The translations under genes were made by a program, and so were the position numbers. A model generated the notes under the pieces. That model searched no databases, was not told the DNA's origin, and worked only from the letters and a program-made list of their open reading frames with translations. This document shows positions 1-64,000 of a stretch of DNA of 64,000 nt, piece by piece. The DNA lies in NCBI GenBank assembly GCA_021791495.1, contig JAJYWN010000067.1:1-64000 (forward strand), in the 5' to 3' direction. Source of the stretch: Bacillota bacterium (GTDB lineage: Bacteria > Bacillota > Sulfobacillia > JAJYWN01). Positions within the stretch are counted from its first letter, which is position 1; each line of letters begins with the position of its first letter.

Positions 1-752
1 TACCCGTGGCCATGCCGCTCCTGGCGGAGAACGGTTTCCTGCCCGACCTCGACGCCATCGACCCGGCGGTGGCGGCCAAGGCCACCATCATGTTCCTGAA
101 TTACCCGAACAACCCGACGGCGGGCGTGGCCGACCTGGCTTTTTTCGAGAAGGCCGTGGCCTTCTGCAAGAAATACAAAATCCTCCTGTGCCACGATAAC
201 GCCTACGCCGAAATGACCTACGACGACTTCACCGCCCCCAGCGTGCTCCAGGTTCCGGGGGCCAAGGACATCGCCGTGGAGTCCTACAGCCTTTCGAAGC
301 CTTACAACATGACCGGCTGGCGCATCGCCTTCATGATCGGGAACGCCGAGGCCATCGGGGCCTTGGGCATCATCAAGACCAACACCGACTCCGGCCAGTT
401 CACCGCCATCCAGATGGCCGGCATCGAAGCCATGAAGCACCAGCCCGAGGCCTTCGTGGGCCAGATGAACCGGATGTACAAGGGTCGCCGCGATGTGCTC
501 ATCGGTGGCCTGCGCAAGCTGGGGTGGGACATCGAGGCGCCCAAGGGCTCTTTCTACGCCTGGATTCCCGTGCCGAAGGGTTACACGTCGGCCGGCTTCG
601 CGGAAACCCTTCTCGACAAGGCCGGCATCATCGTGACCCCCGGCAACGCCTATGGTGACTGCGGTGAGGGGTACGTCCGGTTCGCGCTGACCGTGGACGA
701 GAGGCGCATGCAGGAGGCGGTGGACCGCATCGGCAAGGTGCTGAAAGGCTAA
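1..752 (+). CDS. Class I/II aminotransferase, LL-diaminopimelate aminotransferase-like (5' truncated by window edge)
   Basis: NYPNNPTAG and SYSLSKPYNMTGWRIAF (PLP-lysine region) motifs; the reading frame is open at the window start, so the track start at 6 is internal. Confidence 0.85.
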   Translation, partial: PVAMPLLAENGFLPDLDAIDPAVAAKATIMFLNYPNNPTAGVADLAFFEKAVAFCKKYKILLCHDNAYAEMTYDDFTAPSVLQVPGAKDIAVESYSLSKPYNMTGWRIAFMIGNAEAIGALGIIKTNTDSGQFTAIQMAGIEAMKHQPEAFVGQMNRMYKGRRDVLIGGLRKLGWDIEAPKGSFYAWIPVPKGYTSAGFAETLLDKAGIIVTPGNAYGDCGEGYVRFALTVDERRMQEAVDRIGKVLKG

Positions 753-769
753 GGCGGAAGTGGTGGGGA

Positions 770-1681
770 GTGGCGAAGATGGACGGGAGTTCGGCGCGGA
801 TAGCCTGGAGCTGCTTTTCGAGGGATAGCCGGTCGGCTGCCCAAGCCGGCTTACTCGAACTCAGCCTCAGGCAGTTCGGCGGTTCCTTGGCGGAAAGCCC
901 TTTCCGGGTGATGACCCCCGATCAGGCCGAGACACCGGTGTCCATCGAAGGCCTGGCTTTTGCCGGCAAGGTCTGGGGCGCGGCAGCAGCCGAAGCTTGG
1001 GCCGAGGCGAACGGCTACCCCGTACTGGTATGGACCGACGCCGACTCCGTGGTGGTACGCGAGCCAACACCGATGCTCTTGCCCCCCGGTGTCGCTTTTG
1101 GATATCGCCCGGTGGACCTGGCCTTGATCGGGTCGCCTTGGGGCGAGGCCCCCGATGCTTTCTGGCAGCTAGTCTATGAAGGATGCGGAGTCGAAAGGAT
1201 AGAGGCGGAGCCCCCGATAACCACCAGCGTGGACCAACGGGACATCCGCCCCTATTTCAACGCAGGCATGTTGGTGGTCCGTCCGGAGGCAGGGCTGTTA
1301 CGTGCCTGGCGCGATAACCTCCTCCGCCTCCACAGCGAACCAAGGTTCCAGCAGTTCCTCAATCCTCGTGAGTTGCACTGGGTCTTCTTTCACCAGGCGG
1401 TGCTGGCGGGTACCGTACTGACCTTGGTGCCACGCGAGGCCCGCCTGCAACTGCCGCACTTCCTCAACTACCCCCTGCACCTGCATGCCAGGTATCCAGA
1501 GGACCGCCGGCCGGCCTCGCTGGCACAGCTTCTTTCCTTCCGCCACGATGACCTCTTTGACCGGCCGGGCTGGGTTGAGATGGTACCGGCCGCCGGAAGC
1601 GACCAGCCGGTTCTCTCCTGGCTCCAGACTCAACTTATCTCCAACCGCGCGCCCGAAGTGGGTGAAGGAATTGAAAGGTAG
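770..1681 (+). CDS. Putative GT-A-like glycosyltransferase / nucleotide-diphospho-sugar transferase-like protein
   Basis: 303 aa ORF with VLVWTDADSVVV (DxD-like) and PYFNAGMLVVRPEAGLLRAW motifs typical of GT-A folds. Confidence 0.5.
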   Translation: MAKMDGSSARIAWSCFSRDSRSAAQAGLLELSLRQFGGSLAESPFRVMTPDQAETPVSIEGLAFAGKVWGAAAAEAWAEANGYPVLVWTDADSVVVREPTPMLLPPGVAFGYRPVDLALIGSPWGEAPDAFWQLVYEGCGVERIEAEPPITTSVDQRDIRPYFNAGMLVVRPEAGLLRAWRDNLLRLHSEPRFQQFLNPRELHWVFFHQAVLAGTVLTLVPREARLQLPHFLNYPLHLHARYPEDRRPASLAQLLSFRHDDLFDRPGWVEMVPAAGSDQPVLSWLQTQLISNRAPEVGEGIER

Positions 1682-1708
1682 AAAGCTATTCGGTAAGCGG
1701 GGGCCAAC

Positions 1709-2974
1709 TTGGAGCGCGTAATCGCCCTAACGGACTGTAACTGCTTTTTTGCCTCATGCCTGGTGGTGAAAGACCCCACCCTGGCCGGGAAGCCCATTGT
1801 CGTCGCCGGGGACCCGAAGACCCGCCGCGGCGTGGTCCTGGCCATCAACTACGAAGCCCGCGCGCTGGCCGCCGGGCAGGTCCGGGCCGGGATGCCGGTG
1901 AGCCAGGCCTTGCGCCTGCTCCCTCCGGAAGTCCTCTTCCTGCCTCCCGACCGCCACCTCTTTGAAGAAGTGAGCGACGGGTTCCTGACCGTCCTGGAGA
2001 GGTTCTCGCCGGTCAACGAGCGCGCCTCCATCGATGAGGTCTATTCAGATTGGACCGGCTGCACTCACCTGTTCGGCGGAGACCCGGTAGCCATGGCGTT
2101 GAAAGTGAAGGAAGCCATTCGCGAGGAGGTGGGGATCCCCGTTAGCGTGGGCATCGGCCACTCCAAGGTGGTGGCGAAAATGGCCGCCGAGCTCCAGAAA
2201 CCCAACGGCCTGATCCTCCTTGATAGGGAGAGCTGGGTTCGCCGCGTCCACCCGCTACCGGTGGGTGACCTATACGGCGTGGGCCCCAAGACCGCGGCCA
2301 AGCTCCGGTCCCTGGGGATCATGACCGTCGGTGATCTGGCAAACGCCCACCCCGCCATACTCAGCGGCCACTTCGGCGCTCCCGGCCTCAGCGCCCAGCA
2401 GGCGGCGCGCGGCGAAGACGCCGATCCCGTCAGACAGCGGAAAAGGGAAGAGACCAAGTCCATCAGCAACGAGACCACTCTCTCTGAGGACCTGACCGAC
2501 CGCGGGGCCCAGAAGAAAGTCCTCCTAGACCTAGCCGACCACGTCGCCGCCCGTGTTCGAGCCCACGGCTTCTTAGGGCGAACGGTCACCATCAGAGTAC
2601 GCGACCCGTCTTTCGCCACTTTTACCAGGGCCTTCACCTTGCCTTCGCCCACCGATGAGACGGACGTTATCTACCGTACCGCCAGCGCCCTCCTCGACGC
2701 GCATCTCGAACCAGGCATGCCGGTCCGGCTCCTTGGGGTGGGGGTCTCAGGGCTGGAAACGGTGGCCCCACCGGCCCAGGCGCCTACCCAGCTCACCTTG
2801 TTCGATCTCTTCGAAAGAGCTGGATCTGGAACCAAGGGGGCGGGCGCGCCGGTCTCCGGAGGGCCGGCGGCGGACCCAAAACGGCGCAAGCTGGACGAGG
2901 CCGTCGACGCGATACGACTGAAATATGGCAAGAACGCCATTCTCCGGTTGAGCCAGGCCACGAAGCGCCGCTGA
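1709..2974 (+). CDS. dinB: DNA polymerase IV (Y-family)
   Basis: DCNCFFASC, ERASIDEVY, SVGIGHSKVVAKMA, GVGPKTAAKL motifs; TTG start. Confidence 0.92.
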   Translation: MERVIALTDCNCFFASCLVVKDPTLAGKPIVVAGDPKTRRGVVLAINYEARALAAGQVRAGMPVSQALRLLPPEVLFLPPDRHLFEEVSDGFLTVLERFSPVNERASIDEVYSDWTGCTHLFGGDPVAMALKVKEAIREEVGIPVSVGIGHSKVVAKMAAELQKPNGLILLDRESWVRRVHPLPVGDLYGVGPKTAAKLRSLGIMTVGDLANAHPAILSGHFGAPGLSAQQAARGEDADPVRQRKREETKSISNETTLSEDLTDRGAQKKVLLDLADHVAARVRAHGFLGRTVTIRVRDPSFATFTRAFTLPSPTDETDVIYRTASALLDAHLEPGMPVRLLGVGVSGLETVAPPAQAPTQLTLFDLFERAGSGTKGAGAPVSGGPAADPKRRKLDEAVDAIRLKYGKNAILRLSQATKRR

Positions 2975-3228
2975 TCGCCGCGAACCGTAACAGGAGGGAC
3001 GCTGGTCTTGGGCCGAAAAGGACGAGAGAAAAGTACGTTTGATAGGGTCGGGATGAAGAACTTCCTAGGACATCGCGACTCCCGTCGGCCCCATTGCCCA
3101 CTGTAGCTGGGATGCGGCAATAATAGGTCGCCTTATCAATATTTTCCGAGCTAAAAGGATTTTTTCCCCAATAGCAGAATAACTGGCCTTAAGGTGGGTT
3201 AGCCTAGCTAGCCAGGGGGAAGGGGTAT

Positions 3229-4110
3229 TTGGCCGTAAGAAGCATGACCGGCTATGGCCGTGGCGAGACACGGGGAGACCGCCAGGCCATCACTGTTGAG
3301 GTCAAGTCTGTCAACCATCGCTATGCTGAGGTCGTCATCCGGATGCCCAAAGAGCTTTCGCCTTTGGAGGAAAGGGTCCGGGCGTATGTGACGGAGCGGA
3401 TGTCCCGGGGACGTATCGAGGTTTACGTAAACCGCGAGCGGGTGGCCCCGGGCGCCAAGAGCGTGCAGGTTGACCGTGACTTGGCTTCCGCCTACCACAG
3501 AGCCCTATCTGAACTCGCCGATTCCCTTGGTATGGAGGCCAGTGTGCCGGTATCTGAGCTATTGCGTCTTCCGGATGTGGTGATTGTGTCCGAAGAGGCT
3601 GAGGATCTGGAGGCTAGCTGGGCCCAACTGGAGTCGGCTCTGGGACAAGCTGTCGACTCCGCCGTGGCGATGCGGGGTTCCGAGGGGCGGCGCCTGGGGG
3701 CCGATCTGGACAGCAGGCTTCACGCCATCGAGGCGCAACTGGCGTTCATAAGGGAGCGGGCGCCGGCCGTGGTAGAGGCCTACCGGACCAGGCTGACCCA
3801 GCGCGCGACGGAACTCCTTGGCGGCGCGGTCCCGGATGAGGCCCGTCTGGCCGTGGAAGTCGTCCTCTATGCCGAGAGGAGCAGTATCACTGAAGAGCTG
3901 GTCCGCATGGAAAGTCACATCGTCCACTTCCGGGAGTTCCTGCGTTCCGAAGAGCCTACTGGCCGGAAGATGGACTTCCTCCTACAGGAGATGCACCGGG
4001 AGACCAACACGATGGGTTCCAAGATAGGGGACGTCTCCATCGCGCAGGCGGTGGTTGAAGTCAAGAGCGAATTGGAGAAGATTCGCGAACAGGTCCAAAA
4101 CATCGAGTGA
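3229..4110 (+). CDS. yicC: YicC/YloC family endoribonuclease
   Basis: N-terminal MTGYGRGE, C-terminal REXNTMGSKI motif; upstream of remA-gmk as in Bacillota. Confidence 0.93.
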   Translation: MAVRSMTGYGRGETRGDRQAITVEVKSVNHRYAEVVIRMPKELSPLEERVRAYVTERMSRGRIEVYVNRERVAPGAKSVQVDRDLASAYHRALSELADSLGMEASVPVSELLRLPDVVIVSEEAEDLEASWAQLESALGQAVDSAVAMRGSEGRRLGADLDSRLHAIEAQLAFIRERAPAVVEAYRTRLTQRATELLGGAVPDEARLAVEVVLYAERSSITEELVRMESHIVHFREFLRSEEPTGRKMDFLLQEMHRETNTMGSKIGDVSIAQAVVEVKSELEKIREQVQNIE

Positions 4111-4125
4111 GGAGGTGGAAAAAAG

Positions 4126-4443
4126 ATGGCTCTTCCGAAACTAACCCTCGATCAGAAGAAGAAGGCCCTGCAAAAGGCCCAGGACATGCGGAGCCGGCGC
4201 AAGAGCGTGCGCGAGCGGTTGAAGAAGGGTAACCTCTCCCTCAGCGAGGTCCTTGATAGCCGGAACGACGAAGTTATGGGGAAGATGCGGGTCGCGTATC
4301 TCCTGGCGTCTCTGCCGCGTATCGGCAAGACCACGGCACGCAAGATCATGGATGAGATCGGTATCGACGAAGCCAGACGGGTTCAGGGATTGGGTAAGCG
4401 CCAGAAGGAGGCCCTGCTCGAGCGTTTGGCCAGCAGGGGGTAA
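4126..4443 (+). CDS. mihF: Actinobacterial-type integration host factor (mIHF) homolog
   Basis: 105 aa: MALPKLTLDQKKKALQKAQDMRSRRKSVRERLKKGNLSLSEVL...LGKRQKEALLERL matches the remembered mIHF pattern (basic N-terminus, LPRIGKTTARKIM, GLGxRQxxALLE); RBS gaggtgg. Confidence 0.88.
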   Translation: MALPKLTLDQKKKALQKAQDMRSRRKSVRERLKKGNLSLSEVLDSRNDEVMGKMRVAYLLASLPRIGKTTARKIMDEIGIDEARRVQGLGKRQKEALLERLASRG

Positions 4444-4453
4444 ACCTTAGTAG

Positions 4454-4741
4454 ATGGATATCAAGCTGATCAACATCGGTTTTGGCAACATCGTGTCGGC
4501 GAACCGTATCGTGGCTATCGTCAGCCCGGAGTCGGCGCCCATCAAACGCATCATTCAAGAGGCGCGGGACAGGGGGACATTGATTGATGCCACCTACGGC
4601 CGCCGGACCCGAGCGGTCGTCATCACCGACAGCGATCACGTGATTCTGTCTGCGGTGCAACCCGAAACGGTGGCCAATCGCCTGTCATCGCGCGAGGCTC
4701 CGGACATTCCTGACGAGGAAAGCCAGGGGGACCAGCCTTGA
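4454..4741 (+). CDS. remA: RemA-type regulator (DUF370)
   Basis: [63 protein letters not shown]. Confidence 0.95.
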
Positions 4742-5379
4742 GCGAGGCGGAAGCCGCCGGCGGTCTGGTGCGCCAAAGCCTACTGGTCGTGATCTCCGGT
4801 CCATCGGGTGTCGGCAAGAGTACCCTGTGCCGTCGCCTCTTGGCCGAAGAGCGGGGTCTGATATTCTCCGTTTCCGCTACGACCAGGCCCAGGCGCCCGG
4901 GGGAACAGGACGGCGTCGACTATTTCTATATAGACGAAGCCGAGTTCTTGGGGCGAGTGAAGGACGGCGAGTTTCTTGAGTGGGCGAGAGTTACGGACCA
5001 TTATTACGGAACTCTCGCCAGTTACGTCCAGAACGTTCTGAAGCAGGGTAAGAGCGTCCTATTCGACATCGACACTCAAGGGGCCAGACAGCTCCGTGAG
5101 AAACGTCCCGACGGGGTGTTCATTTTCGTAGCGGCGCCGAGCCAGGCCGATTTGGAGGCCAGGATCACCGGGAGGGGTACCGAAACCCGGGAGGAAGTGG
5201 CCAAACGCCTGTTGAACGCAGCGCACGAAATGAGCCAGATGAAGTACTATGATTATGTCGTCGTAAATGATAATCTAGAGGATGCCCTGGCAAAGCTACG
5301 GGCAATCCTGGTCGCCGAACGTTGCCGGACAGTTCGGGCACCAGCCGGCGAGGAGACCAAGGCTCAAGGGGGTCAATAG
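4738..5379 (+). CDS. gmk: Guanylate kinase
   Basis: P-loop [34 protein letters not shown], overlaps remA stop. Confidence 0.97.
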
Positions 5380-5387
5380 CGAACCCG

Positions 5388-5594
5388 ATGATGCACCCGT
5401 CACTGGACTCATTGATTCGAAAAGTGGACAGCAAGTATACCCTGGTCGTCGTAGCCGCTAAGCGCGGCCGCGAATTGATGAGCGGTTCCACCAAGCTGGT
5501 GGAGAGCCGTTCCGCCAAACCCGTGTCGGTCGCCCTTGAGGAGATCGAACGGGGCCTGGTGCAGTACGAACGCACCAAGGAAGGCATCAAGTAA
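5388..5594 (+). CDS. rpoZ: DNA-directed RNA polymerase subunit omega
   Basis: MMHPSLDSLIRKVDSKYTLVVVAAKRGREL...KPVSVALEEI; the track ORF at 5322 includes a spurious N-terminal extension. Confidence 0.93.
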   Translation: MMHPSLDSLIRKVDSKYTLVVVAAKRGRELMSGSTKLVESRSAKPVSVALEEIERGLVQYERTKEGIK

Positions 5595-5610
5595 CGGACC
5601 TGGAGACCGA

Positions 5611-5646
5611 CCTCCAGGGGCCGCGGCCCCTGGAGGTTTTTCTTTT
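5611..5646 (+). terminator. Rho-independent terminator downstream of rpoZ
   Basis: Perfect palindrome CCTCCAGGGGCCGCGGCCCCTGGAGG followed by TTTTTCTTTT. Confidence 0.9.
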
Positions 5647-5696
5647 CGCGGCGCCGAAGACCGGGGCCAGCGGAGCGAGAGTGGGGTGTCCGGCTG

Positions 5697-8150
5697 GTGG
5701 AAAGCTTAACCCCTGATAAGGGCGTTTCCGTTGCCCGGCGCAAAGGCGGTCGCCAGAAAGCGGCTGTTGGGGCCGCGGCCGCGGCCGGCCCGCTTTTCGA
5801 AGCGGTCCTGCCTGCCCCGGCGACCTCGCCCTTTACGACGGCTCCACCCTCTGTGGCTTCCCGAGCGCCCTCTCGGTTTGCCGCCGTGGCCATCCTCGAC
5901 GCCCCGCCCACTTCACCGGGAGTCTATGACTACTCCATCCCAGACCATCTCGGTGATGCCGTGGGGCCGGGGACGGTGGTCGTGGCGCCCCTGCGGGGGC
6001 GTCTGGAACGGGGCGTGGTGGTCGACCTCCCGCCCGAGCCGGCCGTGCGCGACGGGTTGAAAGCCATCCATTCGGCCGCCACAGGGATGCCCGCGGTTTC
6101 GCCGGAGTTTCTCGATCTGGGCCGCTGGATGGCCCACCGATACGTTTCCTCGCTGGGCCGTTGTCTCTCAGTCTTTCTTCCTCCGCTGCGTTCGGGCCAG
6201 GACGGCCAGGTGGTGGCGCGCCGCGGTCGCCCTACGGTTATCTTCACTCTGGCTGTGCCGCCCGAAGAGGGCCGGAAGGCTCTGGCAGAGATGCCGGCAC
6301 GGGCCGTTGCCCGGCGGCGGGCCCTGGAAGCCCTGCTTTCCAGTGCCTCACCTTCCCACGCCCATCCCGCAATGCCGACCGGGAGCGCGGGAATACCGGT
6401 GCGGAGCGGGGGAATCTTGGCCGAGAACGATCCCAAGCTGGCCACGGCCTTAAGGTGGCTGGCAGAACAGGGGCTGGCGCGCCGGACGGAGGAGCAGCCC
6501 AGGCCAGAGCAGACCCCCGAGGGTACGGCCGGGCTGCTGGTCCCCACTACCGAGCAGTCGGCGGTACTCGAGCGGCTCGATGCCGCCCTGGCCGCGCGCC
6601 GTTTCTCGGGTTTCCTGTTGCACGGAGTCACCGGTAGCGGGAAAACCGAGGTCTACCGGTGGGCGGCCGCCGCCAGCCTCGGGCTGGGGCGGGCGGCACT
6701 TATCCTGGTTCCCGAGATCGCCCTGACCCCACAAGCCGTGGACTGGTTTCGTGCCGCTTTCCAGGACCAGGTAGCCATCTTGCACAGCCGGTTGTCCGCC
6801 GGCGAGCGGGCGGCGGAGTGGGAACGCGTCCGCACCGGGAGGGCCCGGGTGGTGGTGGGTGCCAGGCTGGCCGCCTTCGCGCCCATCCCCGAACTGGGGC
6901 TCGTGGTGATCGATGAGGAGCAGGAGGGCACCTATCACCAAGAAGAGGACCCGAAATACGACGCCCGCGAGGTGGTCCGCTGGCGTGCCGAACGGCACGG
7001 CGCGGTCCTGGTGCTCGGCAGCGCCACTCCGAGCATCGAGACGGTCGAGGCGTGCCGCCGTGGCGAGCTTGAACTCCTGGAGCTGACACGCCGCGTAGAC
7101 GGGCGGCAGTTACCGGCCGTGACCGTGGTCGACTTGCGCGAGGAGCTGAAAGCGGGGAACCGCGGCGTCTTCAGCCGCGCCCTCCGGGAAGCACTCGATC
7201 GGATCCTGGAACGTGGCGAGCAGGCCATCCTTTTCCTAAACCGGCGCGGCTACAATACGTTCGTCCTCTGCCGGAACTGCGGTTATGTGGTGCGCTGCCC
7301 GCACTGTGAAGTCAGTCTGACCCTCCACGAAGACACCGGCCTGCTCACCTGCCATTACTGCGACCACCAGGAAGTGCCGCCCGCCATCTGCCCCCACTGC
7401 GGTTCCAAGGCCATCCGCGGGTTTGGCGCCGGTACGGAGCGGGTGGCCGCCGAGGTGGCTCGCGAGTTCCCCCGGGCGCGGGTCTTGCGCCTGGACCTGG
7501 ACACCACCGCCACCAAGGGGGCCCACGGCCAGATCGTCCGCGCTTTCCGGCGACGCGAGGCCAATGTCCTCGTGGGCACGCAGATGGTGGCCAAGGGGCT
7601 GGACTTCCCGGGAGTCACTCTGGTGGGCATCGTGGCGGCCGACCTGACATTGAACCTGCCCGATTTCCGTTCGGCCGAACGGACCTTCCAGCTACTGGTT
7701 CAGGCAGCCGGCCGGGCCGGTCGGGGGGACCGCGCCGGTCGGGTGATCATTCAGACGTATTCTCCGGAGCACTATGCCGTGATGACGGCCGCCGCCCAGG
7801 ACAACGCGGCTTTCCTTGAGAAAGAACGCCGGACGCGCGCAGACCTGCACTATCCACCTTTCGCCTGGCTGGCCCGGGCCCTCTTCACGTCGCCCTCTCA
7901 GGAAAGGGCCGCGGCTGCCGCCGTCGAAGCCTTACGGAAGTTGGAGGGCTTGGATGTTGAAGCCCTCGGTCCCTCGCCGGCGCCGCTGTCCAAACTGAAG
8001 GACCGCCACCGCATCCAGGTGGTCTTGCGGGCCCCTGACGGCGAGCCCCTGCGCGAGGCGGGCCGGCGGATGATGCGTCTGGCCGGCGGGCGTGGATGGG
8101 ATTCCAAGGTGGATCTTAGCTTCGAAATGGACCCTCGGAGCATACTCTAG
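5697..8150 (+). CDS. priA: Primosomal protein N' / PriA helicase
   Basis: GVTGSGKTEVY Walker A, VIDEEQEGTYHQ, zinc-binding CRNCGYVVRCPHCEVSLTLH...CHYC...CPHCGS, LVQAAGRAGRGDRAG. Confidence 0.95.
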   Translation: MESLTPDKGVSVARRKGGRQKAAVGAAAAAGPLFEAVLPAPATSPFTTAPPSVASRAPSRFAAVAILDAPPTSPGVYDYSIPDHLGDAVGPGTVVVAPLRGRLERGVVVDLPPEPAVRDGLKAIHSAATGMPAVSPEFLDLGRWMAHRYVSSLGRCLSVFLPPLRSGQDGQVVARRGRPTVIFTLAVPPEEGRKALAEMPARAVARRRALEALLSSASPSHAHPAMPTGSAGIPVRSGGILAENDPKLATALRWLAEQGLARRTEEQPRPEQTPEGTAGLLVPTTEQSAVLERLDAALAARRFSGFLLHGVTGSGKTEVYRWAAAASLGLGRAALILVPEIALTPQAVDWFRAAFQDQVAILHSRLSAGERAAEWERVRTGRARVVVGARLAAFAPIPELGLVVIDEEQEGTYHQEEDPKYDAREVVRWRAERHGAVLVLGSATPSIETVEACRRGELELLELTRRVDGRQLPAVTVVDLREELKAGNRGVFSRALREALDRILERGEQAILFLNRRGYNTFVLCRNCGYVVRCPHCEVSLTLHEDTGLLTCHYCDHQEVPPAICPHCGSKAIRGFGAGTERVAAEVAREFPRARVLRLDLDTTATKGAHGQIVRAFRRREANVLVGTQMVAKGLDFPGVTLVGIVAADLTLNLPDFRSAERTFQLLVQAAGRAGRGDRAGRVIIQTYSPEHYAVMTAAAQDNAAFLEKERRTRADLHYPPFAWLARALFTSPSQERAAAAAVEALRKLEGLDVEALGPSPAPLSKLKDRHRIQVVLRAPDGEPLREAGRRMMRLAGGRGWDSKVDLSFEMDPRSIL

Positions 8151-8660
8151 ATGAGTTTTCAGGAGGATGTCATGGAGAGCAGGGACCGCCGACCGGCGGA
8201 CGAGATCATCATGTTCCGCGCCCCGGTGCTCCGGCAGAAGACGCGACCGGTGCGGAAAGTCAACGCCCAGATCAAGCGGACGCTGGAGCAAATGCTGGAC
8301 GTCATGTATGAGGCCAACGGGGTTGGCCTGGCCGGGCCACAAGTGGGTCTGGACCGCTCGGTCATCGTGGTGGATGTGGGGGACGGGCCGGTCAAGCTCG
8401 TGAACCCCCAGATCATGTCCTCCGAAGGTTCTTTCTCGATGGTAGAAGGCTGCCTCTCCCTGCCGGGCATCAACGGCGAAGTAGAAAGGCCGGCGAAGGT
8501 ATCGGTCAAGGCTCTGGACGAGAGCGGGCGGGACGTATGGATCGACGCCGACGGTTACCTGGCACGGGCCCTGCAACACGAGATCGACCACCTGGACGGC
8601 AGGCTCTTCATCGACCGTGCCAAGACGCTGATCATCGCCCGGGAGGATGACGAGGTCTGA
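8151..8660 (+). CDS. def: Peptide deformylase
   Basis: GVGLAGPQVG, EGCLSLPG, LQHEIDHLDG motifs; true start may be the internal ATG at 8172. Confidence 0.96.
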   Translation: MSFQEDVMESRDRRPADEIIMFRAPVLRQKTRPVRKVNAQIKRTLEQMLDVMYEANGVGLAGPQVGLDRSVIVVDVGDGPVKLVNPQIMSSEGSFSMVEGCLSLPGINGEVERPAKVSVKALDESGRDVWIDADGYLARALQHEIDHLDGRLFIDRAKTLIIAREDDEV

Positions 8661-9667
8661 AACTCCTTTTCTTGGGGACGGCGGAGTTCGCCTGTCCGTC
8701 TCTGGAGGCTTTGTCGGCCCGCTTCAACGTCGTGGGTGTGGTCACTCAGCCCGACCGCCCGGCGGGCAGGGGGCACCGTCTTCTGGCCGCGCCGCCCGTG
8801 AAGAAGGTGGCGGTGAACCTTGGGTTACCCTTGTTACAGGTGGGGCGCAAGGAGAAGGAGCGCCTGGCGGAATGGGCGCAGGCCCGCCACCCCGACCTGG
8901 CGGTGGTGGTGGCTTTCGGGCACATCCTGACACCTAGGTTCCTTTCTATCCCCCAGAAGGGCACCCTGAACCTGCACGCCTCGCTCCTTCCAAAGTTCCG
9001 CGGGGCGGCGCCTATCCACCGGGCCATCATGGCCGGCGAGGGCGAGACCGGGGTCACCACCATGTACGTGGCCGAGGCCCTTGACGCGGGAGACGTTATT
9101 TACCAGGAGAAGACCCGGGTGGGGCCCGATGAGAACGTGGAGTCGGTGCACGACCGCCTGGCGGCGGTCGGAGCGGATCTCCTCGCTCAGACGGTGGCCG
9201 ATGTGGCGGCGGGCCGGGCCCCGCGCCGGCCCCAGAACGAAGCCGAGGCCACCTGGGCTCCGCCTTTGGCCACATCGGACCAGATTATCCGGTGGGATGC
9301 GCCGGCCGCGGTGGTCCACAACCATGTCCGCGGTTTGGACCCCTGGCCCGGAGCCTTGACCACGTTTCGTGGAAAAGTGCTAAAGGTTCTTCACACGGAC
9401 CTGGTATCATCGGACGAGGGATTGATGCCGGACCGAAACGTGGAACAAGAGGGCAGAGGGCGCGGCGGAAAGCCCGGCGCCCTGGCGCTCGACGCGTCCG
9501 GCAACCCGTTGGCCCTCTGCGGAACAGGAGCGGTACGCCTTTTGGAAGTACAGCCGGCCGGTGGGCGGCGCATGTCGGGCGCGGAATTCGCGCGTGGCCA
9601 ACGGTTGACGTCTGGCGATGAACTGGGACTTGAAACCCATGTTATAATGGGGCATAAGGACAAATAA
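8657..9667 (+). CDS. fmt: Methionyl-tRNA formyltransferase
   Basis: KLLFLGTAEFACPSLEAL, HASLLPKFRGAAPIHRAIMAGEGETGVTTM. The frame opens only after TGA 8648-8650, so CTG 8657 (overlapping the def stop, CTGA) is the only near-cognate start that keeps the N-terminal beta strand. Confidence 0.9.
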   Translation: MKLLFLGTAEFACPSLEALSARFNVVGVVTQPDRPAGRGHRLLAAPPVKKVAVNLGLPLLQVGRKEKERLAEWAQARHPDLAVVVAFGHILTPRFLSIPQKGTLNLHASLLPKFRGAAPIHRAIMAGEGETGVTTMYVAEALDAGDVIYQEKTRVGPDENVESVHDRLAAVGADLLAQTVADVAAGRAPRRPQNEAEATWAPPLATSDQIIRWDAPAAVVHNHVRGLDPWPGALTTFRGKVLKVLHTDLVSSDEGLMPDRNVEQEGRGRGGKPGALALDASGNPLALCGTGAVRLLEVQPAGGRRMSGAEFARGQRLTSGDELGLETHVIMGHKDK

Positions 9668-9727
9668 CGTCAAATCGTGCGGCGGTCAGTCTTTGGCATC
9701 GCCTTTACAAGCAAAGGAGGATGCAAC

Positions 9728-10414
9728 GTGCTCTTCGGTTGGGATCCGACCATGGTCGTGTTGATTCCCGCGTTGGTCTTGGCTTTCTACGCGCAATCTA
9801 AGGTGCGTTCGACCTTCGCCCGATACAGCCGGGTCACGCTGGCGAATCCGGTAACGGGCGCCCAGGCCGCGCGTCGGATCCTGGACGACGCCGGGCTTTC
9901 CGACGTGAGAATCGAACGAATCGGCGGTCAGCTAGCCGACCACTATGATCCCCGGAAGCGGGTCTTGCGGCTGTCCGGCGAAGTCCACGACTATCCATCG
10001 GTGGCGGCCGTGGGTGTGGCCGCCCACGAGGCGGGACACGCCATTCAGCATCAGCACGGCTACGTGCCGCTGGCCTTCCGGAACGCCATCGTGCCCGTGG
10101 CACAGTTCGGCTCCAATGCGGCCTTCATCCTGTTCCTGGCGGGCTTCTTCTTCCAGGCCACAGGGTTGATGGACCTGGGCATCCTGCTGTTCGGCGCGGC
10201 CGTCCTGTTCCAGGTCGTGACGTTGCCTGTGGAGTATAACGCCAGCGGCAGGGCCCTGGCCATTCTTGCCGACAACGGTACCGTGACCACCAGGGAACGC
10301 CAAGGGGTGCGTGAAGTGCTGAACGCGGCCGCACTGACCTACCTGGCCGCTGCCCTCATGGCTGTGCTGCAATTGGTCCGTCTCCTCCTCCTCCGCGGCA
10401 GCCGCCGCGACTAG
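9728..10414 (+). CDS. YugP-type putative zinc metallopeptidase (membrane)
   Basis: GVAAHEAGHAIQHQHGY (HExxH-like), several TM segments; RBS aaaggagg upstream of GTG 9728. Confidence 0.87.
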   Translation: MLFGWDPTMVVLIPALVLAFYAQSKVRSTFARYSRVTLANPVTGAQAARRILDDAGLSDVRIERIGGQLADHYDPRKRVLRLSGEVHDYPSVAAVGVAAHEAGHAIQHQHGYVPLAFRNAIVPVAQFGSNAAFILFLAGFFFQATGLMDLGILLFGAAVLFQVVTLPVEYNASGRALAILADNGTVTTRERQGVREVLNAAALTYLAAALMAVLQLVRLLLLRGSRRD

Positions 10415-10434
10415 GTGGCGGGGGAAGGTAGCTC

Positions 10435-11103
10435 GTGGCATCACTTTTCGTCTACGTCATCTGGCCCCTCATACTCTTTGTGTTGCTGAATATCATCTTC
10501 ACTCCGAGCGGGCTGCCGGCCCGCTCGCGGCATATGTGGGTGACTTTTCCGTTCCAGCTGTGGAAGATCGCCACGAATGAAGCCCTGAGACGTAATCACG
10601 CCCTCGAGCACGCCACCATCAACGTCATCGAGGAGACCTACGGTCCCCAGCCTTTGGCGGGAGCGGCCACGGCCGGCGGTTTCGTTCTCCGGGGAGTCAC
10701 CTCGCCGCGCCTGGTCGAGATAGCCGCGAAGCGAGGCCTGTACCGCTTGAAGCAGGGCGAACGGCGTCTGGCGGTTCACGGCCGCTGCGGGACCAGTATC
10801 GGGCTGGCCAACCTGTTGACATCCACCGCGGCCGTGGGCGCCCTTTTCGTGGCGGGCCGCGGGAACTGGCTGGCCGTCCTGATGGCGGTGTGCGCGGCGC
10901 ATCTGGCCGGTCCGTATGTGGGGCGTTGGGCGCAATCGATGATTACCACATCCTCCCGGGTGGAGAAGCTGGAAATAATTGCAGTGGAGGCGACGCCGCG
11001 GTTGGCCGGGTTCTACGGGCGGACCATGCCGGTGATGCCGGTGGAGGTCTTCGTTTCGACACGAGCCGGGAGGGAACAGACCTGGAGCACCGCCAAGGTA
11101 TAA
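10435..11103 (+). CDS. DUF6391-like membrane protein
   Basis: RRNHALEHATINVIEE motif, hydrophobic segments, adjacent to rsmB. Confidence 0.65.
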   Translation: MASLFVYVIWPLILFVLLNIIFTPSGLPARSRHMWVTFPFQLWKIATNEALRRNHALEHATINVIEETYGPQPLAGAATAGGFVLRGVTSPRLVEIAAKRGLYRLKQGERRLAVHGRCGTSIGLANLLTSTAAVGALFVAGRGNWLAVLMAVCAAHLAGPYVGRWAQSMITTSSRVEKLEIIAVEATPRLAGFYGRTMPVMPVEVFVSTRAGREQTWSTAKV

Positions 11104-11114
11104 GGCAGACCCCC

Positions 11115-12515
11115 TTGCCCGCGCGGGCGCGGCTTTCACCTGCCCGCGCGGTGGCGCTCGTTGTCCTGGAACGGGTGCGCCGTGGCGACCAGTTCGTCAA
11201 CGACTCCCTGGACCTCGAACTGCGGCGCGCCGCTCTGTCATCTTTGGACCGGGCGCTGGCCACCGAACTGTGCTATGGTGTCCTGCGGCGCCGTGGCACC
11301 ATCGATTACTACCTTGACCAGGTGTCCGCCCGCCCGACGGGCCGCATCGATCCGCCGCTCCTGGATGTCTTGAGGCTCGGCGCCTACCAGCTCCTCTTTC
11401 TCGACCGCATCCCCGAGCACGCCGCCGTGTCCGAGGCCGTCGCCGCCGCCAGGAGGCTCGGTGAAGGGCAGGCTTCTTTCACCAACGCCGTCCTGCGCGG
11501 CTTGTTGCGGCGCCGGTCCGAACTCCGGCTTCCCTCGCGGGAGACCGATCCCGTGCGCTTTCTGGCGGCGGCCGGTTCCCATCCGACCTGGCTGGTGGAG
11601 CGCTGGGTGTCCCGTTACGGGCTGGAGGAGGCGGAGGCCTTGTGCCGGGCCGATAACGAACCGGCGCCCCTCTCGCTCCGCGCCAATACCTTGAAGGCTT
11701 CGGGGAAACAGGTATCGGAGGTTTTAGGAGCGGCGGGGATACGGGTCCGTTCCGGGTCGCTGGCACCCGAGGCCCTGGTGGTGGAGGGGCAGGCCAAAGG
11801 CGTCGGCGACGGGAAGAGCGCCGGCGGCGTGGAAAGCTGGCCCGGCTTCGCCGAAGGTCTGTTCTACGTCCAGGATGAGTCTTCGATGATGGTGGCCCGG
11901 GCCCTCAGCCCCGAGCCCGGGATGCGAGTCATTGACGCCTGCGCCGCTCCCGGAGGGAAGACGACCCATCTGGCCCAGCTCATGCGGGATCAAGGGACGG
12001 TCGTCGCCAACGACGTCTCCGAGAGGAAACTGGCGCTGATTAGTGAGAATCTCGCCCGCCTGGGCGTCCGCTCGGTCCAGACGGTGCTCGGCGACGCGTC
12101 GGCGCTGGCCGGCCGCTTCGCGGGATGGGCGGATGCCGTCTTGGTGGACGCTCCTTGCTCAGCCCTGGGAGTGGCCGGCCGCCGACCCGACGTGCGCTGG
12201 CGGGTGAAACCGGAGGATCTAGCCGGCCTGGCCGCGGAGCAGGCGCGCATCCTGGGCTCTATGGCGGCTTGCGTCAAGCCCGGCGGGGTCATGGTCTATA
12301 GCGTTTGTTCTCTGGAACCCGAGGAGGGTGTGGGGGTTATCCGGGCGTTCCTCCAGGGGCATCCTGATTTCCGTCCGGAAAGCCTGGCGCCGTGGGTGGG
12401 GGAGGCCCTGGACGGCGAACCCGGGGTGGGCGAGGGCCGGTTGCACCTTATGCCGCAACGGCACGGTTCGGATGGTTTCTTCCTGGCCCGGCTGCGTCGC
12501 TCGGGTCAGGGGTAG
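11115..12515 (+). CDS. rsmB: 16S rRNA (cytosine(967)-C(5))-methyltransferase
   Basis: NusB-like N-terminus, DACAAPGGKTTHLAQ, VLVDAPCSALG, YSVCSLEPEE; the track start 10890 lies inside the upstream gene; TTG 11115 is a likely start. Confidence 0.92.
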   Translation: MPARARLSPARAVALVVLERVRRGDQFVNDSLDLELRRAALSSLDRALATELCYGVLRRRGTIDYYLDQVSARPTGRIDPPLLDVLRLGAYQLLFLDRIPEHAAVSEAVAAARRLGEGQASFTNAVLRGLLRRRSELRLPSRETDPVRFLAAAGSHPTWLVERWVSRYGLEEAEALCRADNEPAPLSLRANTLKASGKQVSEVLGAAGIRVRSGSLAPEALVVEGQAKGVGDGKSAGGVESWPGFAEGLFYVQDESSMMVARALSPEPGMRVIDACAAPGGKTTHLAQLMRDQGTVVANDVSERKLALISENLARLGVRSVQTVLGDASALAGRFAGWADAVLVDAPCSALGVAGRRPDVRWRVKPEDLAGLAAEQARILGSMAACVKPGGVMVYSVCSLEPEEGVGVIRAFLQGHPDFRPESLAPWVGEALDGEPGVGEGRLHLMPQRHGSDGFFLARLRRSGQG

Positions 12516-12526
12516 GGGCTGTCAAC

Positions 12527-13639
12527 ATGGCTGAAGCGCAGCAAGAGAACCTCATCGGTCTCACTCTGGCGGAAATGGGCGACCGCTTGGCGGCCTTGGG
12601 CCAGCCTGCTTACCGTGCCCGCCAGCTCTGTGCCTGGATCTATCCCCGGGGGGAGACCCGTTGGGAAGCCATGACCGACTTGCCTGCCCAACTCCGAGAG
12701 CTGCTGGCGGCCAGTTTCCGCCTCTCTTGGCCGGAAACCCGTCGCACCCTCGTGTCGGACGATGGGACCGTGAAGTACCTTCTCGGCCTGGACGACGGGG
12801 ACACCGTTGAGGCGGTCCGCCTCCTCTATCGCTACGGGCCGGCTTTTTGCTTGTCCACGCAGGTGGGCTGCGGAATGGGCTGCGTTTTCTGCGCCAGCGG
12901 CGCCGGGGGTCTGGCCAGAAACCTGACCGCGGGCGAGATTCTGGGTCAGGCGCAGCGATTGCGGGCGGACCTGGGGATGACGACCGGAGCGGCCGGAGCG
13001 GGTGGCAGAGGCGGCGCGACTGGCCCGGCGGGCGCGGTCGGCCCCTCGTTCCATGTCGTCCTGATGGGCTCGGGTGAACCCTTGGCCAATTTCGACGCCA
13101 CCCTTCGTTTCATAGAGATTCTGCACGCCCCTTGGGGGCTGGCCCAGAGCCACCGCCACGTGACTCTTTCCACCTGCGGGCTGGTCCCCCAGATCCGGCG
13201 CCTGGCCACTCTGGGCCTGCCCGTGAATCTGTCCATCTCGCTTCACGCACCTAACGACAGGCTACGACCTTCACTGATGCCCGGAGTAGCTTCGTTTCCC
13301 GTGAGGGACGTGGTGGCGGCGGCCGACGACTACGCCAAGGCTACCGGCCGCAGGGTTACCTATGAGTATTCGCTGTTCAAAGGCGTGAATGATTCAGTGG
13401 CGCTGGCGCGCGAGCTGGGCCGGCTGCTTTCCGGTCGCCTGGCCCACGTCAACTTGATCCCCGGAAATCCTGTGCCCGGAACAGGGCTCGCTGGTTCCTC
13501 CGGCGAAACCATTCGCGGATTTGCGGTGGTTCTCCACGAAACGGGCGTGCCCGTGACGGTCCGCCGCGAATTGGGGTCAGATATCAACGCGGCTTGCGGC
13601 CAGCTCCGCGGGAAAGCCCGGGCAGGTGAAAAACAGTGA
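12527..13639 (+). CDS. rlmN: Dual-specificity 23S rRNA/tRNA m2A methyltransferase (radical SAM)
   Basis: STQVGCGMGCVFCASG, RNLTAGEILGQ, VNLIPGNPV, NAACGQL; ATG at 12527. Confidence 0.95.
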   Translation: MAEAQQENLIGLTLAEMGDRLAALGQPAYRARQLCAWIYPRGETRWEAMTDLPAQLRELLAASFRLSWPETRRTLVSDDGTVKYLLGLDDGDTVEAVRLLYRYGPAFCLSTQVGCGMGCVFCASGAGGLARNLTAGEILGQAQRLRADLGMTTGAAGAGGRGGATGPAGAVGPSFHVVLMGSGEPLANFDATLRFIEILHAPWGLAQSHRHVTLSTCGLVPQIRRLATLGLPVNLSISLHAPNDRLRPSLMPGVASFPVRDVVAAADDYAKATGRRVTYEYSLFKGVNDSVALARELGRLLSGRLAHVNLIPGNPVPGTGLAGSSGETIRGFAVVLHETGVPVTVRRELGSDINAACGQLRGKARAGEKQ

Positions 13640-14460
13640 AGAACGCCATGGTCTCCGATGTGGGCCTGGTGCGTCCGGTAAACGAAGACAGCCTTGTATA
13701 TGAGGTCTTGGACCCCGCACGCCCCATCGTCCTGGCGGCGGTGGCCGATGGTGTCGGCGGGAATGTGGCTGGGGAAGTGGCCAGCCGGATGGCCACCACT
13801 GAGCTGAAGGTAGAAGTGGCCGACCGTGGTCGGGCGGTCTTGGCGACCGAAGACGCCGGGGCCCGCGAGAGCGTGGCTAAGTCGCTCTTGGCCCTGGGGT
13901 TCGAACGCGCTCAGACAGCCATCCGCCGCGAGGCGCAGTTGAAGCCCGAACTCACCGGGATGGCTTCGACCTTGACGGCCGCTCTCTTGGTGGGCCGCGA
14001 CCTCTTCATCGCCCACGTGGGCGACAGCCGGGCCTACCACTGGAGCGGCGGAACCCTGACTCAAGTATCGGAAGACCACTCTCTGGTGGCTTTCATGGTC
14101 AAGAACGGTTCCCTCACCCTGGATGAGGCGCGCGTTCATCCCCACCGGCACGTGCTCACTCAGGCCTTGGGTACTGACCAGAGTCCCGTGGTGGAACTGG
14201 CCTTGGTCCGGGTGGCCCCGGGGGACCTGGTACTTCTGTGTACCGACGGGCTGTCCGCGGTGGTCGACGACGGGGAACTCGGCAGCGTCCTGGCATCCGC
14301 GGCGGCCGACAGCGATAGGATCAACAACCTTGCCCAGGCCGTGGAGCGGCTGGTGTCCATGGCCAAAGAGCGGGGAGGCCCAGATAACATAACACTCATC
14401 CTTATGGAAATGGACCAGGTACACGCGGTAGCCGGAGAGGGGGCCAGCCATGATCGGTAG
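13636..14460 (+). CDS. prpC: Stp1/PrpC-type PP2C Ser/Thr phosphatase
   Basis: DVGLVRPVNEDS, VADGVGG, AHVGDSRAYHW, GGPDNITLI; paired with PASTA kinase. Confidence 0.95.
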   Translation: MKNAMVSDVGLVRPVNEDSLVYEVLDPARPIVLAAVADGVGGNVAGEVASRMATTELKVEVADRGRAVLATEDAGARESVAKSLLALGFERAQTAIRREAQLKPELTGMASTLTAALLVGRDLFIAHVGDSRAYHWSGGTLTQVSEDHSLVAFMVKNGSLTLDEARVHPHRHVLTQALGTDQSPVVELALVRVAPGDLVLLCTDGLSAVVDDGELGSVLASAAADSDRINNLAQAVERLVSMAKERGGPDNITLILMEMDQVHAVAGEGASHDR

Positions 14461-16336
14461 GGTCCTCGGCCGGCGGTACGAAGTCCTGGAACGCCTGGGT
14501 GGCGGCGGTATGGCCCTGGTCTATCGTGGTCGCGACCGCCTGCTGAACCGCACCGTGGCCATTAAGGTCATGCGTCCGCAGCTGTCCGGAGACGACGAGT
14601 TCATCCGGCGGTTCAAGCGGGAGGCGGAAAGCGCCGCCGGTCTGTCACATCCCAACATCGTCGGTATCTACGACGTCGGCCAGGAGGAAGACATCTACTA
14701 TATCGTTCAGGAATACGTCGAAGGGCGTACCCTGAAGGACAAGATCGCCGAAGAGGGCCCTCTGTCGGCCGAGGAAGCCGTGGTGCTGGCCATCGACATC
14801 GGCGATGCCCTGGCTTACGCGCACCGGCATAAAATAGTCCACCGGGACATCAAGCCGCAGAACATCCTCATATCGAAGGAAGGGCGCGTCAAGGTCACGG
14901 ACTTCGGTGTGGCGCGGGCGGCGACGACGGTCACCTTGACCAATACGGGGAACGTGGTCGGCTCCGTCCACTACTTCTCCCCCGAGCAGGCCCGCGGCGG
15001 GTATTCCGATGAGAAGTCCGATATCTACTCCCTGGGCGTCGTCCTTTTCGAAATGGTCACCGGCCAGGTGCCCTTCGAGGGAGAGACCGCCATCACCGTG
15101 GCCCTGAAGCACGTGCAGGAGCAGCCGCGGTCGGTCCTCGAACTGAACCCTGACGCCTCGCCGGAGCTGGACCACATCGTTCAGCGGGCCATGCGCAAGG
15201 TCCCGGCCGAGCGTTATCCCAGCGTCGAGCACATGGTGGCCGACCTTGAACGGGTGAGTCGCGGCGAGCCCGCGTCCGCCGACGGGGCGGATCTCCGCGA
15301 CTCGCCGACCATGGTCATGAAACCGGTCCGGGGGGTCCCGCCCAAGTCCGGTAACGGGCGCCCGACCGGGCACGGACGCCGTCCGAAAGGAGGCATGTCG
15401 CCGGCCGCCAAGGTCCTCATCCCCGTCGGGGTGGCCCTTTTCTTGTTTGCCATCGGTTTGAAAGTCCTCATCGATTGGTTCAATGTGCCCACGGTCATCG
15501 TGCCAAACGTGGTGGGCAAGCGGGTCCAGGAAGCCGAGCAGGTGCTCCGGGACAGCCGGCTCACCTATACCACCATTGACTCCATTCACGCGCCCGAGCA
15601 GGCGGGCACGATCATCTGGCAGGACCCACCGGCCAATGACCAAGTCCGCGCCGGACGGACCATCGAGTTGAAGGTCAGCCTGGGGCCGGAGATGGTGACG
15701 GTGCCCGACGTGGTGGGACAGCACATCCGCGACGCCGAGATCAAGCTGGGCGACGCTAAGCTGAGCATCGGGGCGCGGGACACCAAGTACGACAACACCA
15801 TTCAGAAAGATTATGTAATCTCGCAGAACCCCCGTGCGCCCACGGTAGTGCGCGCCGGGGAGAAAGTAGACCTGGTTATCAGCCTCGGGCCGTCGCCGAC
15901 TTCTTTCGCCATGCCGAACCTGATGGGCGAGACGCTGGCCAACGCCCGCCAGCGCATCACCGGTCTGGGCCTGCTCTACGGCGGGCGGGACACCCAGGTC
16001 AGCGCCCAGCCCATCGGGACGGTCCTTTCGCATAACCCGCCCCCGGGGCGGGACGTCAAGCCGGGCGACTTGGTCACTTTCGTCGTCAGCCGCGGCGGTT
16101 TCACCACGGAGAATACGTTTACGCATAACTTCACGGTGCCCACCGACGGACCGGCCCAGCAGGAGATCCGCATCGAGTTAACCGATGCCATCGGCACCGA
16201 AACCATCTATCAGAAGACCCACGCCGCGGGGGAGGCCCTCTACATCCCGGTACGTTGGGTGGGGCGCACGGGCGTACTGCGCACGTACGCCAACGGCGTT
16301 CTTATCGGCGAACTGCCGCTCAAAGCGGGGTCCTGA
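14450..16336 (+). CDS. prkC: PASTA-domain Ser/Thr protein kinase
   Basis: Kinase motifs (IVHRDIKPQNIL, VTDFGVAR), one TM segment, three PASTA repeats (VIVPNVVGK, VTVPDVVGQ, FAMPNLMGE). Confidence 0.96.
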   Translation: MIGRVLGRRYEVLERLGGGGMALVYRGRDRLLNRTVAIKVMRPQLSGDDEFIRRFKREAESAAGLSHPNIVGIYDVGQEEDIYYIVQEYVEGRTLKDKIAEEGPLSAEEAVVLAIDIGDALAYAHRHKIVHRDIKPQNILISKEGRVKVTDFGVARAATTVTLTNTGNVVGSVHYFSPEQARGGYSDEKSDIYSLGVVLFEMVTGQVPFEGETAITVALKHVQEQPRSVLELNPDASPELDHIVQRAMRKVPAERYPSVEHMVADLERVSRGEPASADGADLRDSPTMVMKPVRGVPPKSGNGRPTGHGRRPKGGMSPAAKVLIPVGVALFLFAIGLKVLIDWFNVPTVIVPNVVGKRVQEAEQVLRDSRLTYTTIDSIHAPEQAGTIIWQDPPANDQVRAGRTIELKVSLGPEMVTVPDVVGQHIRDAEIKLGDAKLSIGARDTKYDNTIQKDYVISQNPRAPTVVRAGEKVDLVISLGPSPTSFAMPNLMGETLANARQRITGLGLLYGGRDTQVSAQPIGTVLSHNPPPGRDVKPGDLVTFVVSRGGFTTENTFTHNFTVPTDGPAQQEIRIELTDAIGTETIYQKTHAAGEALYIPVRWVGRTGVLRTYANGVLIGELPLKAGS

Positions 16337-16338
16337 TA

Positions 16339-17286
16339 GTGGCATTCAGTTTCGACTCGGGAGTGGGCCTGAGTGCCGGCAAGCCGGGCATGCGGGAAGG
16401 CCGGGTCGTCCGGACCCACTCGAACATCTGCTACGTCTTGGCCGAGGGCCGGCAGGTGGAGTGCGTGTTGCGGGGGCGACTGAAGCGGGAAGACCGCCGG
16501 GCCATGGTGGGGGACCGGGTCCTTTTCACCAGCCAGGTCGGTGGTGGCGGGGTTATCGAGGAGATTCTCCCGCGCACCACGGTCCTGGCGCGGCCACCGG
16601 TGGCCAACGTGGACCAGGCCATCGTGGTCTTCACGATCAAGCAGCCCGACCTGAACCGGCTGCTTTTGGACCGTTTCCTGGTCGTCGCCGAACGCGCCGG
16701 ACTCAGCCCCGTCCTCTGCCTGAACAAGGTCGACCTGGCCACACCCGATGAGGTGGAACGGATGCGCGATACCTACCGCCCTGCCGGGTATGAGGTGCTC
16801 CCCGTCTCCGCCAAGAAAGGCCAGGGCCTGGACCAAGTCCGCGCCCATATCGGCGACCGCCTCTCGGTCTTGGCCGGCCCCAGCGGCGTCGGGAAATCGA
16901 CTCTGTTGAACGCCTTGGTGCCGGGGCTCAGTCTCCGCACCGGTGAGGTCAGCGCGAAGATTCAGCGCGGAACCCACACCACCCGGCACGTGGAGCTGGT
17001 GCAGGTGGAGGGGTTGGGGGCCATCGCGGGGGCCGTCGCCGATACCCCCGGGTTCACTGGGGTGGATATCGCGGACCTGGCTCCGGCGGACCTGGCCCCG
17101 TGCTTTCCGGAAGTGGAACGCCTGTCCCAAGGGTGCCGGTTCCAGGGATGCCTCCATCACAAAGAACCCGACTGCGCCGTGAAGGCGGCGGCCGGCACCG
17201 CCGATCTGGCCATCTCAAGGTACGAGAACTACGTATCGCTCTTGGAGGAACTCTTGAAGGCGGAGAAACACAAGTACCACCACTAG
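16339..17286 (+). CDS. rsgA: Ribosome small-subunit-dependent GTPase A
   Basis: Circularly permuted GTPase: [27 protein letters not shown]-terminal zinc motif CRFQGCLHHKEPDC; GTG 16339. Confidence 0.95.
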   Translation: MAFSFDSGVGLSAGKPGMREGRVVRTHSNICYVLAEGRQVECVLRGRLKREDRRAMVGDRVLFTSQVGGGGVIEEILPRTTVLARPPVANVDQAIVVFTIKQPDLNRLLLDRFLVVAERAGLSPVLCLNKVDLATPDEVERMRDTYRPAGYEVLPVSAKKGQGLDQVRAHIGDRLSVLAGPSGVGKSTLLNALVPGLSLRTGEVSAKIQRGTHTTRHVELVQVEGLGAIAGAVADTPGFTGVDIADLAPADLAPCFPEVERLSQGCRFQGCLHHKEPDCAVKAAAGTADLAISRYENYVSLLEELLKAEKHKYHH

Positions 17287-17300
17287 GAGGTCTCCGGACT

Positions 17301-17972
17301 ATGACCCTGCTCGTGGCCCCCAGCCTACTCGCCGCCGACTTCGGCTGTCTTGCCGCGGAGGCGGCGCGGGCCGAGGACGCTGGGGCCGACATGCTTCATC
17401 TGGACATTATGGACGGTCATTTCGTACCGAATCTCAGCTTTGGGCCGGACATGATCCGGGCCATCCGAAAAGCCACGCGGGGCATCCCCCTGGACGTCCA
17501 TCTGATGGTACAGCACCCGGATGACCTGGCCTCCGCCTTCGTCGATGCCGGCGCCGCCTACCTCACTGTGCATGCCGAGGCCGGCCCCCATCTTCACCGT
17601 AGTCTGCAGAATATCAAGAAGCTTGGTGCCAAAGCCGGAGTGGCGGTCAACCCCGCCACCTCCGTGGATTTCCTCCCCCACGTGGCCGGTCTGCTGGACC
17701 TGGTCCTCGTCATGAGCGTGAATCCAGGTTTCGGAGGCCAGGCCTTCATCCCCGAAGCGGTGCCGAAAGTGAGGACCACCCGCGCCTGCCTGGACCGCCT
17801 CGGTCTCGCCTCGGTCCTGATCGAGGTGGACGGGGGCGTGTCCGCCGCCAATGCCGGCTCACTGGCCGCCGCCGGCGCCCAGGTCTTGGTGGCCGGCTCG
17901 GCCCTCTTCCGGCAAGCGGACCTCGGCGCCGCCATCGCCGGTCTGCGTACCGCCGCCTGCCCAGTCGCCTAA
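17301..17972 (+). CDS. rpe: Ribulose-phosphate 3-epimerase
   Basis: APSLLAADF, HLDIMDGHFVPNLSFGPD, VNPGFGGQAFIP, EVDGGV. Confidence 0.97.
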   Translation: MTLLVAPSLLAADFGCLAAEAARAEDAGADMLHLDIMDGHFVPNLSFGPDMIRAIRKATRGIPLDVHLMVQHPDDLASAFVDAGAAYLTVHAEAGPHLHRSLQNIKKLGAKAGVAVNPATSVDFLPHVAGLLDLVLVMSVNPGFGGQAFIPEAVPKVRTTRACLDRLGLASVLIEVDGGVSAANAGSLAAAGAQVLVAGSALFRQADLGAAIAGLRTAACPVA

Positions 17973-18050
17973 AGCTGTCTGTCACGCTCCCCAAGCACCC
18001 CGAATACCATACATGGGCAAACGGTCCGGCCCTTTTGGCCGTTTGGAGGG

Positions 18051-18221
18051 GTGGGCGTGCGCTTTTCGACTCGCAGTACGGGTGAACCGGTGCGGCGGCT
18101 CATAGGGGTCCTGGCCATCGTCTTGGGAGTGCTGTTCGTCCTAAAGACCTTGCCGGCCTGGTTCTGGCTGGTGGCCGCGGGTATCGGCCTCATCGCCGCC
18201 GGATGGAGGGTCTTGAAGTAG
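18051..18221 (+). CDS. Small membrane protein (56 aa)
   Basis: My own reading: GTG start, VGVRFSTRSTGEPVRRLIGVLAIVLGVLFVLKTLPAWFWLVAAGIGLIAAGWRVLK*; two hydrophobic segments; ends 31 nt before spoVM; below the ORF-track size cut-off. Confidence 0.6.
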   Translation: MGVRFSTRSTGEPVRRLIGVLAIVLGVLFVLKTLPAWFWLVAAGIGLIAAGWRVLK

Positions 18222-18252
18222 GAACACACCTTGGTGGAGGGGGTAGACGAGG

Positions 18253-18339
18253 GTGAGGATTACCGTAATCAAATTGCCCAGGGGCTTGGGGCTGCTGGTC
18301 GGGGCCGTCTTCGGTCTCTTCGGCGGCAAGCGGCGTTAG
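18253..18339 (+). CDS. spoVM: Stage V sporulation protein M (28 aa amphipathic peptide)
   Basis: My own reading: VRITVIKLPRGLGLLVGAVFGLFGGKRR*; aligns to remembered B. subtilis SpoVM MKFYTIKLPKFLGGIVRAMLGSFRKD (IKLP at 6-9, G13, V16, A18, G21, F23); same rpe...spoVM...asp23 neighbourhood. Confidence 0.9.
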   Translation: MRITVIKLPRGLGLLVGAVFGLFGGKRR

Positions 18340-18385
18340 GGCCGTTCCCCATCGTTCCCGGCTTCCACGGCCGGGATGGAGCTAC

Positions 18386-18412
18386 GACGGGTTGTCATCG
18401 ACCCGTCTTTTC
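18386..18412 (+). terminator. Rho-independent terminator after spoVM
   Basis: GACGGGT-TGTCATCG-ACCCGTC followed by TTTTC. Confidence 0.75.
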
Positions 18413-18552
18413 TTTATACTATATACTAATACCAGCTTATAGTCAGCTGCGTTCGATGCAGGAATCGCCAACTGTCAACAGAAATCCCCATTTGGACCGA
18501 ATGCCGATAAGACGAGGTTGCCGGGTCGGTCTCCGAGCGTGGAGGACGGTCG

Positions 18553-18915
18553 ATGTCAAGGGAAGCCGATACCCCATACGGCCGGATCACCATCACCGAC
18601 GAGGTCATCGCCACCATTGCCGGCGCCGCCGCCACGGAATGCTACGGCATCGTCGGCATGGCCTCAAGGAAGATCAAAGATGGCATCGCCGAGCTACTGG
18701 GCCGCGAGAACCTTTCCCGAGGTGTGGAGATAAGTGACGACGGGCAGAAGGTCGACGTCCGGCTCTACATCATCGTCGGATACGGCACCAAGATCCGCGA
18801 GGTCGCCCATAACGCTGCCGAGCAGGTGAAATATGTCCTCCAGAGCACAACCGGCCTCGCCGCCCCAAACGTCAGCATCGTGGTCCAGGGAGTCAAAGTC
18901 CGCGATGGACGGTAG
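18553..18915 (+). CDS. Asp23/Gls24 (YloU/AmaP) family protein
   Basis: GRITITDEVIATIAGAAATECYGIVGMAS, VDVRLYIIVGYGTKI; precedes DAK2 gene. Confidence 0.93.
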   Translation: MSREADTPYGRITITDEVIATIAGAAATECYGIVGMASRKIKDGIAELLGRENLSRGVEISDDGQKVDVRLYIIVGYGTKIREVAHNAAEQVKYVLQSTTGLAAPNVSIVVQGVKVRDGR

Positions 18916-20764
18916 AATGGACACCGCCGTACGCACCCTGGGCGGCAACGATCTGAAGCGCATGATCTTCGGAGCCGCCGACCACCTTGAGGCCCTAAAG
19001 GCGAAGGTGGACGCGCTGAACGTTTTCCCAGTGCCCGACGGCGACACCGGGACCAACATGTCGCTCACGATGAAGTCCGCCTGCCGCGAGATCTCGAAGA
19101 TCAATTCCGACTCGGCTTCCGACGTGGCGCAGGCGCTTTCCCTGGGGTCGCTCATGGGCGCGCGGGGGAACTCGGGCGTCATCCTGTCGCAGCTCTTCCG
19201 CGGCATGGCCAAGAGCTTGGAAGGCAAGCGCCGCGTCAGTGCGCAGGACCTGGCCTGGTCTTTCCAAGAAGCCGTCACCTCCGCCTATAACGCGGTCATG
19301 AAGCCGGTGGAGGGCACGATTCTCACGGTGGCCCGCGAACATTCCCGGGCCGCCAACCAGATGGCCCGCCAGGGCGCGGGCGTGGAAGATACGCTGGAAT
19401 TCGCGCAACGCCAAGCCGAGGCGGCCCTGGCCCGCACTCCCGATCTCCTGCCCGTCCTGAAGCAGGCGGGTGTGGTAGACGCCGGCGGACGGGGATTAGT
19501 TGTTATCTGGGAAGGCGCCCTCCGGGCTCTCCAGGGAGCGGCGGAGGTGGAAGTCGCTACCACGGGCGAATCGCCGAAGAAGGCCGACTTCCGGATCACC
19601 GAAGAGATCAGCGACATAGCCAACGCCTACGACGTGCAGTTCCTCCTGAAAGGTAGCAGCTTGCCCGTGGCCGAGATCCGCGGTGAGCTGTCGAACCACG
19701 GCGATTCCCTTCTGGTGGTCGGCACGGAGAAACTGGTCAAGGTCCACGTGCATACGAACCGGCCGGGGGCGGTGCTGGACTACTGTCTGTCCTTCGGTGA
19801 CCTCCTTGATGTCGTCGTAGAGAACATGCGACTGCAGCATGAAACCATAAAGGGGCAGGCAGCATTGGGCGACGGGACCAGGGCCGGCGACAGCGCCGCG
19901 GATGGGACCGTCGATGGCACCGGTTTCGCCGACGGGGCCGTCGGGGACGACGAACGTACCATCCGGGAAGGCGCCAGGTACGCCAGCTTCGGCTCGGCGA
20001 AGTCGCACATGCCGGACGTGTTCGCCGAGGCGGCGGATGTCTCGCTTCCTCCTGGAGAGCCCCAAACGGCGGACCCTCAGACATACATGGTCGGAGCGGC
20101 GCCGCAACGGGAGATCGCCGTGGTCACCGTGGCCGTGGGCCAGGGGCTCATCGAGCTTTTCCGGATGCAGGGGGCCGACGAGATCATCGAGGGCGGTCAG
20201 ACGATGAACCCCAGCACCGAGGAGATCCAATCGGCTATCGAACGGGCTCCGGCGAAGAAAGTCATCTTCATCCCGAATAACGGGAATATCATGATGGCTG
20301 CCAAGCAGGCGGCCGAGATATGCAGCAAAGAGGTGCGCATCATCCCTTCGAAGAGCATCCCGGACGGTTTCGCCGCCCTGGTGAAACTGAACTCCGAAGT
20401 TGGCTTGGAGGAGAACGCAGAGGCCATGACGGAGGCCATGGACCGGGCACGCAGCGGCGAAGTGACCTACTCCGTGCGTTCGGCTAACTACAACGGACTT
20501 TCCATAGCCGCGGGTGATACCATCGGGCTGGGCGGCGGGGAGATCATGTGTGTGGGCCGCAACCCGGAACAGGTTCTGGCGGATCTGGTGGGCCGCTTGA
20601 TCCAGCCCGGAGACGCGGTGGCCACCATCTTTTACGGTTCCGACATCAGCGACGACCAGGCAGAGACCGCCCGCAAGGCCATCCAGGACAAGTTCCCGGA
20701 TCTGGAGGTCGAGTTCTTGCAGGGCGGGCAGCCTCTGTACTACTACTTGGTATCGATAGAATAG
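18905..20764 (+). CDS. fakA: DAK2-domain fatty acid kinase subunit A-like (YloV)
   Basis: LNVFPVPDGDTGTNM, GARGNSGVILSQL, GGRGLV; overlaps asp23 stop as in yloU-yloV. Confidence 0.9.
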   Translation: MDGRMDTAVRTLGGNDLKRMIFGAADHLEALKAKVDALNVFPVPDGDTGTNMSLTMKSACREISKINSDSASDVAQALSLGSLMGARGNSGVILSQLFRGMAKSLEGKRRVSAQDLAWSFQEAVTSAYNAVMKPVEGTILTVAREHSRAANQMARQGAGVEDTLEFAQRQAEAALARTPDLLPVLKQAGVVDAGGRGLVVIWEGALRALQGAAEVEVATTGESPKKADFRITEEISDIANAYDVQFLLKGSSLPVAEIRGELSNHGDSLLVVGTEKLVKVHVHTNRPGAVLDYCLSFGDLLDVVVENMRLQHETIKGQAALGDGTRAGDSAADGTVDGTGFADGAVGDDERTIREGARYASFGSAKSHMPDVFAEAADVSLPPGEPQTADPQTYMVGAAPQREIAVVTVAVGQGLIELFRMQGADEIIEGGQTMNPSTEEIQSAIERAPAKKVIFIPNNGNIMMAAKQAAEICSKEVRIIPSKSIPDGFAALVKLNSEVGLEENAEAMTEAMDRARSGEVTYSVRSANYNGLSIAAGDTIGLGGGEIMCVGRNPEQVLADLVGRLIQPGDAVATIFYGSDISDDQAETARKAIQDKFPDLEVEFLQGGQPLYYYLVSIE

Positions 20765-20812
20765 GGCGGCAGAACGACCCGGGAAAGGCGGTGGCTCATA
20801 GATCTTGAAAAG

Positions 20813-20840
20813 AAGCGCCGGCGGCGCTTTTTTGCTTTTT
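20813..20840 (+). terminator. Rho-independent terminator after fakA
   Basis: AAGCGCC-GGC-GGCGCTT followed by T-rich tract. Confidence 0.85.
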
Positions 20841-20881
20841 TTGGCAGGCCGCTTCCTCGCCATGGCCGAATCGCATCAGAC

Positions 20882-20911
20882 TGAATGTCCCACGGCAAGG
20901 CTACCATAATG
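20882..20911 (+). promoter_or_regulatory. Candidate sigma-G promoter of the SASP gene
   Basis: TGAATG-N17-CATAATG, close to the sigma-G consensus (GAATR N17-18 CATNNTA), upstream of an alpha/beta-type SASP gene. Confidence 0.55.
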
Positions 20912-20973
20912 TGTTCCTCATATGCCTATGCCGGCGTCGAACACTAAAGACGCAGCTATGGGAGGTGAAAAAC

Positions 20974-21213
20974 ATGGCTCAGGGCAGTCAGACCGGAAAC
21001 AAGGCTCTCGTCACCAATGCTCAGGGAGCCCTGGATCGTTTCAAGTATGAAGTCGCGAATGAGCTCGGCATCACGAACCAGGTTAGGAACGGTTACTGGG
21101 GTGACATTCCGGCCCGCCAGTGCGGCGCGGTGGGTGGACACATGGTCAAGCGTATGATCGCCTTGGCTGAGCAGCAACTCGCCGGCAGAGGCGGCGGCAC
21201 GACCGGGCAGTAA
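20974..21213 (+). CDS. Alpha/beta-type small acid-soluble spore protein
   Basis: ALDRFKYEVANELGI (GPR cleavage-like site) and GYWGDIPARQCGAVGGHMVKRMI motif; RBS ggaggtg. Confidence 0.95.
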   Translation: MAQGSQTGNKALVTNAQGALDRFKYEVANELGITNQVRNGYWGDIPARQCGAVGGHMVKRMIALAEQQLAGRGGGTTGQ

Positions 21214-21264
21214 GCCCCATCTCGGCCCAAGGAGACGGCCCTTCCAGGGTCGCTCTTTGTGAAA

Positions 21265-21300
21265 GGCCCGGCGCGGGGGAAACCCCGCCCGGGCCATTTC
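21265..21300 (+). terminator. Terminator hairpin after the SASP gene
   Basis: GGCCCGGCGCGGGG-GAAA-CCCCGCCCGGGCC. Confidence 0.65.
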
Positions 21301-21304
21301 GTTA

Positions 21305-21432
21305 GGGTGGGGGCCGCACCCTCCGCCGCCTGAACGCTCCGCCGGGCTCGGCCCGGCTGCGCTGGCGGCTGCAGGACCCCGGCCCCCACGCCCCCAAACT
21401 TGGTGGGGGCCGCTCCCTCCGCCACCTGAACG
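21305..21432 (-). repeat. REP-like palindromic element, one complete plus one partial unit, inverted relative to the smc-proximal copies
   Basis: Reverse complement contains GTGGGGGCCGGGGTCCTGCAGCCGCCAGCGCAGCCGGGCcgaGCCCGGCGGAGCGTTCAGGCGGCGGAGGGTGCGGCCCCCAC, matching 30913-31128 with substitutions. Confidence 0.88.
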
Positions 21433-21448
21433 CTCCGCGAGGCGAAGC

Positions 21449-22432
21449 CTACCCGAAATACCGGTTCATGTCCGACTGATCGATGCCGGGATGGAAGGCT
21501 GAGTTCAGGCCGTTCGCCACCACCCTGGCCATCTCCACGATATGGACATCGATCTCCTTCGGAGTCACCATCAAGTCACCCACAGCCGGCGAAAGGACCT
21601 CCGAGATCAGTTTGCGCTTGTCTTCCTGGTCCATCTCCGCCAGGATCTCGTAGAATTGCGTCTGTCCGCGGAATTCGTGCAGCAGTAGGTCGATGGTGTC
21701 GTAAGCTATGGTTGATGCATGGACCACGGTAGGGACTCCGATGGCCACCACCGGACAGCCGATGGTTTCTTGGGTTACCCCGACGCGCTTATTTCCCACA
21801 CCCGACCCGGGTGTGATCCCCGTGTCGGCGATCTGGATGGTGGTGAGGATGCGGTCGAGCTTACGGGCCGCCAGAGCGTCGACCGCCACTACAATATCAG
21901 GCTGCACCCGTTCGGCGATTCCCCGGATGATATCGCCGGTTTCAATGCCGGTCAGACCCAAAACACCCGGCGCCACCGCGCAAACGGAACGGAGTCTCCC
22001 TTTCAGTTCAGGAGGAACGAAGTCTTGCAGGTGTCTGGTGATGAGCAGATCCGACACCACGCGCGGGCCAAGAGCGTCGGGAGTGGCGTTCCAGTTTCCT
22101 AGACCGACCACCAGTACGCTGGAGTCGTCGGTGAGGTTCGTCATTCTCGCCAGTTCCGCGGCAAAAACGGAAGCAACTTCGTCTTCGACAACACGGTTAT
22201 GGCCCCGCAGCTTAGGGGCTTCCACCGTAATATAATGGCCGATGGGCTTGCCCATGGCCGCGACGCCCTCAGGGGTATCGATCATGACCCGGGTGACCAG
22301 CGTTGACTCAGTCCGCTCCTCGGTAACGGAAACGCCGGGAACTTCCTGTTCCCGGCCGCCACGGGCGTATTCTCTGGCCTCAAGGGCTAGATCGGTCCGG
22401 ATCGAGAAGGCCATGAACCCTCCTCCCTGCAA
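21449..22432 (-). CDS. gpr: Spore germination protease GPR
   Basis: IRTDLALEAREYA (self-processing site-like), GLGNWNATPDALGP, DALAARKLDRILTTIQIADTGITPGSGVGNKR. Confidence 0.95.
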   Translation of the reverse strand: MQGGGFMAFSIRTDLALEAREYARGGREQEVPGVSVTEERTESTLVTRVMIDTPEGVAAMGKPIGHYITVEAPKLRGHNRVVEDEVASVFAAELARMTNLTDDSSVLVVGLGNWNATPDALGPRVVSDLLITRHLQDFVPPELKGRLRSVCAVAPGVLGLTGIETGDIIRGIAERVQPDIVVAVDALAARKLDRILTTIQIADTGITPGSGVGNKRVGVTQETIGCPVVAIGVPTVVHASTIAYDTIDLLLHEFRGQTQFYEILAEMDQEDKRKLISEVLSPAVGDLMVTPKEIDVHIVEMARVVANGLNSAFHPGIDQSDMNRYFG

Positions 22433-22653
22433 TGACCATTTCTGGGCGTAGCTTACCCCGGAGCATCTTCCATATGCGAAAAAGTCGGCCTGGCGACGGC
22501 CAGGCCGTGGGGAGAGGAGAAACCGGAGGAAGAGCCTTGGGGGAGGGTCATTTCATTTCCCCGCAGCTATTATGCACGCTGGACAAAACCTTCATACTGC
22601 GCCGTCCAAGCTGCTTCGTGCTGGTATAATAGCTTTGATATGGAGAACCAGCC

Positions 22654-23223
22654 ATGATTAGGGTAATCGGCGGGACAGCCAGAGGCAGACTCTTGAAGAC
22701 TCCGGCGGGCCTATCCACCAGGCCCACCATCTCCCGCGTCCGGCAAGTGCTTTTCGACGTGCTGGCGCCGGTGGTACCGGAAAGCAGCTTCCTGGACCTT
22801 TTCGCGGGGTCGGGGGCCATGGGCATCGAAGCCTTGAGCCGCGGAGCCTCTCGGGCCGCCTTCGTCGAATCCGACCCTCGCGCCCTGGGCGTCCTGAGAC
22901 AGAACCTGGCAGTTACCGGTTTCGCCGGGAGGGCACAGGTGGTGGGACGCCCCTGGCCCGCCGCCCTGGAACCCCTGGTAGGCACCTATAATCTGATTTT
23001 TCTGGACCCACCTTACGGCAAAGGACTCGTCTCGTCCACTCTGGAATCTCTCGACAGGTCCGCCCTGTTGGCCGTTGGGGCTGTGGTCATTGCCCAATGC
23101 TCCCTGGGCGAGGCCCCGCCGGCGGCCGTGGGCGGCCTGGAACGATACCGTCAAAACAAAATCGGGCAGACGCTGCTGTGTTACTACCAGCGCCGGCTGC
23201 CTCCCCAGGAGGGACGCCTGTGA
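22654..23223 (+). CDS. rsmD: 16S rRNA (guanine(966)-N(2))-methyltransferase
   Basis: MIRVIGGTARGRLLKTP, FLDLFAGSGAMGIEALSRGA, LIFLDPPYGKG. Confidence 0.95.
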   Translation: MIRVIGGTARGRLLKTPAGLSTRPTISRVRQVLFDVLAPVVPESSFLDLFAGSGAMGIEALSRGASRAAFVESDPRALGVLRQNLAVTGFAGRAQVVGRPWPAALEPLVGTYNLIFLDPPYGKGLVSSTLESLDRSALLAVGAVVIAQCSLGEAPPAAVGGLERYRQNKIGQTLLCYYQRRLPPQEGRL

Positions 23224-23699
23224 TCGCCATGGTCCCGGCCAGTTTCGATCCGGTCACCAGTGGCCACGTGGATATCATCGAGCGCGCGGCGAGGATTTTT
23301 GATCAGGTGTGGGTGGTCGTGTTCCATAATCCACGGAAGACGGCCACCTTTACCCCGGCCGAACGTGTTGAGATGCTGCGGAAGACCACCGCACACCTCG
23401 CGAATGTGCGGGTGGATTCCTCCGACGGACTGGCGGCCGACTACGCTCACGCGCATGGTGTGAAAGTAATGGTGAAAGGCCTGCGCGCCTTCTCCGATTT
23501 CGAATACGAGTACCAGATGGCCCAGATGAACAAGAAGCTGGATGACGGTATCGAGACGGTGTTCATGATGACCAGCACCCCATACTCCTTCGTCAGTTCA
23601 AGCCTGGTGAAAGAGGTTGCCCAGTTCGGAGGGAACCTGGAAGGGCTGGTGCCGCCTGTTGTCGAACAGAAGCTGAGGGCCAAGTTCGAGCGCGCGTGA
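23220..23699 (+). CDS. coaD: Phosphopantetheine adenylyltransferase
   Basis: VPASFDPVTSGHVDIIERAARIFD, KGLRAFSDFEYEYQMAQMNKKL, YSFVSSSLVKEVA; GTG 23220. Confidence 0.96.
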   Translation: MIAMVPASFDPVTSGHVDIIERAARIFDQVWVVVFHNPRKTATFTPAERVEMLRKTTAHLANVRVDSSDGLAADYAHAHGVKVMVKGLRAFSDFEYEYQMAQMNKKLDDGIETVFMMTSTPYSFVSSSLVKEVAQFGGNLEGLVPPVVEQKLRAKFERA

Positions 23700-23800
23700 A
23701 GCAGCAGAGATAAGGCGTCTGCATGGCGCCGCGAGTACCGCGGGCGCCGAGATGCGGGGCGGGGTGCGACCATTCGGGGAGGCTGGTTGACGTGGATGTC

Positions 23801-24241
23801 ATGGAGTTGCTGGACCGTTTGGAAGCCCTGGCTTCGGAAGCAAAGAGAGTACCGCTCACTGCGAAGGTGATGATTGAGGAGGCGGAGCTTTTCGACCTCA
23901 TCGAGGCCCTCCGCCAGCAGATGCCTCAGGAACTGACGCAGGCGAAGTGGGTGCTCCGGGACCGCGATCGTATCCTGGCGGAGGCCCGGGCCGAGGCCGA
24001 ACGCATCGTCGGCCAGGCGAAGGAGTATATCGACGGACTGGCCAGCCAGTCCGAAGTGTTGCGCGTGGCCGAGGAGAAGGCCCGTGAGACCTTGGCCAAA
24101 GCCAACGAAGAGGCCAATGAGGTCCGCACCAGCGCGTACGATTACGCCCAGGAAGTCCTAGCCAAGTTCCAGGTGAGCATGGAGAAGGCTCTCTCCCTCA
24201 TTCAGGATGGTCAGGCGACGCTCCGCAAGCGCGCCGGATAG
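23801..24241 (+). CDS. Coiled-coil protein (ATP synthase F0 subunit b-like / DivIVA-like helical protein)
   Basis: MELLDRLEALASEAKRVPLTAKVMIEEAELFDLIEALRQQMPQEL..., long charged helix; located next to coaD. Confidence 0.6.
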   Translation: MELLDRLEALASEAKRVPLTAKVMIEEAELFDLIEALRQQMPQELTQAKWVLRDRDRILAEARAEAERIVGQAKEYIDGLASQSEVLRVAEEKARETLAKANEEANEVRTSAYDYAQEVLAKFQVSMEKALSLIQDGQATLRKRAG

Positions 24242-24276
24242 AGGATACCGGCCCCGGGACAGTACGCCGCGGGCCG

Positions 24277-25569
24277 TCAATGGGAGGCCCTCTGGCGGCG
24301 TCCCCCGACCGCCAGGTATAGGCCTACCAGGAGCAACCAGAGCGTCCCCATCTCCAAAGCGCCCCAGAGAGACCCCACTAAGTTCGATAAGAAGACCTCC
24401 GCCCCCGTGCCGGCCCCGACACTGGCCGCTAGATCACCCAGCGGACTGTAGCTGCCGCCCAGAGCGCCCAGAGCGGTCAAGCCGTGGGGCGGCACCATCA
24501 CCTTCGACACGATGTCCATGGCCGCCGGCGAGGCCAGGAGCCAACGCGCGAAAAGCGCTGCCAGAGCAGCTTGGGCGGCCCGGGCCAGGAGGACGGGACC
24601 CAGCCGGATGCCAGTGCCCTGTACGATGCTGGCTACCTGGGCGTGGATAGAGAATCCCCCCCAGGCCATAATGAAAGCTATGGCCACCACCTGAAGGTCC
24701 ACCGGTGCCGCCAGCCCGGCCGCGGCCCGGGCACCAATGGTGACTTCAAAAACCCCCATGGCCACGGCCCGACCGGTTACCGCGGGCAAACCCAAAGGCG
24801 CCACGATGGCGCCGGCCAAATGCGCCAGCGGCGAGAAGAGCCCCACTTGGTCGAGGATGGCCGCCAGCACTGAGAACAGCATGATGAGCCCGCCGATAAT
24901 GAGCAGAGTATTGACCGACTCCTGTACGGCGTCACCCAGTATCCTGCCGAACGGGCGCCCGTCGCGCCGGCGACTTTCCAGCAGCGCCGCGCCCGCCCGG
25001 ACCGGTGATGGCCAGGGTGGCTCCTTCCAGGTCCGTGCCGCCGCCGGCGCCAGCCGGGCCGCCGCCAGAGCGACCACCAGAGCCGCCACGTAGTGGGAGC
25101 CGACTAGGACCGGAGCCAGGTCCGGGCGGCTCAACATGCCGACGGCCACCGCGCCCGATAGGAACAAGGGGTCGGCGGTGGTGAAGTAAGTGACCATCCG
25201 CTCAGCTTCAGCCACGGTGCATTCGCCGCGGCGCAGAAGATCTGTGGCCAGGATGGACGCCATGGGATAGCTCGAGCCGAAACCCATCAGCATGACGAAG
25301 GCGCCTGGACCGGGGACGGCGAAGAGGGGACGCATGAGGCCCTCAACCAGGACACCGAGGAACTGTACCACCCCCAGGGCCATGAGCAGCTTCGCACAGA
25401 TGAAGAAGGGCAGCAGGGAGGGGAAGACCACCTCCCACCAGAGCTTGGCGCCGGCGGTCGAAGCCACCACGACGGTCTTCGGCGAAAGGAGCAGTGAGGC
25501 GGCCAGGAGGAACACCAGCGCCGCTAGGAGGAACGGTCCAGGGCCCGCGCCCTTCTTCACGGTCTTCAC
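24277..25569 (-). CDS. ylbJ: Sporulation integral membrane protein YlbJ
   Basis: Polytopic; LWWEVVFPSLLPFFICAKLLMALGVVQFLG, GFSSYPMASILATDL-like gate motifs, MAWGGFSIHAQVASI; rsmD-coaD-ylbJ context. Confidence 0.9.
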   Translation of the reverse strand: MKTVKKGAGPGPFLLAALVFLLAASLLLSPKTVVVASTAGAKLWWEVVFPSLLPFFICAKLLMALGVVQFLGVLVEGLMRPLFAVPGPGAFVMLMGFGSSYPMASILATDLLRRGECTVAEAERMVTYFTTADPLFLSGAVAVGMLSRPDLAPVLVGSHYVAALVVALAAARLAPAAARTWKEPPWPSPVRAGAALLESRRRDGRPFGRILGDAVQESVNTLLIIGGLIMLFSVLAAILDQVGLFSPLAHLAGAIVAPLGLPAVTGRAVAMGVFEVTIGARAAAGLAAPVDLQVVAIAFIMAWGGFSIHAQVASIVQGTGIRLGPVLLARAAQAALAALFARWLLASPAAMDIVSKVMVPPHGLTALGALGGSYSPLGDLAASVGAGTGAEVFLSNLVGSLWGALEMGTLWLLLVGLYLAVGGRRQRASH

Positions 25570-25649
25570 CCCGTAAACCTTACGCCGCGCCGGTGGCGGT
25601 CATGCCGGAGGTAAGGTGGACGGCGACGTTCCTCTGGCGCCGCTGTTTC

Positions 25650-25679
25650 TTGACAGGGGCGGCTCGGCGACAATATAAT
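25650..25679 (+). promoter_or_regulatory. Sigma-A-type promoter of the DUF177-rpmF operon
   Basis: TTGACA-N18-TATAAT. Confidence 0.75.
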
Positions 25680-25704
25680 CTGATGGTGTTGGGGCAGAAG
25701 GAAT

Positions 25705-26244
25705 ATGCTGGTTGACGTTTCCGAACTGACAAAGACGCCTGGTGGCGAGGAAGTCCGGAAGGGCACAGTAGCTCTCTCCGCAGACGACCTCGCTCTGGCC
25801 GAGTTGAGGACCGTGGAGCCGGCCGAGGTGCGGATCCGCCTCCGGAATGTGGGCGGGACCATCATCGTTGAAGGCAGCGCCTCCACGCGCGCCGTGGTGC
25901 CTTGCGCCCGTTGCGGGACCGAGTTCCCGCTCTCGGTCGAGGCTAGTTGGGAGACCACCTACCGGCGCGGCCCTGAAGGCACTGCCGGGACCGTGGAGAC
26001 AGGCGAAGACGGCCAGACGGAGTGGACATTCTTCGAAGGCAACGAAATCGACATCACGCCGGACGTGGTCCAGGCCCTGTCGCTCGCTCTGCCGATGAAG
26101 CCGCTTTGCCGGCCCGACTGCCGAGGTCTTTGCCCCGTCTGCGGGCAGAATCTTAATGAAAGATCGTGTTCTTGCGAAACCCAGACGGTGGACCCGCGCT
26201 GGGCTGCGCTTCAGGAATTCGCGCGCAAGACTAAGGGAGTGTAG
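25705..26244 (+). CDS. DUF177 (YceD/YlbN) family protein
   Basis: CxxC-type cysteine cluster CRPDCRGLCPVCGQNLN; immediately upstream of rpmF. Confidence 0.9.
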   Translation: MLVDVSELTKTPGGEEVRKGTVALSADDLALAELRTVEPAEVRIRLRNVGGTIIVEGSASTRAVVPCARCGTEFPLSVEASWETTYRRGPEGTAGTVETGEDGQTEWTFFEGNEIDITPDVVQALSLALPMKPLCRPDCRGLCPVCGQNLNERSCSCETQTVDPRWAALQEFARKTKGV

Positions 26245-26247
26245 AGA

Positions 26248-26424
26248 ATGGTCGAGCCTAAAAAGAAAAAGTCCAGATCCAGACGGGACAAGCGCCGCGC
26301 TAATTGGAAGCTTACCGTACCCGGCCTGGTGGAGTGTCCCCAGTGCCATAAGCCCAAGCTCCCTCACCGGGTGTGCCCGGAGTGCGGTTACTACGACGGC
26401 CGCGAGGTCGTTCCCGCCGAGTAG
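26248..26424 (+). CDS. rpmF: 50S ribosomal protein L32 (58 aa, zinc-binding form)
   Basis: My own reading: [58 protein letters not shown]; missing from the ORF track. Confidence 0.95.
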
Positions 26425-26507
26425 TAAGTGAACTGGATCAGGAGAAGAGAACCGCCGCCGCGGACCAGCTTTGCGGGCGCGGCGAGTTGCTCTTTAGGTT
26501 TCGGTGA

Positions 26508-26532
26508 CCCCGTCCGGAGAGGACGGGGTTTT
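26508..26532 (+). terminator. Rho-independent terminator after rpmF
   Basis: CCCCGTCC-GGAGA-GGACGGGG-TTTT. Confidence 0.85.
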
Positions 26533-26541
26533 GCGTTGTTC

Positions 26542-26570
26542 TTGTCAGTTTCCTCCTTACACGTTATAAT
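26542..26570 (+). promoter_or_regulatory. Sigma-A-type promoter of fapR-plsX
   Basis: TTGTCA-N17-TATAAT. Confidence 0.8.
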
Positions 26571-26581
26571 GACGACAAGTC

Positions 26582-26598
26582 TTATGATGTGGTACTAA
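26582..26598 (+). promoter_or_regulatory. Candidate FapR operator
   Basis: TTATGATGTGGTACTAA versus remembered FapR box TTAGTACCTGGTACTAA: right half intact, 13/17 identities; lies just downstream of the -10 box. Confidence 0.6.
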
Positions 26599-26619
26599 AA
26601 CGCCCCCTTTGTCCGAGGA

Positions 26620-27216
26620 GTGGTCGGGTTGAAATCGGCCAGCAAGGTCGAGCGCCACCGTCAGGTCATCGATAAGCTGCGGGATAATCCGTTTCTGACC
26701 GATGCTGAGCTCGCCGATATCTTCAAAGTCAGCGTCCAGACCATTCGCCTTGACCGCTTGGCGCTGGGCATCCCTGAGCTGCGCGAACGGGTGAAGGAAG
26801 TGGCCGAACGCACCCACGGACAGGTAAAGTCGCTGGGTAGCAAGGAGATCGTGGGAGAACTCATCGATATCACCCTGGGCCAAAGCGGGATATCGGTCCT
26901 GGAGACCACGGAGTCCATGGTCTTCGAGCGCTCGCGCATTGTCCGCGGTCATTTCATCTTCGCCCAGGCCGATTCGCTGGCCATCGCCCTCATCGACGCC
27001 GACGTGGTCCTGACGGGCCTGGCCAACATCAAGTTCAAGCGCCCCGTCCAGGTGGGCGAGAAGCTGATCGCGAAAGGCGAGGTCTTGCGGCGAAAGGGTA
27101 ACAAGTATGTGGTCCTGGTAGTCACCAGAGTGGGAGACGACCAGGTTTTCCGCGGGAAATTCGTGGTGGCGGCGGTGGAACCCCCGGCGCCGCCTGTTTC
27201 CGGTGGAGGGACGTAG
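26620..27216 (+). CDS. fapR: Transcription factor FapR (fatty acid/phospholipid biosynthesis repressor)
   Basis: N-terminal HTH (LTDAELADIFKVSVQTIRLDRLALGIPELRERVK) plus hot-dog domain; upstream of plsX. Confidence 0.95.
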   Translation: MVGLKSASKVERHRQVIDKLRDNPFLTDAELADIFKVSVQTIRLDRLALGIPELRERVKEVAERTHGQVKSLGSKEIVGELIDITLGQSGISVLETTESMVFERSRIVRGHFIFAQADSLAIALIDADVVLTGLANIKFKRPVQVGEKLIAKGEVLRRKGNKYVVLVVTRVGDDQVFRGKFVVAAVEPPAPPVSGGGT

Positions 27217-27221
27217 GAAGC

Positions 27222-28241
27222 ATGCGTATCGTCCTTGATGCCATGGGGGGTGACCATGCCCCCAAGGAACCCGTCACCGCCGCCCTGGAATCCGTCTCTA
27301 CCCTTGGGGTGGAGGTGGTCCTGGTCGGGCAGGAAGAGGTGGTCCGCCCACTGCTCCCGGGGCCGCTGCCAGCCGGGCTCACCTTGGTCCACGCGAGAGA
27401 GGTCATTGGCATGGACGAACCGCCGGTGGCCGCCATCCGCAGGAAGAAAGACTCGTCCATGAGCGTCGGCATGCGCCTGGTAAGAAACGGCGAGGCCGAC
27501 GCTTTTGTTACCGCCGGGAGCACCGGCGCCGCCATGGCCGGCGGCCTCTTCGTCCTGGGCCGGTTGCGGGGCATCGATCGCCCGGGTCTGGCCGTCACTC
27601 TGCCCTCTGGAGACGGTCGGGCTTACATCCTGATCGACATGGGGGCGAACATGGATTCCAGCCCCAGGAACCTGGCCCAGTTCGCCATCATGGGCAGCCT
27701 TTACGCGGAAGTCGCTCTGGGCGTCGAACGGCCGCGCGTGGGCCTCTTGAACGTGGGGCTGGAGGACGAGAAAGGGAACGAACTGGTCAAGGCGACTGCC
27801 CCCATTCTGAAGAACCTACCCATCAACTACACGGGCTACGTGGAGGCGCGCGACCTTCCGTCCCGGCTGGTGGATGTGGTAGTGTGCGACGGTTTCGTCG
27901 GAAACGTGGTGGAGAAGTACACCGAGGGGCTGGCCATGTCACTTCTCGGCCTGATCAAGCAGGAACTGCTTTCCTCCACGCGAACCAAGATTGGCGCCCT
28001 ATTGGCCAAGCCCGCGTTCAACCGTCTTCGCCGGCGCATGGATTACTCCGAGTACGGCGGGGTGCCCCTTTTGGGACTCAACGGGTTGGTCATCAAATGC
28101 CACGGCAGTTCCAAAGCCACGGCCCTATATAACGGGGTGCGCGTCGCCAGGGACTTCGTGCGGTCAGGGATGCAGGGGAAGATCGCGGGGATGATCACGT
28201 CGGTCCCGTCGGAGACGGCGGAGCCGAAAGAAAGGGGCTAG
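27222..28241 (+). CDS. plsX: Phosphate acyltransferase PlsX
   Basis: RIVLDAMGGDHAPKEPV, AFVTAGSTGAAMAGG, DMGANMDSSPRNLAQFAIMG. Confidence 0.97.
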   Translation: MRIVLDAMGGDHAPKEPVTAALESVSTLGVEVVLVGQEEVVRPLLPGPLPAGLTLVHAREVIGMDEPPVAAIRRKKDSSMSVGMRLVRNGEADAFVTAGSTGAAMAGGLFVLGRLRGIDRPGLAVTLPSGDGRAYILIDMGANMDSSPRNLAQFAIMGSLYAEVALGVERPRVGLLNVGLEDEKGNELVKATAPILKNLPINYTGYVEARDLPSRLVDVVVCDGFVGNVVEKYTEGLAMSLLGLIKQELLSSTRTKIGALLAKPAFNRLRRRMDYSEYGGVPLLGLNGLVIKCHGSSKATALYNGVRVARDFVRSGMQGKIAGMITSVPSETAEPKERG

Positions 28242-28250
28242 AGTTCAGAC

Positions 28251-29108
28251 ATGGCCAAGGTCCATATCGTGACGGACAGCACGTCGGACCTGCCGTACGA
28301 GATGTACGCGCAGCTCGGCGTGACCATGGTGCCCTTAAACGTGCATTTTGGCGAAGAGGTCTTCAGGGACATCGTCGAGCTGCCCCCAGAGAAGTTCTTT
28401 ACCAAACTGGTCAATGACAAGACTCAGCCGCGCACATCGCAGCCTTCACCGGGAGATTTCGCCGAAGTGTATCGCCGCCTGGCGGCCGAGGGCGGGCCCA
28501 TTGTTTCCATCCACTTGTCGAAGGACTTGTCCGGCACTTACCAGTCGGCGCTGCTGGCCAAGTCCATGGTCCCGGAGGCCGATGTCACGCTGGTGGACAG
28601 CCGGTTGGCATCGCTGGGGACCGGCTTGGGCGTCATCGACGCGGCGCGCCTGGCCGAGGCGGGGAAGAGCCCGGCCGAAATCGCCGCCCACTTAGAGAGC
28701 GTTTTTGCCCGCTCCAGCGTCTATTTCGCCGTGGACACACTGGAGTATCTCCAGCGGAACGGCCGTATCGGGAAGGCCACCGCCTTCTTGGGTGGGCTGC
28801 TATCGGTGAAACCGATCCTGATGCTGAAAGACGGCATCGTCCATCCCGTCGAGAAGGCGCGTGGGAGGGTGAAGGCCCTGGCGCGCATGGTCGAAATCGT
28901 CACGGAGAAACTGGCATCGGGGTCGGAGGCCGGCAAACCCGCGCGGGTGGCTGTCTTGCACGCAATGTGCCAGGAAGAGGCGGTGAAGGTGCTGACGGCC
29001 ATCAAGGAGAAGGTGGACGTTCGGGAATCCCTGGTCGCTCCTATCGGCGCGGTCATCGGCGCCAACACCGGCCCGGGCACCATCGGGGTGGCGTTCCACA
29101 GTTTGTAA
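28251..29108 (+). CDS. DegV/FakB-family fatty-acid-binding protein
   Basis: VTDSTSDLP, TSQPSPGDFAEVY, SIHLSKDLSGTYQSA, VDTLEYLQRNGRIGKA, IGAVIGANTGPGTIGV. Confidence 0.95.
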   Translation: MAKVHIVTDSTSDLPYEMYAQLGVTMVPLNVHFGEEVFRDIVELPPEKFFTKLVNDKTQPRTSQPSPGDFAEVYRRLAAEGGPIVSIHLSKDLSGTYQSALLAKSMVPEADVTLVDSRLASLGTGLGVIDAARLAEAGKSPAEIAAHLESVFARSSVYFAVDTLEYLQRNGRIGKATAFLGGLLSVKPILMLKDGIVHPVEKARGRVKALARMVEIVTEKLASGSEAGKPARVAVLHAMCQEEAVKVLTAIKEKVDVRESLVAPIGAVIGANTGPGTIGVAFHSL

Positions 29109-29266
29109 GGCTTTGCGGCATATCCGGCCGCGTCTCCCGCTATCCTTGATTGTCAGAGGCCGGTTTGCTAATATGTTCCTAGAATTCCGGCCCGAGCCGC
29201 ACCTACCGCACGTCAGCAAGTCGGCGGGTGCGCCCACCGGGGACGGACCCGAGGAGGTGAAGTTTT

Positions 29267-29509
29267 TTGGCTAGCCGGGATGCGACTTTCGAGAAGGTGA
29301 AAGCCATCATAGTGGAGCAATTGGACGTCGATGAGGACGAGGTGACCGAAGAAGCCCGTTTCATCGAAGATCTCGGTGCTGACTCCCTGGATATAGTAGA
29401 GTTAGTAATGGCTCTGGAGGAGGAGTTCGGCCTGGAGATCCCCGACGAGGAGGCGGAGAAGATTCTCACCGTCGGCGCGGCCGTGAACTACATCAAGGAA
29501 AATGCCTAA
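29267..29509 (+). CDS. acpP: Acyl carrier protein
   Basis: [35 protein letters not shown] with the phosphopantetheine DSLD site; TTG start. Confidence 0.97.
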
Positions 29510-29532
29510 CCATTGAATTGAGAATGTAGGGA

Positions 29533-29570
29533 AGCCCCTGACCCAAAAGGTCACGGGGCTTTCTTGGTTC
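29533..29570 (+). terminator. Probable terminator after acpP
   Basis: AAGCCCCTGACC-CAAAA-GGTCACGGGGCTT followed by TCTT. Confidence 0.65.
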
Positions 29571-29571
29571 T

Positions 29572-30345
29572 TTGCGCCGGAGAGGGCTCCGGGTGATAGG
29601 GGGAGACGGCAGAGTGGCAGGTCCGCAAGAAACGTGGGACGAGAAGGCCGGAAAGCTGGAGGAGCGTCTGGGCGTCCGGTTCCGGGACCGAGGGCTCCTG
29701 CGCACGGCCATGACCCACAGTTCGTACCGGAACGAGGCCGGCGGCGCCGGGGAGGACAACGAACGCCTGGAGTTCCTGGGCGATGCGGTGGTGGGCTTCG
29801 TGGTCGGCGATTTTCTTTTCCGGCGGAAGCGTCCCGTCCTGTCGGAGGGTCAGCTGACCCGGACCAGGGCCGAGCTGGTGCGCGAAGAGAGCCTGGCGGC
29901 GGCTGCGCGCCGGATGGGGTTGGGAGAGGCGCTCCTGCTGGGCCGGGGCGAGTCGGGCGGGGGTGGCCGTGGGAAACCGTCCATCCTGGCGAGCGCCTTT
30001 GAAGCGGTGGTGGGCGCGGTCTACCTTGACCAAGGTATCCGCGTCGCCTTCCGGTTTGTCCGGCGGCAACTGGACCTACCCGACCTGGCCGCCAGATCTT
30101 TGGACGACGGGCGCGACCCTAAGACCAGACTCCAGGAGTGGGTCCAAAAGTCGGGGCCGGGTGTTCCGGAATACACGGTGACCGGAGTGGAAGGGCCGCC
30201 GCACGACCGGCTTTTCGCCGTGGAGTTGCGTGTGGGTGGGGAGCTGTTGGGCACGGGACGCGGTAAGAGCAAGAAGGCAGCCGAACAAGAAGCGGCGCGG
30301 GTCGCCCTTTTGCGTGCATTTTCCGGTCCGGAAATGGGCAAATAG
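29572..30345 (+). CDS. rnc: Ribonuclease III
   Basis: LGVRFRDRGLLRTAMTHSSY, NERLEFLGDAVVGFVV, dsRBD GTGRGKSKKAAEQEAARVAL. Confidence 0.95.
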   Translation: MRRRGLRVIGGDGRVAGPQETWDEKAGKLEERLGVRFRDRGLLRTAMTHSSYRNEAGGAGEDNERLEFLGDAVVGFVVGDFLFRRKRPVLSEGQLTRTRAELVREESLAAAARRMGLGEALLLGRGESGGGGRGKPSILASAFEAVVGAVYLDQGIRVAFRFVRRQLDLPDLAARSLDDGRDPKTRLQEWVQKSGPGVPEYTVTGVEGPPHDRLFAVELRVGGELLGTGRGKSKKAAEQEAARVALLRAFSGPEMGK

Positions 30346-30474
30346 GCACTTTGCAGGAAGGTCAGATGTCGTTCTTTGTCGAAGCGGTTTTTTAAAGCCA
30401 ACCAGCGTCAAGCAACAAAGTTCGGGCCAGAGATCGTGGATTGGCTGAAGCAGACAGAGAGGAGCAGCGAACAC

Positions 30475-30735
30475 ATGGAGGCACTGAGGGTTTCCGGGCA
30501 GTCCAACCCTAAGTCGGTGGCCGGAGCGCTGGCTGCCGCGGTCCGTGAGAACGGAGCCAGCGAGTTGCAAGCCGTGGGTGCCGCAGCTATCAACCAGGCC
30601 GTCAAAGCCATCGCCATTGCCAGGGGGTTCGTCGCTCCCAGCGGGACTGACCTCATCGCCATCCCGGCTTTCACCGAAATCGAGATCGAAGGGGAAAAGC
30701 GTACCGCGATCCGCTTCATCGTGGAACCGCGGTAA
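30475..30735 (+). CDS. spoVS: Stage V sporulation protein S
   Basis: MEALRVSGQSNPKSVAGALAAAVRENGASELQAVGAAAINQAVKAIAIARGFVAPSGTDLIAIPAFTEIEIEGEKRTAIRFIVEPR; the track ORF at 30376 includes a spurious extension. Confidence 0.95.
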   Translation: MEALRVSGQSNPKSVAGALAAAVRENGASELQAVGAAAINQAVKAIAIARGFVAPSGTDLIAIPAFTEIEIEGEKRTAIRFIVEPR

Positions 30736-30801
30736 CCGGGACCCGGCGGACTGGGGTTGGCCCGGCCCCGCTTACTGGGCGACCCAATCGAGTAGAGCTG
30801 G

Positions 30802-30838
30802 ACGCCATCCGCTCACCTGGAGCGGATGGTTTTTTTGT
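30802..30838 (+). terminator. Rho-independent terminator after spoVS
   Basis: CCATCCGCTC-ACCT-GGAGCGGATGG-TTTTTTT. Confidence 0.9.
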
Positions 30839-30912
30839 CCCCGCAAGCCCAATCTGCCAGGCAAAGGGCGCCTGTGGTAGAATGATATGGTAGTTTGAGC
30901 ACACCTTTCTCA

Positions 30913-31128
30913 GGGGGTGTGGGGGCCGGGGTCCCGCAGCCGCCAGCGCAGCCGGGCTTCGCCCGGCGAAGCGTTAAAGGCGGCGGAGGGAACGGCCCCC
31001 ACCAAGTTCGGGCGGCCCCCACGAAGTTCCAAGGGGGTGTGGGGGCCGGGGTCCCGCAGCCGCCAGCGCAGCCGGGCTTCGCCCGGCGAAGCGTTAAAGG
31101 CGGCGGAGGGAACGGCCCCCACCAAGTT
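30913..31128 (+). repeat. REP-like palindromic element: two identical 96-bp copies (30913-31008, 31033-31128), 120-bp period
   Basis: Each copy folds as nested inverted repeats: GTGGGGGCCG...CGGCCCCCAC outer arms, GCCGCC...GGCGGC, inner GCCGGGC-TTC-GCCCGGC. Confidence 0.93.
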
Positions 31129-31142
31129 AGGGAGGCTGGCGT

Positions 31143-34100
31143 TTGCACCTCAAACGACTGGAGATTTCCGGTTTCAAGTCTTTCGCCGACCGGGTGGAGC
31201 TGGCTTTCGGCCCCGGCGTCACCGGCGTCGTCGGCCCCAACGGCAGCGGTAAGAGCAACGTCGTCGACGCGATCCGCTTCGTCTTGGGAGAGTCCAACGC
31301 CAGGGAACTGCGGGGAGTCAAGACGGAAGACGTCGTCTTTTCCGGCAGCGAAGGCCGCCGGCCCGTGGGGCTGGCCGAAGTCTCAGTGACCTTCGACAAC
31401 ACCGATGCTTCGCTTCCCGTGGAATACACCGAAGTGACCATCACCCGCCGCGTGAACCGATCCGGAGAGAGCGACTACTTTCTGAACAAGACCCCCGTCA
31501 GGCTGCGCGATGTCCACGACCTTTTCCTGGATACCGGGGTGGGTAAGGAAGGGTATTCGGTCATCGGCCAGGGGCGCGTGGAGGAGGTTCTGGCGGCCAA
31601 GTCGGAAGACCGGCGCGGCGTGTTCGAGGAAGCGGCCGGCATCGCCAAGTATAAGGCGCGGAAGAAAGAGGCCGAGAAGAAACTGGCCGACAACGACGGC
31701 AACCTCATCCGCCTGGGCGATGTCATCGCCGAGTTGGAGAGCCAGATCACGGAGTTGGAGCCGGAGTACCGGCGCGCCCTCCTATATAAGACCTACCAGG
31801 ACGAGCTTTCCCGGTTGGAATTGGACCTGTCCCTGGACGAATACGCTTCGGCGGAAAAGGCCTTGGAGCAGGTCGTCCACCGCAGCGACGGGCTGCGGCA
31901 GCGGCTGGCCGACCAGACGGCGGCATCGGCTAAGTTAGAGGCGGATTTCGCCGCGGCGGGGCAGGCGGCGGTCAAGGCGGCGGAGGAAGCCGACAGGATC
32001 CGGGCCGCCTTGTCAGAGGCCCAGGCGGCGGTGGAGCGGCTGAGAGGCGAGAAGGCGCTCTTGGAGGAACGCGCGGCGTCGGCGGCGCGGGAGGCCGGCC
32101 GCCTGGAAGAGGACCGGCAGGGGCTCGAGGCCCAGTTAGCCGAGGAAGAGGGGCCGGGCCGGGACCTGGCGGCCCGGCTGGCGGACGTGGAGACGCGGCT
32201 CGCCGGAGCGACCAAGGCCAGGGAAGCGGCGGAGGGGCATCTGGCGGCGCTGGAGGCCGAGCGCGGAGAGCGGGAAGCCCTCATCGAGAAGGCCAAAAAC
32301 GAGATTTTCGACTTGATGAACGGGGCGGCCCAGGCGCAGAACCGGGCCAAGCAGGCCGAGACACGTATCGTCATGACCGAGGGCGAGGTCGCCCGTTTGA
32401 GGGCCCAGGCCGCGGAGAGGCAGAAGAACCGCGAGGCAGAGGAGCGCGAGGAGAGGGAGACGCGCCAAAAGCTGGCGGCCGCAGAGGCGGCGCTGGCGGG
32501 GTGGACGGGGCGGCTCGATGAGGCCCGGAAGCGGCGGATCGAGGTCCAGCGTCTGAGGGAGCAAAAGCGCAGCGAGAGTCACCAGGCCCAGCTTGAGGTT
32601 CGGGATCTGCTGTCCCGGCTGGAAGTCCTGGAACAGATGGAAGAGCATCTGGAAGGGTACCAGCAGGGGCCGCGGGCGGTGCTGGCGGCGGTACGGAACC
32701 GGGGCGGCGCCGGCGGCGGGGCCGGCTCCACGCGCGGCGGCGCGCCGGGGTTCAAGGCACCGGCGACTGTAGCGCCGACCCAGGACTTCTCGGGCGCAGG
32801 CATCCGCGGTCCGGTGGCCGACCTCATTACCGTGGCCCCGGAATACCGGTTGGCGGTGGAAACCGCGCTGGGACAGGCTGTTCAGAACATCGTCATCGAC
32901 ACCGAGGCCGAGGCGCGTAAGATCATCGCCTGGCTGCGGCGGACGGGGCAGGGGAGAGCTACCTTCCTCCCGCTGGACACGGTGAAGCCGCGTCCTTGGC
33001 ACGGGCCGCGTCCCGACGATCCGGGTGTGATCGGAGTGGCGGTGGATCTGGTCCGGTTCGACCCGGCCGTGCGCCCCGCCATGGAAAACCTCTTAGGCAA
33101 CATCCTCGTGACGCAGAATCTGGAGGCCGCCGTGCGTGTAGGGCGGCGCGCCGGTTTCAGTTTCCGCGCGGTCACCCTTGAGGGCGACGTACTGCACCCC
33201 GGCGGGGCGTTGACCGGCGGTAGCCAGCCTTCCCGGTCCGACGTGGGCCTCTTGGCGCGTAAGGACGCCCGGAATCGCCTGGAAAAGGAGATCGCCGAGG
33301 GGCGGCAACGGGTGGCGGCGCTGGAGAAGGCGCTGGCCGACGCGGCGGCCAGGGTGACGGCGGCCGAGAACGAGGTCCAGGAAGCCGACGGCGCACGGTC
33401 GCGGGCCGTGGCCGAGTTGGAGGTCCTGAAGGGCGCGGCTCAGGCGGCGGCGGCACGCGCCGCCTCCCTGCAACGGGCCGTGGCCGAGCTGGAGTTGGAT
33501 GAGAAGCGGCTGTCCGAGGAGGCGCGCCATTGGGCCGGAGCTAAGGAAAAAGAGGCGACGGCCGCCGCCGAAGCCGAGGCCCGCCTGGCGGAAGCGCGAC
33601 AGGCGCTGGCTGAACAGGAAGCGGTGCACCGCAGCGGGGATGACGGAGTGCGTGCCCTCTCCGCCAAGGTCTCGGACCTCCGGGTGAGCGAGGCCCGGCT
33701 GGCCCAGGAGAAGGAAGGTCTCGGAGCCGAGATCCGTGGCCACCAGGAACGGCGTGCGGTGGTAGAGCGCCGGCTGGAGTCTCTGGCGGAACAGATCGCG
33801 GGGCGGCGGGCCGACGCCGGGCGGCTGGGGGAGGAAGGGGCCGCGGCGGAGCGGCGGTTGGCCGAAACCGTGGAATTGGTGGCCAGTGAGGAAGGCCGTC
33901 TGGGCGCGGCCGGCGCGGCGCGGCGCGAGGCCGAGGAGAAGCTGGGGACCATCGAGCGGGAGGTTCGTCAGGCGAACCGCACCGTCATGGCCTTGCAGCA
34001 GCGCTTTTCGGAGAGCGAGGTCGAGCAGGCCCGCCTGGAGAGTGTGCTGGCGCGGGTGAAGGCCCACCTGACGGATCAGTTCGGGCTGGGTGACACCGAT

Positions 34101-34814
34101 CTTGGGTCGCGGAAGGTTTTCTTGAAAGACCGCCAGCTTACGATCGAACAGGCCCGGCAGCAGCGGGCCAGGCTCGCGGAGCTGGGGCCGACCAATCTGG
34201 CCGTCATTCCGGAGTACGAGCGCATCACGACGCGCCGTGATTTCCTTAAGCAGCAGTGCCTGGACCTGGAGCAGGCCGGGGCGGTGCTGCGGCGGGTCAT
34301 CGGCGAGATGGAAGCCGTCATGCGGGAAAAGTTCATGGAGCAGTTCCGGGCCATTTCGGCCAAGTTCGAGCTGCTCTTCCAGAAGCTTTTCGGCGGGGGA
34401 CGCGCCGAGCTGCGGCTCTCGGACGAGTCGAACGTGTTAGAATCGGGAATCGACATCCTGGCCCAGCCGCCGGGGAAGACCTTGCAGAACCTGGCCCTCC
34501 TGTCGGGCGGCGAGCGGGCCCTGACGGCGGGGGCGCTGCTCTTCGCGGTGCTGGCCGTCAAGCCCAGCCCCTTCTGCGTCCTGGATGAAATCGACGCGGC
34601 TCTCGATGAGCTGAACGTCCACCGGTTTGCCGAAACCTTGAAGGAGTTTTCGGAGGCTACTCAGTTCGTCGTCGTCACCCACCAGAAGAGGACCATGGAA
34701 TCGGCGGATGTGCTCTACGGCATCACTATGGAGGAGGCCGGCGTGTCGCGGGTCGTTTCCGTTCGGCTGAGCGAGGCCGTCGCCGAGGCCGGGGCCGTGG
34801 GGGGGCGGGGGTAG
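31143..34814 (+). CDS. smc: Chromosome segregation protein SMC
   Basis: LKRLEISGFKSFADRVELAF, GPNGSGKSNVVDAIRFVLGE, long coiled coils, hinge, ALLSGGERALTAGALLFAV; TTG start. Confidence 0.97.
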   Translation: MHLKRLEISGFKSFADRVELAFGPGVTGVVGPNGSGKSNVVDAIRFVLGESNARELRGVKTEDVVFSGSEGRRPVGLAEVSVTFDNTDASLPVEYTEVTITRRVNRSGESDYFLNKTPVRLRDVHDLFLDTGVGKEGYSVIGQGRVEEVLAAKSEDRRGVFEEAAGIAKYKARKKEAEKKLADNDGNLIRLGDVIAELESQITELEPEYRRALLYKTYQDELSRLELDLSLDEYASAEKALEQVVHRSDGLRQRLADQTAASAKLEADFAAAGQAAVKAAEEADRIRAALSEAQAAVERLRGEKALLEERAASAAREAGRLEEDRQGLEAQLAEEEGPGRDLAARLADVETRLAGATKAREAAEGHLAALEAERGEREALIEKAKNEIFDLMNGAAQAQNRAKQAETRIVMTEGEVARLRAQAAERQKNREAEEREERETRQKLAAAEAALAGWTGRLDEARKRRIEVQRLREQKRSESHQAQLEVRDLLSRLEVLEQMEEHLEGYQQGPRAVLAAVRNRGGAGGGAGSTRGGAPGFKAPATVAPTQDFSGAGIRGPVADLITVAPEYRLAVETALGQAVQNIVIDTEAEARKIIAWLRRTGQGRATFLPLDTVKPRPWHGPRPDDPGVIGVAVDLVRFDPAVRPAMENLLGNILVTQNLEAAVRVGRRAGFSFRAVTLEGDVLHPGGALTGGSQPSRSDVGLLARKDARNRLEKEIAEGRQRVAALEKALADAAARVTAAENEVQEADGARSRAVAELEVLKGAAQAAAARAASLQRAVAELELDEKRLSEEARHWAGAKEKEATAAAEAEARLAEARQALAEQEAVHRSGDDGVRALSAKVSDLRVSEARLAQEKEGLGAEIRGHQERRAVVERRLESLAEQIAGRRADAGRLGEEGAAAERRLAETVELVASEEGRLGAAGAARREAEEKLGTIEREVRQANRTVMALQQRFSESEVEQARLESVLARVKAHLTDQFGLGDTDLGSRKVFLKDRQLTIEQARQQRARLAELGPTNLAVIPEYERITTRRDFLKQQCLDLEQAGAVLRRVIGEMEAVMREKFMEQFRAISAKFELLFQKLFGGGRAELRLSDESNVLESGIDILAQPPGKTLQNLALLSGGERALTAGALLFAVLAVKPSPFCVLDEIDAALDELNVHRFAETLKEFSEATQFVVVTHQKRTMESADVLYGITMEEAGVSRVVSVRLSEAVAEAGAVGGRG

Positions 34815-34816
34815 AC

Positions 34817-35770
34817 ATGGCGTCACTGAAGGAGCGCATCGAACAAGGGCTCGCCAAGGTGCGGGGCGGCTTCGGGCAGAAGCTGGCCGGCCTGTTCACC
34901 GGAGGCCGCCGGATCGGCGAGGACTTCTATGAGGAGCTCGAGGAGACCCTCATCGCCGCCGACGTGGGCGTCCAGTTAGCCACCGACTCCGTGGAGTACC
35001 TGCGGAAGAAAGCGCGCGAGACACGGGCCTCGGAAACCGGGCAGCTTAAGGACCTGCTGAGGCAGCACTTCTTGGAGACGCTGGAAAGGCCCATTGTCGC
35101 GCCGAGCGCCTCACAGGGGGGCGCTGCGTCCGGTGAACCCCTGGCCCTGGCAGCGGCTCCGCCCACCGTGTACCTAATCGTGGGCGTGAACGGCACCGGC
35201 AAGACCACCACCATCGCCAAGCTGGCCGCCCGAATCAAGGTCCATCGCCAGTCGGTGCTTCTGGCCGCCGGCGACACTTTCCGCGCCGCCGCCGCCGAGC
35301 AGCTCGGCATCTGGGCCGACCGGGTCGGCGTGCCCATGATCCGACACCAGGAAGGGGCCGACCCCGCCGCCGTGGCTTTCGACGCCATCAGCGCCGCCAA
35401 GGCCCGGAAGACCGACATCGTCATCGTGGACACCGCCGGTCGGCTTCATACTAAGGTCAACCTCATGGAGGAACTGAAGAAGGTCCACCGTGTGGTCGCT
35501 CGCGAGGTGCCGGGCGCACCGCAGGAAGTCCTGCTGGTGGTCGACGCCACTACCGGTCAGAACGCGGTGCAGCAGGCCAAGCTCTTCAAGGAAGCCGTCG
35601 GCGTCACGGGCGTGGTCCTAACGAAGATGGACGGCACGGCCAAAGGCGGCGTGGCCATCGCCGTGGCCGGGGAAGTGGGTCTGCCAGTCAAGTACGTTGG
35701 GCTGGGCGAGAGCGTCGAAGACCTGGTACCTTTCGACGCCAAGGCCTTCGTTCAGGCACTGGTGCCCTGA
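34817..35770 (+). CDS. ftsY: Signal recognition particle receptor FtsY
   Basis: GVNGTGKTTTIAKLA, DTAGRLHTKVNLMEEL, TKMDGTAKGGV. Confidence 0.97.
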   Translation: MASLKERIEQGLAKVRGGFGQKLAGLFTGGRRIGEDFYEELEETLIAADVGVQLATDSVEYLRKKARETRASETGQLKDLLRQHFLETLERPIVAPSASQGGAASGEPLALAAAPPTVYLIVGVNGTGKTTTIAKLAARIKVHRQSVLLAAGDTFRAAAAEQLGIWADRVGVPMIRHQEGADPAAVAFDAISAAKARKTDIVIVDTAGRLHTKVNLMEELKKVHRVVAREVPGAPQEVLLVVDATTGQNAVQQAKLFKEAVGVTGVVLTKMDGTAKGGVAIAVAGEVGLPVKYVGLGESVEDLVPFDAKAFVQALVP

Positions 35771-36291
35771 CTGCTTCCTAGCACGCTCTTTCCAGAGTAC
35801 TACTTCTTGTCGCTCCTGTCTGTGGGTCTTGAAATGTGGCTGTGAATACCTGCCGGAAGCTTGTCGGGCGGTGTACCGACTCCCCTGTATCCCTTTTCCA
35901 GCGGGAGGTACACTCTCTCCTTCGGAGCCTTGCCTTTGGGCGGACTAGTCTTCCCTGCCACGGTGTTCTTCCCCTTTCGACTGGATGACTTCGAGAACTC
36001 GCACCTTGCCATAATCAACCAAGCAGCCTGTTCGGAAAAGGGGATCAACAGACTCTTCGAGTGGACGGCTTCGTAGCTGTTGGGTATGGACATGTTGGCG
36101 CCTCCCCGGAGATCACCGATTAGGGTGTTTCCGGGCCGCTGTTGGTGGCGTCACAACCCAGTGCCATGATAGCACTAGGATTGCGGTGGCCTGGAACAGC
36201 GATAGCCTGAAGTGGCTCCAGTCGCTTTTGGCCTCCGCCGCCCGATCTCCGGCGCGCCTCGTCCCAGTACCGTTCATCCAGCTTGCCTCTG

Positions 36292-36660
36292 TCAGCCGAT
36301 CACTGAACCCTCGATGTGTATCCTGTCAATCCATTCACGCAAGTCTTCAGGTGACATCGCGAGCAACCGATCAAAGATACTCTGGTTGTTGGCCACTCCA
36401 AGCATGTTCATGAGAGCGAGGTAGCTTATCACGGCATATCGAAAGGCGCTGCGCACCGATTCAGACAGGCCGTCTTTCTTGCTTTGCTCGTGCTCTCTGA
36501 GGGTTTGGATCGAAGCGTGAAGCTGTTCAATGCAGGACCTCATCTTCTCTGCCACGTAGTCCAAGGGAGGGCCGGTTCGTCTTTCCGTTTTCTGGTAAGC
36601 GGGGCCGTTAGCGTCCGGAAGACCATCCTCACTGAAATTGGGGCTGTCGCTGGGTAGCAT
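36292..36660 (-). CDS. Hypothetical protein (122 aa, helical)
   Basis: ORF with plausible helical composition (YVAEKMRSCIEQLHASIQTLREHEQSKKDG...); no recognised family. Confidence 0.4.
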   Translation of the reverse strand: MLPSDSPNFSEDGLPDANGPAYQKTERRTGPPLDYVAEKMRSCIEQLHASIQTLREHEQSKKDGLSESVRSAFRYAVISYLALMNMLGVANNQSIFDRLLAMSPEDLREWIDRIHIEGSVIG

Positions 36661-36681
36661 GGCAGTTCGCCACCACCTGTT

Positions 36682-37725
36682 CTAGAATTGGACCAGCCTT
36701 AGAGCGGACTTCACTCGGGAAACGGTCAGTGCCGCCTCGCCCCGGACTCGTGTGATTCCGGCGGCCAGCACCTCCTTGACAAACCCCGGTCTCTCCTCGT
36801 AATACCGCCTACGTTCCCGTGCCGGTGCCAAGAGGGTGTTCAAGGAGCGGGTCAGATTCTCCTTGCACGCCGCGCAACCGATGGCACCGGCTCGGCAGCT
36901 CCGCTCAAAGTCGGCCAGAGCCTCCGACCCCCGGGCGCCTTCGCCCAAATACCGGTGGTAAGTGTGCACCACGCAGACCTCGGGGTGGCCGGGGTCGTGG
37001 GCGTGGAGTCGTTGAGGGTCGGTGACGGCGGACTTCACCTTCGCACGGACCAGTTCCGGCGCGTCGGACAAGGAGATGCCGTTGCCCTTGCTCTTCGACA
37101 TCTTGCCGCCGCCATCCAGGCCCACCAAACGCGGGCATTCGCCCACCAAGGCCTGGGGCTCCACCAGCACCGGCCCGTAGAGGGCGTTGAAGCGCCGGAC
37201 GATGTCCCTGGTCAACTCGATATGCGGGAGTTGATCGTCGCCCACGGGTACAAGGTGCGCTCCCACGCTGGTGATGTCGGCCGCCTGGCTCACCGGGTAA
37301 CCGAGGAAACCGTAGGAGAGGGAAGTGTAGCCGCGCTCCGCCGCCTCCGTCTTGATGGTCGGGTTGTGGCGCAGGGAGTTCACTGACGTGATCAAGGAGT
37401 AGAAGACCGTCAACTCGGCGATCTCGGGGACCGCCGACTGGACGAAGATGGTCACCTTCTCCGGGTCCAGCCCCACCGCCAGATAGTCCAGGCAGACCTG
37501 ATGCACATTCTCCGCCACGACCTCCGGCTGCTCGAAGTCCGTGGTGAGGGCCTGGATATCGGCGATTTCGATGAACGAGTCGTACTTGTCCTGGAGCGCC
37601 ACCCGCGATCGCAGCGACCCAACGTAGTGCCCGACGTGCAACCGGCCCGTGGGCCGGTCGCCCGTCAGAATCCTCTTTCGGTGAGTTTCCATTCCTGTCG
37701 GTCTGTTTTCTGTTCGAACGTCCAT
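36682..37725 (-). CDS. trpS: Tryptophanyl-tRNA synthetase
   Basis: LTGDRPTGRLHVGHYVGSL (HIGH-like), GGKMSKSKGN (KMSKS); start at MDVRTENR or the internal METHRK; the track N-terminus is translated T-box leader. Confidence 0.96.
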   Translation of the reverse strand: MDVRTENRPTGMETHRKRILTGDRPTGRLHVGHYVGSLRSRVALQDKYDSFIEIADIQALTTDFEQPEVVAENVHQVCLDYLAVGLDPEKVTIFVQSAVPEIAELTVFYSLITSVNSLRHNPTIKTEAAERGYTSLSYGFLGYPVSQAADITSVGAHLVPVGDDQLPHIELTRDIVRRFNALYGPVLVEPQALVGECPRLVGLDGGGKMSKSKGNGISLSDAPELVRAKVKSAVTDPQRLHAHDPGHPEVCVVHTYHRYLGEGARGSEALADFERSCRAGAIGCAACKENLTRSLNTLLAPARERRRYYEERPGFVKEVLAAGITRVRGEAALTVSRVKSALRLVQF

Positions 37726-37769
37726 ACTTAGAACTCCCTTCCCACTGTCCGCGAGGCCTGGCGCGCAAC

Positions 37770-38092
37770 ACCAAAAAGCCCCGTCCCAACTGGGACGGGG
37801 CTTACCCGCGGTACCACCCATGTTGACCACTGCGCCGCACGTTTTCCGCCTTCGCACCAGCCCTATAGGCCGGCGGGGATGAGGCCCGCGCCATGGTCCA
37901 CCTTGATCGCAGGCACGGGCCGCCTTGTTCTGACAGGAGGCCGATGCCTTCCCCTGGTAACGGAGGGGTTCCGTCAGTGCCGCTCGCGGGCCCATTCAGC
38001 GGCTTCCCAAAGCGCCGGCCTCGCACCCTCGCCGGCTCGCTTGGTCTGGGATGGCGCCGCCTACTCTTCCCGCGTCATCGCGTTTCTCGCTG
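37770..38092 (-). promoter_or_regulatory. T-box riboswitch (tRNA-Trp sensing) with terminator, upstream of trpS
   Basis: Minus strand: GGGAAGAGTAG, AGCGAGCCGGCGAGGGTGCGAGGCCGGC, specifier GAA-TGG (37997-37992), T-box TGGGTGGTACCGCGG (37820-37806), terminator AAGCCCCGTCCCAGTTGGGACGGGGCTTTTT (37803-37773). Confidence 0.93.
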
Positions 38093-38094
38093 CC

Positions 38095-38100
38095 ATTATA
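38095..38100 (-). promoter_or_regulatory. Candidate -10 box of the trpS T-box transcript
   Basis: TATAAT on the minus strand directly upstream of the T-box leader; -35 not clear. Confidence 0.5.
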
Positions 38101-38513
38101 CACAAGTCGACCATTCCGAGAAACCGAAATCTGGTGACAAGCACCAAACTGGGGCCGCAGGGGGTGCCGCCGGTGGCCCTGGGGGGTAGCGCAGACCCAT
38201 GGTCGGGGGCCAGGGTCGGAAAACCGGGTACTTGCCATTCGCTTACTGTCCGGGAACCCGGACTGTTCAGGTAATTATGTGAACTAGCCTCTCCGCTACA
38301 GGAGGTTTGGGGCCCAGATGGGAGGGGTAGTGTCCGGGTTTCCGGACGCTTTGACACCTGTGAATGTCCGGAAAGCCGACCCTTTGCCCTCGAACTTCGT
38401 TCGTTTCTGGTACAAACCCGTGCCTCGACCTCTTGAACTAGTTCGGATGATTCCTCGGGGCCCGTCTGCCGGTAGGATTGCGTGCACGAGACCGGTAGTA
38501 GCCCGATGGGCGG

Positions 38514-38543
38514 TTGCATTGCCGGTGCCCGACCGTCTATAAT
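38514..38543 (+). promoter_or_regulatory. Candidate sigma-A promoter of ylxM-ffh
   Basis: TTGCAT-N18-TATAAT. Confidence 0.55.
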
Positions 38544-38597
38544 AGCCTGTGGAGTGTAAAGCATTTCTCCTTGACACACTCGGACGGTGGCGGCATA

Positions 38598-39035
38598 GTG
38601 TTACTGGACCGAATGGTGCGCATCGCGATTCTGTACGACTACTATGGCCCGCTGCTCACCGAAAAACAGCGGCGCGTGCTAGAGATGCATTATCAGGACG
38701 ACATGTCGTTGGCCGAAATCGCCGAGATCGAGCAAACCAGCCGTCAGGCGGTCCACGACATCTTGCGGCGCGCTGAGGAGACCTTGCGGGAATTCGAGGC
38801 GAAACTCGGCCTGGCGCGCCAGGGTGAACGAGATGCGCGGCGGATCACCGCCGCGGCGGATTCTTTGGCCAAGGCGATGGCCGCGCTGGAAACCGCGGGA
38901 GAGGCCGGCACCGCGGCCACTGCGCACGTCAAGGCGGCTCTGGCGGCTTTGAGGGACGGAGCCGGTGCCGCTCCAGGCGTCGAGGCCGCACCGGAGGACT
39001 CAAGTGACAGACCAAACAGGGGAGGGCGGAGCTGA
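38598..39035 (+). CDS. ylxM: YlxM/UPF0122 family HTH protein
   Basis: LYDYYGPLLTEKQRRVLEMHYQDDMSLAEIAEIEQTSRQAVHDILRRAEETL; GTG 38598; upstream of ffh. Confidence 0.93.
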   Translation: MLLDRMVRIAILYDYYGPLLTEKQRRVLEMHYQDDMSLAEIAEIEQTSRQAVHDILRRAEETLREFEAKLGLARQGERDARRITAAADSLAKAMAALETAGEAGTAATAHVKAALAALRDGAGAAPGVEAAPEDSSDRPNRGGRS

Positions 39036-40456
39036 TGTTCTTCCAAAACCTAGCTGCTAGGCTCGAAGAAACCTTCAAGCGCCTCCGGGGCCGCGGTAAG
39101 CTGACCGAGGCCGACGTAAACGAAGCCCTGCGTGAAGTGCGGATGGCCCTCCTGGAGGCCGACGTTAACTTCAAGGTCGTCAAGGATTTCACCGCCCGGG
39201 TGAAAGAGAAAGCCATCGGCGGCAACGTCATGGAGAGCCTCACTCCCGGCCAGCAAGTTATCAAGATCGTCCACGAAGAGCTCACTGAACTCATGGGCGG
39301 CCAGTCGGCCCGCCTGAGCCTCGGTAACGCCATCCCGGCCGCCATCATGATGGTGGGGCTGCAGGGTTCCGGTAAGACCACTTCCGCCGCCAAACTGGCG
39401 GCCCACCTGCGTAAGCAGGGCCGGCACCCCCTTCTGGTGGCCTGCGACCCTTACCGTCCAGCCGCCATGGAACAGCTCCGCGTCCTTGGCAAGCAGCTAA
39501 ACATCCCGGTTTACCTACCGCCCGCCGTGGCCGCGGCCGCTGCGGCCGGAGGCGTGGCCGTCATGGCCCCCACGGCCCCCGCGGGGGTCACGGCCGTGCC
39601 ACCCGACCCCGTCCGCACCGCCCGCGAGGGCTTGGAGCACGCCCGAGCCGGCGGCCACGACGTGGCCATCATCGACACCGCCGGCCGCCTCCACGTGGAC
39701 GACGAGCTCATGGCGGAGCTGACCCGTATCAAGGAAGCGGTAAAACCCCAGGAGGTCCTCCTGGTGGTGGACGCCATGGCCGGTCAGGACGCCCTAAACG
39801 TAGCCGAATCCTTCAACCAGCGCGTCGGTATCGATGGTCTGGTCATGACCAAGCTGGACAGCGACGCCCGCGGCGGCGCCGCGCTCTCCGCCCGCAGCGT
39901 CACGGGGCGACCCATCAAGTTCGTGGGCGTGGGCGAGAAGCTGGACGCCCTGGAAGCCTTCCATCCCGAGCGTATGGCCTCGCGTATCCTGGGCATGGGC
40001 GACGTCCTCAGCCTGATCGAGAAGGCTGAGGAAGCCCTGGACGTGAAGAAGGCCGAGGAGATGCAGAAGAAGCTGCTCTCCGCCCAGTTCACCCTGGAAG
40101 ACTTTCTGGAGCAGCTAAAGCAGGTCCGGAAGATGGGGCCATTGGACCAGGTCTTGGGCATGATCCCCGGCCTGGGGAATCTGAAGAAACTGGGCGGCCT
40201 CCAGGTCGACGAGAAAGAACTGGTCAAGGCCGAAGCCATGATCAACTCCATGACCTTGAAAGAGCGCCGCACCCCGGAGATCATCGACGGCAGCCGCCGC
40301 CAGCGCATCGCCCGCGGTAGCGGCACCAGTGTGCAGGACGTCAACCGTCTCCTTCGCCAGTTCGACGAGACGAAGAAGATGTTGAAACGGTTTGCGGGCC
40401 TCGAGAAGGGGCTCCGCAAAGGCAAGGGTGGCAGATTCCCTTTCCCCATGGACTAG
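39035..40456 (+). CDS. ffh: Signal recognition particle protein Ffh
   Basis: MVGLQGSGKTTSAAKLA, DTAGRLHVDDELM, TKLDSDARGGAALS, M-domain GSGTSVQDVNRLLRQFDETKKMLKRF. Confidence 0.97.
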   Translation: MFFQNLAARLEETFKRLRGRGKLTEADVNEALREVRMALLEADVNFKVVKDFTARVKEKAIGGNVMESLTPGQQVIKIVHEELTELMGGQSARLSLGNAIPAAIMMVGLQGSGKTTSAAKLAAHLRKQGRHPLLVACDPYRPAAMEQLRVLGKQLNIPVYLPPAVAAAAAAGGVAVMAPTAPAGVTAVPPDPVRTAREGLEHARAGGHDVAIIDTAGRLHVDDELMAELTRIKEAVKPQEVLLVVDAMAGQDALNVAESFNQRVGIDGLVMTKLDSDARGGAALSARSVTGRPIKFVGVGEKLDALEAFHPERMASRILGMGDVLSLIEKAEEALDVKKAEEMQKKLLSAQFTLEDFLEQLKQVRKMGPLDQVLGMIPGLGNLKKLGGLQVDEKELVKAEAMINSMTLKERRTPEIIDGSRRQRIARGSGTSVQDVNRLLRQFDETKKMLKRFAGLEKGLRKGKGGRFPFPMD

Positions 40457-40469
40457 GAGGTGAACACTA

Positions 40470-40745
40470 ATGGCGGTCAAGATCAGACTGAAGAGGATAG
40501 GTGCCAAGAAAAACCCCTTCTACCGCGTGGTGGTGGCCGATTCCAGGTCCCCGCGCGACGGGCGGTTCATTGAAGAGATCGGCATCTACGACCCGCGGCA
40601 GGACCCGCCCCTCGTTAAGATCGACGGGGACAAAGCCCGGCAGTGGGTGGCGAACGGGGCTCAACCTACCGATACGGTACGCAGCCTGCTGAAGCGCTCG
40701 GGCGTGACCGAGAGCGCGGCGGCCGGCACGGCCGAACAGGCTTAG
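40470..40745 (+). CDS. rpsP: 30S ribosomal protein S16
   Basis: [40 protein letters not shown]. Confidence 0.98.
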
Positions 40746-40762
40746 ACCGGGGGGTAAGACCC

Positions 40763-40993
40763 ATGAAAGAACTGGTGGCCGTGTTGGCCAAGGCCATCGT
40801 CGACCAGCCCGACGCCGTCACCGTGGCGGAACACGAGGGCGAGGACGGCGCTACGGTGCTGGAACTCACCGTCGCCTCCGACGATGTGGGCAAGGTCATC
40901 GGACGTCAAGGGCGCGTGATCAAGGCGATCCGCATGGTCGTGAAAGCGGCGGCCGCGAAAGAAGGACGGAAAGTTGCCGTCGAAGTCGTCTAG
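40763..40993 (+). CDS. khpA: KhpA-type KH-domain RNA-binding protein
   Basis: MKELVAVLAKAIVDQPDAV..., KH loop GKVIGRQGRVIKAIR. Confidence 0.94.
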   Translation: MKELVAVLAKAIVDQPDAVTVAEHEGEDGATVLELTVASDDVGKVIGRQGRVIKAIRMVVKAAAAKEGRKVAVEVV

Positions 40994-41540
40994 CCAGGAG
41001 GCGGCGGCGCCTGCCGCGCCTGCTGCGCCTGCTGCGCCTGCCGTGCCGGTAACGACCCAACCGCCGACTGCGGCGGTCGCGCCGGCCGGCGAAGGGCCGT
41101 CCCTTTTGGTTAAGCGGCAGGTCACGGTGAAGGCGCGCCTGACGGAAGCCATGCGCCAGAAGCTGGCGGCGGACTTCCAGGACGCCGTCCGCAAGCTGGA
41201 CGTCGAGCTTTCGCAGCTGGAGTTCCAGGGCAAACGTCTCCTGGCGGACGCGGAAAAAGGGGGTCCGGAGCGGACCGCGGCCGTCTCCGCGCAACTCTCC
41301 GGGGAGCGACAGAAAAGGCAAGAACAGAAAGTACGGATCCTTGAAAGCCTGAAAGAGCTGGGCAAGATGTCCTTGGGCACCGAAATCGTCCAGGGCACCG
41401 TGGAGAGTCTGGCCGAGGTCCGCGTGGGTGACCGCCTAGCCCTAGTCACGGCAGCCGAAGTCGTGGTGGAAGACGGCATCGTCGTCGCCATCCGCGACGG
41501 TGGCAACGTGACCATCCTTGAAGGGAGCGCTCGCGGCTGA
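40974..41540 (+). CDS. ylqD: YlqD-like protein
   Basis: Position between khpA and rimM; LLVKRQVTVKARLTEAMRQKL, coiled coil, C-terminal VRVGDRLALVTAAEVVVEDGIVVAI; Ala/Pro-rich N-terminus. Confidence 0.75.
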   Translation: MPSKSSSQEAAAPAAPAAPAAPAVPVTTQPPTAAVAPAGEGPSLLVKRQVTVKARLTEAMRQKLAADFQDAVRKLDVELSQLEFQGKRLLADAEKGGPERTAAVSAQLSGERQKRQEQKVRILESLKELGKMSLGTEIVQGTVESLAEVRVGDRLALVTAAEVVVEDGIVVAIRDGGNVTILEGSARG

Positions 41541-42142
41541 TGCTCATCACCATCGGGCAGGTTGGGGCGCCCCACGGTGTGAAGGGTGAGTTCCGCGTCC
41601 ATCCGGCGACCGATTTCCCGGAGCGGTTTGCCCGCACGAAGGAAGTCCACGTCGTCTTGGGCGGGAGTCCCGACGCGGCGGCCCGAAGGTACCGCGTCCA
41701 TAGCGCCCGTCCATCCGCGGGAGGCCTCGGGGGCGGAGCCGGAACGGCCACCGGGCCGTGGCTCATGTCTCTGGAGGGCGTGACCACCCGGGAAGCGGCG
41801 GCGGCGCTCGGCGGTGCCTTGTTGAAAGTACCGGAGGAGGAACTGACCCCTCTGCCCGAAGGGCACTTCTACCTGTTCCAGATCGTTGGGCTCTGGGCCG
41901 TGACCACGGACGGGCGGCCGGTGGGCAAGGTGGTCGACGTTCTGAAGTACCAGGCCAACGATGTATACGTGGTGCGCCCCGAGGCGGCCGCGAGCGGTAC
42001 CGACGCCGGCACCGGTGGCGCGGATGGCGGCAAACAGGCCGATTACCTGATCCCGGCCATCCGGGAAGCCGTGGCGGAGATCGACGTCAAGGGAGGGCGC
42101 CTGGTTCTGCGGCGCCACCCCGGGGAAACTGAAGAAGCATGA
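41540..42142 (+). CDS. rimM: 16S rRNA processing protein RimM
   Basis: [56 protein letters not shown]. Confidence 0.95.
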
Positions 42143-43032
42143 TCATTGACATCATCACTATCTTCCCCGACATGTTCAGGGGGCCTTTCACCGAGAGCAT
42201 GATCGGACGGGCCATGGAGTCCGGCCTGGTGGACATCCGCATCCACAACCTCCGGGATTATGCGGAGGGGCGGCACAAGGTCACCGACGATTACCCTTTC
42301 GGCGGTGGTGCGGGGATGGTCATGAAGCCGGAACCCATTTTCGCCGCGGTGGAGGACCTGGTGGGACAGACGGCGCCATGGGGGCCGGATGGTCCCGGCG
42401 CCGGGACGCGCGTCATTCTGCTCTGCCCCCAGGGGCGGACCTTTGACCAGTTCGCCGCCCGGGAACTCTCGGGAGCGGAGCGACTGGTCTTCATCTGTGG
42501 CCACTATGAAGGGGTGGATGAGCGGGTCCGGCAGGCCTTGGTGACCGACGAGTTCTCGCTGGGCGACTTCATCCTAACGGGCGGAGAACCGGCGGCCATC
42601 GCCATGGTGGACGCTGTCGTCCGGCTGGTCCCGGGGGTGCTGGGGCACGAACTGTCGGCGGTGGAGGAATCTTACAGCGACGGGCTGCTCGAGTACCCGC
42701 AGTACACCAGGCCCAAGGACTTCCGGGAGTGGAGTGTGCCGGACGTTTTGTTGTCCGGGCACCACGAGAACATCAGGAAATGGCGCCGGGAGCAGTCGCT
42801 CCGGAGGACACTGGCGCGGCGGCCGGACCTCTTGGCCGCGGCCACGGCCACAGCGGGCCTGACTGAGAAAGAACGGCTCTATCTGGCGGAGTTGGAGTCT
42901 GGAGGAGGCCGGGACCGAGCCGAAACCGGCCACGGGAATGTGGGCGACGGCACCGGCCGCGGCGACGCGGGGGACGGACACGCCGCCGGTGACAGCGGTG
43001 CACAGGAGAAAAAAGGGTCCAAGCATGGGTAA
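42139..43032 (+). CDS. trmD: tRNA (guanine(37)-N1)-methyltransferase
   Basis: [58 protein letters not shown]. Confidence 0.97.
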
Positions 43033-43033
43033 C

Positions 43034-43061
43034 TTGACTTCCAAAAGCCGTATGCTATAAT
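43034..43061 (+). promoter_or_regulatory. Sigma-A promoter of rplS
   Basis: TTGACT-N16-TATAAT. Confidence 0.75.
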
Positions 43062-43091
43062 ATGCCATGTTGCAGAAAGGAGGCGTTCGCC

Positions 43092-43436
43092 GTGGACATC
43101 ATCCGCACTATAGAGCAGGCCCAGATGCGTAACGACATCCCGGCTTTTGCTCCCGGCGACACCGTCCGCGTTCACGTGAAAGTCATCGAGGGCGGCCGGG
43201 AAAGAATCCAGGCCTACGAAGGAATCGTCATCAACCGGAAGAGTGGCGGCGTTTCGGAGACCTTCACCGTGCGCCGGGTCAGCTACGGCGTGGGTGTGGA
43301 AAGGACTTTTCCGCTTCACTCCCCGCGCATAGACCACATCGAGGTCCTGCGCCACGGGCGTGTCCGCCGCGCCAAGCTCTATTACCTGCGCGGCCTGAGA
43401 GGCAAGGCGGCCCGTATCCGGGAAAAGAGAGTCTAG
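43092..43436 (+). CDS. rplS: 50S ribosomal protein L19
   Basis: [66 protein letters not shown] start after aaaggagg. Confidence 0.98.
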
Positions 43437-43509
43437 GAGCTTAGAGGATCAACCTACGTGGGGGCTGGGCATACCGGTCCCCTCTTAGTGTCTTTGGGGG
43501 CCTTGGACT

Positions 43510-44022
43510 TTGCAGGAGAAGTCATTCTGGCTGGACATGGCCGAAACCGTCATCATCGCCGTAATCTTGGCCTTTGTTCTGAAAACCTACGTCATCGAGA
43601 CGACGATCGTGAACGGTCCGTCCATGGAGCCCACGCTGTACACCAACGAGCGCCTCTGGTCCATCAAGTTCATCTATAGGTTCACTACCCCGAAGCGCGG
43701 GGATATCGTGGTCTTCGCCTATCCGCTCGACCCCAAGCGTGATTTCGTGAAAAGGGTCATCGCCGTGGCCGGCGATAAGATCGAGGTACGGAATGGCCAG
43801 ACCTACGTGAACGGCATACCTCAGGTGGAACCCTACGTGAAGTACCCGGGGGGGCCCGACTATCCGCCGACCCTGATCGCCAAGGGTTTCATCTTCGTGA
43901 TGGGTGATAACCGACGCAACAGTGACGACAGCCGGACCTTCGGACCAGTGCCCCTGAAGAACCTGAAAGGGCACCCGTTCCTCCGGTACTGGCCGGTAAA
44001 CCGGACCCAGTTTGTGCGCTAG
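43510..44022 (+). CDS. lepB: Signal peptidase I
   Basis: VNGPSMEPTL (Ser), KRGDIVVFAYP, DFVKRVIAVAGDKIEV (Lys), MGDNRRNSDDSRTFGPV. Confidence 0.96.
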   Translation: MQEKSFWLDMAETVIIAVILAFVLKTYVIETTIVNGPSMEPTLYTNERLWSIKFIYRFTTPKRGDIVVFAYPLDPKRDFVKRVIAVAGDKIEVRNGQTYVNGIPQVEPYVKYPGGPDYPPTLIAKGFIFVMGDNRRNSDDSRTFGPVPLKNLKGHPFLRYWPVNRTQFVR

Positions 44023-44044
44023 AGTTCGTTCACGGTCAAGACCG

Positions 44045-44070
44045 GCCGCCGGAGCATCCGGCGGCTTTTT
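44045..44070 (+). terminator. Rho-independent terminator after lepB
   Basis: GCCGCCGGA-GCA-TCCGGCGGC-TTTTT. Confidence 0.9.
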
Positions 44071-44131
44071 GATCGCCCCGCGTCCCGTGGCGGGACCATA
44101 ATAATGGTGACAAGGAGGTGCGGACCGCGAC

Positions 44132-45061
44132 ATGACGCCGGAAGACGACCGCGACTTACTACCGATGAAAGTGGTGGCCCCCAACCCCGGCCACATGGCC
44201 CGAGCGCGCCGGGAGCTCCGAGAGAACCTGAGACTCGTGGATGTGGTCCTGGAACTCCTTGACGCCCGCGCTCCCCTGGCCAGCCGCAACCCCTCCCTGT
44301 CCCGCGCCGTTGGGGAGAAGCCCAGGGTGATCGTGCTGAACAAGGCTGACCTGGCGGACCCGGAGGCGACCGCCCGCTGGGTGGCCTTCTTCCGGCGGGG
44401 CGGCGCCGAGGCGGTGTCCCTGGAGGCCCAATCGGGGCGAGGACTGGACCAGATGGAAGTGGCGGCGGGCCGCGCCGCCAAGAAGCCGGTAGCCCGTATC
44501 ATGCTGGTGGGCATTCCGAACGTGGGGAAATCTTCCCTATTGAACCGACTGGCGGGCCGGGCCCGGGCCCGCGTGGGCGCCCTACCGGGAGTGACCCGCG
44601 GCAAACAGTGGGTGAAGACCAAAGCGGGGCACCTTCTCCTGGACCTGCCGGGCATCTTCCCGCCCAGCTTCGCCGGGGAGAACGAGCAATGGGCCCTGGC
44701 GGTCACCGGGGCCCTGCCGGACTTCGCCTACGACCACGAGGTGGCCGCGGCACGCCTGGCGGAATTGCTGAGGCACGGGCGGTATGCGGCGGTCTACTCC
44801 GAACGATTCGGCCTGGCGCCGGAAGATGCCGCCGCCGAGCCGTTGGCGGCCTTGGCCCGGCAGCGTGGATACGTGGGGGCGGGGGGACGCCCGGACACGG
44901 CCAGAGCCGCCGATGCCTTGCTAAAGGACTTTCGCCTGGGGGTGCTGGGCCGGGTGACTCTGGAGCAGCCCGGGACGTCCACCACCCCAAAAACGGTTTC
45001 CACCGGCAGGAAACCCGGGACCCCTTCCGAACCCTCCCAAACAGAAGACACAGAAGCCTGA
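44132..45061 (+). CDS. rbgA: Ribosome biogenesis GTPase RbgA (YlqF)
   Basis: GHMARARRELRENLRLVDVVLELLDARAPLASRNP, VLNKADLAD, GIPNVGKSSLLNRLAG, DLPGI. Confidence 0.95.
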   Translation: MTPEDDRDLLPMKVVAPNPGHMARARRELRENLRLVDVVLELLDARAPLASRNPSLSRAVGEKPRVIVLNKADLADPEATARWVAFFRRGGAEAVSLEAQSGRGLDQMEVAAGRAAKKPVARIMLVGIPNVGKSSLLNRLAGRARARVGALPGVTRGKQWVKTKAGHLLLDLPGIFPPSFAGENEQWALAVTGALPDFAYDHEVAAARLAELLRHGRYAAVYSERFGLAPEDAAAEPLAALARQRGYVGAGGRPDTARAADALLKDFRLGVLGRVTLEQPGTSTTPKTVSTGRKPGTPSEPSQTEDTEA

Positions 45062-45103
45062 CTCTGTTTCATCTAGCAGGCAGTCGGGCAGCATGAGTCC
45101 AGA

Positions 45104-45895
45104 GTGGGGGATGGGCGGTTGGCGGTGCAGCCGGGGCGGGAACGCGTCAAGGTCCGCAGGGGCGAGAGCGTGCTCGACGCGTGGGAGAGAGAGCGGGGGC
45201 GGCTCCGCGGCCTGGTCGTCCACGAACTGGCGGCTTGGACCGCCGGGGCAAAATCGGTGGCGGGCGTCGATGAAGCCGGCCGGGGCCCCCTGGCAGGCCC
45301 CGTGGTGGCCGCCGCTGTCATCCTGCGCGAGGAGGCTGTTCGGAATCCGGACCGCTATCTGGTAGGGCTGGACGATTCGAAGAAGCTCTCGCCGGAGGCA
45401 AGAGAAGCCCTTTTCCCGAAAATCCACGAAGCCGCTCTGGCGGTGGGCGCAGCTTTTGTGAGCGCCGAGCGCATCGACGCCCTGAACATCCGAAAGGCCA
45501 GCTTCGAAGCCATGCGGCTGGCGCTTCGGGCCATGAAGACCGTCCCCGACAAAGTCCTGGTGGACGGTTTCACCATTCCGGACCTCTCCCTCCAGCAGCA
45601 AGCCATCATCGGCGGCGATGCCCTGTCCCTTTCCATCGCCGCCGCTTCCGTGGTGGCGAAAGTCCTCCGTGACCGGCACATGGTCGAGCTGGATGACCGG
45701 TATCCAGGGTACGGTTTGGCTAAGCACAAGGGGTATGCCACGAAGGAGCATTACCGGGCGCTGCGGCTGTTGGGTCCCTGCCCTGAGCACCGGGTGAGCT
45801 TCCTTTCGGGACCACCGGTCTCCGAGGAAGATGCCGACGGCGGTGAAGTGCCCGCCGGCGAGAGCCCCCCCGGCGAGACACCTCCTGATGACTGA
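45104..45895 (+). CDS. rnhB: Ribonuclease HII
   Basis: VAGVDEAGRGPLAGPVVAAAVIL, GLDDSKKLS, YGLAKHKGYATKEHYRAL; start could be internal. Confidence 0.95.
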   Translation: MGDGRLAVQPGRERVKVRRGESVLDAWERERGRLRGLVVHELAAWTAGAKSVAGVDEAGRGPLAGPVVAAAVILREEAVRNPDRYLVGLDDSKKLSPEAREALFPKIHEAALAVGAAFVSAERIDALNIRKASFEAMRLALRAMKTVPDKVLVDGFTIPDLSLQQQAIIGGDALSLSIAAASVVAKVLRDRHMVELDDRYPGYGLAKHKGYATKEHYRALRLLGPCPEHRVSFLSGPPVSEEDADGGEVPAGESPPGETPPDD

Positions 45896-46238
45896 GGCTC
45901 ACACCTACGGGCGGGAGGCTGAGGCCCGGGCCGCGGAGTTTCTCGAAAGGAACGGGTTCCGGGTCCTGGAACGCAATTACCGCTGCCGTGCCGGGGAGAT
46001 TGACCTGGTGGCGATGGACGGACAGACGCTGGTGTTCGTGGAGGTGAAGGCGCGCCATTCCTCCACCTACGGGTCGGCCGCGGAAGCGATCGACCAGCGC
46101 AAGACCGTCCGGTTGCGTAAAGCGGCCGCGGCATATTTGGCCCGGCGTGGCGTCACCGGCGCGTACGACTTTCTGGCCTGCCGCTTCGACGCCATTCTCT
46201 TCAATCCGGAAATCGAGCACCTCCGGGACATACTCTAG
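45888..46238 (+). CDS. yraN: YraN/UPF0102 endonuclease-like protein
   Basis: GREAEARAAEFLERNGFRVLERNYRCRAGEIDLVAMDGQTLVFVEVKARHS. Confidence 0.95.
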   Translation: MTEAHTYGREAEARAAEFLERNGFRVLERNYRCRAGEIDLVAMDGQTLVFVEVKARHSSTYGSAAEAIDQRKTVRLRKAAAAYLARRGVTGAYDFLACRFDAILFNPEIEHLRDIL

Positions 46239-46290
46239 CGCCCGTGCGGCGTTCTCCGCGCCGGAGGCGCCGGCGATACTGATGAGGACA

Positions 46291-46318
46291 GCCCGGGGCG
46301 CCTGGAGGCGCCCCGGGC
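46291..46318. terminator. Strong bidirectional hairpin between convergent yraN and the cytochrome gene
   Basis: GCCCGGGGCGCC-TGGA-GGCGCCCCGGGC, perfect 12-bp stem; U-tract not obvious. Confidence 0.6.
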
Positions 46319-46330
46319 CCGGAGTCTCTC

Positions 46331-46783
46331 CTAGTCCGTCAGTCCCTTGACACTCATGTCGCCGGTTTTGGCGTCCAAGACATGGCAGGCGTTGCAGTAG
46401 GCCTTCTTGCTTTCGGTAAAGTTCTTACTGTTCAGGTGGATAGGGTGGACCACCACGGCAAGCCTGGCCGGCTTGGCGCCAATGGGTGCGTCCGTCTTGT
46501 GGCAGGTCACGCACGTGTTGACCGTGGCGTCAGCGGGCAGGGTCGGGTGGCTGGCCACTTTCTTGACCTCGGCCGAGAGGGTGTAGTCCTTATCCCCAGA
46601 TTTCACATGGCAGCTGGCGCAACCGTTCGGCGCGGGGTCGGGCGGCGGGATCTGCACCACCTGGACCTCCTTTGGAACTTCGACGATCTTCTCCCTGGTG
46701 CAGGCCGCGCCGGCAAAGGCGGTCAGCAGCAACACCAGGGTCAGGACCAGCCAAAAGGCGGCACTCCGAGCGGATAATCGCAA
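46331..46783 (-). CDS. Triheme c-type cytochrome lipoprotein-like protein
   Basis: Signal peptide with lipobox-like AFAGAAC; three CxxCH motifs (CASCH, CVTCH, CNACH) plus additional His residues. Confidence 0.8.
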   Translation of the reverse strand: MRLSARSAAFWLVLTLVLLLTAFAGAACTREKIVEVPKEVQVVQIPPPDPAPNGCASCHVKSGDKDYTLSAEVKKVASHPTLPADATVNTCVTCHKTDAPIGAKPARLAVVVHPIHLNSKNFTESKKAYCNACHVLDAKTGDMSVKGLTD

Positions 46784-47021
46784 TGGCCCTCCTCCTCTCT
46801 GTTACAAGCTGTGATAAGCGGCAGAGTGCTTGCGGAGAGTATTATTGGTTCCGGCCGCCCCTTTTAGCAGTTGACTGATGTTTGCCCGGTCCGGGCGTAT
46901 CTATGCCGGAGGCGGGAGAAAGGGGATAGTGGCCGCATCGGGCCACGATCGAAAACCCCGGCTGGAAACGGCAGGATTTACGCCGGGCGGATGCAAGCGG
47001 TGTCCAGAGGAGGTGGTCGCT

Positions 47022-48692
47022 ATGACCGCCGGGGTGCGGACGCTGGCGCTGCACGGCCTGGACGTGAACCAAGTAGTCGTGGAAGTGGACATCGCCAACG
47101 GTCTGCCTTCTTTCGATATCGTGGGTCTTCCCGATGCCTCGATCAGGGAGGCGCGCAACCGCGTCCGGGCGGCCATTCGGAACTCGGGTTTCCGTTTTCC
47201 GACCCGGCGCATTACCGTGAATCTTGCTCCGGCGGATTTGAGGAAGGAGGGCCCGGCCTTTGACTTGGCCGTCGCGGTGGCGCTGTTGGCGGCCGACGGG
47301 CAGTGCGCGGCCGGGCCCTGGGCCGATTGGGCCGTCCTGGGCGAATTGGGCCTGGATGGGTCGGTGCGGGCGGTAGCGGGTACCTTGGCCCTCGCGCGCG
47401 TCGTGCGGGCCAGACTGGGCACGCCGGGGTGGCCGGCGGGGATGGTTGTACCGCGTGGGAACCTGGAGGAGGCCATGTTGGTCGAGGGGCTGCCTCTATG
47501 CGCCGTGGATACCTTACGGGATCTGGCCGAACCGGCGCAGCGGCACGTGTTCATAGGAAAAGGCCAGCAAGGGGTGGTGGGGGAGGAAGGTGGGGGAGGG
47601 GCTGACGACGGAATAGGGGGAGTATCAGGTAGCGGACTCGGCGGGGGGCACGGAGGTGGGGACAACGGGGACGTCGGTCCGGACCTGGCCCACGTCTTGG
47701 GTCAGGAAACGGGGAAGCGCGCTCTGGAAATCGCCGCGGCCGGCGGTCACCATCTGCTTCTGAGCGGCCCGCCTGGAGGAGGAAAAACGCTCTTGGCCAG
47801 GTGCCTGCCGGGCCTGCTGCCGCCACCCACCTTCGCCGAAGCCATGGAGATCACCACCATCTACAGCGTGAGCGGCCGCTTGCCCAGCGGCACGCTGGTG
47901 CGCCGCCGGCCTTTCCGAACGCCCCACCACCACATCACCGCGGCCGGCTTGATCGGCGGTGGAAAGCCACTGCAACCCGGAGAGATCAGTTTGGCCCATC
48001 ACGGTGTTCTGTTCCTGGACGAGCTGGGCGAATACTCCCGGTCCGTCGTGGAACTGCTGCGCCAGCCCCTGGAACAAGGGGAGGTGACCTTGGCGCGGCA
48101 GGGGGCGGCGGTGACTTTCCCGGCGTCATTCACTCTCGTGACCGCCTGCAATCCTTGCCCTTGCGGGTTCTTAAATGATCCTACCCACGCATGCCGCTGC
48201 AGCGAAGCGGACATCCGTCGTTATCAGGCACGGGTGTCCGGACCGTTGTTAGACCGCATCCACCTCCGGGTGGAAGTGCCGGCGGTGGACGAAAACGCGT
48301 CTTGGGTCAAGGGAGAGGGGGAGGCTGAAGGCGGAGGGGGAGGAGCCGGGCGCGGCGGCACCAGTATCGGCTCACTGCACGGCAGCGCCGCAGTGGCGGC
48401 CCGTGTGGCCGCCGCCCGCCACCGTCAGGTTGAACGCCAGAACGGCCGTCTGAATTCGCGGCTTGGCGCCGCCGACGTGTCCCAGTTGGTGAGGGACATG
48501 GCACGCGGAAGCGGCGGGTCCAGGCTGCTCGAAGATCTGGAGGGGCGCCGGGGCCTCTCGTTTCGCGGCAGGGAGAGCCTGCTGAAGGTGGCGCGCACCA
48601 TCGCCGATCTGGCCGGCGGCGACGATATCAGAGAAGAGCACATATTAGAAGCTTTCACCTATCGTACCGAAAGAACCCTGGGCAAGACATGA
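47022..48692 (+). CDS. ComM/YifB family Mg-chelatase-like ATPase
   Basis: GLPSFDIVGLPDASIREARNRVRAAIRNSGFRFP, SGPPGGGKTLLARCLPGLLPP, FRTPHHHITAAGLIGGG, CNPCPCGF; ATG 47022. Confidence 0.95.
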   Translation: MTAGVRTLALHGLDVNQVVVEVDIANGLPSFDIVGLPDASIREARNRVRAAIRNSGFRFPTRRITVNLAPADLRKEGPAFDLAVAVALLAADGQCAAGPWADWAVLGELGLDGSVRAVAGTLALARVVRARLGTPGWPAGMVVPRGNLEEAMLVEGLPLCAVDTLRDLAEPAQRHVFIGKGQQGVVGEEGGGGADDGIGGVSGSGLGGGHGGGDNGDVGPDLAHVLGQETGKRALEIAAAGGHHLLLSGPPGGGKTLLARCLPGLLPPPTFAEAMEITTIYSVSGRLPSGTLVRRRPFRTPHHHITAAGLIGGGKPLQPGEISLAHHGVLFLDELGEYSRSVVELLRQPLEQGEVTLARQGAAVTFPASFTLVTACNPCPCGFLNDPTHACRCSEADIRRYQARVSGPLLDRIHLRVEVPAVDENASWVKGEGEAEGGGGGAGRGGTSIGSLHGSAAVAARVAAARHRQVERQNGRLNSRLGAADVSQLVRDMARGSGGSRLLEDLEGRRGLSFRGRESLLKVARTIADLAGGDDIREEHILEAFTYRTERTLGKT

Positions 48693-48808
48693 GGCTCCCC
48701 ACAGAGTGAAGATCCCGCGTGGTGGACGCACGCGGGAATACCGCTCACGAAAAATGGGAGGTCCCGGAGGTACGGGTTCACCGTCGCTAGAAGCCTTGTG
48801 ACGGCAGG

Positions 48809-49165
48809 TTGTCGAAACGTGTCGGAGGTGGGGCCTTGAACAGCCTGGTGGAAAGAGTGGTGGCCTTCCGGAATGAGCGGAACTGGGGGCAGTACCATAA
48901 CCCCAAGGACTTAGCGCTGGCGCTCAGCGTCGAGGCGGCCGAGCTGTTGGAGAATTTCCAGTGGAAGAGCAGCGACGAAGCCGTCAGGGAAAAGAGGGTC
49001 GCCATCGAAGATGAGTTGGGGGATGTTCTAATTTACGCGCTTTTCCTGTGTCACGCCATGGGGATAGACCCTGCGGACGCGGTCCTGAACAAGTTGGACA
49101 AGAATGCCGTCAAATACCCGGTAGAGAAAGCCTACGGTTCTAACAAGAAGTATACAGAGTTCTAA
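48809..49165 (+). CDS. MazG-like nucleotide pyrophosphohydrolase
   Basis: NERNWGQYHNPKDLALALSVEAAELLENFQW, EDELGDVLIYAL (EExxE/ExxD pattern); a better start may be TTG 48836. Confidence 0.88.
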   Translation: MSKRVGGGALNSLVERVVAFRNERNWGQYHNPKDLALALSVEAAELLENFQWKSSDEAVREKRVAIEDELGDVLIYALFLCHAMGIDPADAVLNKLDKNAVKYPVEKAYGSNKKYTEF

Positions 49166-49198
49166 ACCGAGTTCTAAAGCAGAGGACATGATACTTTT

Positions 49199-51010
49199 AT
49201 GGACCAAGAGATCCATCAGGGTAGCAGAGATAGGAATGGCCGCGTCGGGAATGCCTCCCGCGCTGGGCGCCGCCGGCTCCGTGCCATCATGGCCGGTCTG
49301 GTCATCCTTGTGGCGGCTTCCGGTGCCCTTCTGTGGGCATCGTTCCATCGTTACCCAGTCGCTTCCGGGCAACTAACAGCCGGATACGAGGAACCCATCG
49401 CCAGCTTGGACCCCATCCGGCTGGAAGGAGTGTCTCCCGGGGCCAACGTAGCCGTCTCGTCGCTGATCTTCGAGACGCTTGTGGTCAAGGGCGTGAACGG
49501 CGAGATCCTCCCCGGTTTGGCCGAGACCTGGCGGGTCTCTCCGGACGGGCGCGAGATCCGCTTCCGCCTGGCCGCCGGACGGCGGTTCTCGGATGGCACC
49601 CCCGTTGATGCCGCGGCGGTCAAGGCTTCGCTTCAGCGCCTTCCGACCTCTTCCTCGGCCGGCCAGGGAGGGACTGGCGCGGGCGGAACGGGCGCCGCCG
49701 GAAAGAGCGGGGCGGGTATGGCCGCGGCTCCCAACACCGAGACTCCATCGCCAGTGACCGTGGGTCTCGGCCCGCTGACCGACATCGTGGTGGAGAAGCC
49801 GCGCCAGTTTGTTCTAAGGTTCTCCGAACCTTACCCGGCAGTGTGGTCCGTCCTGGCCGGCCCAGGGGCGGCCATCGTTCGCCCGAGCCCCGGCGAAGTG
49901 GCCGGCCTGGCCGGTTCCGGCCCCTACCGGCTTGAGAAATGGGACAGCGACGGGACTATCACCCTTGCCGCCAAGTCCACGCCGCCCCGTGGCTTCGTCT
50001 CGGCCTTCATCGGCCAGGGGCCGTCCGCCTCCGCCTCGGCTTCGGCCCCGGTCACCCCCACCTCAGGCCCCGCCCGGTACTGGCGCGCCCTCACCGGACG
50101 CGGGTCCGGCCGGCCGGCCAAAGTGGTCTTCCAGCGTTTCGCCGACGCCCAGGCTCTGGAAGCGGCGCTGCGGAAGGCCTCCATCGCCTTGTCCTACCCG
50201 GCTGCCGGAGACGAACCGTCTCCCGGCGCCGCCTCGGCTACATCCTTCCTTCGGTCCAGCGATGAGCTGTTCTATCTGGGTTTCAACGTGGCGTCCGGCC
50301 TCTTCCACGACCCGGCGCCGCGTCAGGCCGCCGCGTCGGCCGTCAACCGCGCCTCCTTGGTGAAGACGGTCTTCCCGGGCCGCGCCGTCCCCAGCGACCA
50401 CCTCTGGCCGGACTTGTCCCAGTCGTCTGGAACGCCGGGGCCGGGGGCCGGTCAGCGCAGCTTCTATAGAGAGGACCCGGCGGCGGCCAAACAGCTTCTG
50501 AACGGGAAGACGCCCCTGGACGTCGAGATCCTTACGGTCCGGTCCCGGGATGCCTTGAATCTGGCAAAGGCGGTGGCGGCGCAGCTTGACGCCGCGGGGT
50601 TCCGCGCCAAGTTCACCGCCCTTGACGGCGCGACCCTCTTCCGGCGCTTGGAGGCGGGACAGTTTCAGGCCTTCGTGCTGTCCTTCCAATGGCCGGACCC
50701 AGGCATCCTCTACGACTTGCTGCATTCCTCCCGAACGGGCCAGACCAACCGCACCGGCTACGCCAACCCTCAGGCCGACGCACAGTTAGACGCGCTGGTG
50801 ACCAAGGTGGACCCCGCCGCCCGCCGCCGGGCGCTGCTCGGCGTTGAGTCGGTGGTGTTGAAGGACGCCCCCTGGGTCCCTCTGGTGGCCTTGGAGCGGT
50901 CCATCGTCACGGGCGCCACGCCCACCTGGACCGACCTGGCCTTCGGGGCCCACGGCGAGCTTTGGCTGGACCTGTCCCGGCCGGCAGAGGCATCTCCGTC
51001 CGCGCGCTGA
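49199..51010 (+). CDS. Extracellular solute-binding protein family 5 (peptide/nickel ABC transporter type), orphan
   Basis: N-terminal TM anchor, SLDPIRLEGVSPGANVAVSSLIFETLV...GLAETWRVSPDGREIRFRLAAGRRFSDGTPVDAAAVKASLQRL; no permease or ATPase gene in the window. Confidence 0.85.
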   Translation: MDQEIHQGSRDRNGRVGNASRAGRRRLRAIMAGLVILVAASGALLWASFHRYPVASGQLTAGYEEPIASLDPIRLEGVSPGANVAVSSLIFETLVVKGVNGEILPGLAETWRVSPDGREIRFRLAAGRRFSDGTPVDAAAVKASLQRLPTSSSAGQGGTGAGGTGAAGKSGAGMAAAPNTETPSPVTVGLGPLTDIVVEKPRQFVLRFSEPYPAVWSVLAGPGAAIVRPSPGEVAGLAGSGPYRLEKWDSDGTITLAAKSTPPRGFVSAFIGQGPSASASASAPVTPTSGPARYWRALTGRGSGRPAKVVFQRFADAQALEAALRKASIALSYPAAGDEPSPGAASATSFLRSSDELFYLGFNVASGLFHDPAPRQAAASAVNRASLVKTVFPGRAVPSDHLWPDLSQSSGTPGPGAGQRSFYREDPAAAKQLLNGKTPLDVEILTVRSRDALNLAKAVAAQLDAAGFRAKFTALDGATLFRRLEAGQFQAFVLSFQWPDPGILYDLLHSSRTGQTNRTGYANPQADAQLDALVTKVDPAARRRALLGVESVVLKDAPWVPLVALERSIVTGATPTWTDLAFGAHGELWLDLSRPAEASPSAR

Positions 51011-51091
51011 TGATTCTGGTCGCAGAAGGCCCGAATTAACTGAAACTTTACCTTCCGGTAGGCGTAATAACGCCCAGGAACAGGAAAGACA

Positions 51092-52981
51092 GTGTTTTGC
51101 GGGAGGGATGCGCCGTTGGCACAATACGAGCGGATCGTGGCTACGGACGTCGGTAGCACGACCACGAAAGCCATCCTCATTGAACGGCGGGGCAGGGAAT
51201 ACCGCCTGACGGCCCGGGCGGAGGCGCCCACGACCGTCGAAGCGCCCCATGAGGATGTCATGATCGGCGTCCGGAACGCCTTTCGCCAGCTTGAGCAGGA
51301 GTCCCACCGGAAGTTCCTGAATGATGGGGGCGACCTGATCACCCCGTCCCAAGGGGAGGACGGCGCCGACATCTACGTTTCGTCTTCCAGCGCCGGCGGG
51401 GGCCTGCAAATGGCCGTGGCCGGCCTCATCAAGACCATGACGGCCGAAAGCGCTCACCGCACCGCTCTCGGCGCCGGGGCCATCGTCGCGGACGTTATTT
51501 CGTTGGACGACGCGAGGCAGGTGGTGGAGCGCATCCGCCGTCTGAAGGAACTTCGCCCCGACATGATCCTCCTGTCCGGTGGCACCGACGAGGGCCAGAT
51601 CAGCCACGTCGCTTCCCTGGCCGAATACATCGCCGCTTCGAGCCCCAAGCCGCGTTTGGGGGGCGACTACCGTGTCCCCGTCATCTACGCCGGGAACATC
51701 AAGGCCCGCGACTACGTCACGGAGACCTTGACCGAGGCCAACATGGAAGTCCATGTGGTGGATAACATCCGGCCCACCCTCGATAAGGAAGTCTTGGGCC
51801 CGGCCCGCGCCGAAATCCACCGCCTTTTCCTCGAACACGTCATGGCCCGCGCTCCCGGCTACCAACGCCTGGTGCAGTGGACGGCCGGCCACATCCAACC
51901 CACCCCCATGGCTGTAGGCAAGATGATGCTTCTCCTGGCCCAGCGCCGCAAGGTCAATATCCTGGGCGTAGACATCGGGGGCGCCACCACCGACGTATTC
52001 TCGGTGATGGACGGGGTCTTTAACCGCACCGTTTCCGCGAACCTGGGCATGAGCTATAGCCTGTCGAATGTGTTTGTGGAGGCCGGCGCCAGCCAGATCA
52101 GCCGTTGGGTCCCCTTCGAACTGACGGAAGGGGAAATGCGGAACTGGCACTCGAACAAGATGATCCGGCCGACCACCCTTCCGCAGACCGGAGAGGACCT
52201 TGTCCTGGAGCATGCTTTCGCCCGCGAGGCGATGCGACTCTCACTGGTTCACCATAAGACGTTGGCTCGTGGGCTGAAGGGCGTCCGGCAGGAGCGAGAT
52301 ATCGGCGATGTGTTCAACCAGACCGGCACCGGCGAGACCCTCATCGCCATGAACAAGGTGAACATGATCATCGGCAGCGGCGGAGTGGTAAGTAACGCCC
52401 CGCGGCGGGCGCAGGCCGCTCTCTTACTGGTCGACTCGTTCCAGCCGGAAGGACTCTGCCGCCTTTATGTGGATAGCATCTTCATGATGCCGCACCTGGG
52501 CGTGCTTTCGGAAGTGGACCCCGAAATCGCCCTGGAGGTTTTCGAAAAGGACTGCCTGGTACCACTGGGCGCCTGCGTCTCTCCAACGGGCAAGCCCGGC
52601 CCCGGCGGGTTCCTAGGAGCAGTGAACCTCATCCTGCCGGATGGACGGGCGGTGGAGGAACATCTGATCGCCGGTCAGCTGAAAGTCATCCCCTTGCCGG
52701 CGGGCCAGACCGCGCGGATCGTGGTCTCCCCGGTCCGTGGGGTGAACGTCGGGGCCGGTCCCGGCCGGCGTCTGGAAAGCCTGGTGGAAGGGGGAGAGGT
52801 CGGCGTAATCCTTGATGGCCGTGGCCGGCCCATCGAGTTCCCCGCCGACGCCGGTGCCAGACTGGCGAGGGTGGTCTCCTGGGGGCGGGAGTCGCGCGCC
52901 TACGGTAACGGGGACGAACTGTCCGGTGAGGGTGCGAACCAAGGCGAAACGGGCCGGAGTCTTACGGCGGGGGTGAACTGA
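51092..52981 (+). CDS. GlmL/MutL-family ASKHA ATPase (glutamate mutase L-like)
   Basis: ATDVGSTTTKAILIE, VSSSSAGGGLQMAVAGL, ILLSGGTDEGQ, ILGVDIGGATTDVFSVMDG, IIGSGGVVSNAP. Confidence 0.88.
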   Translation: MFCGRDAPLAQYERIVATDVGSTTTKAILIERRGREYRLTARAEAPTTVEAPHEDVMIGVRNAFRQLEQESHRKFLNDGGDLITPSQGEDGADIYVSSSSAGGGLQMAVAGLIKTMTAESAHRTALGAGAIVADVISLDDARQVVERIRRLKELRPDMILLSGGTDEGQISHVASLAEYIAASSPKPRLGGDYRVPVIYAGNIKARDYVTETLTEANMEVHVVDNIRPTLDKEVLGPARAEIHRLFLEHVMARAPGYQRLVQWTAGHIQPTPMAVGKMMLLLAQRRKVNILGVDIGGATTDVFSVMDGVFNRTVSANLGMSYSLSNVFVEAGASQISRWVPFELTEGEMRNWHSNKMIRPTTLPQTGEDLVLEHAFAREAMRLSLVHHKTLARGLKGVRQERDIGDVFNQTGTGETLIAMNKVNMIIGSGGVVSNAPRRAQAALLLVDSFQPEGLCRLYVDSIFMMPHLGVLSEVDPEIALEVFEKDCLVPLGACVSPTGKPGPGGFLGAVNLILPDGRAVEEHLIAGQLKVIPLPAGQTARIVVSPVRGVNVGAGPGRRLESLVEGGEVGVILDGRGRPIEFPADAGARLARVVSWGRESRAYGNGDELSGEGANQGETGRSLTAGVN

Positions 52982-52982
52982 A

Positions 52983-54419
52983 ATGGCAATGCCGGCGGAA
53001 ACCCACGTTCTAGAGCGGACCACCATTCGGAAGGAGCGGCTTCTGGCCCTCCCCGGCGATGTTCTGGTGACGCCCGGTCAACGAGTGGACCCCGATACCG
53101 TCATCGCGAAGGCGGAGGAACTACCGGGAGAGCCATACGTCATCGATTTGAAGGCGGAGCTGCGTACCTCTCTGACCCCGGAAATGGTGGACCGCACCGT
53201 CGTGGTGAAGGTGGGGGACAAGGTCAGTGGCGGCGACACTCTGGCGCGGTATACCCGGGGCTTCCTGGGGGAAGTGTTGGTGGTGCGCTGTCCGGTGAAC
53301 GGTACGGTCGAGTTCATCTCGCGATCGTCGGCCCGCATCTTGATTAGAGAAGACCCCCGTTCGGCCGAACCGGTCCATATCGTGTCGGTAGCCAAGGAAC
53401 TGGACATCTGGGCCGCGAGCCTGCGGATGTACATGCGGTTCAAGGAAGGCGACGAGGTCAAGCAGGGGATGGCCCTGGCGGCCGCTCCAGGCGGCGTCGC
53501 CTCGATGATCTACTCCTACTCCCCTGTGAGCGGTATCATCGAGAAGGTATGCACGAAAACGGGGACCGTCACCATCGTCCGCCCCATCAAGGCGACGGTG
53601 GTCGATGCCTATATGCCGGGCGTGGTGGCGGAGATCGTGGCCGACCGCGGCGCGGTAGTGGAGACCGCCGGCTCGGTGGTGCAGGGCGTCTTTGGTATCG
53701 GTTTTGAGAACTACGGAACCTTGAAGGTGCTGGCCACCAATCCGGCGGACGAGATCGGGGCGGACCGCGTGCCGGACAACTGCAACGGTCTGGTCTTGGT
53801 AGCCGGGGCGCACATAAGTTACGAAGCTTTGCGGAAAGCCCTGGACGGCGGGGCTACCGGCATCATCAGCGGCGGCGCCGACAGCGGCGATCTGGTGAAA
53901 CTCACCGGACAGGAGATCGGCGTCGGCATTACCGGCCAGGAAGATATCCCGATCACGGTTGTCCTGACGGAGGGATTCGGCCACATGGCCATGGCCCGGA
54001 GGATTTTCGATCTCCTGGCGCGGGCCGACGGCCGGAAGGTATCTTTGAACGGTTCGACGCAGGTAAGGGCGGGCGTCATCCGTCCTGAGGTTGTCGTCCC
54101 CGAACCGCAACCGGCGGGGGAGACGGAGCAGGGGATTCCGGCCACCAGTACCAAAACCGACGGGGCGCCGGCGTCCGGGTCCGGCGAAAAGCCCGTGGTG
54201 GCGTTGAACGAGGCCTATGTCGGATCTCGGGTGCGTGTGGTCGCCAAGCCCTATTTCGGGCTGTGGGGCCAGGTCGAGGGTCTGCCTGGCGGCAGACAAC
54301 GCGTCGAAAGTGAAATCCAGGTCCGCACGGCGCAGGTACGTTTGGATGACGGCCGGCTGGTGACTGTTCCTGACGCGAACCTGGAAATCCACAGGGAAGA
54401 CGGCGGCATTTTGCACTGA
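52983..54419 (+). CDS. Uncharacterised protein with barrel-sandwich/KOW-like segments, paired with GlmL-like gene
   Basis: 478 aa ORF 2 nt after the GlmL-like stop; LPGDVLVTPGQRVDPDTVIA, VVKVGDKVSGGDTLARYTRGFLGEVLVVRCPVNGTV, C-terminal VVAKPYFGLWGQVEGLPG (KOW-like). Confidence 0.75.
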   Translation: MAMPAETHVLERTTIRKERLLALPGDVLVTPGQRVDPDTVIAKAEELPGEPYVIDLKAELRTSLTPEMVDRTVVVKVGDKVSGGDTLARYTRGFLGEVLVVRCPVNGTVEFISRSSARILIREDPRSAEPVHIVSVAKELDIWAASLRMYMRFKEGDEVKQGMALAAAPGGVASMIYSYSPVSGIIEKVCTKTGTVTIVRPIKATVVDAYMPGVVAEIVADRGAVVETAGSVVQGVFGIGFENYGTLKVLATNPADEIGADRVPDNCNGLVLVAGAHISYEALRKALDGGATGIISGGADSGDLVKLTGQEIGVGITGQEDIPITVVLTEGFGHMAMARRIFDLLARADGRKVSLNGSTQVRAGVIRPEVVVPEPQPAGETEQGIPATSTKTDGAPASGSGEKPVVALNEAYVGSRVRVVAKPYFGLWGQVEGLPGGRQRVESEIQVRTAQVRLDDGRLVTVPDANLEIHREDGGILH

Positions 54420-54425
54420 CCAAGG

Positions 54426-54455
54426 TTGACGCTTCTTTCGCGGGCATGGTAAAAT
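54426..54455 (+). promoter_or_regulatory. Candidate sigma-A promoter of rpmB
   Basis: TTGACG-N18-TAAAAT. Confidence 0.6.
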
Positions 54456-54567
54456 GTCGATGTTCTGGCTGGGCTTAAGGATTTGGCGGCCTCTGGGCCG
54501 CGCGGTCCGGGCAGAAAATGGGCACCGTCTATAAGGATATAGGTGGTGCGAGAAAGAGGGAAACACC

Positions 54568-54801
54568 ATGGCCAGTGTGTGCGAAATCTGCGGAAAAGGT
54601 CCTATGCAGGGCGTGAAATATACGCGGCGCGGCGCGGCCAAGAGACGCGGCGGCGCCGGCCAGAAGGTCACCGGGAAGAACAAGCGTGTCCTCCTGCCGA
54701 ACTTGCAGAGGGTACGGGTGGTCGTGGGCGGGACGCCCCGACGGCTATATGTATGCACCTCATGCCTGAAGGCGGGGAAGATCGCCAAGTTGGCACGGTA
54801 A
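54568..54801 (+). CDS. rpmB: 50S ribosomal protein L28 (zinc-binding type)
   Basis: MASVCEICGKGPMQGVKYTRRGAAKRRGGAGQKVTGKNKRVLLPNLQRV...YVCTSCLKAGKI. Confidence 0.96.
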   Translation: MASVCEICGKGPMQGVKYTRRGAAKRRGGAGQKVTGKNKRVLLPNLQRVRVVVGGTPRRLYVCTSCLKAGKIAKLAR

Positions 54802-54840
54802 GGACCGGCCGGTCCGCTTTCTAGATCGCCCGACGTTTGG

Positions 54841-54872
54841 AACCCGGGGAGTGCTCCCCGGGTTTCTGTTTT
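54841..54872 (+). terminator. Rho-independent terminator after rpmB
   Basis: AACCCGGGGA-GTGC-TCCCCGGGTT-TCTGTTTT. Confidence 0.9.
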
Positions 54873-54994
54873 GTCCCCGTCCCTGTTTCGGCTGTCGACG
54901 ACGTCATTTCGTGTTTCCAGTGGAAGGATTAGCCCAAAAGAGCCCAAAGAGCCTTCGGTAATCGGGAGAACAAAAAGGAACGGGGAGACCCCCC

Positions 54995-56233
54995 ATGGCA
55001 CCCCATTTCCTGGAACCATGCCCGGCCGCCGGCCCCTCGGAGCTTTCTCCAGCGCCGCCCTCCGCGGCGGCCGCCGCCTTGCAGCCCCTTTGGTCGCCCC
55101 CAGAGCGCGAGGCGGCCCTGGCGCTGTCATCCATCCCCGGCATCGGCCCGGCCCGCTTTTGGGCTCTGGTGGGAGCCTTCGGCACCCCTGCCGGTGCCTT
55201 GCGAGCCCCTCCGATGGAATGGCACGCCGTTCTGGCCGCGGCCTCCACTACCGGTGGCGGTGACGTCCCACCGGCGGCGACTCGCCACTTGGTCGACCTG
55301 GAGAGAATCCTGGCTGACTCTTGCCGCTCCGGCACGGGCTACTTGGTCGCGGGAGACCCCGCCTACCCACCTTTCCTTTTCCAGGTCCCTCATCCACCCC
55401 CCGTCCTTTATGTGATGGGTGACCCCGCCTGCTTGAGCCGCCCCTCCGTGGCGGTCGTTGGGACCCGGCGTGCCAGCCCCTACGGCTTGGGGGTGGCCCG
55501 CTTTCTGTCGCGTGATCTGGCGGGGGCGGGGCTGGCCATCGTTAGCGGGCTGGCTCGTGGCATCGATACGGCAGCCCACCGGGGGTCCTTGGACGTCGGC
55601 GGCCAGACTGTGGCGGTCGTGGCCTCGGGACCGGACGTCACCTACCCGCCGGAGAACCGGAATCTGCGAGCGGAAATACTGGAGAAGGGCGGAGCGGTGG
55701 TCAGCCTGGACCCGCCGGGCACGCCGCCCGACGCCTATCGCTTTCCGGCGCGAAACCGGGTCATCAGCGGCTTGTCATTGGGTGTGGTGGTGGTCGAAGC
55801 TCCGGCTCGGAGCGGCGCCCTCTTGACGGCGCGGCACGCCTTGGAACAGAATAGGGAGGTTATGGCAGTCCCCGGCATGGCCGGCGCCCGGACGGCAGAG
55901 GGGTGTCACGCCTTGATACGCGAGGGGGCGACTCTGGTGACCAGCGCCGGGGAAGTCCTCGCGGCCCTTCCCGATTGGTCGGGGGGAGGCGTGGACCCCG
56001 GGTGCGTGGCGGGCGCACCGGGGGCGTGGCAGCCGCCGGCGGCCGAGCGGCCCGTGTTGGCCGCCTTGGCCGACGGTCCGCTTCACCCCGACCAGTTGGT
56101 CCGCCGGACCGGACTGCCACCGCGCGTGGTGGCCGGCGTTCTGGCCCGCTGGGAACTGGACGGAAGGGTTATGCGCCTCAGTGACGGACGATACTGCTGG
56201 TGGCGGGCCACGCATAGAGGTTTGAAGTCTTAA
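54995..56233 (+). CDS. dprA: DNA processing protein DprA
   Basis: VAVVGTRRASPYGLGVARFLSRDLAGAGLAIVSGLARGIDTAAHRGSL, FPARNRVISGLSLGVVVVEA. Confidence 0.95.
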   Translation: MAPHFLEPCPAAGPSELSPAPPSAAAAALQPLWSPPEREAALALSSIPGIGPARFWALVGAFGTPAGALRAPPMEWHAVLAAASTTGGGDVPPAATRHLVDLERILADSCRSGTGYLVAGDPAYPPFLFQVPHPPPVLYVMGDPACLSRPSVAVVGTRRASPYGLGVARFLSRDLAGAGLAIVSGLARGIDTAAHRGSLDVGGQTVAVVASGPDVTYPPENRNLRAEILEKGGAVVSLDPPGTPPDAYRFPARNRVISGLSLGVVVVEAPARSGALLTARHALEQNREVMAVPGMAGARTAEGCHALIREGATLVTSAGEVLAALPDWSGGGVDPGCVAGAPGAWQPPAAERPVLAALADGPLHPDQLVRRTGLPPRVVAGVLARWELDGRVMRLSDGRYCWWRATHRGLKS

Positions 56234-56322
56234 AGGTCCGCGCGCTGGACAATACCAATAGTGTAAGGAGAAACGCTCACCAGTCGAGTCAAGGGAAGAC
56301 ATGATGCTTCGGAGGTGCCCTA

Positions 56323-58461
56323 TTGTCTAAGCCACTCATCATCGTCGAATCGCCGGCCAAGGCCCGCACTATCGAAAGGCTCTTGGGGCGGCGCTATTCC
56401 GTGAAGGCCTCCATGGGGCATGTGCGCGATCTTCCACGGAGCCAGTTCGGCATAGATGTTGAGGAAGGTTTCCGTCCCAAGTACATCACCATCCGTGGCA
56501 AGGGCGACATCCTGAAAGAATTACGCGACGCCACCAGAAAGGCGAGCAAAGTCTTCCTGGCCACCGACCCTGACCGCGAAGGAGAGGCCATCTCTTGGCA
56601 CCTAGCCCAGGCGCTCGATCTTCCCAGCACCGGGGCCCGGATTGAATTCCACGAGATAACGAAAGATGCCGTACAGCGAGCCCTGAAACATCCGCGGGCC
56701 ATCGACCAGAACCTGGTCAACGCCCAGCAGGCCCGGCGGATACTGGACCGCATCGTCGGCTACAAACTGAGCCCCCTGTTGTGGAAGAAAGTCCGCCGTG
56801 GGCTGTCTGCCGGGAGGGTGCAGTCGGTGGCCTTGCGGATGATCTGTGACCGGGACGAGGAGGTCAAAGCCTTCCGGCCCGAGGAGTACTGGTCGATCGA
56901 ACTGCGACTGGCACCGGCGCGGGAAAGCGCCACCGCTTTCCCGGCCCGGTTCTGGGGGACGGCTGAAGGCAAGATGGACCTCCCCGACGAGAAATCGGTG
57001 GCAGCAGTGCGCGAGACCCTGGAACGGGCCGCCTTCCGCGTTCTGGACGTGAAGAAAAGGGAGCGTCGCCGCAACCCGGCTTCACCCTTCACCACCAGCA
57101 CTATGCAGCAGGAAGCTTCGCGCAAGCTCGGCTTCACGGTGAAAAAGACCATGGCCGTGGCCCAGCAGCTCTATGAAGGCCTGGAATTGGGTGATGAGGG
57201 TCCTACCGGCCTGGTGACCTACATCCGGACCGACTCGACGCGTGTGGCCGATGAGGCTGTCAAGGCCTGCCGCGACTTCATCGCCGAGAGGTACGGCTCC
57301 GAGTATCTGGCCGCCCCCGAAGAGAAGGAACAAAAGGGGCAGAAAGAACGGGCCACTGAGGCCCCGGGGGTCCAGGGTGCCCACGAGGCCATCCGGCCGA
57401 CGGAGGTCATCCGCCTGCCGGACGAGGTGAAGCCTTTCCTTACGAGTGACCAGTTGAAGCTGTACAGATTGGTCTGGGAGCGTTTCGTCGCCAGTCAGAT
57501 GGCGGCTTCAGTCTACGACACGGCCACCGCTGAGATCGAGGCGGGAGCGTACCGGCTACGGGCCACGGGGTCCATCCTGCGGTTCGCGGGGTTCTCGAAG
57601 ATCTACACCGAGGGCACCGATGAGACAGGCGACCAGGAGAAGACGGAGGAGGGGGTGCTCCCCGACCTGACTGCCGGTGAGAACCTGGTCTCTCAGGGCA
57701 TTGAGGCCAGGCAGCATTTCACCCAGCCGCCGCCGCAATACACCGAAGCCATGCTGGTGAAAACCCTGGAAGAGAAGGGCATCGGCCGCCCCAGCACCTA
57801 TGCCCCCATCATCGAGACGCTCCTGCAACGGGGGTACGTGCTGAAGAAGGACAAGCGCTTCCTTCCCAGCGATCTGGGGTGTCTCGTCGTCGCCATGCTC
57901 AAGAACTACTTCCCGGATATCCTGGACGTGGCTTTCACAGCCGACATGGAGGACCGCTTGGACGAGGTGGAGGAAGGGTCCGAGGATTGGGTCAAGGTCC
58001 TGTCACAGTTCTACCGCCCTTTCGAGAGCACCCTGAAAAAGGCGGAGGAAGAGATCGGTCCGGTGGAACTCCCCGAAGAGGAGTCGGATGTCCTCTGCGA
58101 GAAGTGCGGCCGGCGGATGGTCATAAAGCAAGGGCGGTTCGGCAAGTTCCTGGCCTGTCCCGGCTTCCCGGAGTGCCGGTTCACCAAGCCGCTCCTGGAA
58201 GTGCTGGACGCTCGCTGCCCCCAGTGCGGAGGGGCTATTGTGGAACGGCGGACGAAGAAAGGGCGCCGGTTCTACGGGTGTTCGAACTACCCTTCATGCA
58301 CCTTCATCAGTTGGCAACGGCCCACGTCCCAGACTTGCCCGGAATGCGGGTCCTTCACCGTCAAGCGGAAAGTGGACGGGGCCGACGTCCTGAAGTGCGT
58401 CAAGGAAAGCTGCGGGTACGAGGAACCTTACACGGCCGTGGATGAGGATGAACGTCAATAG
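56323..58461 (+). CDS. topA: DNA topoisomerase I
   Basis: [48 protein letters not shown]-terminal Topo zinc fingers. Confidence 0.97.
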
Positions 58462-58472
58462 CGTCGATCGGG

Positions 58473-59987
58473 CTGACGGATTCCCAAGGAAGGGCGGACC
58501 GGAGATCGGCCGTCACCATCATCGGGGCGGGGCTGGCCGGGTCGGAAGCGGCCTGGCAGGTGGCCCGGCACGGTGTTCCCGTACGCCTCTATGAGATGCG
58601 CCCGGGGAAAATGACCCCGGCCCATCACACCGGGCTTCCCGCCGAGCTTGTCTGCAGTAACTCCCTGAAGGGCGAGGGCCTGACCAACGCTGCCGGCCTC
58701 CTGAAAGAGGAGATGCGGCACGTTGGGTCTGTCATTATGTCGGCCGCGGAACGCTGCCGGTTGCCCGCAGGCGCGGCCCTGGCCGTGGACCGGGACTCCT
58801 TCTCCCTGGCCGTGGCCGGCCTCCTGGAATCCACCGGTCTCATAGAGGTTATTCAGGAAGAGGTGACGGCCATCCCGCCCGGTGACGGGCCGGGGTCTGT
58901 CATCATCGCCACCGGCCCGCTTACATCGGACAGCCTGGCAGAGGATCTGGCCGCCTTCATCGGCGAGGACAGCCTGGCCTTCTATGATGCCGCCGCACCC
59001 ATCGTGGACGTCTCCACGGTGGACCCGGCCCATGCCTTCCGCGCTTCGCGCTATGGCAAGGGCGGCGGAGACTATATCAACTGCCCTCTGACGAAAGAGG
59101 AATACGAGCTTTTCTACCGTGAGCTCATCGCGGCGGCCCAGCACCCGGCCAAGCCTTTCGAGCACGGGCTGTTCTTCGAGGGGTGTCTGCCTGTGGAGGA
59201 ACTGGCCCGGCGCGGCCCGGACACCTTGCGTTACGGCCCCATGAAGCCCGTCGGCCTGACCGACCCGACCACCGGCCGCCGCCCCTACGCCGTCATTCAG
59301 TTGCGCCAGGACGACGCTGCCGGCACCCTCTACAATCTGGTCGGATTCCAGACAAACCTCCGCTGGGGCGAGCAGAAGAGAGTGTTCTCGCTGATCCCCG
59401 CCCTGAGAAACGCATCCTTTGTCCGCTACGGCGTGATGCACCGGAACACTTACGTCTCGTCGCCGCGGGTCCTCCAGCCCACCTTGGCCACGCGCCGCCG
59501 TCCGGACCTCTTCCTCGCCGGCCAGATCACCGGGGTCGAGGGGTATGTCGAGTCGGCCGCCATGGGGCTCCTGGCGGGAATCAACGCCGCCCGCCTGGTC
59601 CTCGGGGCCGAGGCCGTCGTTGCTCCGCCCGAGACTATGCACGGCGCCCTGGTCCGCTACATCACCACGGCGGACCCTGGCCTTTTCCAGCCCATGAACG
59701 CCAACTTCGGCCTTCTGCCGCCGGTGCCGTCCTCGGTCGTGTCCAAACTGGCCGCGGCCAAAGCCCAAGCTGCCCTGGAAGGTGAGGCTACGCCACCCGC
59801 CGCCGGAGAGACGGCAGACCCCCACCGGCACGGGCGCCGGTCACGCCGCCGCCGCAGTGCCACCAGACGCCTACGCAAACCCCTCATCCAGGAGGCCAAG
59901 AGCTTGAGGGCCCTGTCTACCTGGGATGATTTCATAGAAAATTATGAATTGCTTTCTGGACGTCTACAATTCAACATGGTAAAATAA
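58473..59987 (+). CDS. trmFO: Methylenetetrahydrofolate-tRNA-(uracil-5-)-methyltransferase TrmFO; exact start unresolved
   Basis: [48 protein letters not shown]; frame opens at 58452 but has no ATG/GTG/TTG before the FAD-binding GxGxxG (58512 on). Confidence 0.88.
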
Positions 59988-59992
59988 CTCGG

Positions 59993-60907
59993 ATGATGAA
60001 CGAACTGGTTCGCAACTTCCTGGAGTACTACCAAGGGACCCGGCAAGCCTCGCCGCGCACCGTGGAAGCGTACGCTTCCGACTTGGCCCAGTTCACCGAG
60101 TATCTGACCAGCAAGGGTCTGGGGCCGGACCCGGACCCCGCCGCCGTCGACCGGCTCTTGGTCCGTTCCTACCTCGGGTTCATGCACGACCGGGAGTACT
60201 CGAAGCGCAGCATCGCCCGGAAGTTGGCTTGCTTGCGCTCGTTCTTCCGGTTCGTGGTCGTGGAGGGCGTCCTAGCCGTCAGCCCCTTGGTGGGGGTGGC
60301 CACTCCCCGTCTGGAGCGGCGGTTGCCGTCTTTCATGACGGTGGGTGAAGTGGACCGTCTCCTGGCCCAACCCGACGCCGCGAGCGCCGCCGGTCTGCGG
60401 GATCTGGCTCTGCTGGAAACGCTGTACGCCACGGGCATCCGGGCGTCGGAGTTGGTGGGGATGGACACCACCAGCATCAGCCTGGAAGAGGGGTACGTCT
60501 TGGTGAAAGGCAAAGGGCAGAAGGAGCGCCTGGTGCCCTTGGGCCGCGTGGCGGTCCGCGTATTGTCCAGGTACTTAACCGCGTTGCGGCCGGACCTGGC
60601 TTCTCGTTCTTTGCGGCCGAAGAAAGACGAGAGGGCCTTGTTCCTGAACCTCCGTGGCGGACGGATCACGGACCGCAGCGTGCGCCGGATTCTAGAACAG
60701 CATCTCAGCCGCTTGGCGATCGAGCGACACGTGACCGTGCACACCATCCGCCACAGTTTCGCCACGCACCTCCTTGAGGGCGGGGCGGACCTACGGTCGG
60801 TCCAAGAGCTCTTGGGGCACGCCAGCGTTTCCACCACGCAGGTGTATACCCATATCACCGGAGAGCGCATCCGGTCGGTCTACGGCCGCGCCCATCCGCG
60901 CGCCTAA
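59993..60907 (+). CDS. xerC: Tyrosine recombinase XerC (CodV)
   Basis: [51 protein letters not shown]. Confidence 0.93.
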
Positions 60908-60948
60908 GTCAGGCACGGCGCCGGGACGGTGCAGGTTGGGGCGGCGCC

Positions 60949-61512
60949 GTGCGCAGGGAGGATGAGGTATTGGGCGAGATCGAGTTCCACGGCACCACCA
61001 TCGTGGCCTGCCGTCGCGGCGGGCGCGTCGCCATGGGCGGCGACGGGCAGGTGACCTTCGGTGAGAAGACCATCATGAAGCACCACGCCCGTAAGGTACG
61101 GCGTATCTATGAGGGCAAAGTCCTGGCCGGTTTCGCCGGATCGGTGGCCGATTCGGTCACCCTCTACGAACGGTTCGAAACGAAGCTCCAAGAGTTCGGC
61201 GGCAACCTGCCACGGGCGGCCGTGGCGCTGGCCCGGGACTGGCGTACCGACCAGACGCTCCGCCGCCTCGAAGCTATGCTCATCGTGATGGACCGCGAGA
61301 ACCTACTGGTGGTGTCGGGTAACGGTGAAGTCATCGAGCCCGACGACGACGTGGTATCTATCGGGTCGGGCGGCCCGTACGCCTTGGCGGCGGGGCTGGC
61401 CCTCCTCCGCCACACGGAGCTGGCGGCGGTGGACGTAGTGAAGGAATCGCTCCGGATAGCTTCCTCCATCTGCGTTTTCACCAATCAGGAAGTAACCATC
61501 GAGGAACTGTAA
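60949..61512 (+). CDS. hslV: ATP-dependent protease subunit HslV
   Basis: [52 protein letters not shown]. Confidence 0.97.
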
Positions 61513-61548
61513 CGACACCGGGGCGGCCTACGGATAGGAGGTAAGGGT

Positions 61549-62991
61549 TTGCTGGAAGACCTCACTCCCAGAGAAATCGTCAGGGAGCTGGACAAATACA
61601 TCATCGGACAGAACAAAGCCAAGAAGTCGGTGGCTATCGCGCTGCGAAACCGGTACCGCCGCAAGCTCCTTCCCGATAAGCTGCGCGACGAGGTGGTACC
61701 GAAGAACATCTTGATGATCGGCCCTACCGGCGTGGGGAAAACCGAGATCGCGCGCCGGCTGGCCCGCCTAGTGAACGCACCTTTCGTCAAGGTCGAGGCC
61801 ACCAAATTCACCGAGGTCGGCTACGTGGGGCGGGATGTCGACTCCATCGTGCGTGACTTGGTGGAGACGGCCATCCGCATGGTCAAGGCGGAGCGCATCG
61901 CCCGCGTGCAGGACAGAGCCACCCGGGCCGCCAGCGAGCGGCTCCTCGACATCCTGGCCCCGCTTCCCAAACGGGAACCGGTGCAGAAGAACCCCTTCGC
62001 CGCCCTGTTCGGGACGCTTACCGGCGCGGACGCCGATTCCAGCGACGACGACGATGACGAGGAAGAGGACGAGGGCGGGGAGGGCGGCTTCCAGCGCAAG
62101 CTGGTGGCGGCCCGCGACTACCGCGAGGAGACGTCCCGGCGGCTCCTGGACGGCAAGCTCGAGGACACCATGGTGGAAATCGAGGTCGAGGACCAGGCGC
62201 CTTCCATGCTGGAGGTGTTCTCGGGTGGGGGCACCGAGGAGATGGGCATAAACGTCCAGGATCTTTTCGGCGGCATCCTGCCAAAAAAGCGCAAAAAGCG
62301 CCGCGTTTCGGTGGGCGAAGCCCGCAAGATTCTGGCCCAGGAAGAGGCCCAAAAGCTCATCGACATGGACGAGGTCACCACGGAGGCAGTCCGGAGGGCT
62401 GAGCAGAGTGGTATTGTGTTCATCGACGAGATGGATAAGATCGCCGGGCGCGAGAAAGGCATGGGGCCGGACGTCAGCCGCGAGGGAGTGCAACGGGACA
62501 TCCTGCCGATCGTGGAGGGCTCCACGGTGATGACCAAGTACGGACCGGTCAAGACCGACCACGTCCTCTTTATCGCCGCCGGCGCCTTTCACGTCTCCAA
62601 ACCTTCGGACCTCATTCCGGAGTTGCAGGGGAGGTTCCCCATCCGCGTGGAATTGACTTCTCTCACCAGGGAGGATTTCAAGCGCATCCTGGTGGAACCG
62701 GAGAACGCGCTGATAAAGCAATACACCGCCCTCTTGGCCAGCGAGAACGTGGAACTGGTGTGGAGCCAGGACGCCATCGACGAGATGGCGGAGATGGCCT
62801 ACCGGGTGAACGAGCAGTCCCAGAACATCGGGGCACGCCGCCTGCAGACGGTGATGGAGAGGCTATTGGAGGACGTTTCGTTCCAGGCGCCCGACCCGTC
62901 CCTCCGCCGGGTGGAGGTCACGCGGGAATACGTGCGCGAGAAACTGGCGGAGATCGTAAAAAACGAGGACCTATCCAGGTACATTCTCTAG
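61549..62991 (+). CDS. hslU: ATP-dependent protease ATPase subunit HslU
   Basis: [61 protein letters not shown]. Confidence 0.98.
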
Positions 62992-63016
62992 CCGGCGCCC
63001 ATAGGAGGCACGTCAG

Positions 63017-63799
63017 ATGATACATACCTTACTAGATAAGACGAGGCAGATATCGAGACTGGTTCAAAAATCAGTGGGGCATCCCGTTGATTTCGAAGAG
63101 ATGGCCCAAGTCCTTTCCAAGCTCATCAACGCCAACGTCTATATCGCCAGCCGGCAGGGGAAGATCCTTGGTTACTCCCTCTCGCAGGGTTTCGAATGCG
63201 AGATCCTCCGCCAGGAAGTCATCGAGAAGCACAAGTTCCCACCGGATTACAGTGACGGACTCCTGCGTGTAGACGAGCCGCTGGTCAACGTCACCCAGGA
63301 TGAGAAACGGTGCGTCTTCAAGAGAGCCGAGGACTGCGTGGCCGCGAACAAGGTGACGACCATCGTTCCCATCAACGGGGGCGGCGAGCGCCTTGGCACC
63401 CTCCTCCTTGCCAGGTTCGGCACGCCCTTCGTCGACGAGGACCTCATTCTAGCGGAGTACGGGGCCACCGTGGTGGCCATGGAGATACTGCGAGCGAAAA
63501 GCGACCGCATCGAGGACGAAGCCCGGAAGAAGGCGGCGGTCCAGGTGGCCTTGGGCACCCTGTCCTATTCTGAACTCGAGGCCGTCCAGCACATCTTCCG
63601 CGAGCTGGGCGCCAACGAAGGCCTCCTGGTCGCCAGCAAGATCGCCGACCGCGTCGGCATCACCCGTTCGGTCATCGTCAACGCCCTCCGGAAGTTCGAG
63701 AGCGCCGGCGTCATCGAGTCACGGTCTTTGGGCATGAAGGGCACCTACATCCGCGTCCTGAACGACCGCCTGCTGGAGGAGCTGAGAAAGATCCGGTAG
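63017..63799 (+). CDS. codY: GTP-sensing transcriptional pleiotropic repressor CodY
   Basis: [18 protein letters not shown] domain, w[46 protein letters not shown]. Confidence 0.96.
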
Positions 63800-63900
63800 C
63801 CCCTCACTCCTAACCTGCCTGTCCGCCGCGTATACTAGCGTCTCGTGAACCGTCTACGGACGGGTCGCCAAGGGCAGGCAGGGCGGGAGGGTTGTCCGGG

Positions 63901-64000
63901 GTGAGGAAACGGCGATTCAGACACGGGTTTCTGGTCGGTCTGGTGACGGGAGTCGGGCTGTGCCTGCTAGTGCTCGGGGCGGCGGGCCTCGTACTGGTCC
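63901..64000 (+). CDS. Start of a membrane-anchored protein (truncated by window end)
   Basis: GTG start, VRKRRFRHGFLVGLVTGVGLCLLVLGAAGLVLV...; positively charged N-terminus plus TM helix. Confidence 0.5.
   Translation, partial: MRKRRFRHGFLVGLVTGVGLCLLVLGAAGLVLV

Follow-up and report, generated by a model that had tools for sequence, protein, structure and literature searches.

The gene pair at positions 51,092 to 54,419 of the window (the whole 64,000-nucleotide stretch of Bacillota DNA that was analysed) would encode one half, the cytosolic one, of a widespread and hitherto undescribed system, in which a MutL-type ATPase and its partner protein (here called PART) power or assemble a membrane module that is most likely a transporter; we put the probability of this reading at about one half. 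The composition of the system is well supported; transport is the function that we infer for the module. The features of the pair and of the gene directly upstream, with their coordinates in the window, are the following:

51092..52981, + strand: paired-type MutL ASKHA ATPase, 629 aa, with a PF13941 core and a C-terminal domain; a member of the paired clade
51146..51169, + strand: ASKHA phosphate-1 motif DVGSTTTK, residues 19-26; a phosphate-1-like motif is present in 98/100 paired MutLs
51971..51994, + strand: ASKHA phosphate-2 motif DIGGATTD, residues 294-301; motif present in 91/100 paired MutLs
52373..52405, + strand: putative adenosine motif GSGGVVSNAPR, residues 428-438
52556..52978, + strand: MutL C-terminal domain of about 125-140 aa, which paired MutLs have and GlmL/Or-4 types lack
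52983..54419, + strand: partner protein PART, 478 aa, without a full-length family; AlphaFold2 mean pLDDT 90
52983..53747, + strand: barrel-sandwich-like beta domains of PART, about residues 1-255, from the strand pattern of the model and RnfC_N, NQRA_N and biotinyl/lipoyl matches
53775..54107, + strand: alpha/beta domain of PART in the model, about residues 265-375, with the family signature TEGFG...GSTQ.RAG.RPE; the most conserved segment
54219..54392, + strand: KOW-like C-terminal domain of PART, about residues 413-470, after a low-confidence linker, from SPT5/NusG matches and Foldseek
49199..51010, + strand: family-5 (peptide-type) solute-binding protein (PF00496, 149 bits), directly upstream of the pair and given for context only

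The preliminary description of this DNA had treated the two genes as a unit with a spacing of 2 nt. The unit is real, with homologous pairs in bacteria and archaea, and the reading frames are adjacent as described, but the gap is a single nucleotide: MutL runs from a GTG start at 51092 to a stop codon ending at 52981, and PART from an ATG at 52983 to 54419 (AAC TGA A ATG at the junction). The assignment of the first gene to the GlmL/MutL-type ASKHA ATPases also holds; the protein matches PF13941 over the whole domain (420 bits against a curated cut-off of 27), and its nucleotide motifs of ASKHA type are all intact. A rough scan for promoters and terminators around the pair returned nothing clearly above chance. 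The pair is flanked by the family-5 solute-binding gene on one side and, on the other, by a block that we take, from inspection by eye, to be dprA-topA.

The AlphaFold2 model of PART, calculated on an alignment of 109 relatives, places a beta-rich barrel-sandwich region ahead of an alpha/beta domain, which a disordered linker joins to a KOW domain at the C-terminus, in agreement with the earlier view of a barrel-sandwich and KOW protein outside known full-length families. Profile searches gave weak barrel-sandwich matches to DUF2118, RnfC_N, and NQRA_N; the C-terminus matches the KOW domains of SPT5/NusG by sequence, and the corresponding part of the model overlays SPT5 KOW domains with a TM-score of up to 0.85 (Foldseek). 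PART has the barrel-sandwich sequence and beta pattern in common with RnfC_N, NqrA_N, DUF2118, and the biotinyl/lipoyl carriers, but differs from them in its additional alpha/beta and KOW domains and in having neither a conserved attachment lysine nor conserved Fe-S cysteines: across the 109 sequences the best lysine column reaches 80%, with none invariant, and no cysteine column rises above 46%. The proposal that it might be a cofactor carrier, of the biotin/lipoyl type, was dropped for this reason, and an identity as RnfC or NqrA was rejected both on the missing Fe-S cysteines and on full-length scores (17 bits, where 246 and 450 would be required). Transmembrane segments are lacking in 103 of the 109 sequences, by which PART is predicted to be soluble and thus not a MacA-like membrane-anchored adaptor.

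Contrary to what had been assumed, the pair is no orphan. The genome (4.2 Mb in 81 contigs) holds six intact or split MutL genes, of which five are tied to a PART paralogue and the sixth is an Or-4 gene on contig 28. The five pairs are the one in the window (C59), one at the end of C56 and start of C7, probably contiguous across the contig break, two more on C7 (3.5-6.5 kb and 57-60 kb), and one on C18, whose MutL gene is interrupted by ten Ns that mark an assembly gap. At least 568 encoding stretches turned up in a scan with 14 PART query sequences, and the 79 best were analysed as loci; these span, among others, Bacillota, Cloacimonadota, Armatimonadota, Fermentibacteria, Neomarinimicrobiota, WOR-3, Hydrothermae, Gemmatimonadetes, Poribacteria, Planctomycetes, Bathyarchaeota, Culexarchaeum, and Nitrososphaeria, so that the family covers over a dozen phyla of Bacteria and Archaea. 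Within these 79 loci, MutL lies immediately upstream of 74 of 90 PART reading frames, and a contig end cuts off 2 others. With homologues arranged in this order across bacteria and archaea, the association is far beyond chance. A plasmid- or phage-borne origin was considered and set aside, since PART was not found in the plasmids searched, nor the membrane-module protein c5 (see below) in the phages searched.

Nor is the pair self-contained: in many genomes it stands beside genes for a four-protein membrane module, the other half of the system. Clustering of the genes around the pair yielded a recurrent set of four (c4, c3, c5, and c2), often joined by the small accessory genes c1 and c6. The order c4-c3-c5-c2 was constant in the 52 runs counted, and entire operons recur, as c6-c1-MutL-PART-c4-c3-c5-c2 (for example L110, from a Fermentibacteria genome) or, in the class of the window, as c6-c4-c3-c5-c2-MutL-PART-c1-MutL-PART; among 50 DUF6754 genes of this class, 50 go with c3, 50 with c5, and 49 with c2. 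In Fermentibacteria-type genomes the operon follows genes that we take, by eye from the cluster sequences, to be those of the glycine-cleavage system. Of the four membrane proteins, only c4 belongs to a known family, DUF6754 (PF20539; the L110 protein scores 402 bits), to which the constant partners c3, c5, c2, and MutL/PART are added here; among the papers searched, none mentions DUF6754 or PF20539, nor does any join PF13941 with MutL. Neither Pfam nor NCBIfam gave a credible family for c1, c2, c3, or c5, and a profile search of the PDB gave no credible relative for c2 to c5; with PART and c2, c3, and c5 all outside any full-length family, the system appears undescribed, as had been surmised for the pair.

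In the module, c4 and c5 each have two transmembrane segments around a soluble domain, and c3 (mostly 4-6 segments) and c2 are polytopic; topology would place MutL, PART, and the c4 domain in the cytosol and the c5 domain outside. The model of c5 (pLDDT 96.6) shows an alpha/beta domain between two transmembrane helices, for which the structure search (Foldseek, lowest E 0.015 and no TM-score above 0.45) allows no fold assignment. The domains of c4 and c5 carry highly conserved polar residues, and c2, c3, and c5 contain neither conserved cysteines nor a conserved set of metal ligands. A shared origin was rejected both for c4 and c5 and for c2 and c3 (hhalign probability below 2%), and so was an anti-phage defence system, the seven proteins matching no PADLOC model; no ABC family match was found among the core operon genes.

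Pair and module are inherited together. Among 61 relatives, PART occurs in 29; DUF6754 is present in 24 of these 29 and in none of the 32 relatives that lack PART (Fisher p = 2e-12, kinship ignored). The 249 genomes of the phylum give the same picture (PART in 19, DUF6754 in 20, both in 18; p = 3e-24, kinship ignored), as do 44 PART-bearing genomes of many phyla, where DUF6754 is found in 41. PART without DUF6754 is seen in 5/29, 1/19, and 3/44 of these sets, respectively. The operon linkage, repeated in both domains of life, argues against mere hitch-hiking. Modules often outnumber pairs: this genome has seven membrane modules and five pairs, G016 has 27 modules against about six pairs, and a Candidatus Fermentithermobacillus genome has 14 DUF6754 matches. 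The opposite is seen in G046, with one module and about five pairs. Such an excess of pairs indicates that they are not strictly tied to modules and that some do something else. No c4-c3-c5-c2 module is adjacent to the pair in the window, those of the same genome lying in trans; the pair has the MutL-PART adjacency and the co-inheritance that characterise the DUF6754 system.

Beside the modules lie genes for amidohydrolases, creatininases, M20 peptidases, beta-lactamase-like hydrolases, aminotransferases, and a gamma-glutamyltranspeptidase (GGT). Of 100 modules, 12 have an Amidohydro_3 gene no more than 6 kb away, where 4.2 would be expected (binomial p = 0.001), an enrichment that gives modest support. 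It is the multiplication of a fixed membrane unit beside such varied catabolic genes that suggests a substrate-specific transporter. MutL would cycle on ATP and PART, acting as an adaptor, would pass this cycle to the membrane complex, which the pair would thereby power or assemble; most likely, if speculatively, the complex would carry compounds of amino-acid, amide, or peptide-like nature through the membrane, and a few pairs might serve many modules in the same cell. The pair in the window would then be a class-specific paralogue that has left its module, and would either act in trans on the seven modules or have been redeployed to FtsX-type ABC transporters.

Several observations weigh against this reading. 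No subunit of the module has a homologue of known function, no solute-binding protein belongs to it, the amidohydrolase enrichment is modest, and the pair in the window stands apart from any module; the genomes with more pairs than modules, and those with PART but no DUF6754, count against it too. Known ASKHA ATPases are chaperones, reactivases, kinases, or filaments, and we know of none that powers a transporter. An arrangement of the kind proposed has a parallel in the ECF transporters, where one ECF module serves many S-components. The likeness to those of group II (e.g. PMC7755397) would be one of working principle only, an ATP-hydrolysing module shared by many membrane modules, and thus of architecture, not family: the ATPase is of the ASKHA instead of the ABC type, and c2 to c5 bear no relation to EcfT or the S-components that is recognisable by Pfam or a PDB profile search. 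That the system constitutes a new class of primary active transporters in both prokaryotic domains, in which an ATPase of the actin/Hsp70 (ASKHA) fold supplies the energy by way of a barrel-sandwich/KOW adaptor and few shared pairs serve up to about 27 different four-subunit modules per cell, can be proposed only tentatively.

Characterised relatives of MutL are reactivases for B12 enzymes, which raises two other readings. In the narrower one, the pair in the window would reactivate a B12-dependent mutase encoded elsewhere, as GlmL and Or-4 do; the protein is after all a member of PF13941, with the same ASKHA core and nucleotide motifs as these, and the genome does have an ornithine aminomutase. 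That enzyme, however, is part of a D-ornithine degradation operon on contig 28 (OraE, OrtB, OrtA, Ord, and an Orr-like racemase) that includes its own Or-4, which scores 612.7 bits, above the Or-4 cut-off of 600, where the MutL of the window scores 213. The latter also falls below the other two NCBIfam cut-offs for GlmL/Or-4 proteins (236/475 and 173/204; the models are NF040745, NF040744, and TIGR01319). OraE, the only mutase identified, is matched to an Or-4 of its own, and the refuting outcomes named in the preliminary description did not occur; glutamate mutase (PF06368, E subunit) is absent from the whole genome, and its sole clear occurrence among the 61 relatives is in G037, a genome without PART. 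In a quick maximum-likelihood tree, a single branch (SH-aLRT 100) separates 49 paired MutLs from 19 of GlmL/Or-4 type, and the paired proteins have a C-terminal domain of their own, reaching about position 605 of the 609-position paired-MutL model where most GlmL types end at or before about position 480. The paired MutLs thus differ from GlmL/Or-4 in clade and domain composition, and go with PART and a membrane module instead of a B12 mutase. By model scores, tree, and genome content, the reading as a mutase reactivase is strongly disfavoured and was rejected, in line with the preliminary description, which had seen no link to a mutase.

The broader reading, which we regard as the main rival although it is somewhat unlikely, keeps the machine as one but makes MutL/PART an ATP-dependent chaperone for the assembly or reactivation of a membrane complex that is an enzyme or a sensor. 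Beyond the precedent of the reactivases, the confidently modelled alpha/beta domain of c5 and the conserved polar residues in c4 and c5 look enzyme-like, and the lack of a solute-binding subunit fits; yet c2, c3, and c5 lack conserved cysteines and metal ligands, and up to 27 modules per genome beside varied catabolic genes fit substrate-specific carriers better. More improbable is that pairs of the window type are accessories of FtsX/MacB-type ABC transporters or of peptide importers, independent of the DUF6754 modules. MacB/FtsX-type ABC genes are neighbours of several such pairs: orthologues directly follow genes for an FtsX permease, an ABC ATPase, and an FtsX permease in five loci (L049-L053, with Pfam confirming FtsX in L050 and L053), the pair at C7:57 kb in this genome lies inside an FtsX/ABC operon, and a solute-binding homologue precedes the orthologous pair in L043 and L046, as the family-5 gene does in the window. 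ABC genes are, however, not adjacent to the window's own pair and are missing from most orthologous loci, and the same genomes carry DUF6754 modules as possible partners. Finally, ASKHA subunits occur in ATP-dependent carboxylases and hydrolases, as described in PMC5214803, and the MutL of the window matches Hydantoinase_A with 29 bits; if the ASKHA subunits of 5-oxoprolinase and acetophenone carboxylase are taken as a model, MutL might be an ATP-dependent kinase or activator of a substrate at the membrane, in the manner of group translocation. This seems very improbable, as the match is confined to the phosphate-2 motif, which is common to ASKHA proteins, and no homologue of a catalytic B-subunit is present in the operons.

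With the pair read as the cytosolic half of the DUF6754 system, a gene annotated as MutL but unaccompanied by a mutase is often the sign of a membrane machine, and a testable set of partners is now attached to this domain of unknown function. The system is conserved as a multi-gene unit in over a dozen phyla of both prokaryotic domains, many of its carriers being poorly studied, and in up to 27 copies per genome. It has apparently escaped notice because DUF6754 is missing from all 14 well-known control genomes and because its ATPase carries the label MutL/GlmL. The whole may represent a novel type of transporter that runs on ATP; should the module indeed transport, no earlier case driven by an ASKHA ATPase is known to us.

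Modules of four membrane genes in fixed order, c4 (DUF6754), c3, c5 and c2, have undergone an extreme expansion in the 3.8-Mb relative G016, where they occur at 27 places spread across contigs (loci L155-L174), with c3-c5-c2 accompanying most of the 27 DUF6754 copies. In several phyla, c4 carries long additional N-terminal regions ahead of DUF6754 (loci L091 (908 aa), L126, L096 and L088); these extensions have no match in Pfam, and in some of them a signal-like segment and a stretch resembling fibronectin III can be made out by eye at the start.

MutL ATPases also occur in other settings, listed here together with a further ORF of the window:

L214:2121-5855, minus strand: 1245-aa protein, B12-binding-like N-terminal domain and MutL domain.
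L018:3803-14898 (contig C7 of this genome, 53.8-64.9 kb): divergent MutL-PART pair in the middle of a double FtsX-type ABC operon.
Window 46331-46783, minus strand: ORF for a lipoprotein-like product of 150 aa with three CxxCH-type motifs.

The 1245-aa protein resembles a fusion of mutase/reactivase type and differs from the paired MutLs; the Pfam match of its N-terminal domain is sub-threshold, and its MutL domain is matched over the first two thirds only. Similar frames of ~1220-1360 aa are found in G018, G021, G029, G038 and G047. The MutL within the FtsX-type operon sits on a very long branch, and its nucleotide motifs are altered. The 150-aa ORF is possibly a small multihaem cytochrome.

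In Fermentibacteria-type genomes, glycine-cleavage genes (GcvT, GcvH and GcvPA/PB-like, identified by eye) precede the MutL-PART-module operon (L088, L092, L095, L100, L110, L116, L117, L122). In this genome, the DUF6754 modules of L152, L151 and L149 adjoin amidohydrolase, M20 peptidase, RraA-like and aldolase-like genes, as well as three creatininase-like and AstE/aspartoacylase-like genes, all of which are candidate clues to the substrate.
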